Part shown: piece by piece, positions 1-35,986 of the stretch | Layout: every line of letters starts with the position of its first letter | Position numbering within the stretch: position 1 is the stretch's first letter | Origin: Cyanobacteria bacterium SW_9_44_58 | GTDB lineage: Bacteria > Cyanobacteriota > Cyanobacteriia > Cyanobacteriales > Rubidibacteraceae | Direction: 5' to 3' | Assembly: GCA_003021905.1 (NCBI GenBank) | Contig: PXPI01000113.1 | Location: 1-35,986, forward strand | Length of the DNA stretch: 35,986 nt | Made by a program: the position numbers and the translations under genes | Notes under the pieces: generated by a model | What the model was told of the DNA's origin: nothing | What the model saw: the letters and a program-made list of their open reading frames with translations, nothing else | Database searches by the model: none

Positions 1-70
1 CGTTCGGTCATTACCTGTTTTCAACAGGCTTTGCAGGCAATTTTAGGACATGGTTGTTATCCTTCTTTAA

Positions 71-484
71 TTCCTCAACCTTAGACCTGAATTCTTACAT
101 CAGAACTTTGTTCAAATTCCAACGGCTAAGTTGAAAAATCGCATTCAACAGTTAGCAGAAGAAAATGGAATTGAATTTATTGAAACTGAAGAATCTTATA
201 CCTCCAAAGCTTCCTTTTTAGACCGTGATTTGCTACCGCAATTCGGTGAAAAACCCGAAAGGTGGCAACCATCAGGAAAGCGAGTAACGAGAGGATGTTA
301 TAAGGACTCAAAAGGAAGATTTATTAATGCTGATGCTAATGGCGCAGCAAACATTTTGAGAAAAGTAGAGATACAGGTAGGAATTGTCCTATCCAAGGTC
401 ACTAGAGCAGTTTTGACCCTGCCATCCAGACTATACGTTTGGAACTCTAAACGACAGAAGCGAAGCATTATGGCTTCAGCCTAA
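71..484 (+). pseudogene. tnpB: IS200/IS605-type TnpB, C-terminal remnant
   Basis: This is the tail of a TnpB (OrfB-type) RNA-guided nuclease. The conserved block EESYTSKASFLDRD and the RuvC-III motif NADANGAANIL, whose Asp is the third catalytic acid of the family, are both readable. The frame is open from a stop at 68-70. A TTG at 131 could start a 117-aa product, but homology-like sequence (QIPTAK) precedes it, so this is a 5'-truncated copy and not a gene start. RuvC-I and RuvC-II are absent, so nuclease activity is not expected. The zinc-ribbon CxxC pairs seen in many TnpB proteins are missing; the stretch between the two motifs reads GKRVTRGCYKDSKGRF, as in a known ribbon-less subgroup. 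A hairpin right end follows directly. Confidence 0.8.
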
Positions 485-500
485 TGCGTAGCAACGTTTG

Positions 501-534
501 GAATCCACGTGGTTTTAACCCGTGGAGAGGTCAA
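501..534 (+). mobile_element. IS200/IS605 right-end hairpin
   Basis: GAATCC is followed by a stem-loop. Arms CCACG (505-509) and CGTGG (521-525) continue as GGTT (511-514) and AACC (517-520), with one bulged T at 510, and the block closes with AGAGGTCAA. A subterminal hairpin with a bulge just after tnpB is the classic right end recognised by the TnpA Y1 transposase. The same GAATCC-hairpin-GTCAA layout occurs on the minus strand of the 98-bp repeats at 2690 and 30760. No tnpA or left end lies in the window, so this copy cannot move by itself. Confidence 0.6.
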
Positions 535-629
535 TGGTCACTCCAACCAGTTAAAATACCGCCTGCAGAACACCTACAGACGGCAATTTTGATAAATATC
601 ACAATTAGCAAGGTTTAGAACAAAGGAAA

Positions 630-1061
630 TTAATAACCTCCGTAAGCCCCGTTGTTAATTCGATCATATCCTTCGACAAAAGCTCCTTCCGGTTCAGTGA
701 CAACAAATTCGTCTAGATTTTCTTTTAAACGCTCTTTTTGACGCTCACTAAGATCGGGAATCTCTAAAACATCTTTTACCTTCTCATAAGGTGAATTTTC
801 AATAATTTTGCGGGCAAGAGTGGGATAAAATCCTCTCAAATCGCGAAATGCTTGAATATTGGTATTATTAAGGTCAATTTTATTACCAATTTGCTCTAAT
901 TTTTCATCCGCATCGTTGCGAATTTCAATAGCAAAAATAGACGTGCTTGATAAATTCCTAACTTGATTGAGGTTGAGAGCTAAGACTGAAGATTGTCCCA
1001 AACCAAAGAGGAAACTAACGCTGCATATTATAGCTAGCAACAATGAAAGTAATTTTGGCAT
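630..1061 (-). CDS. psbU: Photosystem II 12 kDa extrinsic protein PsbU
   Basis: PsbU is a lumenal subunit of the oxygen-evolving complex that stabilises the manganese cluster region and its chloride/calcium environment. The 143-aa product has a hydrophobic signal peptide at about residues 1-29, for export across the thylakoid membrane. The mature part holds the family core: [20 protein letters not shown], then [20 protein letters not shown] with its helix-hairpin-helix character, and a conserved-looking end [14 protein letters not shown]. Length fits the family. The ATG at 1061 is preceded on the minus strand by AAGGAGA at good spacing. The gene is monocistronic and divergent from the peroxiredoxin gene. 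Confidence 0.93.
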
Positions 1062-1268
1062 AACTGGTTCTCCTTAAATCTATCATCTTTAACTTATAGT
1101 TGATATTTTCTCATGCACTTGGTATTTTCTCATCTTATGGAACAAGTAACAATTGGCTTATCAGGTTCTAGTCCCCATTTTAAAGAAAGAACGAAAACCC
1201 GAGCGGAAAAGTGGTATTTAGCGGTAAAATTTTAATAGACGTCGATGTGTTGCGGAGGAAAATAGCTT

Positions 1269-1904
1269 ATGACACTTCAACTTGGTGATGTAGTTCCCGA
1301 TTTTAAACAAGCGTCCAACATGGGAGAAATCTCTTTCTATGAATGGGCTGGAGATAGCTGGGTTGTGTTATTTTCTCACCCGGCAGATTATACCCCGGTT
1401 TGCACCACAGAATTAGGGGAAGTTTCCCGTCTGAAGCCTGAATTTGATAAGCGCAACGTGAAAGTGCTGGCATTAAGTGTGGATGATGTGGACTCCCACA
1501 ATGGTTGGATTAATGACATTAATGAAACACAGAATGCTCAAGTGAACTATCCCATTTTGGCAGATAGCGATCGCAAAGTATCGGATCTCTATGGGATGAT
1601 TCATCCAAACGCTAATAATAATCTCACAGTACGTTCGGTTTTCATTATTGACCCTCAGAAAAAACTTCGTCTCACCCTCACTTATCCGGCCAGTACTGGT
1701 CGCAATTTCCCAGAAATTCTCAGAGTGATTGATTCGTTACAGTTGACGGATGATTATCAAGTAGCAACCCCAGTTAACTGGAAAGAAGGGGATGATGTTG
1801 TCGTTCTTCCCTCAGTTTCCACTGAAGAGGCTAAGCAGAAATTTTCCAAAGGGATTACTGAAGTTAAACCCTATCTGCGCATGACTCCTCAACCGAACAA
1901 ATAA
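1269..1904 (+). CDS. 1-Cys peroxiredoxin (Prx6 type)
   Basis: A thiol peroxidase that reduces hydrogen and alkyl peroxides. The 211-aa protein has the peroxidatic motif PADYTPVC with Cys45, preceded by FSHP, and the extended C-terminal domain (WKEGDDVVVLPSVSTEEAK) typical of the Prx6/1-Cys group. No CxxC or clear resolving cysteine is present. The start at 1269 has a strong GCGGAGG ribosome site. It stands alone, divergent from psbU across 207 bases that must contain both promoters, and ends in a strong terminator shared with the convergent gene. Cyanobacterial homologues act in cytosolic peroxide defence. Family call is firm; the in vivo reductant is not evident. Confidence 0.93.
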   Translation: MTLQLGDVVPDFKQASNMGEISFYEWAGDSWVVLFSHPADYTPVCTTELGEVSRLKPEFDKRNVKVLALSVDDVDSHNGWINDINETQNAQVNYPILADSDRKVSDLYGMIHPNANNNLTVRSVFIIDPQKKLRLTLTYPASTGRNFPEILRVIDSLQLTDDYQVATPVNWKEGDDVVVLPSVSTEEAKQKFSKGITEVKPYLRMTPQPNK

Positions 1905-1927
1905 CTGACAACTTTGTCATCTAAAAT

Positions 1928-1964
1928 AATCCCCTGCTATCGTTCAGCACACTAGCAGGGGATT
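1928..1964. terminator. Bidirectional intrinsic terminator
   Basis: A perfect 12-bp stem, AATCCCCTGCTA (1928-1939) with TAGCAGGGGATT (1953-1964), closes a 13-base loop between two convergent genes. The A/T-rich flanks allow it to act on both strands. Confidence 0.85.
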
Positions 1965-1985
1965 TGTATGTTTTTGATGAATGAT

Positions 1986-2504
1986 TTAAGCAGTTCCTCG
2001 CGTGGGATAATTTTTGCTTAAGATAAACTCTAACCCGCCTAATAAATCATCAAATCGGGGACGCGCAAAGGGAGCATTATTTAAGGCCGCGTAGTAGAGT
2101 GTGTTATACGGTTTAACCAGGAAAAGACCGGGTTCGGCAAAGATTTCGGGTTCATAGTCAAACGCGGCTTTAGAAATATAAAGTCCCCATTCGCGCATGG
2201 AATCTAAGGTTTGTCCGTACCCCACTTTTAAGTTATCCAATCCCCATTCCATTTTCGCTTGTTGCGCTTTTTCCAAGTTATCCCCACTGATGGCAATTGC
2301 TTCTACACCTAGGTTTTTAAATTGACCTAATTTATCTTCTAAATCAGCAAGATAGCTTTTACAAATCGGACAATGGAGTCCGCGATAAAAAACAATCATT
2401 GTGTAATTGGGGGGATTTTGTTCAGTAAGAGTCCAGGTTTCACCCTTTACTGTTGCGACACTTAGTTGAGGAGCCGTTTGCTCCGGTATTAATTTATGAG
2501 TCAT
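1986..2504 (-). CDS. Peroxiredoxin-like AhpC/TSA-family protein
   Basis: A 172-aa thioredoxin-fold protein of the AhpC/TSA superfamily. The active-site region reads FYRGLHCPICKSYL, a CxxC placed where the peroxidatic cysteine lies in bacterioferritin-comigratory and Prx-like proteins. It is followed by the usual strand and helix of the fold (LGVEAIAISGDNLEKAQQ) and a late EPGLFLVKP strand. It probably reduces peroxides or acts as a disulfide reductase; the substrate cannot be read from sequence. It converges on the 1-Cys peroxiredoxin gene and shares its terminator, giving two thiol-redox genes side by side but on opposite strands. Confidence 0.85.
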   Translation of the reverse strand: MTHKLIPEQTAPQLSVATVKGETWTLTEQNPPNYTMIVFYRGLHCPICKSYLADLEDKLGQFKNLGVEAIAISGDNLEKAQQAKMEWGLDNLKVGYGQTLDSMREWGLYISKAAFDYEPEIFAEPGLFLVKPYNTLYYAALNNAPFARPRFDDLLGGLEFILSKNYPTRGTA

Positions 2505-3166
2505 GCTTAATCTAGCTTTAGAAAGGCTTGTTCATCATTCAACTTAGAAAGTGATGATAAGAAACGCCTTAAAACGAGATAAAAATCTAGCTCATCTTGC
2601 TGAAAAAGATTCATTCCGCGGCAACTTGAGTCTTAGTTTGACCGTGATTTGCCTGATTCAGAACCGTAATAATAATCATAACAGCAATGTTGACGCTCCA
2701 ACGGAAGCCAGCGCGTTGGATTCTTGAGCTAATCACTGCCCTTTTGGGTCGCCCCTACTGAGGTCTGACACGATTATGTCCTACCCGTTGAAACAAAAAA
2801 GTCACAGATTACGCCTTCTTAAACGGAACTGGAGCGAGGAGCAGAGCGAAGCAGTGAAGACGCCTGCTACGACCGTTGGTCAAAAACTAGAGATAATATG
2901 GAAATTGGTTGGGATTAACAATTGTTTAGCTGGGGTAGCAAAGAAAAAATTACGACTTTGGGTAGAGATTCGCATCTCAGGAAAATTTACCTTTACCGAG
3001 GGAGGATTTTTATGATAGAGGCTTTGTATGCTATTTCAACTGGTAGGGTTCCCTCAAATTCCAGTATCCTGCCTAAGCCTGCTGATAACAGTGAGTTTTA
3101 GCTTGTAGCAATCCAATTCTAGAAAATAGCTAGCTTTTGTTATAACAGAAAAGTACTATTTTTAGT
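2505..3166. other. Gene-poor spacer with a repeat and a doubtful 29-aa ORF
   Basis: These 662 bases hold the 98-bp repeat at 2690-2787 and no convincing gene. An open frame at 2776-3015 starts inside the repeat and has no family-like features. A 29-codon ORF at 3012-3101 has a good ribosome site (GAGGGAGGA, about five bases before ATG) but no recognisable product. The stretch 2826-2875, rich in GAGC/GAAGC, may be further insertion-sequence debris. The promoter of the transporter gene at 3167 must lie in the last 150 bases; I could not fix a -10/-35 pair with confidence. Confidence 0.5.
2690..2787 (-). repeat. 98-bp repeat, copy 1 (probable IS200/IS605 right end)
   Basis: Identical over 98 bases to 30760-30857, in the same orientation. 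On the minus strand it ends GAATCCAACG, a ten-base loop, CGTTGGAGCGTCAA. That is a 7-bp hairpin inside the same GAATCC-hairpin-GTCAA frame seen at 501-534. This suggests a transposon right end mobilised as a short non-autonomous element. Confidence 0.75.
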
Positions 3167-4588
3167 ATGAGTATGGGACAAAACACTCAAAAAGTTAAGA
3201 ACTTCCGAAAACGAGTTGCGAAAAAAGTTCCCTTGGGATTTGCCCAACTGTGGAACATGAGTTTCGGCTTTTTCGGGATTCAGTTTGGTTGGACCTTGCA
3301 AATGGCCAATACTAGTGCCATTTATGAATATCTTGGTGCCAATCCTGAGCAAATTCCCATTTTATGGTTAGCTGCCCCTATGAGCGGCTTGATTGCCCAG
3401 CCCATTATTGGCTATCTCAGCGACCGCACTTGGACTAGATTAGGGCGTCGGCGGCCTTATTTCCTTTTTGGGGCAATCATGAGTTCACTCGCTCTCATTT
3501 TAATGCCCAATTCTTCGACTTTATGGATGGCAGCGGGTGCCTTATGGATCTTAGATACTTCCGTTAATATCAGCATGGAGCCCTTTCGAGCCTTTGTTTC
3601 CGATTTAGTTCCAGAGGAGCAACGAACTCTGGGATTTGGGATGCAGGCCTTTTTCATTGGTTTAGGGGCAGTAACAGCTTCCATTTGCCCCTGGATCTTG
3701 AATAATTGGTTGCATTTAGATCAAATTGTTACTCCAGCAGGGGAAATTCCGTTTACCGTTAAAATTTCCTACTATATTGGGGCTGCCGTCTTTTTCGGCA
3801 CCGTATTGTGGACTGTGTTAACTACTAAAGAAGAACCTCCCCAAGATTTGGAAGCTCTTAAACAACGGCAAGCCAACATAGGCGGCATTATTGGTCTGTT
3901 TAAAGGAATTTTCCAAAAAGTTGGCACCATGCCTCAGGTGATGAAAGAATTAGCCTGGGTACAGTTTTTTACTTGGTTCGGCATTTTCTGTGTCTTTTTG
4001 TATTTCCCACCGGCAGTGGGACATGAAATTTTCGGTGCCACGAAAGAAAGCTCTTCTCTCTATCAGCAAGGCATTGAATGGGCTGGAATTTGTATTGCTG
4101 CCTACAATATTGTCTGCTTTATTTATTCTTTATTCCTATCTCGCGTTGCAGCCGCTACTAGTCGCAAAGCAACGCATTCCTTTAGTTTATTCATGGGCGG
4201 CGCCGGTTTAATTTCATTATTCTGGGTAGAAAATCCCTATCTACTGTTGTTGCCCATGGGATGTTTTGGTCTTGCTTGGGCCAGTGCTTTAACCATGCCT
4301 TACTCGATGCTATCGGATGTTTTACCAGTGAAAGACACAGGCATTTATATGGGATTGTTTAATGCCTTTATTGTGCTTCCCCAAATCGTGGCATCCTTAG
4401 GATTAGGTTGGGTTATGGAACATTTATTAGGCAATAATCGGATTTTAGCCTTAGTGGCTGGCGGTATTTCCATGGTCATTGCGTCGATATTAGTACAGTG
4501 GGTAACGGATGTCGCCAAACAAGAACAAACCACTGGAAAAACACCGAAGGCGAAGTTGGTTCCCGAAGGTTCAGAAACAGCTAGCTAA
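3167..4588 (+). CDS. MFS transporter, SLC45/sucrose-transporter-like
   Basis: A 473-aa polytopic inner-membrane protein with about twelve hydrophobic segments. The loop between helices 2 and 3 carries GYLSDRTWTRLGRRRPYFL, the RxGRRRP signature of the SLC45/plant sucrose transporter (GPH-like) branch of the major facilitator superfamily. A second family-like loop, NISMEPFRAFVSDLVPEEQR, lies near residue 135. Proton-coupled uptake or export of a di- or oligosaccharide or glycoside is the usual role; the substrate here is unknown. ATG at 3167 is used although no clear Shine-Dalgarno precedes it; an ATG two codons later is equally possible. The next operon's promoter box begins nine bases after its stop, so it is probably a separate transcript. 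Confidence 0.85.
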   Translation: MSMGQNTQKVKNFRKRVAKKVPLGFAQLWNMSFGFFGIQFGWTLQMANTSAIYEYLGANPEQIPILWLAAPMSGLIAQPIIGYLSDRTWTRLGRRRPYFLFGAIMSSLALILMPNSSTLWMAAGALWILDTSVNISMEPFRAFVSDLVPEEQRTLGFGMQAFFIGLGAVTASICPWILNNWLHLDQIVTPAGEIPFTVKISYYIGAAVFFGTVLWTVLTTKEEPPQDLEALKQRQANIGGIIGLFKGIFQKVGTMPQVMKELAWVQFFTWFGIFCVFLYFPPAVGHEIFGATKESSSLYQQGIEWAGICIAAYNIVCFIYSLFLSRVAAATSRKATHSFSLFMGGAGLISLFWVENPYLLLLPMGCFGLAWASALTMPYSMLSDVLPVKDTGIYMGLFNAFIVLPQIVASLGLGWVMEHLLGNNRILALVAGGISMVIASILVQWVTDVAKQEQTTGKTPKAKLVPEGSETAS

Positions 4589-4596
4589 TTGATTTC

Positions 4597-4638
4597 GTAG
4601 CAGATGTTACTGTCTTTCCTTAATTGCCTGTGCAGAAT
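4597..4638 (+). promoter_or_regulatory. Candidate NtcA-activated promoter of the guanidine operon
   Basis: GTA (4597-4599), eight bases, TAC (4608-4610) is an exact match to the NtcA consensus GTA-N8-TAC. It is followed after 22 bases by CAGAAT (4633-4638), which keeps A at position 2 and T at position 6 of a -10 box. This spacing is that of class II NtcA-activated promoters. A better-looking GATAAT lies at 4642-4647 but 31 bases away. NtcA is the cyanobacterial activator for nitrogen limitation, so the site fits a nitrogen-scavenging operon. Confidence 0.5.
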
Positions 4639-4666
4639 AAAGATAATCATAACTTCATACAAATTG

Positions 4667-4763
4667 CTTCTAGGGTTCCGACTGTGCTCTTAGCTCGGTG
4701 ACTGGTCCAAGAGAAGCACGCACTCAACTGAGATAGCGACACGGCGGGGCAAAAGCCCGGGAG
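4667..4763 (+). promoter_or_regulatory. Guanidine-I (ykkC) riboswitch aptamer
   Basis: All three conserved blocks of the ykkC RNA are present in order: CTAGGGTTCCG (4670-4680), ACTGGTCCAAGAGAAGCACG (4701-4720), and ACACGGCGGGGC followed by AAAAGCCCGGGAG (4739-4763). A closing P1 stem can form between CTTCT (4667-4671) and GGGAG (4759-4763). This class binds guanidinium. The downstream gene for a guanidine-hydrolase-type ureohydrolase agrees with the ligand. The P1 strand 4759-4763 overlaps the left arm of the following terminator, so ligand binding should switch expression on. Confidence 0.95.
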
Positions 4764-4806
4764 GTCTCAACGGCAGTAACCACTGTCAAGGGGTCTCCTT
4801 TTTTTT
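4760..4806 (+). terminator. Riboswitch-controlled intrinsic terminator
   Basis: GGAGGTCTC (4760-4768) pairs with GGGGTCTCC (4790-4798), partly through G-T pairs. An inner stem GGCAGT (4772-4777) pairs with ACTGTC (4782-4787) around the loop AACC. Eight T residues follow (4799-4806). Four bases of its left arm are also the 3' strand of aptamer P1, so the two folds exclude each other. Confidence 0.9.
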
Positions 4807-4865
4807 ATTGTCATGATCTGAAACAATTTGAGGAAGAATAATAATCGAGGAGGAACGGAAACATT

Positions 4866-6029
4866 ATGACCAATAATAATAATCAATCAAGTGAAGCCGA
4901 TCGCGCTTTAGATAAAGAAAACCGGTTGCCGCTAACGGGATGGCAACAGGAAGTGTCTCAGGGCCTAGATTATGGGTTAGAAGCGGCCGATAGTATTCGC
5001 GATCGCGATATTTCAACCTTTTCCCGAGGCGAATTGCCCCACTATGCTGGGATTAATACCTTTCTAAAAGCCCCTTATCTGGAAGATGTCAAGGAAGTGG
5101 GAAACTATGATGTCGGAATTGTCGGCGTTCCCCATGATTCCGGCACCACTTACCGTCCCGGCACGCGCTTTGGCCCCCAAGGCATTCGCAAAATTTCTGC
5201 CCTCTATACTCCCTATAACTTTGAATTAGGCGTTGATCTTCGAGAACAAATCAGTCTTTGCGATGTGGGAGATATTTTTACGATTCCTGGGAATAATGAA
5301 AAGTCGTTTGACCAAATTTCAAAAGGGGTCGCTCACATTTTTAAATCGGGAGCCTTTCCCATTATTTTAGGCGGCGATCATTCCATTGGTTTTCCAACGG
5401 TACGAGGGTTATGTCGTCATTTAGGGGATAAAAAAGTGGGCATTATTCATTTTGATCGCCATGTCGATACCCAAGAAACAGACCTCGATGAACGGATGCA
5501 TACTTGTCCCTGGTTTCACGCCACCAATATCAAAAATGCCCCGGCAAAAAACCTAGTTCAATTAGGAATCGGCGGATGGCAGGTTCCCCGTCAAGGCGTC
5601 AAAGTCTGTCGCGAACGAGCGACAAATATTCTGACAGTTACAGATATTACAGAAATGGGATTGGATTCTGCCGTAGATTTTGCCTTGGAACGCGCTTTAG
5701 ATGGGACGGATTGTGTATATATCAGCTTTGATATCGACTGCATTGATGCCGGGTTTGTTCCGGGGACAGGTTGGCCGGAACCAGGCGGGTTATTACCCCG
5801 AGAAGCCCTTTCTTTGTTAGGAAAAATTGTACAGCAAGCACCGGTTTGCGGCTTAGAGGTAGTGGAAGTTTCTCCACCTTATGATGTTAGCGATATGACC
5901 GCTTTAATGGCGACACGAGTCATTTGCGATACCATGGCGCATTTAGTTGTTTCTGAACAACTGCCTCGGCAAGAAAAGCCCGGTTATATCCATGAACAAG
6001 CCCAAGAAACAGCAGATAATTGGCGCTAA
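4866..6029 (+). CDS. gdmH: Nickel-dependent guanidine hydrolase (ureohydrolase family)
   Basis: A 387-aa arginase/agmatinase-fold enzyme, predicted to hydrolyse guanidine to urea and ammonia in the cytosol. Metal-binding motifs are GGDHS (169-173, His172), FDRHVD (196-201, Asp197, His199, Asp201) and SFDIDCID (287-294, Asp289, Asp291), followed by PGTGWPEPGG (299-308). The usual DAH is DRH here, and an N-terminal extension of about 80 residues precedes the fold. To my knowledge both features mark the Sll1077/GdmH group and not true agmatinases. The riboswitch upstream and hypA/hypB downstream support this strongly, because characterised GdmH needs nickel and its co-encoded chaperones. ATG at 4866 has an excellent GAGGAGG site. 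Annotation as speB/agmatinase would be the common error. Confidence 0.92.
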   Translation: MTNNNNQSSEADRALDKENRLPLTGWQQEVSQGLDYGLEAADSIRDRDISTFSRGELPHYAGINTFLKAPYLEDVKEVGNYDVGIVGVPHDSGTTYRPGTRFGPQGIRKISALYTPYNFELGVDLREQISLCDVGDIFTIPGNNEKSFDQISKGVAHIFKSGAFPIILGGDHSIGFPTVRGLCRHLGDKKVGIIHFDRHVDTQETDLDERMHTCPWFHATNIKNAPAKNLVQLGIGGWQVPRQGVKVCRERATNILTVTDITEMGLDSAVDFALERALDGTDCVYISFDIDCIDAGFVPGTGWPEPGGLLPREALSLLGKIVQQAPVCGLEVVEVSPPYDVSDMTALMATRVICDTMAHLVVSEQLPRQEKPGYIHEQAQETADNWR

Positions 6030-6046
6030 AAAGAGGCTAAGTTCCG

Positions 6047-6418
6047 ATGCATGAAACCGACATGACCAAAGCCTTAATTCTCACCATTAAAGATTGGTGG
6101 GAAGCGCAACCAACACCGCCCAATATTGAAAAAATTCATTTGCTAGTGGGGGAATTTACTTGTGTGGAACCTCGCAGTTTGCAATTTGCTTTTGAAACGC
6201 AAACCCAAAACACATTTCTATCTGGAGTAGAATTAGTAATTAAAGACATTCCTTTGATTGCTTTTTGTCATCCTTGCCAGCAACAATATTGGCCAAAAAT
6301 CGGAGAACAATATGCTTGTCCCCATTGTCATTCTCCCATGGAGGATATTCGCTCAGGCAGAGAACTAAAAATTGATCGTATTGAATACAGTGAAAACAAT
6401 TCGCTTGCTTCTTCTTAA
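6047..6418 (+). CDS. hypA: HypA-family nickel chaperone
   Basis: A 123-aa protein that delivers nickel during metalloenzyme maturation. It begins MHE, the N-terminal nickel site (amine, His2, Glu3) of HypA, which fixes the start at 6047. It has the structural zinc site CHPC (74-77) and CPHC (91-94). The core VGEFTCVEPRSLQFAFE is family-like. It starts 17 bases after gdmH and precedes hypB. No hydrogenase or other hyp genes are in the window, so it is best read as a dedicated paralogue serving the guanidine hydrolase. Family call is firm; the dedicated role is inferred from context and from the known GdmH system. Confidence 0.93.
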   Translation: MHETDMTKALILTIKDWWEAQPTPPNIEKIHLLVGEFTCVEPRSLQFAFETQTQNTFLSGVELVIKDIPLIAFCHPCQQQYWPKIGEQYACPHCHSPMEDIRSGRELKIDRIEYSENNSLASS

Positions 6419-6447
6419 AATTAAAATTATTAATTCGGTAAGAAAAG

Positions 6448-7137
6448 ATGCACCAAACAGTTAATGCCGCCTTAGGGGTCAATCTTCTTCAGGCGAACCA
6501 AACTGAAGCTAACCATAATCGAGACCATTTTGATGCTTGGGGAATCACTTGCTTCAATTTAATGAGCAGCCCAGGCGCTGGAAAAACGGTTTTATTGGAA
6601 AAAACGCTCTCGGTTTTGTCATCCCAACTTAATTTGGCGGTTATTGAAGGGGATATGACAACAGAATTAGATGCGGAAAAATTGCGTCAATCAGGGGTTC
6701 CTGTTATTGGGATTAACACCGGGCGTTCTTGTCATCTCGATGCCAAAATGGTGGCTGGTGGATTGCATCAGCTTCAGGAAAATTATCAACCGGAAACCTT
6801 TGATTTAATTTTTGTGGAAAATGTGGGGAATTTAGTGTGTCCTGCTGAATTTGAAGTGGGAGAACATACTAAAGTTGCGCTGCTTAGTGTCACCGAAGGG
6901 GACGATAAACCGCTAAAATATCCCGTTATGTTTCAAGAAGCGGACTGTCTTTTAGTGACCAAAATGGATATCGCCCCCCATTTAGATATTGATATCAACC
7001 GCATTGAAGAAAATGTCCGGCAAATTAACCCCAATGTCACCATTATTCCAGTTTCAGCAAAAACTGGAGAAGGATTAACGAATTGGTTCAATTGGGTTTA
7101 TGAACGAATCAATCAAAATAGTATCGCAACTCATTAA
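6448..7137 (+). CDS. hypB: HypB-family nickel-inserting GTPase
   Basis: A 229-aa SIMIBI-class GTPase that powers nickel transfer. The P-loop is SSPGAGKT (40-47), with [13 protein letters not shown] (67-79) following. The G-domain metal site keeps Cys95-His96 (in [10 protein letters not shown]) and Cys131 ([13 protein letters not shown]). The guanine-specificity motif is TKMD (171-174), with SAKTGEG near 203. The N-terminal CxxGCG high-affinity nickel site of enterobacterial HypB and the His-rich tract of rhizobial HypB are both missing. It sits 29 bases after hypA and 9 bases before the transporter genes. With hypA it likely loads nickel into the guanidine hydrolase. Confidence 0.93.
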
Positions 7138-7146
7138 AAGAAGACT

Positions 7147-8190
7147 ATGAAATTCACCAAACTCTTATCTCGACTAGCTTTATTTTCCCTAAGTTTAGTT
7201 CTCGTGATTAGCTGCAATAGTACCAATGAATCCCCGAATTCCCAAGGCAATACTGATGAACAAGCAACAGGAAAACCGGTTGTCTTGGGGTATAGCAATT
7301 GGGCTGGATGGTGGCCTTGGGCGATTGCGGAAAAAGAGGGATTATTTGAACAAAATGGGGCCAACGTGAAGCTGCAATGGTTTGATGGCTATACTTCCTC
7401 CATGGAAGCTCTTGCCGCCGGCAAAATCGATGCCAATTGTCAAACTTTAAATGATACCGTTTCCTTTGCCCCAGAGGCTGTCAATGGCGAAGTGGCAGTT
7501 TTGGTGAACGACAATTCTGCTGGCAATGACAAAATTATTGCAACTGAAGAAATTCAATCCATTCCGGAATTAAAAGGACAAGATGTCGCAGTGGAAGTTG
7601 GCGTTGTGGATGATTTTCTGCTGAGTCTTGCTTTAGAAGAAGAGGGAATGTCACGCAGCGATGTCAATATTGTTGACTTAGAAACCGGGGCGGCAGCGGC
7701 TGCTTTTGTTTCCAAAAAAGTGGATGCCGTTGGTGCTTTTCCTCCTTTCTGGTTAACAGCTTTAGAACGGGAAGGCAGTCATGAATTGATTAGTTCGGCA
7801 GCTTTTCCTGGGGCGATTCCCGATTTATTAGTAACTACTCAAACCTTAATCGATGAACGTCCTGAGCAAGTGCAAGCGTTGGTTAATACTTGGTTTGATA
7901 TTCTCGAATTTATGGATAATAATCCGGAACGGGCTGATGAAATCATGGCAGAACGGGCCAATGTGACAACTGAAAAGCTGCAGCTATTTAAAGAAGGAAC
8001 TGATATGTTCACCTTAGAGGAAAACTTAACAGCTTTTAGCGATGGCAATAGCATGAAACATATGCCTTATGCGGCTCAAGAAATGGCCGATTTTATGGTA
8101 AACGTCGGTTTTATTCCGCAAAAATCGGATGATTTAAGTTCAATTTTTAATGACAGCTTTGTAAAAACTTATGCGGAAAAGCAAGAGTAA
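7147..8190 (+). CDS. ABC transporter substrate-binding lipoprotein (SsuA/TauA/NMT1-like)
   Basis: A 347-aa periplasmic binding protein anchored as a lipoprotein: the signal ends VLVISC with Cys23 as the lipidated residue. The binding fold starts at about residue 47 with VVLGYSNWAGWWPWAIAEKE, the pattern of nitrate/sulfonate/taurine-type (NMT1/SsuA) receptors. Several Trp and acidic residues (W54, W57, W58, the run AEKEGLFEQ, W72, D74) could line a site for a cation such as guanidinium, but this is inference. It begins nine bases after hypB and is followed by its permease and ATPase. Guanidine or a guanidino compound is the most likely cargo by context. Confidence 0.85.
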   Translation: MKFTKLLSRLALFSLSLVLVISCNSTNESPNSQGNTDEQATGKPVVLGYSNWAGWWPWAIAEKEGLFEQNGANVKLQWFDGYTSSMEALAAGKIDANCQTLNDTVSFAPEAVNGEVAVLVNDNSAGNDKIIATEEIQSIPELKGQDVAVEVGVVDDFLLSLALEEEGMSRSDVNIVDLETGAAAAAFVSKKVDAVGAFPPFWLTALEREGSHELISSAAFPGAIPDLLVTTQTLIDERPEQVQALVNTWFDILEFMDNNPERADEIMAERANVTTEKLQLFKEGTDMFTLEENLTAFSDGNSMKHMPYAAQEMADFMVNVGFIPQKSDDLSSIFNDSFVKTYAEKQE

Positions 8191-8264
8191 TATTGATCAA
8201 TTTTTGGTTTCTTGATGGTTATAATTCCTCGCCTGAAATTCTCGCAATAAAATAAGGAGTAATG

Positions 8265-9095
8265 ATGGCTAATGTTTCAGTAGATAACAATCAATCTCAA
8301 GGATTGCCGCCGACAATTTTTTGGCGTATTGCTGAAGATATTCCCCAACTTTTGCAGTGGGGACTAATGGCAATTTCGATTATTATTCCTTTCTTTTTAT
8401 GGTGGTTATTGGCAAGTTTTGGAACAGTTGAAGATGTGTTTCTTCCGAGTCCTCCCCAAGTAGCAGAAGCCTTTGGGCATCTCTGGCAACAAGGACATTT
8501 AATTCAAGATACCGCTGCCAGTTTTTTGCGTGTTGTCGGGGGATTTGTTTTCGCGGCAGCGGTTTCCATTCCTTTAGGGATAGCAATGGGAACCTTTGCC
8601 AGTATTCGGGCACTATTTGAACCCATTGTCGGTATTATCCGTTATATGCCGGCAGCTGCTTTTGTGCCCCTTTTAATTATTTATTTGGGAATTGGTGAAG
8701 CCCCGAAAATTGCACTCATTTTCATTGGAACGCTCTTTTTTAATACTTTGATGATTATGGATGCGGTTAAGTTCGTTCCCAAAGAGTTAATTGAAACCAC
8801 ATATACGTTAGGAGGAAAACGGTGGCAGGTATTATTTCAAGTCATTACTCCCTACGTCGTTCCCAATATTATTGATGCATTTCGCATTAATATGGCAACC
8901 TCTTGGAACTTAGTGATTGTTGCGGAATTAGTGGCTGCCGAACAAGGGCTCGGCAAGCGAATTTTATTAGCCCAAAAGTTTCTGAAAACGGATGAAATTT
9001 TTGCTTGTTTGATTGTTTTAGGATTAATTGGATTTCTAATTGATTTGTCATTGCGCTTATTGTTTCGAGTGTGGTGCCGCTGGGCAATTAAATAA
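8265..9095 (+). CDS. ABC transporter permease (SsuC/TauC-like)
   Basis: A 276-aa inner-membrane protein of the BPD_transp_1 family with about six hydrophobic segments. The cytoplasmic coupling motif is readable as ETTYTLGGKRWQVLFQVITP, the EAA loop that docks on the ATPase. An ATG lies at 8262 and another at 8265. AAGGAG at 8254-8259 is only two bases from the first and five from the second, so 8265 is preferred. It follows the binding-protein gene after 74 bases, the largest gap in the operon, and precedes the ATPase gene by 27 bases. Together the three genes make a complete importer. Confidence 0.88.
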   Translation: MANVSVDNNQSQGLPPTIFWRIAEDIPQLLQWGLMAISIIIPFFLWWLLASFGTVEDVFLPSPPQVAEAFGHLWQQGHLIQDTAASFLRVVGGFVFAAAVSIPLGIAMGTFASIRALFEPIVGIIRYMPAAAFVPLLIIYLGIGEAPKIALIFIGTLFFNTLMIMDAVKFVPKELIETTYTLGGKRWQVLFQVITPYVVPNIIDAFRINMATSWNLVIVAELVAAEQGLGKRILLAQKFLKTDEIFACLIVLGLIGFLIDLSLRLLFRVWCRWAIK

Positions 9096-9122
9096 TTTTT
9101 TTATGAGTTAATTAGGTGAATT

Positions 9123-9914
9123 ATGCATTTAGAAGTCGCGAATTTATCAAAAGAATTTACAACCAAAGAAGGGAACGTTTCTGCTCTCAAAAACGTCAAT
9201 TTACATATTGAAACCGGAGAATTTGTGTGTACTGTCGGGGCATCCGGTTCTGGAAAATCAACCCTGCTGCGATTAATTGCAGGACTGGACTATCCCACTT
9301 CCGGTAAAATTACAGTTGATCAAGTGCCAGTGATTGGTCCAGGGCGCGATCGCGGGATGGTTTTTCAACGCTACACCCTCTATCCTTGGCTGAATGTCGC
9401 GAAAAATGTGGAATTCGGTCTAAAGTTGCAAGGCATTCCCAAAGCCCAACGACGGGAACGGGTTTCTTATTATTTGGATGTGGTGGGATTGACTCAGTTT
9501 AGAAAAAATCTCCCAAAAGCCCTTTCTGGAGGAATGAAACAACGGGTTGCCATTGCTAGGGCATTAGCCTGTGAACCGAAAATTTTATTAATGGATGAAC
9601 CCTTCGGGGCTTTGGATGTGCAAACCAAAGAAAGCATGCAACAGTTTTTATTGGAAGTTTGGCGGCGCACGGGCACCACCATTTTAATGATTACCCATGA
9701 TGTGGAAGAAGCGGTGTTTCTGTCCCAGCGAATTTATGTATTAACCGCTCGTCCCGGAACTGTGAAACAGGAATTTCAGATTAATTTACCGGAAAATGAA
9801 CAAGGGGCGCGATCGTATCACGTTAAAACGCTGTCTGATTTTCAACGGTATCGAGAAAAGATTACCCAACTCCTTAGAGACAGCACTGTTGAACAAGAAG
9901 TGATGGTGGGATGA
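9123..9914 (+). CDS. ABC transporter ATP-binding protein (SsuB/TauB-like)
   Basis: A 263-aa nucleotide-binding subunit with all motifs: Walker A GASGSGKST (39-47), Q-loop Gln82 in VFQRYTLYPWL, signature LSGGMKQ (134-140), Walker B ILLMDEP (154-160), D-loop GALD, and switch His in MITHDVEEAV. The sequence is of the nitrate/sulfonate/taurine importer class. It is the last gene of the guanidine operon; I see no clear terminator in the 214 bases after it, so read-through into the AIM24 genes is possible though those have their own leader-like gap. Confidence 0.92.
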   Translation: MHLEVANLSKEFTTKEGNVSALKNVNLHIETGEFVCTVGASGSGKSTLLRLIAGLDYPTSGKITVDQVPVIGPGRDRGMVFQRYTLYPWLNVAKNVEFGLKLQGIPKAQRRERVSYYLDVVGLTQFRKNLPKALSGGMKQRVAIARALACEPKILLMDEPFGALDVQTKESMQQFLLEVWRRTGTTILMITHDVEEAVFLSQRIYVLTARPGTVKQEFQINLPENEQGARSYHVKTLSDFQRYREKITQLLRDSTVEQEVMVG

Positions 9915-10128
9915 AAATGAACGAGGCGCAATCCGCTTACTTAGGCAGTTGTTAATTTAAGTATTATTGCTTGCTCTGCATAACCATTTGATCCAGTAGT
10001 GACAATGTGATGATTTGACAAAGATATATAAAGAAGCATCAATCATTGTGATAATTCTGATATGGTTGATATACGCTATTAATCAAGGAGTGAGACTCCC
10101 TTAAACAGACGTTGGGGAGAGTTAAGTT

Positions 10129-10794
10129 GTGGAATACGAGATTCGATATAAACCTGCTTTTTCAACGATATTTGTAGCGCTGAAGCCGGGAGACAAGATT
10201 ACGGCTGAAGCCGGGGCAATGACTAGCATGGATGCCAACCTTCTGATGAAAACAAAATTTTCAGGAGGGTTTTTTTCTGCTTTACTTAAGAAGTTTCTCG
10301 GGAAAGAATCGCTATTTGTCAATACGTACATCAATAATAGCGATGAAACCTTAAGCATTGTCTTAAGTCAATCCATTGTTGGGGATATTGAAGCCCTTGC
10401 GTTGGAAGATAGCGAAATTTGTTTGCAACCGGGGGCTTATATTGCCCATACTTCCGGCATTGATATGGGAGTTGCCTTTGCCGGATTTGCCAGCTGGATA
10501 GCAGGAGAAGGCTTATTTAAGCTGAAGCTGAAAGGGCAAGGAACTGTATTTTTTGGGGCATATGGCGGTTTGACCAAAAAAGAAATTTCTGGGGATTATG
10601 TGGTGGACAACGGGCATTTAGTGGCCTACGAACCGAATATCCAGATGGGAATCCGTCTCGCTGGCGGCATTTTTGGTTCCCTTACCTCTGGTGAAGGCTT
10701 AGTGAACAAACTCAAAGGCAGCGGAACAATTTATCTACAATCGCGCAGTGTCAATAGTTTAGTCAGATTTCTCAAACCAAAAGTACCCAAGTAA
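10129..10794 (+). CDS. AIM24 family protein, paralogue 1
   Basis: A 221-aa protein of the AIM24/TIGR00266 family, a beta-rich fold whose bacterial function is unsettled (the yeast namesake is mitochondrial). Family hallmarks are AEAGAMTSMDANLLMKTK near residue 26, then GKESLFVNTY, the GDYVVDNGHLVAYE block near residue 155, and GEGLVNKLKGSGTIYLQSRS near the end. The start is GTG at 10129 with GGGGAGA upstream; no ATG would include the conserved N-terminus. There is no signal peptide. It is the first of three tandem paralogues, separated from the second by five bases. Confidence 0.85.
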   Translation: MEYEIRYKPAFSTIFVALKPGDKITAEAGAMTSMDANLLMKTKFSGGFFSALLKKFLGKESLFVNTYINNSDETLSIVLSQSIVGDIEALALEDSEICLQPGAYIAHTSGIDMGVAFAGFASWIAGEGLFKLKLKGQGTVFFGAYGGLTKKEISGDYVVDNGHLVAYEPNIQMGIRLAGGIFGSLTSGEGLVNKLKGSGTIYLQSRSVNSLVRFLKPKVPK

Positions 10795-10799
10795 AAGCG

Positions 10800-11489
10800 A
10801 TGGATATCAAATTACGGTCTCAACCGGATAGCGCGATCGCGCATATTACGTTAGCCAAACAAGAAAACATCTATGCCCAAGCAGGCTGTATGGTTGCCAT
10901 GAGTGCCGATATTGAAGCGGATACTACTTTGAGGCGAGGCAAAGGCGGTGGCATTTGGGGCGGCATTAAACGCATGGTTGCTGGCGAGTCTCTGTTTTTA
11001 AGTCGATTTACTTGCACCAGTGAAGAAGGAGAAATTTTTCTTGCCCCCAAATTAATTGGCGATGTCATGGCCTACGAACTCTCAGGAAATGAATTAGTGG
11101 TGCAAGCAGCCTCTTATCTTGCCAGTTCGGAAAACGTCGATCTTGATGTGGGGTTTCAAGGGTTGAAGTCCTTTTTCTCAGGAGAATCCATTTTTTGGCT
11201 ATCTCTCTCTGGCTATGGTACAGCAATTATTACTTCCTTTGGGGGCATTTATGCCATTCCTGTCGATGGGGAATATATTGTCGATACCGGTCACATTGTT
11301 GCCTTCGAAAAAAGTCTGGACTTTAAAGTGACCAAAGCCGGTTCCAGTTGGATTGGTTCCCTCTTAGGCATTGGCGGCGAAGGATTAGTCTGTCGGTTTG
11401 AAGGACGAGGGAAAGTCTATTGTCAAACTCATAATAATGGGGAATTCGGTCATTTAGTCGGGTCGCAACTTCCGCCGCGAAGGGAATAA
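10800..11489 (+). CDS. AIM24 family protein, paralogue 2
   Basis: A 229-aa AIM24-family protein. It repeats the landmarks of its neighbours: AQAGCMVAMSADIEADTT, then AGESLFLSRFTC, GEYIVDTGHIVAFE and GGEGLVCRFEGRGKVYCQTH. It starts five bases after the first paralogue and ends 19 bases before the third, so the three are surely co-transcribed. Divergence among the three is large, which suggests old duplications and a hetero-oligomer, as tandem AIM24 triplets recur in bacteria; that oligomer is inference. Confidence 0.85.
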   Translation: MDIKLRSQPDSAIAHITLAKQENIYAQAGCMVAMSADIEADTTLRRGKGGGIWGGIKRMVAGESLFLSRFTCTSEEGEIFLAPKLIGDVMAYELSGNELVVQAASYLASSENVDLDVGFQGLKSFFSGESIFWLSLSGYGTAIITSFGGIYAIPVDGEYIVDTGHIVAFEKSLDFKVTKAGSSWIGSLLGIGGEGLVCRFEGRGKVYCQTHNNGEFGHLVGSQLPPRRE

Positions 11490-11508
11490 CAGAAAAAGGA
11501 ATCAGAAG

Positions 11509-12237
11509 ATGGTTAAAGATTACAGTGAATACAGCTACCGCGTGGAACACTCTCCTATCTATGCAGCGCTAACCGTGGACCTAGAAATGGGTCAATCCCT
11601 GTTAGTCGAATCCTCAGCTATGGCAGGGATGGATTCTTCCATTAAAATGAAATCGTCGATGCGAAGCGGCATTGGTAAGAGTATCGGACGGTTAGTGAGT
11701 GGCGAGTCTCTTTTTGTCAGTAAGTTTACCGCTTCAAAAGATGCTGGGAGTCTTTATCTTGCCCCAGCGACATCAGGAGACATTGTCCACTATTACCTCG
11801 ATGGCAAAACCGGATTAATCGTTCAATCCTCAGGGTTTCTGGCTTGTAGTCCCAACGTAGAAACGGAAACCAGGTTTGAAGGGTGGCGAGGCTTTTTTAG
11901 CGGTGAATCGCTGTTTTTAATTCGTGCTGTGGGAGAAGGAGATTTCTGGTTTAGTTCCTATGGCGCAATTATTGAAGTACCTGTGACTGGAGAATATATT
12001 GTCGATACCGGCTATATTGTTGCTTTTGAAGATAGCTTAGATTATAACGTGGAACTCATTGGCGGACTTTCTTTCAAAAACTTGAAAACCGGTATTTTTG
12101 GCGGTGAAGGATTAGTTTGCCGCTTCCAAGGGGAAGGACGAGTGTGGATTCAATCCCGTAAACTGAGTCAACTGATTAATTTTCTTAATCCTTTTCGAGC
12201 GGTTAAAAGCAACAATAATGACAATGGCGATGATTGA
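11509..12237 (+). CDS. AIM24 family protein, paralogue 3
   Basis: A 242-aa AIM24-family protein with VESSAMAGMDSSIKMKSS, then SGESLFVSKFTA, GEYIVDTGYIVAFE and GGEGLVCRFQGEGRVWIQSR. It is closer to paralogue 2 than to paralogue 1 in the C-terminal motifs. The C-terminal tail (SNNNDNGDD) is acidic and probably disordered. A TauE/SafE permease gene begins three bases after its stop, so the permease belongs to the same transcript. Start ATG at 11509 has AAAAGGA upstream. Confidence 0.85.
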   Translation: MVKDYSEYSYRVEHSPIYAALTVDLEMGQSLLVESSAMAGMDSSIKMKSSMRSGIGKSIGRLVSGESLFVSKFTASKDAGSLYLAPATSGDIVHYYLDGKTGLIVQSSGFLACSPNVETETRFEGWRGFFSGESLFLIRAVGEGDFWFSSYGAIIEVPVTGEYIVDTGYIVAFEDSLDYNVELIGGLSFKNLKTGIFGGEGLVCRFQGEGRVWIQSRKLSQLINFLNPFRAVKSNNNDNGDD

Positions 12238-12240
12238 AAC

Positions 12241-13008
12241 ATGGAAGACATTTGGTTACTGGCAGGAGGCGGACTCTTTTCGGGGTTGCTGGCTGGGTTA
12301 TTAGGGATTGGCGGCGGCACTGTTTTAGTTCTCATTATTATTACCGTGGGCTATACGCCTGTACAAGCGGTGGCAACCAGCAGTCTCGCCATTGTCTTAA
12401 CAGCCTTATCCGGCAGTATTCAAAACTACCGCATGGGCTACTTGGACTTAAATCGGATATGGAGTTTAGGCTTTTCTGCCATTATTACTGCCCAACTGGG
12501 GGCTTATATTGCCACAGGGCTTCCTGATAATCAACTTTTAATTGCCTTTGGTATCTTACTTCTCGCCAATATTGGTTTAGCCAGTTGGCGGAAAAAACTC
12601 GTTCAACAAGAAGATCCAAGTCAACAACAGACACGAAATCAAACTTTAGCGCGGATTGCAACAGGAGGAATCGCCGGATTTTTTGCGGGCTTATTTGGCA
12701 TTGGCGGCGGCGTCATCATGGTACCGTTGCAAATGGTTTTACTGGGAGAATCGATTAAAGTTGCCATTCAAACCAGTTTAGGGGTTATTGTCATTACTTC
12801 CGTTTCGGCAACTCTAGGCCATGCTTGGCAAGGGAATGTTCTTTTTTTACAAGGATTGGTGTTAGGATTAGGGGGATTAGCGGGGGCGCAGTTGAGTACC
12901 CGTTACTTGCCCAAACTGCCCGATCGCGCGATTCGATTCGGTTTTTATACCCTACTGGCGTTACTTGCCGTTTATACGTTTTGGCAGGCTGGCCTTTTTG
13001 GCAATTAA
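12241..13008 (+). CDS. TauE/SafE-family membrane permease
   Basis: A 255-aa membrane protein of the TauE/SafE (DUF81) family, proposed exporters of sulfite, sulfoacetate or other organic anions. Two internal repeats are visible, each opening with a glycine-rich helix: LLAGLLGIGGGTVLV near residue 18 and FFAGLFGIGGGVIMV near residue 148. About eight hydrophobic segments are present. It lies three bases after the third AIM24 gene and overlaps the end of the convergent DndD-like gene by four bases. The cargo is unknown; the family is often over-annotated as sulfite exporter. Confidence 0.88.
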   Translation: MEDIWLLAGGGLFSGLLAGLLGIGGGTVLVLIIITVGYTPVQAVATSSLAIVLTALSGSIQNYRMGYLDLNRIWSLGFSAIITAQLGAYIATGLPDNQLLIAFGILLLANIGLASWRKKLVQQEDPSQQQTRNQTLARIATGGIAGFFAGLFGIGGGVIMVPLQMVLLGESIKVAIQTSLGVIVITSVSATLGHAWQGNVLFLQGLVLGLGGLAGAQLSTRYLPKLPDRAIRFGFYTLLALLAVYTFWQAGLFGN

Positions 13009-15074
13009 ACCGGATTAACTTCTCGAATTTCGGTATATTCAAAGCCGTTTTCACTCGGTTTTACTAAGGGATACCGTTGCCCATTAATGGTTAACCAGTC
13101 TTCTTGACAATCCGGTTTCGGAGAAAAGTAAACTAAAACATATTGTTTCCCAATAAAGGGAGTCATCTCTTCTGCCACTTCCCCGCGCCATTGAGTTTTT
13201 GTTGCCAACACCACCAGCTGATTGGCAATGTTCGGCAAGGCTTTTGCCACCTGTCGGCGGTAAACTTCATCCAAACTGCCAAAGGGCGAATCCATCACCA
13301 TCGGAAATGTGCTGCTATCAGGGGCAATGAGGGTATTCTTGGCACTCCAATTGCGGACGCGATCAATAATCCCGCCAATTAAAGAGAGACTTAAAATCTG
13401 ATTTTCTCCCGTAGAAGCAGCGACTAATTGTTCTTCTCCCGTGGTTTGTTCCACCAAACTCAACTCATAATTTTGATCTAGCTTGGGTAAATAGGGCGTA
13501 AAAGAAATATTGGCAAAAATTTCCTGAACTTTCTGTTCCAAAGTGACTCGAAACCGACGCTCAACATCCGCTTTGAGTTTTTGAATACAATGAATCGCTT
13601 CCTCAGTTGCTTTCCATCGACGCTGTGCTAATTGATGCTTTTCTTCCTTGCTTTGTTCTTGATCTAATTGTTTAGATAGGGTTTCTAATTGTTCTGTTTT
13701 TTGTTTGAATTCTATTTCATTGCGTCCTTTCTCTAAAAGGAACTCTTCCAGTTCTTTTTCGATTGTATCTAATTCAGTTTGCAATCGTTTAATCTCCTGA
13801 TCTGGATACTCTCTCAACTGCTGTTTTACCGTTTCCAATTCATTCTCTAACTTGGCAACTTTTTGGCGTAATTCAGCAATTTGTTCTTGAGTGTCATCAA
13901 CGCTTTCCCAAAAATTCATTGCTTGTTTTTCCAACTGTTGGGTATGGGCATGTAACCGAATCAGCGCTTCTTCGACATCGGCATTTTCTGCCTTATTCTG
14001 CCACTGTTTAACTTGATCGTGAGGATGTGTTCCTGGTATGAGTTCTGTCCCGCAAATGCAAGACTGTTGGTTTAATAATTTGTCAACAAATGCCTTTTTT
14101 ATACCATTGGGAAGTTCTTGGATTTGATCAAATTGATCAAATAAACTGGAACACCTCTGGGCTATCCCCTCCATTAACACAGTATAACCTTGACTGGAGA
14201 TGGTTTGTTTAATTTTTTGATTGAGACGAACTAACTGTTCTCTAGTTTCCTTTAATTCTAGCTCTAAATTGTTTTTAATACTCTGTAAATTTTCTGCCTT
14301 TTTGAGCGCTAGCAACTCTTCTCCTAAAGTTTGTTTGAGGTTTTGTTTTTCCTCAATTGTCTGTTTGATAATATTTTGACGTTCTTGAATCGCCTCAGTA
14401 TCTTGTTCTAATGTTTGTTTTTGCTTTAATAATTGTTTAGTCTTAATATCGCCAATATTGCGTAATTCTTCTTCTAAACTGCGACGAGCATTTTTTAAAT
14501 GTTCAGCAGACCGTTCAAAAATTTTAATGCCTAACAGTTCTTTCGTCGCTTCCGTTAGTCCCGTCTTTTTCTGATACCGAATAATATGATCAATGCGTTC
14601 CCCATCAAAGAAAAAATATTGATGCAAACTTGTTGGTAAAATACGGCCAATAATATCATCAGGATGTTCTAAGGGATGTTGCCAACAGCCATCATCTCCG
14701 GCAATTAGCATAAATAACTGACTTTCGCTGTTTTCTATTGTTTCATTATTTTGATGTTTGGTGGCATAACAGCGACGCTTAAATTGATACGATTTATAAT
14801 CATGTTCAAAGCTCAATTCCACAGAATACTCCACTGACTTTCCAGGAATAGCTTCTTATATCGCTCGTTTATTGACTAACTGTTCTGAGTTGGCAAACGC
14901 TGCCGTGAACTCTTCATAAAGTACCCAAGTGAATGCGTTTAAAAGGGTGGTTTTACCTGCCCCATTATTACCATGAATAATTGTGGTATTCTTGGGTTCA
15001 CCAGATAATTGAATCTCTGGTGTAAAGCCATAAAACTGACGGAAATTGCAGAGCTTAATTGACTTTAATTTCAT
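13005..15074 (-). pseudogene. DndD/SbcC-like SMC-type ATPase, interrupted by one stop
   Basis: A full-length (about 689 codons) coiled-coil ATPase related to DndD and SbcC/Rad50, read as two pieces in one frame. The N-terminal piece (15074-14856) has Walker A GNNGAGKT (35-42) and the RecF-like opening KLKSIKLCNFRQFYG. A TAA at 14856-14858 interrupts it after NKRAI. The frame then continues through EAIPGKS to a GTG at 14834 that could restart a 609-aa product. That part holds two long coiled coils, a CxC zinc-hook-like apex (SCICGTEL, DNA about 14048-14069), a signature-like STGENQILSLSLIGG and Walker B FPMVMDSPFGSLDE. Split this way neither half can form an ATPase alone. Nonsense mutation, read error and two-subunit use are all possible. 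No dndA, B, C or E genes are nearby. Confidence 0.8.
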
Positions 15075-15244
15075 TGCACCACGCTTTTAATAATGTTGAG
15101 AACATCGTCATTAATGTAGCGAGGGGATTTCTGATAAAGTTTCTTTTTTTCTAGTTGTAAAACTTGGGTAACAATTTCCTGAACTTCCGGGGAAAAGCGA
15201 TTTAGATTAGCTTGCAGATAGTCTTCATCTTGCGTGGCACTCAT
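15071..15244 (-). CDS. Small conserved-looking protein coupled to the DndD-like gene
   Basis: A 57-aa frame from ATG at 15244 to TGA at 15071-15073. Its stop overlaps the ATG of the ATPase gene as ATGA, a sign of translational coupling. The product begins MSATQDEDYLQANLNRFSPE and continues with a charged helix (VLQLEKKKLYQKS) and a hydrophobic end (VLNIIKSVVQ). It has no signal peptide or membrane segment. I do not recognise a family; context suggests a partner of the ATPase. It is easily missed because of its length. Confidence 0.6.
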   Translation of the reverse strand: MSATQDEDYLQANLNRFSPEVQEIVTQVLQLEKKKLYQKSPRYINDDVLNIIKSVVQ

Positions 15245-15337
15245 AACAGTTGAGAATGAAAACAGGATCGTAGGTGGGATTCAATTTTATTTTACCCCAC
15301 CTCGATTAATTATTGCGCATCAACCACAAAGGGAAAT

Positions 15338-16471
15338 TCATGAAACAATAGACAAAGACTGTTTCGACAGCACTTGTTGATAATAGTCTCGCAACTGTTG
15401 CGTTGCTGCGGGCCATCCCCAACATTCCGCTTCTTGGCGAGCTTTTTCCCGTAGCAATTCCCGTTCTGATTGGGCTTGTAAAAGCCGTTGGGCAGCACTG
15501 ACTGCCCCTTGTGGATCCTTGGGATCAAATAAATACCCATTTACCCCATCAATGACAATATCAGGAATCCCGCCCGATCGCGCAGCGACAACAGGACAAC
15601 CGGCAGCCATGGCTTCTAATAACACTAACCCCAAGGTTTCAGTGCGTGAGGGGAAAATAAAGGCATCTGCCGAGGCATAGGCCGCGCCGAGGGTTTCTCC
15701 TTCCAAATAGCCCACAAAATGGGTTGGGGTATCGGCAAAATGCTTTTCCAAGGTTTCCCGATAGGGGCCATCCCCCACAATGGCTAGTCTGGCATTGGGA
15801 ATCGCTTCTAAAACGGGTTTAATTTCATCAATTTGCTTTTCTGCCGAAACCCGCCCCACATAAAGCAATAAGGGATCCTCGGGATAGCCTTGAGATAAAT
15901 ATTCCCGCATCCGGCGCGATCGTAGTTGGGGACGGAATAATTCTGTATCGACGCCTCTTTGCCAAAGTGCCACCCGCTCAATGCCATGCTCGCTTAATTC
16001 TTCCATCATTGCCGTAGAAGTGCATAGATTTAACTCAGCTTGATTGTGAGCAGCTTTGAGCAATTCCCACAAGACACCTTCTAACGCCCCCATGCCATAA
16101 TGCTGTAAATATTGGGGCAAATGCGTGTGATAAGAGGCAATGAGCGGCAATTCCTTGGTTTTGGCATAATAGAGCCCTGCTAACCCTAAAACAGCAGGAT
16201 TTACGATATGAATAACATCCGGTTGAAAGTCTTCTAAGACTTCGCCAATGGAAGGGTGAGGCAAAGCAAGTTTTAACTCAGGATACAAGGGCAATGGCAT
16301 TCCAGAAATTCCATGGATTCTTGCGCCTTGATATTCTGTCAATCCACCATCTGGGGCAACCACTAACACTTGATCGCCTCCCTGTTGTAAATGATTAATC
16401 GTGTGGCATAAGCGGGTAACAATGCCATCGACTTTTGGTAAAAAGGTTTCAGTAAACAGGGCTATACGCAT
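15338..16471 (-). CDS. sqdX: Sulfolipid sulfoquinovosyldiacylglycerol synthase SqdX
   Basis: A 377-aa GT4-family glycosyltransferase with GT-B fold. It opens MRIALFTETFLPKVDGIVTR, the hallmark N-terminus of SqdX and close relatives. The C-terminal half has YVGRVSAEKQ, IVGDGPYRE, and the nucleotide-sugar site EX7E in SRTETLGLVLLEAMAAG. SqdX moves sulfoquinovose from UDP-sulfoquinovose to diacylglycerol at the cytosolic membrane face, the last step of thylakoid sulfolipid synthesis. sqdB is not nearby, which is normal in many cyanobacteria. An alternative is a related mannosyl- or glucosyl-transferase, but the N-terminus favours SqdX. Confidence 0.85.
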   Translation of the reverse strand: MRIALFTETFLPKVDGIVTRLCHTINHLQQGGDQVLVVAPDGGLTEYQGARIHGISGMPLPLYPELKLALPHPSIGEVLEDFQPDVIHIVNPAVLGLAGLYYAKTKELPLIASYHTHLPQYLQHYGMGALEGVLWELLKAAHNQAELNLCTSTAMMEELSEHGIERVALWQRGVDTELFRPQLRSRRMREYLSQGYPEDPLLLYVGRVSAEKQIDEIKPVLEAIPNARLAIVGDGPYRETLEKHFADTPTHFVGYLEGETLGAAYASADAFIFPSRTETLGLVLLEAMAAGCPVVAARSGGIPDIVIDGVNGYLFDPKDPQGAVSAAQRLLQAQSERELLREKARQEAECWGWPAATQQLRDYYQQVLSKQSLSIVS

Positions 16472-16657
16472 AACTTCTACAGCTTGGACACAATGAATTA
16501 GCCTTAACAGCGATGACGCCTTTTAAAAGAGAAGACAACTTAATCATCCCTGATTGTAGAACGCCATTGACGCATTTCACCAAAAAAAATTATTATCATA
16601 GCGTCCTGAGAAGACACTTACCCGTAAGTCCCCTCCCTCGATTTGCAATAACCATCA

Positions 16658-17653
16658 ATGATAATCCGCAATCCTAAACCTTGGCAAAACCCGCGTTCTC
16701 CCGTTACTTCCAAACGGTTATATTTCAATCGCCGTCACTTTATTAAAAGTCTGATTGGTACGACGCTAGGGGCAACGACGCTTTCTCTGGCAGGCTGTGA
16801 AACATCAAATTCAGAACAAGCAGCCTTAAAAGAGACCCTCAACCAACCGAAAATTTCTCCTCTCTCCACCAATCCCAAGTTTGCTTCTGTTAACCGTCCC
16901 GTTACAGATGAAATTCTAGCTGGCAGTTACAACAACTTTTATGAGTTTGGCGGGAATAAGTCAATTTGGTCTAAAGCACAAAACCTGCCTACTGATAATT
17001 GGCAAGTCGAAGTAACCGGGTTGGTAAAAAACCCCAAAACCTATGATTTAGACGATATTAAAAAACAATTTCCCATAGAAGAACGCATTTATCGCTTTCG
17101 CTGCGTGGAAGCGTGGTCTATGGTATTGCCTTGGGTGGGCTTTCCCATGAAGGAATTGATTAAAGCGGTAGAACCGACTTCTCAAGCGAAATTTGTTCGT
17201 TTTACCTCCTTTTATGACAAGAAAGTGATGCCGGGACCGATGTTTAATTTTGGGGACCTGCCTTGGCCTTATACTGAAGGATTGCGCATCGAAGAAATGG
17301 CCAATGAATTAGCCTTTTTTGCCATTGGCATATATGGCGAGGAACTGCCGAAACAGCATGGGGCGCCGATACGGGCAGTTTTACCCTGGAAATACGGCTT
17401 TAAAGGGGCCAAATCCATTGTGAAAGTCGAATTCCTCGCAGAACGCCCTGCTACCTATTGGAATACCCTCATGCCCAATGAGTATGGCTTTATTGCCAAT
17501 GTTAACCCCAATGTGCCCCATCCCCGTTGGTCACAGGCAACTGAAAAGTTTATCAGCGACGGACCGGATTTATCTTGGGAGATTAAAGAAACGCAGTTAT
17601 ATAACGGATATCAAAAGTACGTGGCGCAGTTATATCAGTCTGAAAAAACTTAA
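16658..17653 (+). CDS. msrP: MsrP (YedY)-type molybdoenzyme, Tat-exported
   Basis: A 331-aa sulfite-oxidase-fold enzyme of the MsrP/YedY group, which repairs methionine sulfoxide in periplasmic proteins. The twin-arginine signal NRRHFIKSLIG (residues 24-34) precedes a hydrophobic stretch ending SLAGC, so Cys47 may also be lipidated. The molybdopterin-binding cysteine is Cys149 in YRFRCVEAWSMVLPWVG, and GAPIRAVLPWKYGFKG follows. The partner heme protein gene msrQ is not in the window. The molybdenum cofactor gene moeA lies 1.2 kb downstream on the same strand, with one opposing gene between. ATG at 16658 leaves a long n-region, and no strong ribosome site supports it. Confidence 0.88.
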   Translation: MIIRNPKPWQNPRSPVTSKRLYFNRRHFIKSLIGTTLGATTLSLAGCETSNSEQAALKETLNQPKISPLSTNPKFASVNRPVTDEILAGSYNNFYEFGGNKSIWSKAQNLPTDNWQVEVTGLVKNPKTYDLDDIKKQFPIEERIYRFRCVEAWSMVLPWVGFPMKELIKAVEPTSQAKFVRFTSFYDKKVMPGPMFNFGDLPWPYTEGLRIEEMANELAFFAIGIYGEELPKQHGAPIRAVLPWKYGFKGAKSIVKVEFLAERPATYWNTLMPNEYGFIANVNPNVPHPRWSQATEKFISDGPDLSWEIKETQLYNGYQKYVAQLYQSEKT

Positions 17654-17668
17654 TCAGCAATTTCTCCG

Positions 17669-18751
17669 CTAGGTTTGCCTTTCTTTGGCTTCCTGCTTTA
17701 AATCGCAGATTAACAGATGGGGATAAACGTCGCCGGTTTCTACAATCCGTTCGTGATGAATTGCAAAGGTTCCTAATTTGTAAATGAGTTTTTTGAATAA
17801 TCGGTGTCCTTTCCCTACCAATAACACCATACGACCGCCCGGTTCTAAAACGTTTGCCGCTCCCTCCAACAATTTGAGATACAAGCGAAAAAAGTCGATA
17901 TCAGGTCCTAGGTGCATTCCGTAAGGCGGGTTAGTGACAATGGCGCGAAAGTAGTTAGCGGAATAGCCCTGGTCTAAATCTCTTGCGTCAAGTTGCTTGA
18001 GATGCCCTCGATGGGACAGATGATTAGCCTCAAGGTTGGCTTTTGCCCCTTCTACCGCTTCTTTGCGGCGATCGCTGCCATAGAGTTCCAAATGGGGAAA
18101 CACCGTCCCTGCCTCAATCAAAATCGTACCAGAACCGCAAAAGGGATCTAACAAATGCCCCTCTCCTTCTAATTCACACAAATGCAACAGCCCATACGCC
18201 ATGGTGGTTTTGATGGTAATACGCGGCAGCCAAACTTTTTGATGCCGCCGACTCAGAGAAGTCTTTGTTAGTTGCAGACTCACTAAACACAAGTTATCGA
18301 AAATATCCACTCTGACGTTGACATCAGGATGATTTAAATCAACAGCTTTGCCATAGCGTTCTACTAACGTAGCACCGGCAATTCGTTGCACCTCCATACT
18401 GTTAAACAAATGCTGGCCGCTTCGTTTGGTGGTAACGCGAAACGCCTTAGCCGATTCCATTTCCGGAATATCCAATGCCTGTATTTCCTGATAAATTTGA
18501 TCGAGAAAATCTACTTCTGGGGATTTGTAAAAGGGATAAAGATGGCGCATAATGTGAAATGCCGATCGCGCCTGAAACGCTACCTCTTCTAAGGTGGGAT
18601 CGGAACTTTCCACAAAAATTTGTCCGTCTAAATGAAAGGGCTTGCGTTGGATAGTTGCAATTTTACATCCAGCTTGCGAGGCTTTATTGCGGAACTCTTG
18701 TTCTAATACATCTTCCATTCCAGGATTGGTCGTTAAACGCAATTGGGTCAT
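17669..18751 (-). CDS. THUMP-domain class I RNA guanine-N2 methyltransferase (TrmN/RlmL-like)
   Basis: A 360-aa SAM-dependent RNA methyltransferase. The N-terminal third (about 1-155) is the ferredoxin-like plus THUMP region (LTTNPGMEDVLEQEF to VRVDIFDNLCLVSLQLT), which binds RNA. The catalytic domain has the SAM loop LLDPFCGSGTILIEA near residue 200 and the N-methyltransferase motif TNPPYG near residue 274. Relatives methylate guanine at N2 in tRNA position 6 (TrmN/Trm14) or in 23S rRNA (RlmL N-terminal domain); I cannot decide between them. It is convergent with msrP, 15 bases apart, and divergent from moeA. Confidence 0.88.
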   Translation of the reverse strand: MTQLRLTTNPGMEDVLEQEFRNKASQAGCKIATIQRKPFHLDGQIFVESSDPTLEEVAFQARSAFHIMRHLYPFYKSPEVDFLDQIYQEIQALDIPEMESAKAFRVTTKRSGQHLFNSMEVQRIAGATLVERYGKAVDLNHPDVNVRVDIFDNLCLVSLQLTKTSLSRRHQKVWLPRITIKTTMAYGLLHLCELEGEGHLLDPFCGSGTILIEAGTVFPHLELYGSDRRKEAVEGAKANLEANHLSHRGHLKQLDARDLDQGYSANYFRAIVTNPPYGMHLGPDIDFFRLYLKLLEGAANVLEPGGRMVLLVGKGHRLFKKLIYKLGTFAIHHERIVETGDVYPHLLICDLKQEAKERQT

Positions 18752-18846
18752 GTTGATGTTTGTAGAAACTGCAGAGTTCCCATTGTAGCGTGCTTTAAAG
18801 ATGACAATTTGCTAGGTTTAGAATTAATGTTCAACCATTTTCCCTG

Positions 18847-20064
18847 ATGCTACCGGTTAAAGACGCAGAAAATCTGATCCTAAATCACGTTCAACCCTTA
18901 ACCGAAACCGAACCTGTGAGTTTAGATGCTGTTGCGGGGAGAGTTTTGGCAACGCCAGTCAGCAGCAGCTTAGACTATCCCCATGACGATAATTCCGCCA
19001 TGGATGGATATGCAGCGCGATCGCGCGACTTAACCGAAGCCAGTCCAGAGCAACCGGTTTCCCTTGATATTGTGGAAGAAATTCCGGCAGGGGTTCCCCC
19101 GCGCCACCCTTTAAAAACCAAACAAGCAGCGCGCATTTTTACCGGCGGGGTGTTGCCCATTGGGGCCGATACCATTATTATCCAAGAAGAAACCCAACGG
19201 GAAGGGGATCAGGTCAAAGTTTTTTCCTCACCTACCCCTGGGCAATTTGTTCGCAAAAAAGGGAGTTTCTATCAAGCGCAACAACCGTTGCTTCCCTCCG
19301 GCCTTACAGTAGGCGCCCCGGAATTGGCCATTTTAGCGGCAATGCAATGTCGGGAAATTTCCGTTTATTGTCGCCCGCGGGTCAGTATTTTTTCCAGCGG
19401 CAATGAACTCATCACGCCGGATCAAACCTTGCAACGGGGACAACTGGTGGATTCCAACCAATATGCCCTAACCGAATTGGTGAAAGCTCAAGGGGCAATT
19501 CCCATTCCCTTAGGCATTATACCGGATGAGCGAGACGCATTGAAAAGCGCGATCGCGCAAGCTATTTCTTCTTCCGATTTTGTCATTTCCACCGGCGGCG
19601 TTTCCGTGGGGGATTATGATTATATTGAGCAAATTTTAAAAGAATTAGGGGGAGAAATCCACATCAATTCTGTTGCCATTAAACCGGGAAAACCTCTGAC
19701 TTTTGCCGCCTTTCCCAACTGCTATTACTTTGGCTTGCCAGGAAATCCGGTTTCTGCGCTCGTTACGTTTTGGCGATTTGTCTCTCCTGCTCTCAAAAAA
19801 TTATCGGGACAAACCAACAATTTGCAACCTAATTTTGTTAAAGCTAAAACTGAACAAAAACTGCAAGGAAATGGGAAACGAGAAACTTATCTATGGGGAC
19901 AATTAAAAATAATTGCTGGGGAATATAAGTTTCATTTAGCGGGAGGCAGTCATAGTTCCGGCAACTTAATCAATCTTGCCCAAACCAATGCTTTAGCAGT
20001 CATTCCAGTTGGCGAAACCGTTATTTCAGCTCAAGAAACGGTAGCAGTAATGCCCATCGAATAA
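18847..20064 (+). CDS. moeA: Molybdopterin molybdenumtransferase MoeA
   Basis: A 405-aa cytosolic enzyme that inserts molybdenum into adenylylated molybdopterin. All MoeA blocks are present: LDYPHDDNSAMDGYAARSRD near residue 42, RIFTGGVLPIGADTIIIQEE near 98, VSIFSSGNELITP near 180, TGGVSVGDYDYIEQIL near 251, KPGKPLTFA near 280 and GLPGNPVSALVTFWRF near 297. Length matches the family. The product supplies the cofactor needed by enzymes such as the MsrP-type protein nearby. Stand-alone gene, with 95 bases between it and the divergent methyltransferase gene. Confidence 0.95.
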   Translation: MLPVKDAENLILNHVQPLTETEPVSLDAVAGRVLATPVSSSLDYPHDDNSAMDGYAARSRDLTEASPEQPVSLDIVEEIPAGVPPRHPLKTKQAARIFTGGVLPIGADTIIIQEETQREGDQVKVFSSPTPGQFVRKKGSFYQAQQPLLPSGLTVGAPELAILAAMQCREISVYCRPRVSIFSSGNELITPDQTLQRGQLVDSNQYALTELVKAQGAIPIPLGIIPDERDALKSAIAQAISSSDFVISTGGVSVGDYDYIEQILKELGGEIHINSVAIKPGKPLTFAAFPNCYYFGLPGNPVSALVTFWRFVSPALKKLSGQTNNLQPNFVKAKTEQKLQGNGKRETYLWGQLKIIAGEYKFHLAGGSHSSGNLINLAQTNALAVIPVGETVISAQETVAVMPIE

Positions 20065-20488
20065 TTATATCAATTGGTATTGTTCTAACATCGCCTTAGC
20101 CTGAACTTTGGTTAGCTGCTGTTCGAAATACTCTCCCCAGCATTGTCTGGATACTAACCGAATGCACCTTTATCAGCTTCTATCCCACAGAGCGCGATCG
20201 CGCTTTTTATACCATTTTTATCAAGTCGGGCTACAGTAAAAACGCTCAAAACCTTGCTATAGCGGGACATAAGTGTAGCATTATTTCTTGAAAATGGTAT
20301 TATACCGTTTATCAAAAGTCACTGGAAACTTAACCCCAGTTTGTAGAGATGTGTGATGCAGTATCTCTCTAGCCACTTTTGAGAATTGGTATTATTAACT
20401 TGCTTTGGAAAAAGCGAGACAAAATTGCCGTTTTTTTAATCGATAGGCAGAGATTTTTTTAACAGGTTCTAATGAATTTTCCTGAATT
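20065..20488. other. Repeat-rich intergenic region
   Basis: The 424 bases after moeA hold no gene. They contain a HIP1-centred palindrome AGCGCGATCGCGCT (20191-20204) followed by five T, the foldback element at 20209-20300, a second weak foldback (TCAAAAGT at about 20312, ACTTTTGA at about 20375) that encloses AGAGAT/ATCTCT, and three copies of ATTGGTATT-like sequence (about 20074, 20296 reversed and 20385). These look like eroded miniature elements or a structured RNA. The promoter of the next gene must lie near 20400-20480. Confidence 0.5.
20209..20300. repeat. Foldback (MITE-like) element
   Basis: TACCATTTTTATCAAG at the left faces CTTGAAAATGGTA at the right, and further in GCTACA (about 20230) faces TGTAGC (about 20274). 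The imperfect inverted repeats span some 30 bases each and are flanked by TA. The size and TA flanks recall Tc1/mariner-derived miniature elements; a structured small RNA is the alternative. Confidence 0.4.
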
Positions 20489-20893
20489 TTGAAATTCGAC
20501 AGTCTGTCTTTTGACGAATTAACAGAGGATCGCTTATACTCTTATGGCACTGATTTGCGGAATAATAGATTGATGGGACTGTCTCTAAAAAAACAGAAAC
20601 TAGTTAACATTGGTGTTGCCCCCCATGATGGTATATTTTGTATTGGCATTTCTCCTCATGGTTTAATTTCCATTGGTGCTATTCCTCACGGTTTGATCTC
20701 CATTGGTTTAATTCCAATGGGACTCTTTTCCCTGGGACTTGTTTCTATGGGAATTGTTTCAATTGGTCAAATTACTATGGGAATCGTGAGTGTAGGACAA
20801 AAAAATATGACCGTTATTGAACTCAATGTCGGTGACGTTTCCTCTGAGAAGAAGTTACAAGAAAAAGAAAATGGTCATCATATGTCTCATTAA
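20489..20893 (+). CDS. Unrecognised protein with ten-residue glycine repeats
   Basis: A 134-aa frame whose core (about residues 50-112) is six near-perfect ten-residue repeats of the form G-x-x-x-x-G-hydrophobic-x-S-hydrophobic, for example GISPHGLISI, GAIPHGLISI, GLIPMGLFSL and GLVSMGIVSI. Such spacing suggests a beta-solenoid or a tightly packed membrane-apposed sheet. The N-terminus is polar and the C-terminus charged (SSEKKLQEKENGHH). The first usable start is TTG at 20489 without a clear ribosome site; an ATG at 20573 would keep all repeats. It precedes the BlaI-M56 pair by 72 bases and may be controlled with them. Function unknown. Confidence 0.6.
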   Translation: MKFDSLSFDELTEDRLYSYGTDLRNNRLMGLSLKKQKLVNIGVAPHDGIFCIGISPHGLISIGAIPHGLISIGLIPMGLFSLGLVSMGIVSIGQITMGIVSVGQKNMTVIELNVGDVSSEKKLQEKENGHHMSH

Positions 20894-20965
20894 TTGGCTA
20901 TTTTTTGTTGGCTAATTTAGCAATTCTATTGCTTTTAAAAAACGATTAAATCAATCCTGAAATTG

Positions 20966-21388
20966 ATGACACCTTTACCAAATGAACGTCCGAAAAAATT
21001 ATCTTTAGGCCCTTTAGAAAAAGAAATTTTAGAAATTGTTTGGGAATTGGGTTGTGCCAGCGTGAAAGCTATTCATGAACGTATTTTAAGCGATCCCGAC
21101 CGAAAATTGGCTTATACCTCAGTAACTACTGTGTTGCAACGTTTGACGAAAAAAGGTTGGCTGAAGTGTCATAAACAAGGACGGGTATTTTATTGGCAGG
21201 CCAAATTGTCTAAACAACAAGCCCAAGCCTTGACAGCTTACGAACAATTAAATCAGTTTTTAGCAGTAAGCAATCCGGATTTAGTGGCTTCTTTTGCAGA
21301 CAATCTTGATCGTACGAGTTTAGAACAACTGGACGCGATCGCGCAGCGTTTAAAAACGATTCGCCAGCAACGGGAGGAACAAGACTAA
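20966..21388 (+). CDS. BlaI/MecI/CopY-family transcriptional repressor
   Basis: A 140-aa winged-helix repressor. The motif LGPLEKEILEIVWELGCASVKAIHERI opens the helix-turn-helix, and YTSVTTVLQRLTKKGWL is the recognition helix and wing typical of BlaI. The C-terminal half is a helical dimerisation region. In the beta-lactam systems such repressors are cut by the partner M56 protease. The ATG at 20966 is preferred over a TTG three bases earlier. Its stop overlaps the ATG of the M56 gene (TAATG), so the two are translationally coupled. No palindromic TACA-TGTA operator is evident in the 72 bases upstream. Confidence 0.9.
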   Translation: MTPLPNERPKKLSLGPLEKEILEIVWELGCASVKAIHERILSDPDRKLAYTSVTTVLQRLTKKGWLKCHKQGRVFYWQAKLSKQQAQALTAYEQLNQFLAVSNPDLVASFADNLDRTSLEQLDAIAQRLKTIRQQREEQD

Positions 21389-22233
21389 TGCATACGGTGA
21401 TGATTATAATGGCCCTGTTCAGTGCTGTGATCATCCGTTGGCTGTGGTCGCGGCAATCTCTTAATTATCCCCAACGCTGGCAACAAACCCTATTTTATTT
21501 TCTCTTTCCCCCTCTGTTGTTGATGATGACAGCCATGGCAGTCTTGGGAATGGGATGTCAGGGAAAAATGTTGGGGTTAGAAACTGGCTGCATTAGTTAT
21601 GGGCTGACGTTATTATTTTTGCTGGGGGCAATCGCAACGTTGCTGCGGCAATTTTATTTAGGAGCGCGATCGCGGCGACAGCTTCCACAATATCAAACCC
21701 TGACCGTTGCCGGATATACTGCCCATCTTCTCCCATTATCTATTCCCTACACTGCTCAAATGGGTTGGCGACAGTCGCAACTGGTTATTAGCGAGGGCTT
21801 ACTCTCGATTCTCGATACCGCCCATTTAGAAGCGGTCATTGCCCACGAACAAGCCCATGTTCACTATCGAGATACCTTTTGGTTTTTTTGGTTAGGGTGG
21901 TTGTACCGAACAACCTTTTGGCTGCCCAAAAGTCGCCATCTCTGGGAAGAATTGCTCTTATTGCGGGAACTGCGGGCTGATTGGAAAGCCAGTCAAACCG
22001 TTGATCCAATTCTACTGGCAGAATCATTAGTGACGGTTGCCAAGTTTCGAGTTCACTCTCCCGAAGTTGGCTGTGCCGGTTTAAGCTGCACGGCAAACCA
22101 GAGTCGCTTAGAAGAGCGCATTGAAGCCTTAATCAATCAAGAACAAGTCATAACGCCCCCTTTAGTGAATTTAGGGCGAGAATTACTTTGGACATTAATC
22201 CCTTTGGCAACAATCCCTTGGCATCAAAGATAA
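21388..22233 (+). CDS. M56/M48-type membrane metalloprotease (BlaR1-like, no sensor domain)
   Basis: A 281-aa integral membrane zinc protease with about three to four hydrophobic segments before the active site. The HExxH motif is VIAHEQAHVHYRDTFW, near residue 150, with a downstream acidic stretch LLLRELRADW that likely gives the third zinc ligand. It lacks the extracellular penicillin-binding sensor of BlaR1, as is common outside beta-lactam systems. Coupled to the BlaI-type gene, it probably relieves repression on an unknown signal. The repeat protein just upstream is the nearest candidate target gene. Confidence 0.88.
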   Translation: MHTVMIIMALFSAVIIRWLWSRQSLNYPQRWQQTLFYFLFPPLLLMMTAMAVLGMGCQGKMLGLETGCISYGLTLLFLLGAIATLLRQFYLGARSRRQLPQYQTLTVAGYTAHLLPLSIPYTAQMGWRQSQLVISEGLLSILDTAHLEAVIAHEQAHVHYRDTFWFFWLGWLYRTTFWLPKSRHLWEELLLLRELRADWKASQTVDPILLAESLVTVAKFRVHSPEVGCAGLSCTANQSRLEERIEALINQEQVITPPLVNLGRELLWTLIPLATIPWHQR

Positions 22234-22261
22234 GTAGATAGGACTTGTTCCTTGTTAAAAT

Positions 22262-22355
22262 TCAAGAGGTTCTTCTGGCATGTTGCATTTGCCAGCACCT
22301 CAACATTCCTCTTTAAAAATCTTCTCGTCGTGAACGACGGGGTTTCAGACCCGTG
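22262..22355. other. Palindromic region, possible terminator plus IS-end debris
   Basis: AAGAGG (22264-22269) faces CCTCTT and encloses CTGGCA/TGCCAG around nine bases. Then CGTCGT-GA-ACGACG forms a second hairpin at about 22327-22340, followed by GGGT-TTCAG-ACCC. The latter two recall palindromic ends of IS200/IS605 elements in cyanobacteria. The first hairpin may end the BlaI-M56 transcript. No ORF. Confidence 0.35.
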
Positions 22356-22363
22356 ATTCAATA

Positions 22364-23239
22364 ATGAAGAAAGCTCTTACCTTGGCAAGTCTGCTGTTAA
22401 CAGGAATTATCTTCCCAGTTGCAGCAGCAGCTCAGTTTATTAATAACGACAACAGTTGTCCTGCTCCGATTCTGTCACGGCTTGATCGGCATAAAATTGC
22501 CCCTGGAGAAACCATTAAAGGGATTGCGCAACAATATGGTTTACTCCCAGAAACTCTAATTCGTTTAAATCCCAGTTTGCAAAAAAATCGCGATGTTCCT
22601 GTGGGAACTGAAATTCGCATTCCTCCCTTTAACGGCATTCGCATCGAAGTGCCGCCGGGAACCACCTGGCAAGATTTAGAACAAGCTTATGGCGTTCGCG
22701 CTGATGTTTTATTTGAACTCAATGGGTGTACTAGAGAACCGCAGGTGGTATTTCTACCGGGGGTTGCTTGGCAAGGGAAAGATCCCAAGGCAGTTTATAA
22801 CTATACTGGCCTAAGTCATTATCCGCTTCCTCAATCGGGGGAAGTGGGACAGAATTATGGTTGGTATAGCAATCCCAATACCAATGAACGCAGGTTGCAT
22901 AGCGGTGTCGATTTGGTGGCAGATGTGGGAACCCCGGTTTTAGCCGCAGAAGCCGGAACCGTAACTTTTGCCGGAAAACATCCGGTTTATGGCAATTTTA
23001 TTGTTATCAACCACAGTCAGGGACAACAAACCCGCTATGGTCATCTGAAAACCATGCAAGTGGAAAAGGAACAATCAGTGAATGCGGGAGAGAGGATTGG
23101 TACAGTCGGCAAAACGGGACAACCCCACATCAAGCGATCGCATCTGCATTTTGAAGTGCGTCATAAAAGCCCCCAAGGTTGGGTAGCACAAGACCCGGAA
23201 ATTCATTTGCAATCGCTGAATGAGGCGGTTAGCCAATAA
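22364..23239 (+). CDS. LysM-containing M23 peptidase (murein endopeptidase)
   Basis: A 291-aa exported protein. The signal peptide runs to about residue 23 (PVAAAAQF). A LysM domain follows (HKIAPGETIKGIAQQYGL to PVGTEIRIPPF), then a second LysM-like stretch (VPPGTTWQDLEQAYGV). The M23 LytM domain has the zinc motif HSGVDL (His and Asp of HxxxD) near residue 179 and HLHFEV near residue 261. It cleaves peptide cross-bridges or activates amidases at the septum or cell wall. Single gene; ATG at 22364. All zinc ligands of an active M23 enzyme appear present. Confidence 0.92.
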   Translation: MKKALTLASLLLTGIIFPVAAAAQFINNDNSCPAPILSRLDRHKIAPGETIKGIAQQYGLLPETLIRLNPSLQKNRDVPVGTEIRIPPFNGIRIEVPPGTTWQDLEQAYGVRADVLFELNGCTREPQVVFLPGVAWQGKDPKAVYNYTGLSHYPLPQSGEVGQNYGWYSNPNTNERRLHSGVDLVADVGTPVLAAEAGTVTFAGKHPVYGNFIVINHSQGQQTRYGHLKTMQVEKEQSVNAGERIGTVGKTGQPHIKRSHLHFEVRHKSPQGWVAQDPEIHLQSLNEAVSQ

Positions 23240-23257
23240 AACTAAACTTTATTTTTT

Positions 23258-23980
23258 TCAGATAACGGTGTGAATGGGAACCACTTGTACCACGCAATTG
23301 CTATACCCTAATGCGTCTAAACTGTTGACAAATTCCGGGGTCCAAACTGTTTCTTGAACCGGAATATTCTGTTGCTTTAAAACGTTAATGAGGCGCGATC
23401 GCGCGATCCCCGATAAGGCATTACTCACCGCAGGCGTCCACCAAATGCCGTCTTTCCATCCCCATAAGTTGCCAGTACCGGTTTCCAACCAATTCCCATT
23501 TTCATCCACTAAAATTGCCTCTTGGGCGCCTTTTTGCTTGGCGGTTTGCAATGCTAACCAACTACTCAAATAATTGCCGGTTTTATGTTGGGGAAAACTG
23601 CGACGAAATTGCCCATCCTTCGCTAACCAAGCAATAATTCCTTGTTCTTGGCGTTGGGTTAAATCACTGGGTAAAGCACGCCCGGTAATCCATTCCCGGC
23701 CATCGGGAAAAATGGTCATGCGCAAAACCGGAAACTGTTGGCTTAACCGTTGGGCTCCCTCACGCAGTCGATTCCAGTCGGGTTGTTGCCAAGAAAAAGC
23801 TTGAAGCGATTGTGACAAGCGGTGACAGTGGTCACGCCATTGGCTTAAAGGGTGATCTAAATCCTGTTCATAGACACGTAACGTGGTGAACACTGTTGCC
23901 CCATAAAGCAATCCTGGATCATTAATGGGAAGGGTAATCGCGTCTCCTATGAGCAGTTGGCCATCATACCAATGAGTCAT
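23258..23980 (-). CDS. pabC: Class IV PLP aminotransferase, probable aminodeoxychorismate lyase
   Basis: A 240-aa fold-type IV PLP enzyme. The N-terminus has the family pattern DGQLLIGDAITLPINDPGLLYG, the PLP-binding lysine lies in HKTGNYLSSWLA near residue 133, and EAILVDENGNWLETGTGNLW is the phosphate-binding region. Length of about 240 is short for branched-chain aminotransferases (about 300) and fits 4-amino-4-deoxychorismate lyase, which makes p-aminobenzoate for folate. D-amino acid transaminase is the main alternative. An inverted repeat CTTGATTAG (23994-24002) / CTAATCAAG (24036-24044) lies just upstream of the start. Confidence 0.75.
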   Translation of the reverse strand: MTHWYDGQLLIGDAITLPINDPGLLYGATVFTTLRVYEQDLDHPLSQWRDHCHRLSQSLQAFSWQQPDWNRLREGAQRLSQQFPVLRMTIFPDGREWITGRALPSDLTQRQEQGIIAWLAKDGQFRRSFPQHKTGNYLSSWLALQTAKQKGAQEAILVDENGNWLETGTGNLWGWKDGIWWTPAVSNALSGIARSRLINVLKQQNIPVQETVWTPEFVNSLDALGYSNCVVQVVPIHTVI

Positions 23981-24047
23981 GAGAATTGTGATGCTTGATT
24001 AGCGTATCCGAACTAAAATATTAACAATCAAGTGTCTAATCAAGTGA

Positions 24048-24449
24048 TCAAGAGAGAGCATCCGTTAAGGAAATGGCAATATTGGGAAAACTTTGTAGAA
24101 TTTTTTGATCAGCGGTTACAAGCTGGGTTTGCAGTTGCATCGCTAGGGGAACGAACTCACAATCATAAGCAGAGCAATTGCTGGTTTCCACTAAACGCAA
24201 CACATCAAAGGAAGCAACTTCAAACTCATGTTCCGATAACAAAATTTCTGCTTCTGATTGCATTGAGTAAGCCTGGTTAAAACTTAATAAGCCTTTCCGA
24301 ATATACAGGGCTAGAACATTACGGAATTCACTGCACCATATCAGGGGAGCAGCCCACTCCGGTTCTTGCATGAGTAAACGCTCCACATTCGCAGTTTGAT
24401 CCGTAGGTAGATAGAAATAACAAATAATATTGGTATCAACAATAATCAT
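24048..24449 (-). CDS. PIN-domain toxin (VapC/FitB-like)
   Basis: A 133-aa PIN-domain ribonuclease, the toxin of a type II toxin-antitoxin pair. Acidic metal ligands are visible at Asp5 in IIVDTNIICYF, Glu41 in WCSEFRNVLALY, Asp95 in NCSAYDCEFVPLA and Asp114 in LVTADQKILQSFP. Relatives cut tRNA or rRNA when free of antitoxin. It overlaps the antitoxin gene by four bases (ATGA). All four acidic residues are kept, so it is likely active. Confidence 0.9.
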   Translation of the reverse strand: MIIVDTNIICYFYLPTDQTANVERLLMQEPEWAAPLIWCSEFRNVLALYIRKGLLSFNQAYSMQSEAEILLSEHEFEVASFDVLRLVETSNCSAYDCEFVPLAMQLQTQLVTADQKILQSFPNIAISLTDALS

Positions 24450-24694
24450 GGGCGACCTTGATCAATCGCAGCGGTAATTTCTTCAAGGTCAAAATTCCCA
24501 GAAGATTGGACACTATTCCTAAGCTGGCGAGCGCGCATGAGTCGTTCTTCCCGATTAACTGGTGCTGATAGCAACGTTTTTTCCAGGCAGGCAATTATTT
24601 CGCTGTTAATACTGCGGTGATTCGCCTGAGCAGATTGTTTGAGGCGCTCGTAAATCTCATCGGGTATATTCTTAAGGGTAATGGTACTAGCCAT
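24446..24694 (-). CDS. Antitoxin with ribbon-helix-helix fold (FitA/VapB-like)
   Basis: An 82-aa DNA-binding antitoxin. The RHH motif is at the N-terminus (ASTITLKNIPDEIYERLKQS, then HRSINSEIIACLE). The C-terminal third (about 50-82) is the flexible toxin-binding tail. It is the first gene of the pair and should repress its own promoter in the 150 bases upstream. The stop is in ATGA overlap with the toxin start. Confidence 0.9.
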   Translation of the reverse strand: MASTITLKNIPDEIYERLKQSAQANHRSINSEIIACLEKTLLSAPVNREERLMRARQLRNSVQSSGNFDLEEITAAIDQGRP

Positions 24695-24852
24695 AGAAAT
24701 TTTCGGAAAACAGGTTCCACTATAGAACCATTATGGTTTTTAAAAAGGAAAGCGTCAACTAAATCCCCCTCAATCAGGATCATTGCGAAAGCAACGTTCT
24801 GCTGGAGCACGCTACTGTTGAATTAGTGCCCCAATTTTGAAAGCAACGATTT

Positions 24853-25698
24853 ATGACAACACAAATCCCTGAAACCAAAAACTCTGCAAATCCCTATCAG
24901 ATTTTTCAGGAAACAAATCTCCAGCAGGTTAGCGATGGTGAAAAACGCTCGATTTTCACCGGTTATGAAACGGCAACTCATTTACTGGTTATTGCCCTGC
25001 CGCAACTGGGAGATTTTGATAGCTTAGAATATGCTTGGTGGCTGCAACGATCGCGCTCTCAACTAGAAGCGTCCGGTTTAACCATTCGACTGGTGGGCAT
25101 TGGCAATCTCCCCGGGGGGAAACGGTTTTGTTACTACACCGGCTTGCCGGAAGAAATGCTGTTTGTTGACCCGGAGGCAACACTGCATCAACAGTTAAGG
25201 CTTTATCGCGGATTGTCTTGGAATATTCCAGGCTTGCCGAAAGCTATCAATGCGTGGATGAATTTGTTATTAATGTGTGCCGGCATAGGCAGTCCGGGAA
25301 CCCTGCGAGAAGTGTTGCGGGGATATACGGGAGATCGCGCCGCTCCGCAATTAATTGGCAATGAGGAAGCAATTAAAGCTCCACCATTGCCCACTCTCAA
25401 AGGATCATTTTTCAACTGGGCAGGGGGAGACGGCTTTCAACGCCCCTTTGAATTAGCCACGCTTCGGTTGCGGAATATGGGAGAAGTGCTCAGTCATTGG
25501 AATACCTATATTCATACCATGGATCATTTGACGCAGCGCGGCGGAACTTTCCTGTTTGATCAAAAAAGAGAGTTGCGTTATGAATGCCGCGATCGCGGGA
25601 TTTTAGGCTTTGCTAAGAATATGAGCCGTCCTTTGGACTTTCTGGAGGCTTTTCAAAAATCGTCAGTGCCACCGGCCCCAGCAACCAATGATGGTTAA
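24853..25698 (+). CDS. Peroxiredoxin-like AhpC/TSA superfamily protein without evident catalytic Cys
   Basis: A 281-aa protein with a thioredoxin-like segment in its first half (HLLVIALPQLGDFDSLEYAW, then GLTIRLVGIGNLPGGKRFC). The place where AhpC/TSA proteins carry the peroxidatic cysteine reads LPQLGDFDSLE, with no Cys. The remaining cysteines (CYYTG near residue 97, MCAG near 139, YECRD near 250) do not form a CxxC. Similar proteins exist across cyanobacteria, labelled AhpC/TSA family; a thiol peroxidase role is therefore doubtful. The 3' end overlaps the convergent methyltransferase gene by 86 bases. Confidence 0.65.
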   Translation: MTTQIPETKNSANPYQIFQETNLQQVSDGEKRSIFTGYETATHLLVIALPQLGDFDSLEYAWWLQRSRSQLEASGLTIRLVGIGNLPGGKRFCYYTGLPEEMLFVDPEATLHQQLRLYRGLSWNIPGLPKAINAWMNLLLMCAGIGSPGTLREVLRGYTGDRAAPQLIGNEEAIKAPPLPTLKGSFFNWAGGDGFQRPFELATLRLRNMGEVLSHWNTYIHTMDHLTQRGGTFLFDQKRELRYECRDRGILGFAKNMSRPLDFLEAFQKSSVPPAPATNDG

Positions 25699-26265
25699 TA
25701 AACGCAAACCCCGCTTCTTTTCCCAATTCTGCCCGTTTGGAGAGACGATATAAGCGGATTTTTCCTGCCCCGGCAGCAATTTCGACTTGGCTTTCAGTTC
25801 CTTCCCACACCCAATCCGCTAAATAATAGCGTCCCTGCGGTTTGAGAGTGCCATAAACTTCCGATAGCACTTGCCTCGTTGGGAATAGTGCAGGAAACTA
25901 ATGGTATTAAACACCGCATCGAATTGGTTATCTGCTGTGGGTAAATCAGTGGCATCGCTTTCAATATAAATTAGTCGCGACGAATAACGGCGAAACGTTC
26001 TGGCTTGGCGCAACATTTCCGGCGAGACATCCAAGCCCATCCCATACAGATTGGGGAAATTCCTGGCAAGCCGTTCTAATAATTGGCCGGTGCCACAGCC
26101 TAAATCGAGTACCCAAGGGGTCTCCGGTAACTGAACATAGGATAATAGCCGGCGGTGAACTGCTTGATAGAAAACAGCGGGAAGCAACCAATCGTAAAAC
26201 CAAGCCCAACGATTAAACAGTTGGATTTTCTGTTGCGTTTCTTGATTGCTCGTGGGTAATGCCAT
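25613..26265 (-). pseudogene. Class I SAM methyltransferase, frameshifted
   Basis: A methyltransferase in two frames. The first part (26265 down to about 25880) has the SAM motif VLDLGCGTGQLLERLA near residue 52, GLDVSPEMLRQAR, and FDAVFNTISFLHYSQ. The second (to 25613) continues VLSEVYGTLKPQGRYYLADW and ends EKPPESPKDGSYS. Reading TCC CAA C-G AGG CAA GTG with one base restored gives SQPRQVLSEVY, a natural join. So one base is missing near 25882. Substrate unknown. Recent mutation or assembly error cannot be told apart. Its start lies six bases after the stop of the glycosyltransferase gene upstream, so the two are probably one operon with ctaA. Confidence 0.8.
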
Positions 26266-26271
26266 CTTCAG

Positions 26272-27075
26272 TTAATGCTTGTTCGGGTTGAATCCGATTA
26301 ACGACTTGCCCCAGTATCGACTCCATTGCAGTGTAAATAGGAGCAAGAAGGTGGGATTATTAACCAAATAGCGTCGCCAAAGCCGTCTGGGTTCTGTTGC
26401 TAGGCGATACAACCATTCTAACCCCAATTTCATGAGCCAGCGCGGGGCTTGCGAAACTTCCCCGCTGTGAAAGGCAAAGGCAGCACCGACACCAATCATA
26501 ACCGCCTTCAGATTGCTAACCGCCTTCAGATTGCCCGCTTGTTTGGCCATCCACTGTTCCTGTTTCGGGCATCCTAAGCTAACAAACACAATGCCGGCGC
26601 CAGACTCATTAATCCGTTGGCTATCGCTTTTGGCTTCTTCAGGCGTGAGTTCTCGAAAGGGCGGAGAGTGGGAACCGGCAATGATTAAATCAGGATACCA
26701 TTGCTGTAAATTGTGTTCTAACTTGGCAAGGGTGAGGGGAGTGGAACCGTAAAGATAGATCGGCACCTGTTCTTGTTGGGCGCGATCGCAGCAGGCTAAC
26801 ATCAAATCTGGGCCATAAACCCGTTGCTGTCCCTTGATGCCTAATAATCGCAACGCCCAAACCAAGGGCATGCCATCGGGGGTTACGAGGGCTGCCCCGT
26901 TAATAATTTGTTGATACGGTTTTTGCCAGAATCCCGTCATCACCACATGAACATTAGCGGGAATGACATAGCAACTGATGCGGTTTTTTGCCCAAGCTAG
27001 GATCGCGTCGCAAGCAGCTTGATAGCTAGTGGCATGAATCGTGCTGTTAATGACTTGCCTTTCCTGATGCCCCAT
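26272..27075 (-). CDS. WecG/TagA/CpsF-family glycosyltransferase
   Basis: A 267-aa GT26-family enzyme that adds an N-acetyl-hexosaminuronate or -mannosamine to lipid-linked sugars in surface polysaccharide synthesis. Family landmarks are TPDGMPLVWALRLLG near residue 65, QRVYGPDLMLACCD, VPIYLYGSTPLTL, VFVSLGCPKQEQWM near residue 163 and MIGVGAAFAFHSGEV. A six-residue tandem duplication (SNLKAV after GNLKAV, DNA period 18 at about 26500-26534) sits just before the last motif. The ATG overlaps the stop of the copper ATPase gene by one base, so the two are co-transcribed. Confidence 0.9.
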   Translation of the reverse strand: MGHQERQVINSTIHATSYQAACDAILAWAKNRISCYVIPANVHVVMTGFWQKPYQQIINGAALVTPDGMPLVWALRLLGIKGQQRVYGPDLMLACCDRAQQEQVPIYLYGSTPLTLAKLEHNLQQWYPDLIIAGSHSPPFRELTPEEAKSDSQRINESGAGIVFVSLGCPKQEQWMAKQAGNLKAVSNLKAVMIGVGAAFAFHSGEVSQAPRWLMKLGLEWLYRLATEPRRLWRRYLVNNPTFLLLFTLQWSRYWGKSLIGFNPNKH

Positions 27076-29387
27076 TAAATTGCTTGTCTTTTTAAAGGCA
27101 GAGAGTTGGTTACGACAATGACAGAACTCAAAGCCATAAAGCCTGCCGCGATCGCGGGACTGAGCAAAATGTCATATTTTGGCAATAACACCCCTGCTGC
27201 TAAGGGAATGGCAATGACGTTATACCCCAATGCCCAGAATAGATTTTGCCGAATTTTATTGAGGGTGGCAAAACTCAAGCGCACTGCCGCAATAATATCC
27301 CAGACGCGATCGCGCATTAACAAAATAGAGGCCGTTTCTAAGGCAACTTCGGTTCCTTGGGCAATAGCAATGCCCACATCGGCTTGGGCGAGTGCCGGGG
27401 CATCATTAATCCCATCGCCAATCATGCCCACGCGGCCTTGTTTTTGCGAGGATTGAATTACTTGCGCTTTTTCTTCCGGGTGGACTTCGGCAAAGACGTT
27501 TTCTGTGGGGAGATTTAACTGTTGCGCGATCGCGCTGGCCACTCGCTGATTGTCTCCGGTTAGCAACATGACCTGAAAGCCCATATTTTGCAACTTGGAA
27601 ACCGTTTCCTTGGCTTCTGGGCGTAAACAATCCTCACAGGCAATCAATCCCGCTAATGAGCCGTTAATAGCCGCATAAACCACGGTTTTCCCAGTACGTT
27701 CCAGTTCTTGTACCTTATTGTCAACCGTATTGGGTAGCGCAATGGCATTGTCTTGCAACCAATTGGCATTTCCCACCGCAATCTGTTGTTCTTCAATGGT
27801 GGCAGTAACCCCAAATCCCGCTTTCGTTTCCTCATGAGTCGTAGGTAAAAGCGAGACGCCTTTTTCTTGGGCGGCAGCAACAATGGCATTGGCAAGGGGA
27901 TGATTGGTTCCTTGTTCCGCCGAGGCTGCCAATTGCAATAGGGTATCTTCGTTAATATCAGGAGTGGCCGCGACCCAAACATCGGTTACCTTCGGTTCTC
28001 CTTCGGTTAAAGTGCCTGTTTTGTCAAACACTAACGTCTTCAAGCGATGCACTTTCTCTAGAACATCGCCTCCTTTCAGCAATAATCCTTGTTTTGCCCC
28101 AATGCCAGTTCCCACCAAAATCGCTGTCGGTGTTGCCAATCCCAAGGCACAAGGACAAGCAATAACCAATACCGCAATCATTAACTTCAGACTCAGCAAT
28201 AGGGGACTGGTTTCGGCGGTTAACTGTGTCCAAACATTGGTTCCCACAAAGTACCAGAAGAGGAACGTTAAGGCAGCAACGGTCATTACCCCATAAGCAA
28301 AATAGCCCGCCACTTGATCCGCCAATTTTTGAACTGGCGCTTTGCGCGTTTGCGCGTTTTCCACCGAAGCAATAATTTGGGCTAAGGTCGTATTTTGCCC
28401 CACTTGCGTTGCTTTCAGGGTGATCGCGCCGGTTAAATTAATGGTTCCGGCTTTAACGGTATCTTGGGGTTGTTTTGTCACGGGAACCGATTCTCCCGTT
28501 AACATGGACTCATCAACCGTGGTTTCCCCTTTCAAAATTTCCCCATCAACCGGCATTTTTTCCCCAGGCAACACGCGCAGCCATTGTCCCGATTGCACGG
28601 TGGTCACCGGAACTTCCATGCTTTTTTCCTGTTGGTTCCCGGTTTCTTTCACTAACCGCGCCGTTTGGGGTTTCAGGGAAATCAATGCGGATAACGCTGC
28701 CCCAGCTTCGCCTCTTGCCCGTTGTTCCAAGGTTCGTCCCAGTAGAATAAAACCAAGGAGCATTACCGGTTCATCAAAGAAACATTCCCATCCCAGTTGG
28801 GGAAACAGGAGGGCAACACAACTTGCCAGGTAAGCACTGACGGTTCCCAAGGCAATTAAACTATTCATGTTGGGAACTCGGTTCCATAAGCCCTTTGCCC
28901 CATCAACAATAATTTCTCGACCCGGTAAAATTAAAGCAAGAGTTGCTAATCCCCAATGAAAGCCAATATTGCTCAGTAAGGGAATGTGGAGTCCGGTGAA
29001 ATGTTTGAGATGCCCCAGACCCGATAAAATAATCAGGACTCCGGCAATGGCAAGTTTTCGGAAATTTTCCCGGTCAGCTTGTTGCCGCTTTTCTTCGTAA
29101 CTGGCAGCGGTGTCGCTATCTTGATCCGTATTATGCCGTTGCGAGGGAAATCCTTTGGCCGTTAACTGACTGGCAATTTCGTCAGGATTCACTTGATCCG
29201 GTTCATACTGGATAACGGCAGTTGCTGTAATTAAGTTAACTTGAGCGGCAATTACGCCGTCGCGCTGCTCAATTTGCCGTTCCACCGCATTGACACAACC
29301 GGCACATTTCATGCCGTCCACATCAAGCGTAATGGTTTGCGGGGTCTCGCAGCGAAGCTCAGAGCTGGGTTTTGAAGAAACTTGCAT
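27075..29387 (-). CDS. ctaA: Copper-translocating P1B-type ATPase (CtaA-like)
   Basis: A 770-aa heavy-metal pump with eight expected membrane helices. An N-terminal HMA domain has GMKCAGC (Cys28, Cys31). The actuator has TGES (in MLTGESVPVTK), helix 6 has the CPC metal gate in ACPCALGLATPTA, the phosphorylation site is DKTGTLTEG, the HP motif lies in EQGTNHPLANAI and the hinge is GDGINDAPALA. CPC plus a single CxxC domain marks Cu(I) ATPases. The FFDEPVMLLGFILLGRTLEQ segment is closer to CtaA, which brings copper to the thylakoid route, than to PacS; this subtype call is moderate. ATG at 29387; leader of about 290 bases before the next gene. Confidence 0.92.
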   Translation of the reverse strand: MQVSSKPSSELRCETPQTITLDVDGMKCAGCVNAVERQIEQRDGVIAAQVNLITATAVIQYEPDQVNPDEIASQLTAKGFPSQRHNTDQDSDTAASYEEKRQQADRENFRKLAIAGVLIILSGLGHLKHFTGLHIPLLSNIGFHWGLATLALILPGREIIVDGAKGLWNRVPNMNSLIALGTVSAYLASCVALLFPQLGWECFFDEPVMLLGFILLGRTLEQRARGEAGAALSALISLKPQTARLVKETGNQQEKSMEVPVTTVQSGQWLRVLPGEKMPVDGEILKGETTVDESMLTGESVPVTKQPQDTVKAGTINLTGAITLKATQVGQNTTLAQIIASVENAQTRKAPVQKLADQVAGYFAYGVMTVAALTFLFWYFVGTNVWTQLTAETSPLLLSLKLMIAVLVIACPCALGLATPTAILVGTGIGAKQGLLLKGGDVLEKVHRLKTLVFDKTGTLTEGEPKVTDVWVAATPDINEDTLLQLAASAEQGTNHPLANAIVAAAQEKGVSLLPTTHEETKAGFGVTATIEEQQIAVGNANWLQDNAIALPNTVDNKVQELERTGKTVVYAAINGSLAGLIACEDCLRPEAKETVSKLQNMGFQVMLLTGDNQRVASAIAQQLNLPTENVFAEVHPEEKAQVIQSSQKQGRVGMIGDGINDAPALAQADVGIAIAQGTEVALETASILLMRDRVWDIIAAVRLSFATLNKIRQNLFWALGYNVIAIPLAAGVLLPKYDILLSPAIAAGFMALSSVIVVTNSLPLKRQAI

Positions 29388-29678
29388 AAGCGCGATCGAT
29401 AATGATAAGGGGAATAATCAGTACCAGTTTTTTATTTTGACAAATTTTGGGCAAGTGTTCCGGAAAGTTTTAAATAAAGTATAGGTTATCAGAATTTCAC
29501 TTGAGCGGTGAATTGCTGTTTGAGATAAAAACCTCATTTTTGCTCTAATTTCATCAAGAAAAACTTAACGATTCCTTCTCTCAACGAACAAGCAAGCGCT
29601 GTTTTCTTTCCTAAGAAGTATGCTTCGCTCATTATTTATTGTTAAAGTGCAAAAAGATGATTCTAGGGAGTGAATACC

Positions 29679-29837
29679 ATGAAGAAAATCATTTGCCTGT
29701 TAACAAAACCTTTGCGGGTTGCTGCCGGTTTACTATTTGTTCTGTTAGGAACAATTCCGACACTTTTAGTGCCTGGTTTCGGTTTATTTTTAGGCTTACC
29801 TTTCTTAGTGGTTGGTGGCGCTTTACTCTGTTGCTAA
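29679..29837 (+). CDS. Small two-helix membrane protein
   Basis: A 52-aa frame with a good ribosome site (CTAGGGAG, eight bases before ATG). The product has a short basic start (MKKIICLLTKPLRV) and two hydrophobic segments, AAGLLFVLLGTIPTLLV and GLFLGLPFLVVGGALL, with a PGFG turn between them, ending in CC. The two-helix layout with a Pro-Gly turn recalls the small PGPGW-type transmembrane proteins. A longer overlapping frame from 29639 has no such features and is rejected. Function unknown. Confidence 0.65.
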   Translation: MKKIICLLTKPLRVAAGLLFVLLGTIPTLLVPGFGLFLGLPFLVVGGALLCC

Positions 29838-29869
29838 ACGCAAATTCTTAACTGTTTAAGCCAAGGTCT

Positions 29870-29894
29870 GTAGGGTGGGTTCAGCCTACCCTGC
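29870..29894. terminator. Bidirectional hairpin between convergent genes
   Basis: GTAGGGTGGG (29870-29879) pairs with CCTACCCTGC (29885-29894) around TTCAG, with two G-T pairs. It lies between the convergent genes ending at 29837 and 29907. AT-rich sequence follows on the plus strand. Confidence 0.6.
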
Positions 29895-29906
29895 CATTTT
29901 AACGAT

Positions 29907-30683
29907 TTAAAATAAAAAGCGCATCAATAATGAGCCAACACTGGTGAAAATGCGATTTAATCCCCCACTGCCCCCGTCATCTTGCTCTTTTTTCTGTTTC
30001 CTGGCAATTTCCATGGCTTTTAGGAATTGTTGCGAGGCTTGAACACCGGCTTGGTTTTGTTGCTTGGCAAATAAGTCTGCTGCCAGTTGGGCATCTTGAG
30101 TGGCAGCGACTTGGTTTCCTAGACGATAGCGGGCAACGCCTCTTCCTAGATAAGCCGGAGCATAGTCGCTATTGGCTTCAATAGCCCGATTGCAGTATTC
30201 GATCGCGCTTTCGTAATTCCCCTCTTGGGCTTCGGCGACAGCAATTTGATAGAATTGTTCTGCGGAGCTAGCGGTAGCGGGAACCCCGATCGCGCCCTGA
30301 ATATAAGCGGTTTCTAAGCTAGTATCTTGCAGTTGGGCATTATTTAAATAAGCGTTTCTTAAATCCGTTCCCTGAAACGTAACCCCGGTCAAGTTTGCGC
30401 CCGTTAAGTTCGCCCCATAGAGAGAAGCGCCGGTTAAATTCGCCCCTGTCAAATTGGCACCGCTTAAGTTGGCACGGCTGAGATTGGCATTGGTCAGATT
30501 CGCCCCTTGCAGTTGCGCACCGGCTAAATCGGCTCTTACTAAGCCGGCATTCACTAAATTACAGTCTTGACAAGCTTGCGTCGATAGCAGTCTTTCCAGA
30601 TGATTTAGGTTTTCCGCAAGTGTTGCCGATGGGGGAAGCAACACGGTTAAACAGGCGGCCGCAGTAACAGTACGCAAAAGCAT
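29907..30683 (-). CDS. Exported pentapeptide-repeat plus TPR protein
   Basis: A 258-aa protein with a signal peptide (about 1-23, ATLAENLN). Residues 35-130 are pentapeptide repeats of the A(N/D)Lxx type, such as GANLTNANLSRANLSGANLT, forming a right-handed quadrilateral beta-helix. Residues 140-205 hold tetratricopeptide-like helices (YQIAVAEAQEGNYESAIEYC, then APAYLGRGVARYRLGNQVAA). The C-terminus has a polar, glycine-rich linker and a short hydrophobic end. Such proteins are common in cyanobacteria, with lumenal or periplasmic location; a scaffold role is likely but unproven. Confidence 0.85.
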   Translation of the reverse strand: MLLRTVTAAACLTVLLPPSATLAENLNHLERLLSTQACQDCNLVNAGLVRADLAGAQLQGANLTNANLSRANLSGANLTGANLTGASLYGANLTGANLTGVTFQGTDLRNAYLNNAQLQDTSLETAYIQGAIGVPATASSAEQFYQIAVAEAQEGNYESAIEYCNRAIEANSDYAPAYLGRGVARYRLGNQVAATQDAQLAADLFAKQQNQAGVQASQQFLKAMEIARKQKKEQDDGGSGGLNRIFTSVGSLLMRFLF

Positions 30684-30759
30684 AGGATTCTAAACTGGCA
30701 GGAAAAATGACTCGCAAAATTGGGAATAGAAACTGCCACACTAGTGCCAAATCGCAGAA

Positions 30760-30857
30760 TTGACGCTCCAACGGAAGCCAGCGCGTTGGATTCTTGAGCT
30801 AATCACTGCCCTTTTGGGTCGCCCCTACTGAGGTCTGACACGATTATGTCCTACCCG
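30760..30857 (-). repeat. 98-bp repeat, copy 2 (probable IS200/IS605 right end)
   Basis: Identical to 2690-2787 and in the same orientation; the match stops sharply at both ends. The minus strand carries the hairpin TCCAACG/CGTTGGA between GAATCC and GCGTCAA. It fills part of the 290-base gap between the pentapeptide gene and the YdcF-type gene; the rest of that gap shows no gene or clear signal. Confidence 0.75.
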
Positions 30858-30973
30858 AACCTACTAGAATATCACTTGCTATCTAGATGTCCGCATAATT
30901 AACCAGTCGCTAAACTGTCTCTATCATCAGGTTGAAAAAAGTTGGCAAAGTGGCAAAAGCTGTATAACGATTT

Positions 30974-31537
30974 CTAGCAACCAGCACTAGTAGCGCTGTA
31001 TCCCGTAATTATCCATATAATAGCACGAATGCTATCGCGGGCAAGTTTAAACCAAGGTTCCGACGCTTTTTTATCAGGAATAGGAATGGGAGTAACAAGG
31101 ATGCCATGGAAGCCAAAAATTAGGGTAGCAAGGGCGCGCGATCGCGCAATATGATAATCGGAGGTCAATAAAAAAAGATGACGAATGTTTTGCTCTTGAA
31201 AAGTGTCCACCATGGTTGTAAAGTTAGTAACTGTATCTGTCGCTCGACAATCAAGATGAACTCGCTCCATTGATACTCCGAATTGGGTAAATATCTCTTG
31301 TACTCTTTCCCGAGTCGATCCACCGGAAACCCAAACTTCAAGCTCAGGAAAATGTTTTGCAAATCTTGCAGTGGCTACTTCTCGGCCATGTCCGCCTCCT
31401 AACAGGAAAATGCCCTGGGGTTGCGGAGCGAGAATATGGGCAATCGTTAGACGAAGGGGAAGGATAGTGCTGCCCACGAAAAAAATGCCCAGAATAACTA
31501 ACGAACAATAGCCTTTCTGACGAGACATAGGTAACAT
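30974..31537 (-). CDS. YdcF/ElyC-family (DUF218) membrane-anchored protein
   Basis: A 187-aa protein with one N-terminal hydrophobic segment (about 10-32) and a DUF218 domain. Motifs are IFLLGGGHGREVATARF near residue 43, VWVSGGSTRERVQEI, and LTSDYHIARSRALA near residue 125, the strand-and-loop pattern of YdcF and ElyC. These proteins act in envelope polysaccharide or peptidoglycan precursor metabolism, with poorly known chemistry. ATG at 31537 or three codons later (MSRQ) are both possible; neither has a clear ribosome site. It is 50 bases downstream of galE on the same strand. Confidence 0.82.
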   Translation of the reverse strand: MLPMSRQKGYCSLVILGIFFVGSTILPLRLTIAHILAPQPQGIFLLGGGHGREVATARFAKHFPELEVWVSGGSTRERVQEIFTQFGVSMERVHLDCRATDTVTNFTTMVDTFQEQNIRHLFLLTSDYHIARSRALATLIFGFHGILVTPIPIPDKKASEPWFKLARDSIRAIIWIITGYSATSAGC

Positions 31538-31587
31538 TGCTAACGTCGGGAATTGGTTAACTGAGAATTAAAATTTTCCTATAATCC

Positions 31588-32589
31588 TTAACGATGGCGT
31601 TTTTGATGCCATTGCCAAGCATGGTCGATAATTTGGCTTAAGTTGGCATATTCCGGCTGCCATCCCAGAACGTGTCGCGCTTTTTCGCTGCTGCCGATTA
31701 ACATGGCTGGATCACCGGGACGCCGTTCGGTTTCTTTCACCATAAAATTCCTTTGGGTCACTTCTTTGGCCGTGGCAATCATTTCCCGCACGGTAAAGCC
31801 ATTGCCGTTGCCTAAATTGAAAACCTCACTCTCGCCGCCATTGAGCAAGTATTCCAATCCCAACACATGAGCTTGGGCTAAATCGGTAACATGGATATAA
31901 TCCCGAATACAAGTGCCATCGCGGGTGGGATAATCGGTACCGAAAATTTGAATCGCGTTTCGTTTGCCTAGAGCAGTGAGTAAAATGAGGGGAATGAGAT
32001 GCGTTTCCGGATTGTGGTCTTCTCCGGTTCGTCCTTGAGGGTCTGCACCTGCGGCATTAAAATAGCGGAAGCTCACTGATTTGAGACCATAGGCTGTGTC
32101 AAAATCTCGGAGAATCCGCTCTACCATCAACTTGCTTTCCCCATAGGGATTAATGGGATTTTGGGGATGGGTTTCGGGGATGGGAACCGTTTCCGGGATA
32201 CCGTAAGTGGCACAGGTGGAGGAAAACACAAAGTGATTGATCCCGGCTTGCTGCATGGCTTCTAAAAGCGTCAGCGTTCCCACAACATTGTTTCGATAGT
32301 ATTTCGCCGGATTTTCTACGGATTCGCCCACATAAGCATAGGCAGCAAAATGCATTACCGCAGCAATGTTGCGGGTTTTGAAAATTTCGTCTAGGAGGGC
32401 GCGATCGCTGGTTTCTCCCACAATTAATTCTACTTTCAAGTTGTTTTCCGCGACATCCCGATGTCCGTAAACCAGATTATCGAGAATGACCACATTATAC
32501 CCTTTTTCTTTTAGAGCAAGGACGGCATGAGACCCAATATAGCCGGCACCGCCAGTAACCAGAATCGTTTTCGTTTGTGAAGATGACAT
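31588..32589 (-). CDS. galE: UDP-glucose 4-epimerase GalE
   Basis: A 333-aa short-chain dehydrogenase/reductase-fold epimerase that interconverts UDP-glucose and UDP-galactose in the cytosol. NAD-binding TGGAGYIGSH is near residue 12. The catalytic triad is Ser-Ser-Thr in VFSSTCATYG with YxxxK in PYGESKLM near residue 148. Further family blocks are SFRYFNAAGADP and DGTCIRDYIHVTDLA. The C-terminal RRPGDPAMLIGSS is also typical. It supplies galactose for surface polysaccharides and galactolipids, and lies with the YdcF-type gene on one strand. Confidence 0.95.
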   Translation of the reverse strand: MSSSQTKTILVTGGAGYIGSHAVLALKEKGYNVVILDNLVYGHRDVAENNLKVELIVGETSDRALLDEIFKTRNIAAVMHFAAYAYVGESVENPAKYYRNNVVGTLTLLEAMQQAGINHFVFSSTCATYGIPETVPIPETHPQNPINPYGESKLMVERILRDFDTAYGLKSVSFRYFNAAGADPQGRTGEDHNPETHLIPLILLTALGKRNAIQIFGTDYPTRDGTCIRDYIHVTDLAQAHVLGLEYLLNGGESEVFNLGNGNGFTVREMIATAKEVTQRNFMVKETERRPGDPAMLIGSSEKARHVLGWQPEYANLSQIIDHAWQWHQKRHR

Positions 32590-32760
32590 AAGATATCACT
32601 AAGGAAAAATTAACAATTCGATTTTAAGATACATCTTGCTGTCTAGGAGTTTCCTATCTAGCAAAAGGAGGGAATTTCAGAGGTGTTGCCCCTAATCAAA
32701 AGCTATTTCTAACGATGTTGTAGCATGATCGAATCAGACCCTGAAACAAAGGACATAAAC

Positions 32761-33846
32761 ATGGAAATAGGTGTTCCCAAAGAGACCAAAGATCAAGAAT
32801 ATCGAGTGGGTTTAACCCCTAGCAGTGTGCGGAGTTTATGTGAAAAAAATCATCAAGTCTTTGTCGAAACGCAGGCAGGCTTAGGTGCCGGTTTAACGGA
32901 TGATGACTACCGACAAGCCGGGGCAACGATTGTTACCGAGACCAAACAAGCCTGGAATCGGCAGTTAGTGGTGAAAGTGAAAGAACCTCTGCCCGAGGAA
33001 TATCCCTATTTGCAAAAAGGCCAACTCTTATTTACCTATCTTCACTTGGCAGCCGATCGCGCGCTCACCGAAGCCCTAATTCATTCCGGCGTTACCGCCA
33101 TTGCCTACGAAACCGTTGAATTGCCTAATGGCAAACTTCCTCTTCTCAACCCCATGAGCATCATTGCCGGACGCCTATCCGTGCAGTTTGGGGCCCATCA
33201 TTTGGAAAAGCAACAGGGAGGGCGCGGCGTCTTACTCGGGGGCTTTCCTGGTGTGCGTTCTGGGCGAGCAGTCATTCTTGGCGGTGGTGTCGTTGGCACG
33301 GAAGCAGCGCGTATGGCAGTGGGCATTGGCGCCCAGGTACAAGTTCTGGATGTCAATGTGGAACGCTTAGCCGAATTGGAAAATCTCTTTGGTTCGCGAG
33401 TGGAACTTCTCTACAGCAATTCCTCGCAAATTGAAGCGGTTGTTCCCGATGCCGATTTACTTATTGGTGCGGTACTGACAACCGGAAAACGCGCCCCGAA
33501 TTTGGTCAGCCGAGAATTAGTCCGGCAAATGCGCCCGGGAAGTGTGATTGTTGATGTGGCCGTGGATCAAGGAGGCTGTGTCGCAACCTTACAGGCAACC
33601 TCCCACAGCCATCCCACCTATATTGAAGAAGACGTGGTTCACTTTGGCGTCCCCAATATGCCCGGTGCGGTTCCCTGGACAGCCACTCAGGCTCTCAACA
33701 ATAGTACCCTTCCTTATGTTCTCCAACTGGCAAATCAAGGATTAACGGCTTTAGAAGACAATCCCATTCTGGGAAAAGGTTTAAATGTGCACAAACAGCA
33801 ATTAGTCCATCCGGCAGTGCAAGAAGTATTTCCCGATTTGGTCTAA
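32761..33846 (+). CDS. ald: Alanine dehydrogenase
   Basis: A 361-aa NAD-dependent enzyme that interconverts L-alanine and pyruvate plus ammonia. The start [20 protein letters not shown] is the family N-terminus, so ATG at 32761 (AAAGGA seven bases before) is preferred over an in-frame ATG at 32725. Lys73 lies in VVKVKEP and His95 in FTYLHLAAD, both at the substrate site. The Rossmann motif is [20 protein letters not shown], near residue 170. [20 protein letters not shown] follows near residue 299. It runs opposite to galE with 171 bases between the starts. Confidence 0.95.
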
Positions 33847-33850
33847 CTGC

Positions 33851-34432
33851 TTATTGATCCCTGTGGGAGACTTCCAAAGGGGCTTGTTGATCAGCGTCTA
33901 GGTTAGCCTCTACGGTTTGAATCAGCAGGGGCAAACCAGCACCGTTTAAACCGCGCCGAACCCGATCTGAGGTTTCCGTAACCCCCACAAAAAGCGGATA
34001 AGCCTTTTGCGCCCCTTCACTAAAGATGTGTTCTTTATTGGGAGGCATAATCCATTCATAATCTTGATTGAGGCAAACTTCAGTTTGCCGCCAGCGTCCC
34101 AGCAATTCGGAAAATTCTTCTTGGGGGCGATGGATAAAGACCATAATTTCCACCCCCATTTTGATTTTCCATTCCGGGTCGCAGGTGATAATGGCTAAGT
34201 CACAGGGAATTTGAACGGCTTGGGCATTTTGGGAAAAACTTGCGCCTGAGCAAGATTTGGGGTTGCGCAAACGAACAAGCGGTAACGAAATCGGGATCAC
34301 GCTCTCATTAGGACGACGTAAACTAGGCAACATTTCCAAGTAAGGTCGATATTGGCGCAGGAGCGCGATCGCGCTCCTGCGGCTAGTGTATTCAGCAAGG
34401 AGGGTTTCGTATTGTGACTGTTTAATCGGCAT
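33851..34432 (-). CDS. Unrecognised conserved-looking protein
   Basis: A 193-aa soluble protein with no signal peptide or membrane helix. The N-terminus is helical and basic (YETLLAEYTSRRSAIALLRQ). The middle has beta-like strands (IPISLPLVRLRNP, CDLAIITCDPEWKIKMGVEIMVFIHR). The rest is mixed (DYEWIMPPNKEHIFSEGAQKAYPLFVGVTE). I do not recognise a family. It ends five bases from the convergent ald gene and starts 27 bases after pilC on the same strand, so it may be transcribed with the pilus genes. A perfect 26-bp palindrome lies within its early codons. Confidence 0.7.
   Translation of the reverse strand: MPIKQSQYETLLAEYTSRRSAIALLRQYRPYLEMLPSLRRPNESVIPISLPLVRLRNPKSCSGASFSQNAQAVQIPCDLAIITCDPEWKIKMGVEIMVFIHRPQEEFSELLGRWRQTEVCLNQDYEWIMPPNKEHIFSEGAQKAYPLFVGVTETSDRVRRGLNGAGLPLLIQTVEANLDADQQAPLEVSHRDQ
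34356..34381. repeat. Perfect 26-bp palindrome centred on HIP1
   Basis: CGCAGGAGCGCGA followed by its exact complement TCGCGCTCCTGCG. The centre holds GCGATCGC, the HIP1 octamer abundant in cyanobacterial genes. It lies inside the 193-aa gene. Confidence 0.9.
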
Positions 34433-34459
34433 GGTTTGATGGGATCGCGGGTGAACGGA

Positions 34460-35667
34460 TTAACCCAGTTCTTTGAAAATGTTAAACATGGGTAGGAGAA
34501 TCACCCCTACCAGCGTTGCCACTCCCACCATCATAATCGGTTCAAGGAGACTGGTGAGAGACTTAACCGCTTGTTCCACTTCGTCTTCATAAAAGTCTGC
34601 CACTTTCAGCATCATGGCATCCAGTTCCCCGGTTTCTTCTCCGATACTCAGCATCTGAATGGCAAGCGGAGGGAACACATTTTCCCGTTGCAATGCAAGA
34701 CTAATCATGCCCCCTTGTTGAATTTCTTGTTTTGAGGCATCGATGGCATTGGCATATACTTGGTTGCCGGCTGTATCCCGCACAATATCTAAGGTACTTA
34801 GAATGGGAACCCCGGATCGCGTCAGAGTGCCAAAAATCCGACAAAAGCGGGCGACGGCGTTTTTTTAATTAAATCCCCGAATACCGGAATTTTCAATATT
34901 AAGGCATCAATTTGCAAGCGTCCGGCAGGGGTTTTGTAATACTGGCGAAAGCCAAAGACAACGGCAGCAATAATCCCAACGGGAATCAAAACCCGAGGAC
35001 TTCTTAAAAGAGCGCTTAAATCCAACATAAACTGGGTAAGAGCAGGCAATTCTCCCCCTAAATCTTGGAAAATTCCGGCAAAAATGGGAATCAAAAAGAT
35101 GGTCATCCCCAGAAACACAGCAACGGCAAACAATCCAACCGCCACGGGATAGGCCATTGCCGATTTGATTTGTCCTTGCAGCCTTGCCATATCTTCCAGC
35201 AGTTTGGCAATCCGATCGAGAACTTCATCCAGAACACCGCCCGCTTCTCCCGCTTCCACCATACTCACATAGAGTTTATCGAAGCACTGGGGATGTTTGC
35301 TCATGGCATCGGAGAGATTGACTCCCTGCTGTACCTCTTCATTTACCGATATTAGGACCTTACGGAGTTTGGCATTGTCGGTTTGCTCAGAAAGTACCCC
35401 CAAACAGCGCACAATTCCCACTCCCGCATTGACCATAGCGGCAAATTGACGGGAAAAAACGGCTTTATCTTTAACGCCGACAGTGGTGAGCCGCTCTTCA
35501 ATAGAGGAGAAATCAATATCAAGATCGAGTCCTGTGGCTTTCGCTCTCCCAATTTTCGGATATTTTCCGCGCAGAAGCTGCTGCGCTTGCACCGGCGACT
35601 GCGCTTTGACTTTTTCTTTGGTTCGTTTTCCTTGACTGTCTTGAACTTCAACAACGTAAGTAGCCAT
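34460..35667 (-). pseudogene. pilC: Type IV pilus inner-membrane platform protein PilC, frameshifted
   Basis: PilC is the GspF-family platform protein on which PilB and PilT act. Two frames cover about 402 codons. The first (35667-34822) has the N-terminal domain and first GspF domain (FSRQFAAMVNAGVGIVRCL, then VEAGEAGGVLDEVLDRIA) and two membrane helices. After FGDLIKKT it runs into wrong-frame residues. The second frame resumes AVARFCRIFGTLTRSGVP at about 34858 and ends with EEGELDAM-like and FNIFKELG segments (to 34460), carrying the last helix. The break lies in a run of seven A (minus strand, about 34861-34867); eight A would give KKNAVARF without a break. A deletion, a homopolymer error or slippage-based expression are possible. 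Confidence 0.88.
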
Positions 35668-35704
35668 GAGTCTAATTCCTTAATTCCTCATTACTTCGTT
35701 TGAT

Positions 35705-35888
35705 TTAGCGACGTGCTTGCTGGGCTTTGGGCTTGGTTTTCCCCGAGGCGCCTCCTGTGGTTAAGCGATAGAGTTCATCGGGTTTACTGCTTTTGGCTAA
35801 GGCTTCTTCCATAGAAATCGTTCCCTGATTCACCCAGGCGGCTAATGACTGTTCCATGGTCTGCATTCCCAGTTTCATGCCCGTTTGA
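35705..35888 (-). CDS. pilT: PilT retraction ATPase, C-terminal exon only
   Basis: Sixty codons plus one base of the 3' exon of pilT, the hexameric ATPase that retracts type IV pili. The reading is QTGMKLGMQTMEQSLAAWV, then ISMEEALAKSSKPDELYRL and a Lys-rich end KTKPKAQQARR, which matches the PilT C-terminus of cyanobacteria. A group II intron abuts it at 35889. The exon's first base T would complete an ATT (Ile) codon if the upstream exon ends in AT, restoring IQTGMKLGMQ. The rest of pilT should lie beyond the right edge. It precedes pilC by 37 bases. Confidence 0.85.
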
Positions 35889-35986
35889 GTTACCTAAGCC
35901 AGTAGGTTGCCCTACTGACTCGGCTCCAGAACGGTGCGTGATAGTTTCCCATCACACCGCTCCTCATCAACGAACACTAACCTTAT
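35889..35986 (-). mobile_element. Group II intron, 3' end (domains V and VI)
   Basis: On the minus strand, 35962-35929 is a 34-nt domain V: GAGCGGTGTGATGG, GAAA tetraloop context, CTATCACGCACCGTTC, with the AGC catalytic triad at its 5' side. Domain VI follows: GTCAGTAGG (loop GCAA) pairs with CCTACTGGC, and the outer CCGA pairs with TTAGG leaving one unpaired A, the branch point, seven bases from the 3' end. The intron ends GGTAAC, obeying the AY rule, next to the pilT exon. The ribozyme core and any reverse-transcriptase gene lie beyond the window. Confidence 0.88.

Follow-up and report, generated by a model that had tools for sequence, protein, structure and literature searches.

A predicted guanidine-inducible operon for a nickel guanidinase, its chaperones and a probable guanidinium importer in Cyanobacteria bacterium SW_9_44_58

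Does the gene cluster at 4597-9914 of the window (the whole 35,986-nucleotide stretch of contig PXPI01000113.1 analysed here) form a complete system for the use of guanidine, and what does the importer that it encodes carry? The original prediction listed a riboswitch with terminator, GdmH, HypA, HypB, a substrate-binding protein (SBP), a permease and an ATPase, and all were recovered in that order on one strand, as follows:

4597-4610, + strand: NtcA-type box GTAGCAGATGTTAC (GTA-N8-TAC), exact match
4659-4765, + strand: Guanidine-I (ykkC) riboswitch aptamer, RF00442, 79 bits
4759-4799, + strand: hairpin of an intrinsic terminator (MFE structure; expression platform), with an eight-T run at 4799-4806
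4866-6029, + strand: gdmH, Ni-dependent guanidine hydrolase (guanidinase), Arginase family
6047-6418, + strand: ghaA, HypA-like nickel chaperone, PF01155 101.6 bits, TIGR00100 above cut-off
6448-7137, + strand: ghaB, HypB-like nickel-insertion GTPase, CobW/HypB/UreG, TIGR00073
7147-8190, + strand: SBP, importer lipoprotein and putative guanidinium binder, NMT1/SsuA family
8262-9095, + strand: ABC importer permease, BPD_transp_1, PF00528 89.1 bits
9123-9914, + strand: ABC importer ATPase, ABC_tran, PF00005 115 bits

The six genes, which follow the riboswitch and its overlapping terminator in fixed order, are separated by gaps of 17, 29, 9, 71 and 27 bases. In a sample of SBP loci comprising the best 80 of 123 found, all six genes occurred in the window's order at 49 of the 80, and at 43 of the 56 with sufficient flanking sequence on both sides, so that the arrangement is not due to chance. 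The gene set is that of the sll1077-1082-type gdmH operon, a kind already published from other cyanobacteria, and the operon in the window is a real and well-preserved example, for the most part ordinary. The comparison with Synechocystis sp. PCC 6803 sll1077-1082 that had been proposed gave the same six genes, gene order and riboswitch class, as far as the available text of the source papers goes (PMC10094980, PMC8390497). The GdmH of Synechocystis salina is 87% identical to that of the window and its SBP only 67%, with no functional difference seen. The marine Synechococcus/Prochlorococcus cluster (Syn-eCAG_001, Pro-eCAG_004) is described in the accessible part of PMC10119275 as containing, like the window, speB2 (the sll1077 ortholog), hypA, hypB and a TauABC-like importer; in most Synechococcus/Cyanobium clusters a Rieske protein gene, lacking in the window, follows the importer. 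At loci L053-L085 (L055 and L056 excepted), HypA is only 38-44% identical to the window's. The upstream MFS gene (3167-4588) adjoins the riboswitch at two of four same-genus loci (L101, L116); no homolog with at least 35% identity was present at any of the 80 wider SBP loci, and the gene was dropped as a part of the operon.

GdmH orthologs (560 bits or more) were present in 36 of 60 relatives, own genome counted, and a guanidine-I riboswitch above cut-off in 31, 30 of which also had GdmH. At 26 of 29 riboswitch loci from other genomes gdmH lay downstream on the same strand. The aptamer was absent at 10 of the 12 SBP loci scanned for RNAs, and none scored above cut-off at nine of 12 scanned gdmH loci, 11 of which had been selected as loci where pattern matching had not picked up the aptamer. 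Twelve genomes (completeness not given) had an SBP locus lacking gdmH; four of them had no GdmH ortholog and one only a broken copy, so an importer of this type may exist without the enzyme.

The leader is not unusually stable (folding energy z -1.35; 20 of 200 shuffles equally stable), and the case for the RNA was therefore built on the covariance model, the folding energy being discarded as not decisive. RF00442 scored 79 bits (gathering score 63, E 1.2e-12), and the sole other Rfam match within 4560-4880 at E up to 1 was an opposite-strand snoRNA (18.5 bits, cut-off 40). The 5′ arm of the terminator appears from the sequence to be built from GGGAG, the conserved 3′ segment of the aptamer; the isolated hairpin has a folding energy of -17.8 kcal/mol, and 8.3 kcal/mol of its stability is lost when GGGAGGT is held unpaired. 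Stock scans of 4560-10200 returned 12 promoter-like sites vs 11.9 in shuffles and seven terminator-like sites vs 6.5, the leader hairpin at 4759-4799 not being among the latter. Both the ykkC riboswitch and its terminator were thus borne out as predicted, and the RNA at 4659-4765 is, as judged from sequence, a Guanidine-I riboswitch, which would sense guanidinium. In a manual count, a run of at least five T followed the aptamer in 25 of 53 cyanobacterial cases (four being unjudgeable because the 3′ core was unrecognised), the aptamers of Microcystis and marine Synechococcus having none, so that control by termination is not asserted for every cyanobacterial aptamer.

The exact box at 4597-4610 is a probable site for the nitrogen-starvation activator NtcA, and a CAGAAT hexamer read by eye as a weak -10 element (4633-4638) starts 22 bases past it. 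Of the 53 cyanobacterial guanidine-I aptamers examined (window's included), 36 had such an exact box no more than 160 bases upstream; boxes with other spacings preceded at most four of the 53, and none of eight non-cyanobacterial aptamers had the exact box. At 19 of the 36 sites the box was followed at a spacing of 20-25 by TAN3T; the window has CAGAAT at spacing 22. Where pattern matching recognised no aptamer core, the box was less frequent (two of 26 gdmH leaders, two of 12 SBP leaders). The available portions of the Synechocystis papers report that ammonium excess represses the operon (PMC10094980) and that its products are raised in guanidine-producing cells (PMC8390497), and a box combined with a riboswitch would account for both responses. 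NtcA control of the gdmH operon is unstated in the consulted parts of the literature searched, which did not include the NtcA-regulon study (Giner-Lamia 2017) or the PNAS paper of Itzenhauser (2025), and novelty is not claimed. The layout of the start region suggests an AND gate with two inputs, nitrogen hunger and guanidine.

Within the arginase family, the encoded enzyme is closest in sequence to proven guanidinases. Its best PDB match was 7esr/7oi1 (Synechocystis Sll1077) with 775.5 bits, the guanidinase 9fek giving 581.6, the next best entry 172.4 and a guanidinobutyrase 156.7. It contains the arginase metal motifs GGDH, FDRHVD and SFDID. Residues T95, H212, W303 and E334, identical in all 53 aligned GdmH proteins (window counted), correspond to the guanidine-catalysis positions Thr105, His222, Trp313 and Glu344 given for N. 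inopinata in the accessible text of PMC11410670, the numbering offset having been derived by hand from the structure-match alignment. These results uphold the identification as a GdmH-type ureohydrolase. The automatic naming as agmatinase was rejected on scores of 177 to 210 bits with two agmatinase models, NCBIfam TIGR01230 being barely exceeded (177.3, cut-off 174.3), vs 775.5 bits to a proven guanidinase. The comammox Nitrospira guanidinase locus shares with the window the guanidine-I riboswitch and a GdmH-type enzyme (9fek) but, in that same partial source, has an APC permease and neither nickel chaperones nor an ABC importer (PMC11410670).

GhaA begins with MHE, carries two CxxC pairs and is the sole HypA match in the genome, while GhaB scored 307.6 bits against the HypB model TIGR00073 (cut-off 121.2). 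Searches of the genome, 99.71% complete by the tool's figure, recovered neither a NiFe hydrogenase nor HypD. With a single HypA and no hydrogenase found, the two proteins are most likely chaperones for GdmH, as had been proposed.

The SBP carries a lipobox-like VISC and scored 267.7 bits (cut-off 163.5) with SsuA_fam TIGR01728, a model named for aliphatic sulfonate binders, and the nearest folds to its AlphaFold2 model (pLDDT 89.5) were TauA and SsuA, the best being TauA 6ssy (Z 30.3, rmsd 3.3 over 287). Membership of TIGR03427 (urea carboxylase-associated SBP) was rejected on score (134.9 vs cut-off 333.9 bits). The ATPase carries Walker A, LSGG and Walker B motifs. For guanidine as the importer's cargo, evidence came from linkage: a guanidine-I aptamer precedes the SBP gene in seven of 22 plasmid regions with SBP relatives (Paenibacillus, Cupriavidus, Thioclava, Agrobacterium, Rhizobium, Pantoea and Paraburkholderia), these SBPs being 24-40% identical to the window's. 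Carboxylase-pathway genes adjoin the SBP in six of the seven, with UAAP1/2 and urea carboxylase genes downstream (five by annotation, Paenibacillus by ORF reading). Guanidine carboxylase operons (guanidine-I/-II riboswitches, UAAP1/2, urea/guanidine carboxylase) resemble the window in having a homologous SBP behind a guanidine-I riboswitch and differ in using a carboxylase route where the window has GdmH. In two cyanobacterial relatives the riboswitch lies directly ahead of an SBP gene whose product is 46-48% identical to the window's.

The binding pocket points the same way. Tyr82 and Asp103 occur in all 25 guanidine-linked SBPs and together in none of 16 unlinked ones (D103 by itself in one of the 16); they are also found in all 12 intermediate SBPs, so that the signature follows the SBP clade and does not prove the ligand. 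The TauA sulfonate contacts Gln30, Gly61, Gly79 and Thr132 (PMC6906117) align with Ser50, Tyr82, Thr100 and Val154 of the window and are changed, although three of the four are main-chain contacts, which makes the side-chain comparison indirect, and a smaller alignment places Gln30 opposite Trp52 instead of Ser50. The amine-binding Glu106 and Asp205 of TauA correspond to Asp128 and Asp226 and so appear to be kept as acids, with Glu106 falling on D128 in two alignments and on K129 in another. Two other candidate marks were rejected: D155/D156, often S, H or E in riboswitch-linked SBPs elsewhere, and T100 or V154 singly, shared by some unlinked SBPs. The SBP is probably a guanidinium binder. The importer's cargo, regarded in the original prediction as the least described part of the system, is better supported as guanidine than had been held, through riboswitch linkage across phyla and the Tyr82/Asp103 signature. 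The Synechocystis importer is itself named a guanidine importer, from prediction and expression, in the available text of PMC12186494, PMC11410670 and PMC10094980.

The importer might instead take up a substituted guanidine such as methylguanidine, or another N compound, with guanidine arising intracellularly and the riboswitch reporting the product. A Rieske oxygenase homolog, a possible pre-processing enzyme, follows the importer at 34 of the 80 loci, a methylguanidine pathway in guanidine-riboswitch operons is reported in the part of PMC12508155 available, and the four of 12 SBP-bearing genomes without a GdmH ortholog would fit; yet 4597-9914 contains no pre-processing enzyme, the riboswitch stands directly before SBP genes without adjoining gdmH (L050, L117, L118), and the published naming of the Synechocystis importer argues for guanidine itself. 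This reading is considered unlikely. Much less probable is a detoxification operon in which guanidine made inside the cell is destroyed and not assimilated. According to the available text of PMC8390497, guanidine made in Synechocystis by a foreign ethylene-forming enzyme is degraded by the native guanidinase, and strains of another cyanobacterium engineered in the same way are stabilised when that guanidinase is expressed; but an energy-using importer, a lipoprotein binder, the NtcA box and a urease operon point to feeding, as does ammonium repression in Synechocystis (PMC10094980, in part). Automatic annotation would make the pair an agmatinase and an importer of sulfonate, taurine or nitrate, a reading that is scarcely credible: the SsuA and TIGR01230 scores above cut-off and the TauA and SsuA folds speak for it, but the sulfonate-contact positions are changed while amine-binding acids are apparently retained, and the enzyme lies far closer to a proven guanidinase than to guanidinobutyrase.

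The reading preferred here, an NtcA-activated, riboswitch-gated gdmH operon with guanidinium importer, nickel loading and a urease finish, is given a probability of about 0.9 as the whole explanation. Under nitrogen hunger NtcA would activate the promoter, and the leader RNA would terminate early unless a guanidinium-bound aptamer withheld its 3′ GGGAG from the terminator, whereupon transcription would read through the operon; relief of termination by guanidinium is established for the Guanidine-I class. GhaA and GhaB, by homology and given the absence of hydrogenase, would insert nickel into GdmH, for which such loading is published in Synechocystis. Going by linkage and pocket, the SBP would capture guanidinium outside the membrane and pass it to the permease and ATPase, and GdmH would convert guanidine to urea and ammonia. 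Since urea is the product, the operon is not self-contained: the description "complete self-contained" held for the six genes, sensor and terminator and failed for urease, which lies on a separate contig, C131 (alpha subunit by family search, ureE-F-G and ureD-A-B by ORF reading), and would turn urea into ammonia and CO2.

The tests thus support a guanidine-induced operon for a Ni guanidinase, its chaperones and a guanidine importer, in agreement with the published Synechocystis work, and a published nitrogen-scavenging operon is extended to one more cyanobacterium. Full assimilation of guanidine needs the unlinked urease, which matters when the operon is transferred to another host. More broadly, there is a reasonably good chance that cyanobacterial guanidine operons act as gates with two inputs (NtcA and guanidinium) and that their importer SBP belongs to a Tyr82/Asp103-marked, cation-binding branch of the sulfonate-binder family used by guanidinase and carboxylase routes across phyla. 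The signature would offer a sequence test for guanidine importers automatically annotated as sulfonate or urea transporters, and the gate, if real, would mean that importer and nickel enzyme are paid for only when cells are both starved and guanidine-fed.

All the parts listed in the original prediction were found in window 4597-9914, the six genes being named by Pfam and NCBIfam and separated by gaps of 17, 29, 9, 71 and 27 bases. The features needed here are as follows.

4597-4610, forward strand: candidate NtcA box GTAGCAGATGTTAC, an exact match, starting 62 bases 5' of the aptamer
4759-4799, forward strand: terminator-like hairpin downstream of the aptamer, then eight T at 4799-4806
4866-6029, forward strand: gdmH, nickel guanidine hydrolase
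7147-8190, forward strand: gene of the substrate-binding protein (SBP)

The guanidine-I riboswitch aptamer scored 79 bits against a covariance-model cut-off of 63, and since the 5' arm of the hairpin takes up its conserved GGGAG, the ligand-bound aptamer and the terminator should be mutually exclusive. Past the operon, at 10129-12237 (forward strand), lie three consecutive AIM24-like genes and then a TauE/SafE exporter gene, the first AIM24 and TauE being assigned by family search and the remaining AIM24-like genes by eye.

The best solved relatives of the window GdmH were the guanidinases of Synechocystis (775.5 bits) and Nitrospira (581.6 bits), followed by proclavaminate amidinohydrolase at 172.4 bits. 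The four residues marked for guanidine catalysis in the available part of PMC11410670 correspond to T95, H212, W303 and E334 and were identical in all 53 aligned GdmH proteins (window counted). GdmH exceeded the cut-off of the NCBIfam agmatinase equivalog model by just 3 bits, which would explain its habitual misnaming. The operon HypA and HypB most likely serve GdmH, because the only HypA match in this genome of 2.94 Mb (completeness 99.71% as given by the tool) was the operon's own copy, neither a NiFe hydrogenase nor HypD was found in the search of the genome, and urease comes with accessory genes of its own on a separate contig, C131, in the order ureE, F, G, then D, A, B, C (ORF reading, with urease alpha assigned by family search). 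The same role is described for GhaA and GhaB, which serve GdmH in Synechocystis according to the accessible text of PMC10094980. The operon had also been described as self-contained, which does not hold, since it is the urease on C131 that makes guanidine a full nitrogen source. At this urease locus (L125), a formamidase/acetamidase-like gene (1184-2359) lies ahead of ureE and a 240-aa ORF (6751-7473) sits between ureB and ureC, both seen by eye.

SBP loci in named genomes numbered 123, of which 80 were kept; all six genes stood in order in 49 of the 80, and in 43 of the 56 having enough sequence on both sides. Across 60 related genomes (own genome counted; counts from rows, with stricter filters in one of the searches), the riboswitch exceeded the cut-off in 31 and a GdmH ortholog was present in 36, with 30 genomes having both, one the riboswitch alone and six GdmH alone, two of these six showing a weak riboswitch match below cut-off. 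Among 29 riboswitch loci fetched from other genomes, gdmH lay downstream on the same strand in 26, two led into an SBP gene and one, from a 61% complete genome, had gdmH on the opposite strand. Rfam scans of 12 gdmH loci, 11 of which were chosen because the aptamer pattern had missed them, gave guanidine-I over cut-off in three. The riboswitch is not universal before gdmH. Prochlorococcus loci such as L062 and L068 contain the operon, and the exact-core pattern finds no guanidine-I aptamer before gdmH there; L062, the sole one of these scanned with Rfam, gave none over cut-off, and control of the Prochlorococcus operon may differ. Locus L064, titled as an Acidiferrobacteraceae MAG, holds a guanidine operon resembling that of marine Synechococcus, and its assignment is probably a binning error.

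The SBP belongs to the SsuA family and is probably a lipoprotein; its structure model (pLDDT 89.5) had TauA as nearest fold (Z 30.3, rmsd 3.3, 287 residues, 20% identity). A guanidine-I aptamer preceded the SBP gene in 7 of 22 fetched plasmid regions holding SBP relatives (Paenibacillus, Cupriavidus, Thioclava, Agrobacterium, Rhizobium, Pantoea and Paraburkholderia; 24-40% identity to the window SBP). UAAP1/2 and urea (guanidine) carboxylase genes lay downstream in six of the seven, by database annotation in five and by ORF reading in Paenibacillus; in the Paraburkholderia region, a dioxygenase gene and UAAP1 lie upstream, on the opposite strand, with a second guanidine-I aptamer in front of UAAP1. 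The TauA sulfonate contacts given in the available part of PMC6906117 (Gln30, Gly61, Gly79 and Thr132) align with Ser50, Tyr82, Thr100 and Val154, and the amine contacts Glu106 and Asp205 with Asp128 and Asp226, two of these placements changing with the alignment used (in a second one, Gln30 stands opposite Trp52, and in a third, Glu106 opposite Lys129). Tyr82 and Asp103 occurred together in 25/25 guanidine-linked SBPs, 0/16 unlinked ones and 12/12 intermediates. Among these 12 are 10 cyanobacterial SBPs with neither riboswitch nor gdmH seen alongside, some of them lying at contig ends, so that the pair tracks a branch of the SBP family. A quick tree leaving out columns 82, 100, 103 and 154 placed all 25 linked SBPs and the 12 intermediates in one branch (support 80), together with two long-branched unlinked rows. 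Riboswitch linkage, pocket positions and branch fit guanidinium as the SBP cargo, short of proof. Tight coupling of importer and GdmH is argued against by 12 genomes lacking gdmH at the SBP locus, which had a GdmH ortholog elsewhere (seven), a broken one (one) or none (four), and by a guanidine-I aptamer in 2 of 12 RNA-scanned SBP loci without gdmH.

Two fetched riboswitch loci of relatives (L117:1511-2964 and L118:301-1641) have guanidine-I immediately 5' of an SBP gene (46-48% identity to the window SBP); one of these genomes has an additional, separate riboswitch-gdmH locus and the other has no GdmH ortholog. At L011:5656-5729 (reverse strand), a glutamine riboswitch (glnA leader, 54 bits) adjoins, on the opposite strand, an SBP-permease-ATPase importer with no gdmH nearby.

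In Nodosilinea nodulosa (L055:4244-9942), a guanidine-I riboswitch is followed by a type III glutamate-ammonia ligase gene, the importer and a Rieske oxygenase whose best model, glycine betaine monooxygenase, stayed below cut-off. Another SBP locus (L033:1430-9700) carries a homologous ligase gene as part of its gdmH operon, followed by a Rieske homolog, and gave no guanidine-I aptamer over cut-off; these arrangements possibly represent a branch of guanidine use that works through an N-demethylase or ligation. Proteins homologous to the Rieske oxygenase of L055 (26-53% identity, L055 itself excluded) are encoded downstream of the importer in 34 of the 80 loci, mostly of Prochlorococcus and marine Synechococcus. 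These might demethylate methylguanidine, feeding GdmH.

Elsewhere in the window, a PbeC/DndD-like protein (13005-14834, reverse strand; 741 bits to PADLOC PbeC) matches only from profile position 83 onward and seems to lack the N-terminal part. Three more proteins near it were tested for defence: two gave no match, and the match of a THUMP methyltransferase to mad2 (74.6 bits) was doubtful. Near the left end (131-484, forward strand) lies, judged by eye, a C-terminal fragment of a TnpB-like transposon protein, and the right end (35889-35964, reverse strand) has a group II intron match (Rfam, 47.7 bits).

The box at 4597-4610 was identified with the NtcA consensus, GTA-N8-TAC. The window holds five matches vs 2.8 expected, so a single site means little. 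Among 53 cyanobacterial aptamers (window counted; exact core only, and not independent, many being kin), the box occurred within 160 bases upstream of 36, or 33 of 49 without near-copies, vs at most 4 of 53 for its half-sites set at spacings 3-7 and 9-13 and 28 of 2211 other 160-base stretches in the same loci. None of eight non-cyanobacterial aptamers had it; shuffling the upstream sequence of the 61 rows together gave a mean of 2.8 (maximum 7), and leaders without a pattern-recognised aptamer core rarely carried the box (2/26 gdmH, 2/12 SBP). A TAN3T hexamer followed at spacing 20-25 in 19 of the 36 sites, and in the window CAGAAT lies at spacing 22 (by eye).

The operon type is already known, and the present analysis makes two modest comparative additions to it. 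The operon type, guanidine induction, enzyme and predicted importer are in print, as far as the accessible text of PMC8390497, PMC10119275, PMC12186494, PMC10094980 and PMC8400943 goes. Available parts of PMC12930504, PMC13192157 and PMC13226834 refer to a paper in PNAS (2025) that deals with cyanobacterial guanidine assimilation and riboswitch regulation and may already have settled the importer and NtcA questions. The predicted NtcA control would entail repression by ammonium, as in Synechocystis, whose operon is repressed under excess ammonium according to the portion of PMC10094980 available.
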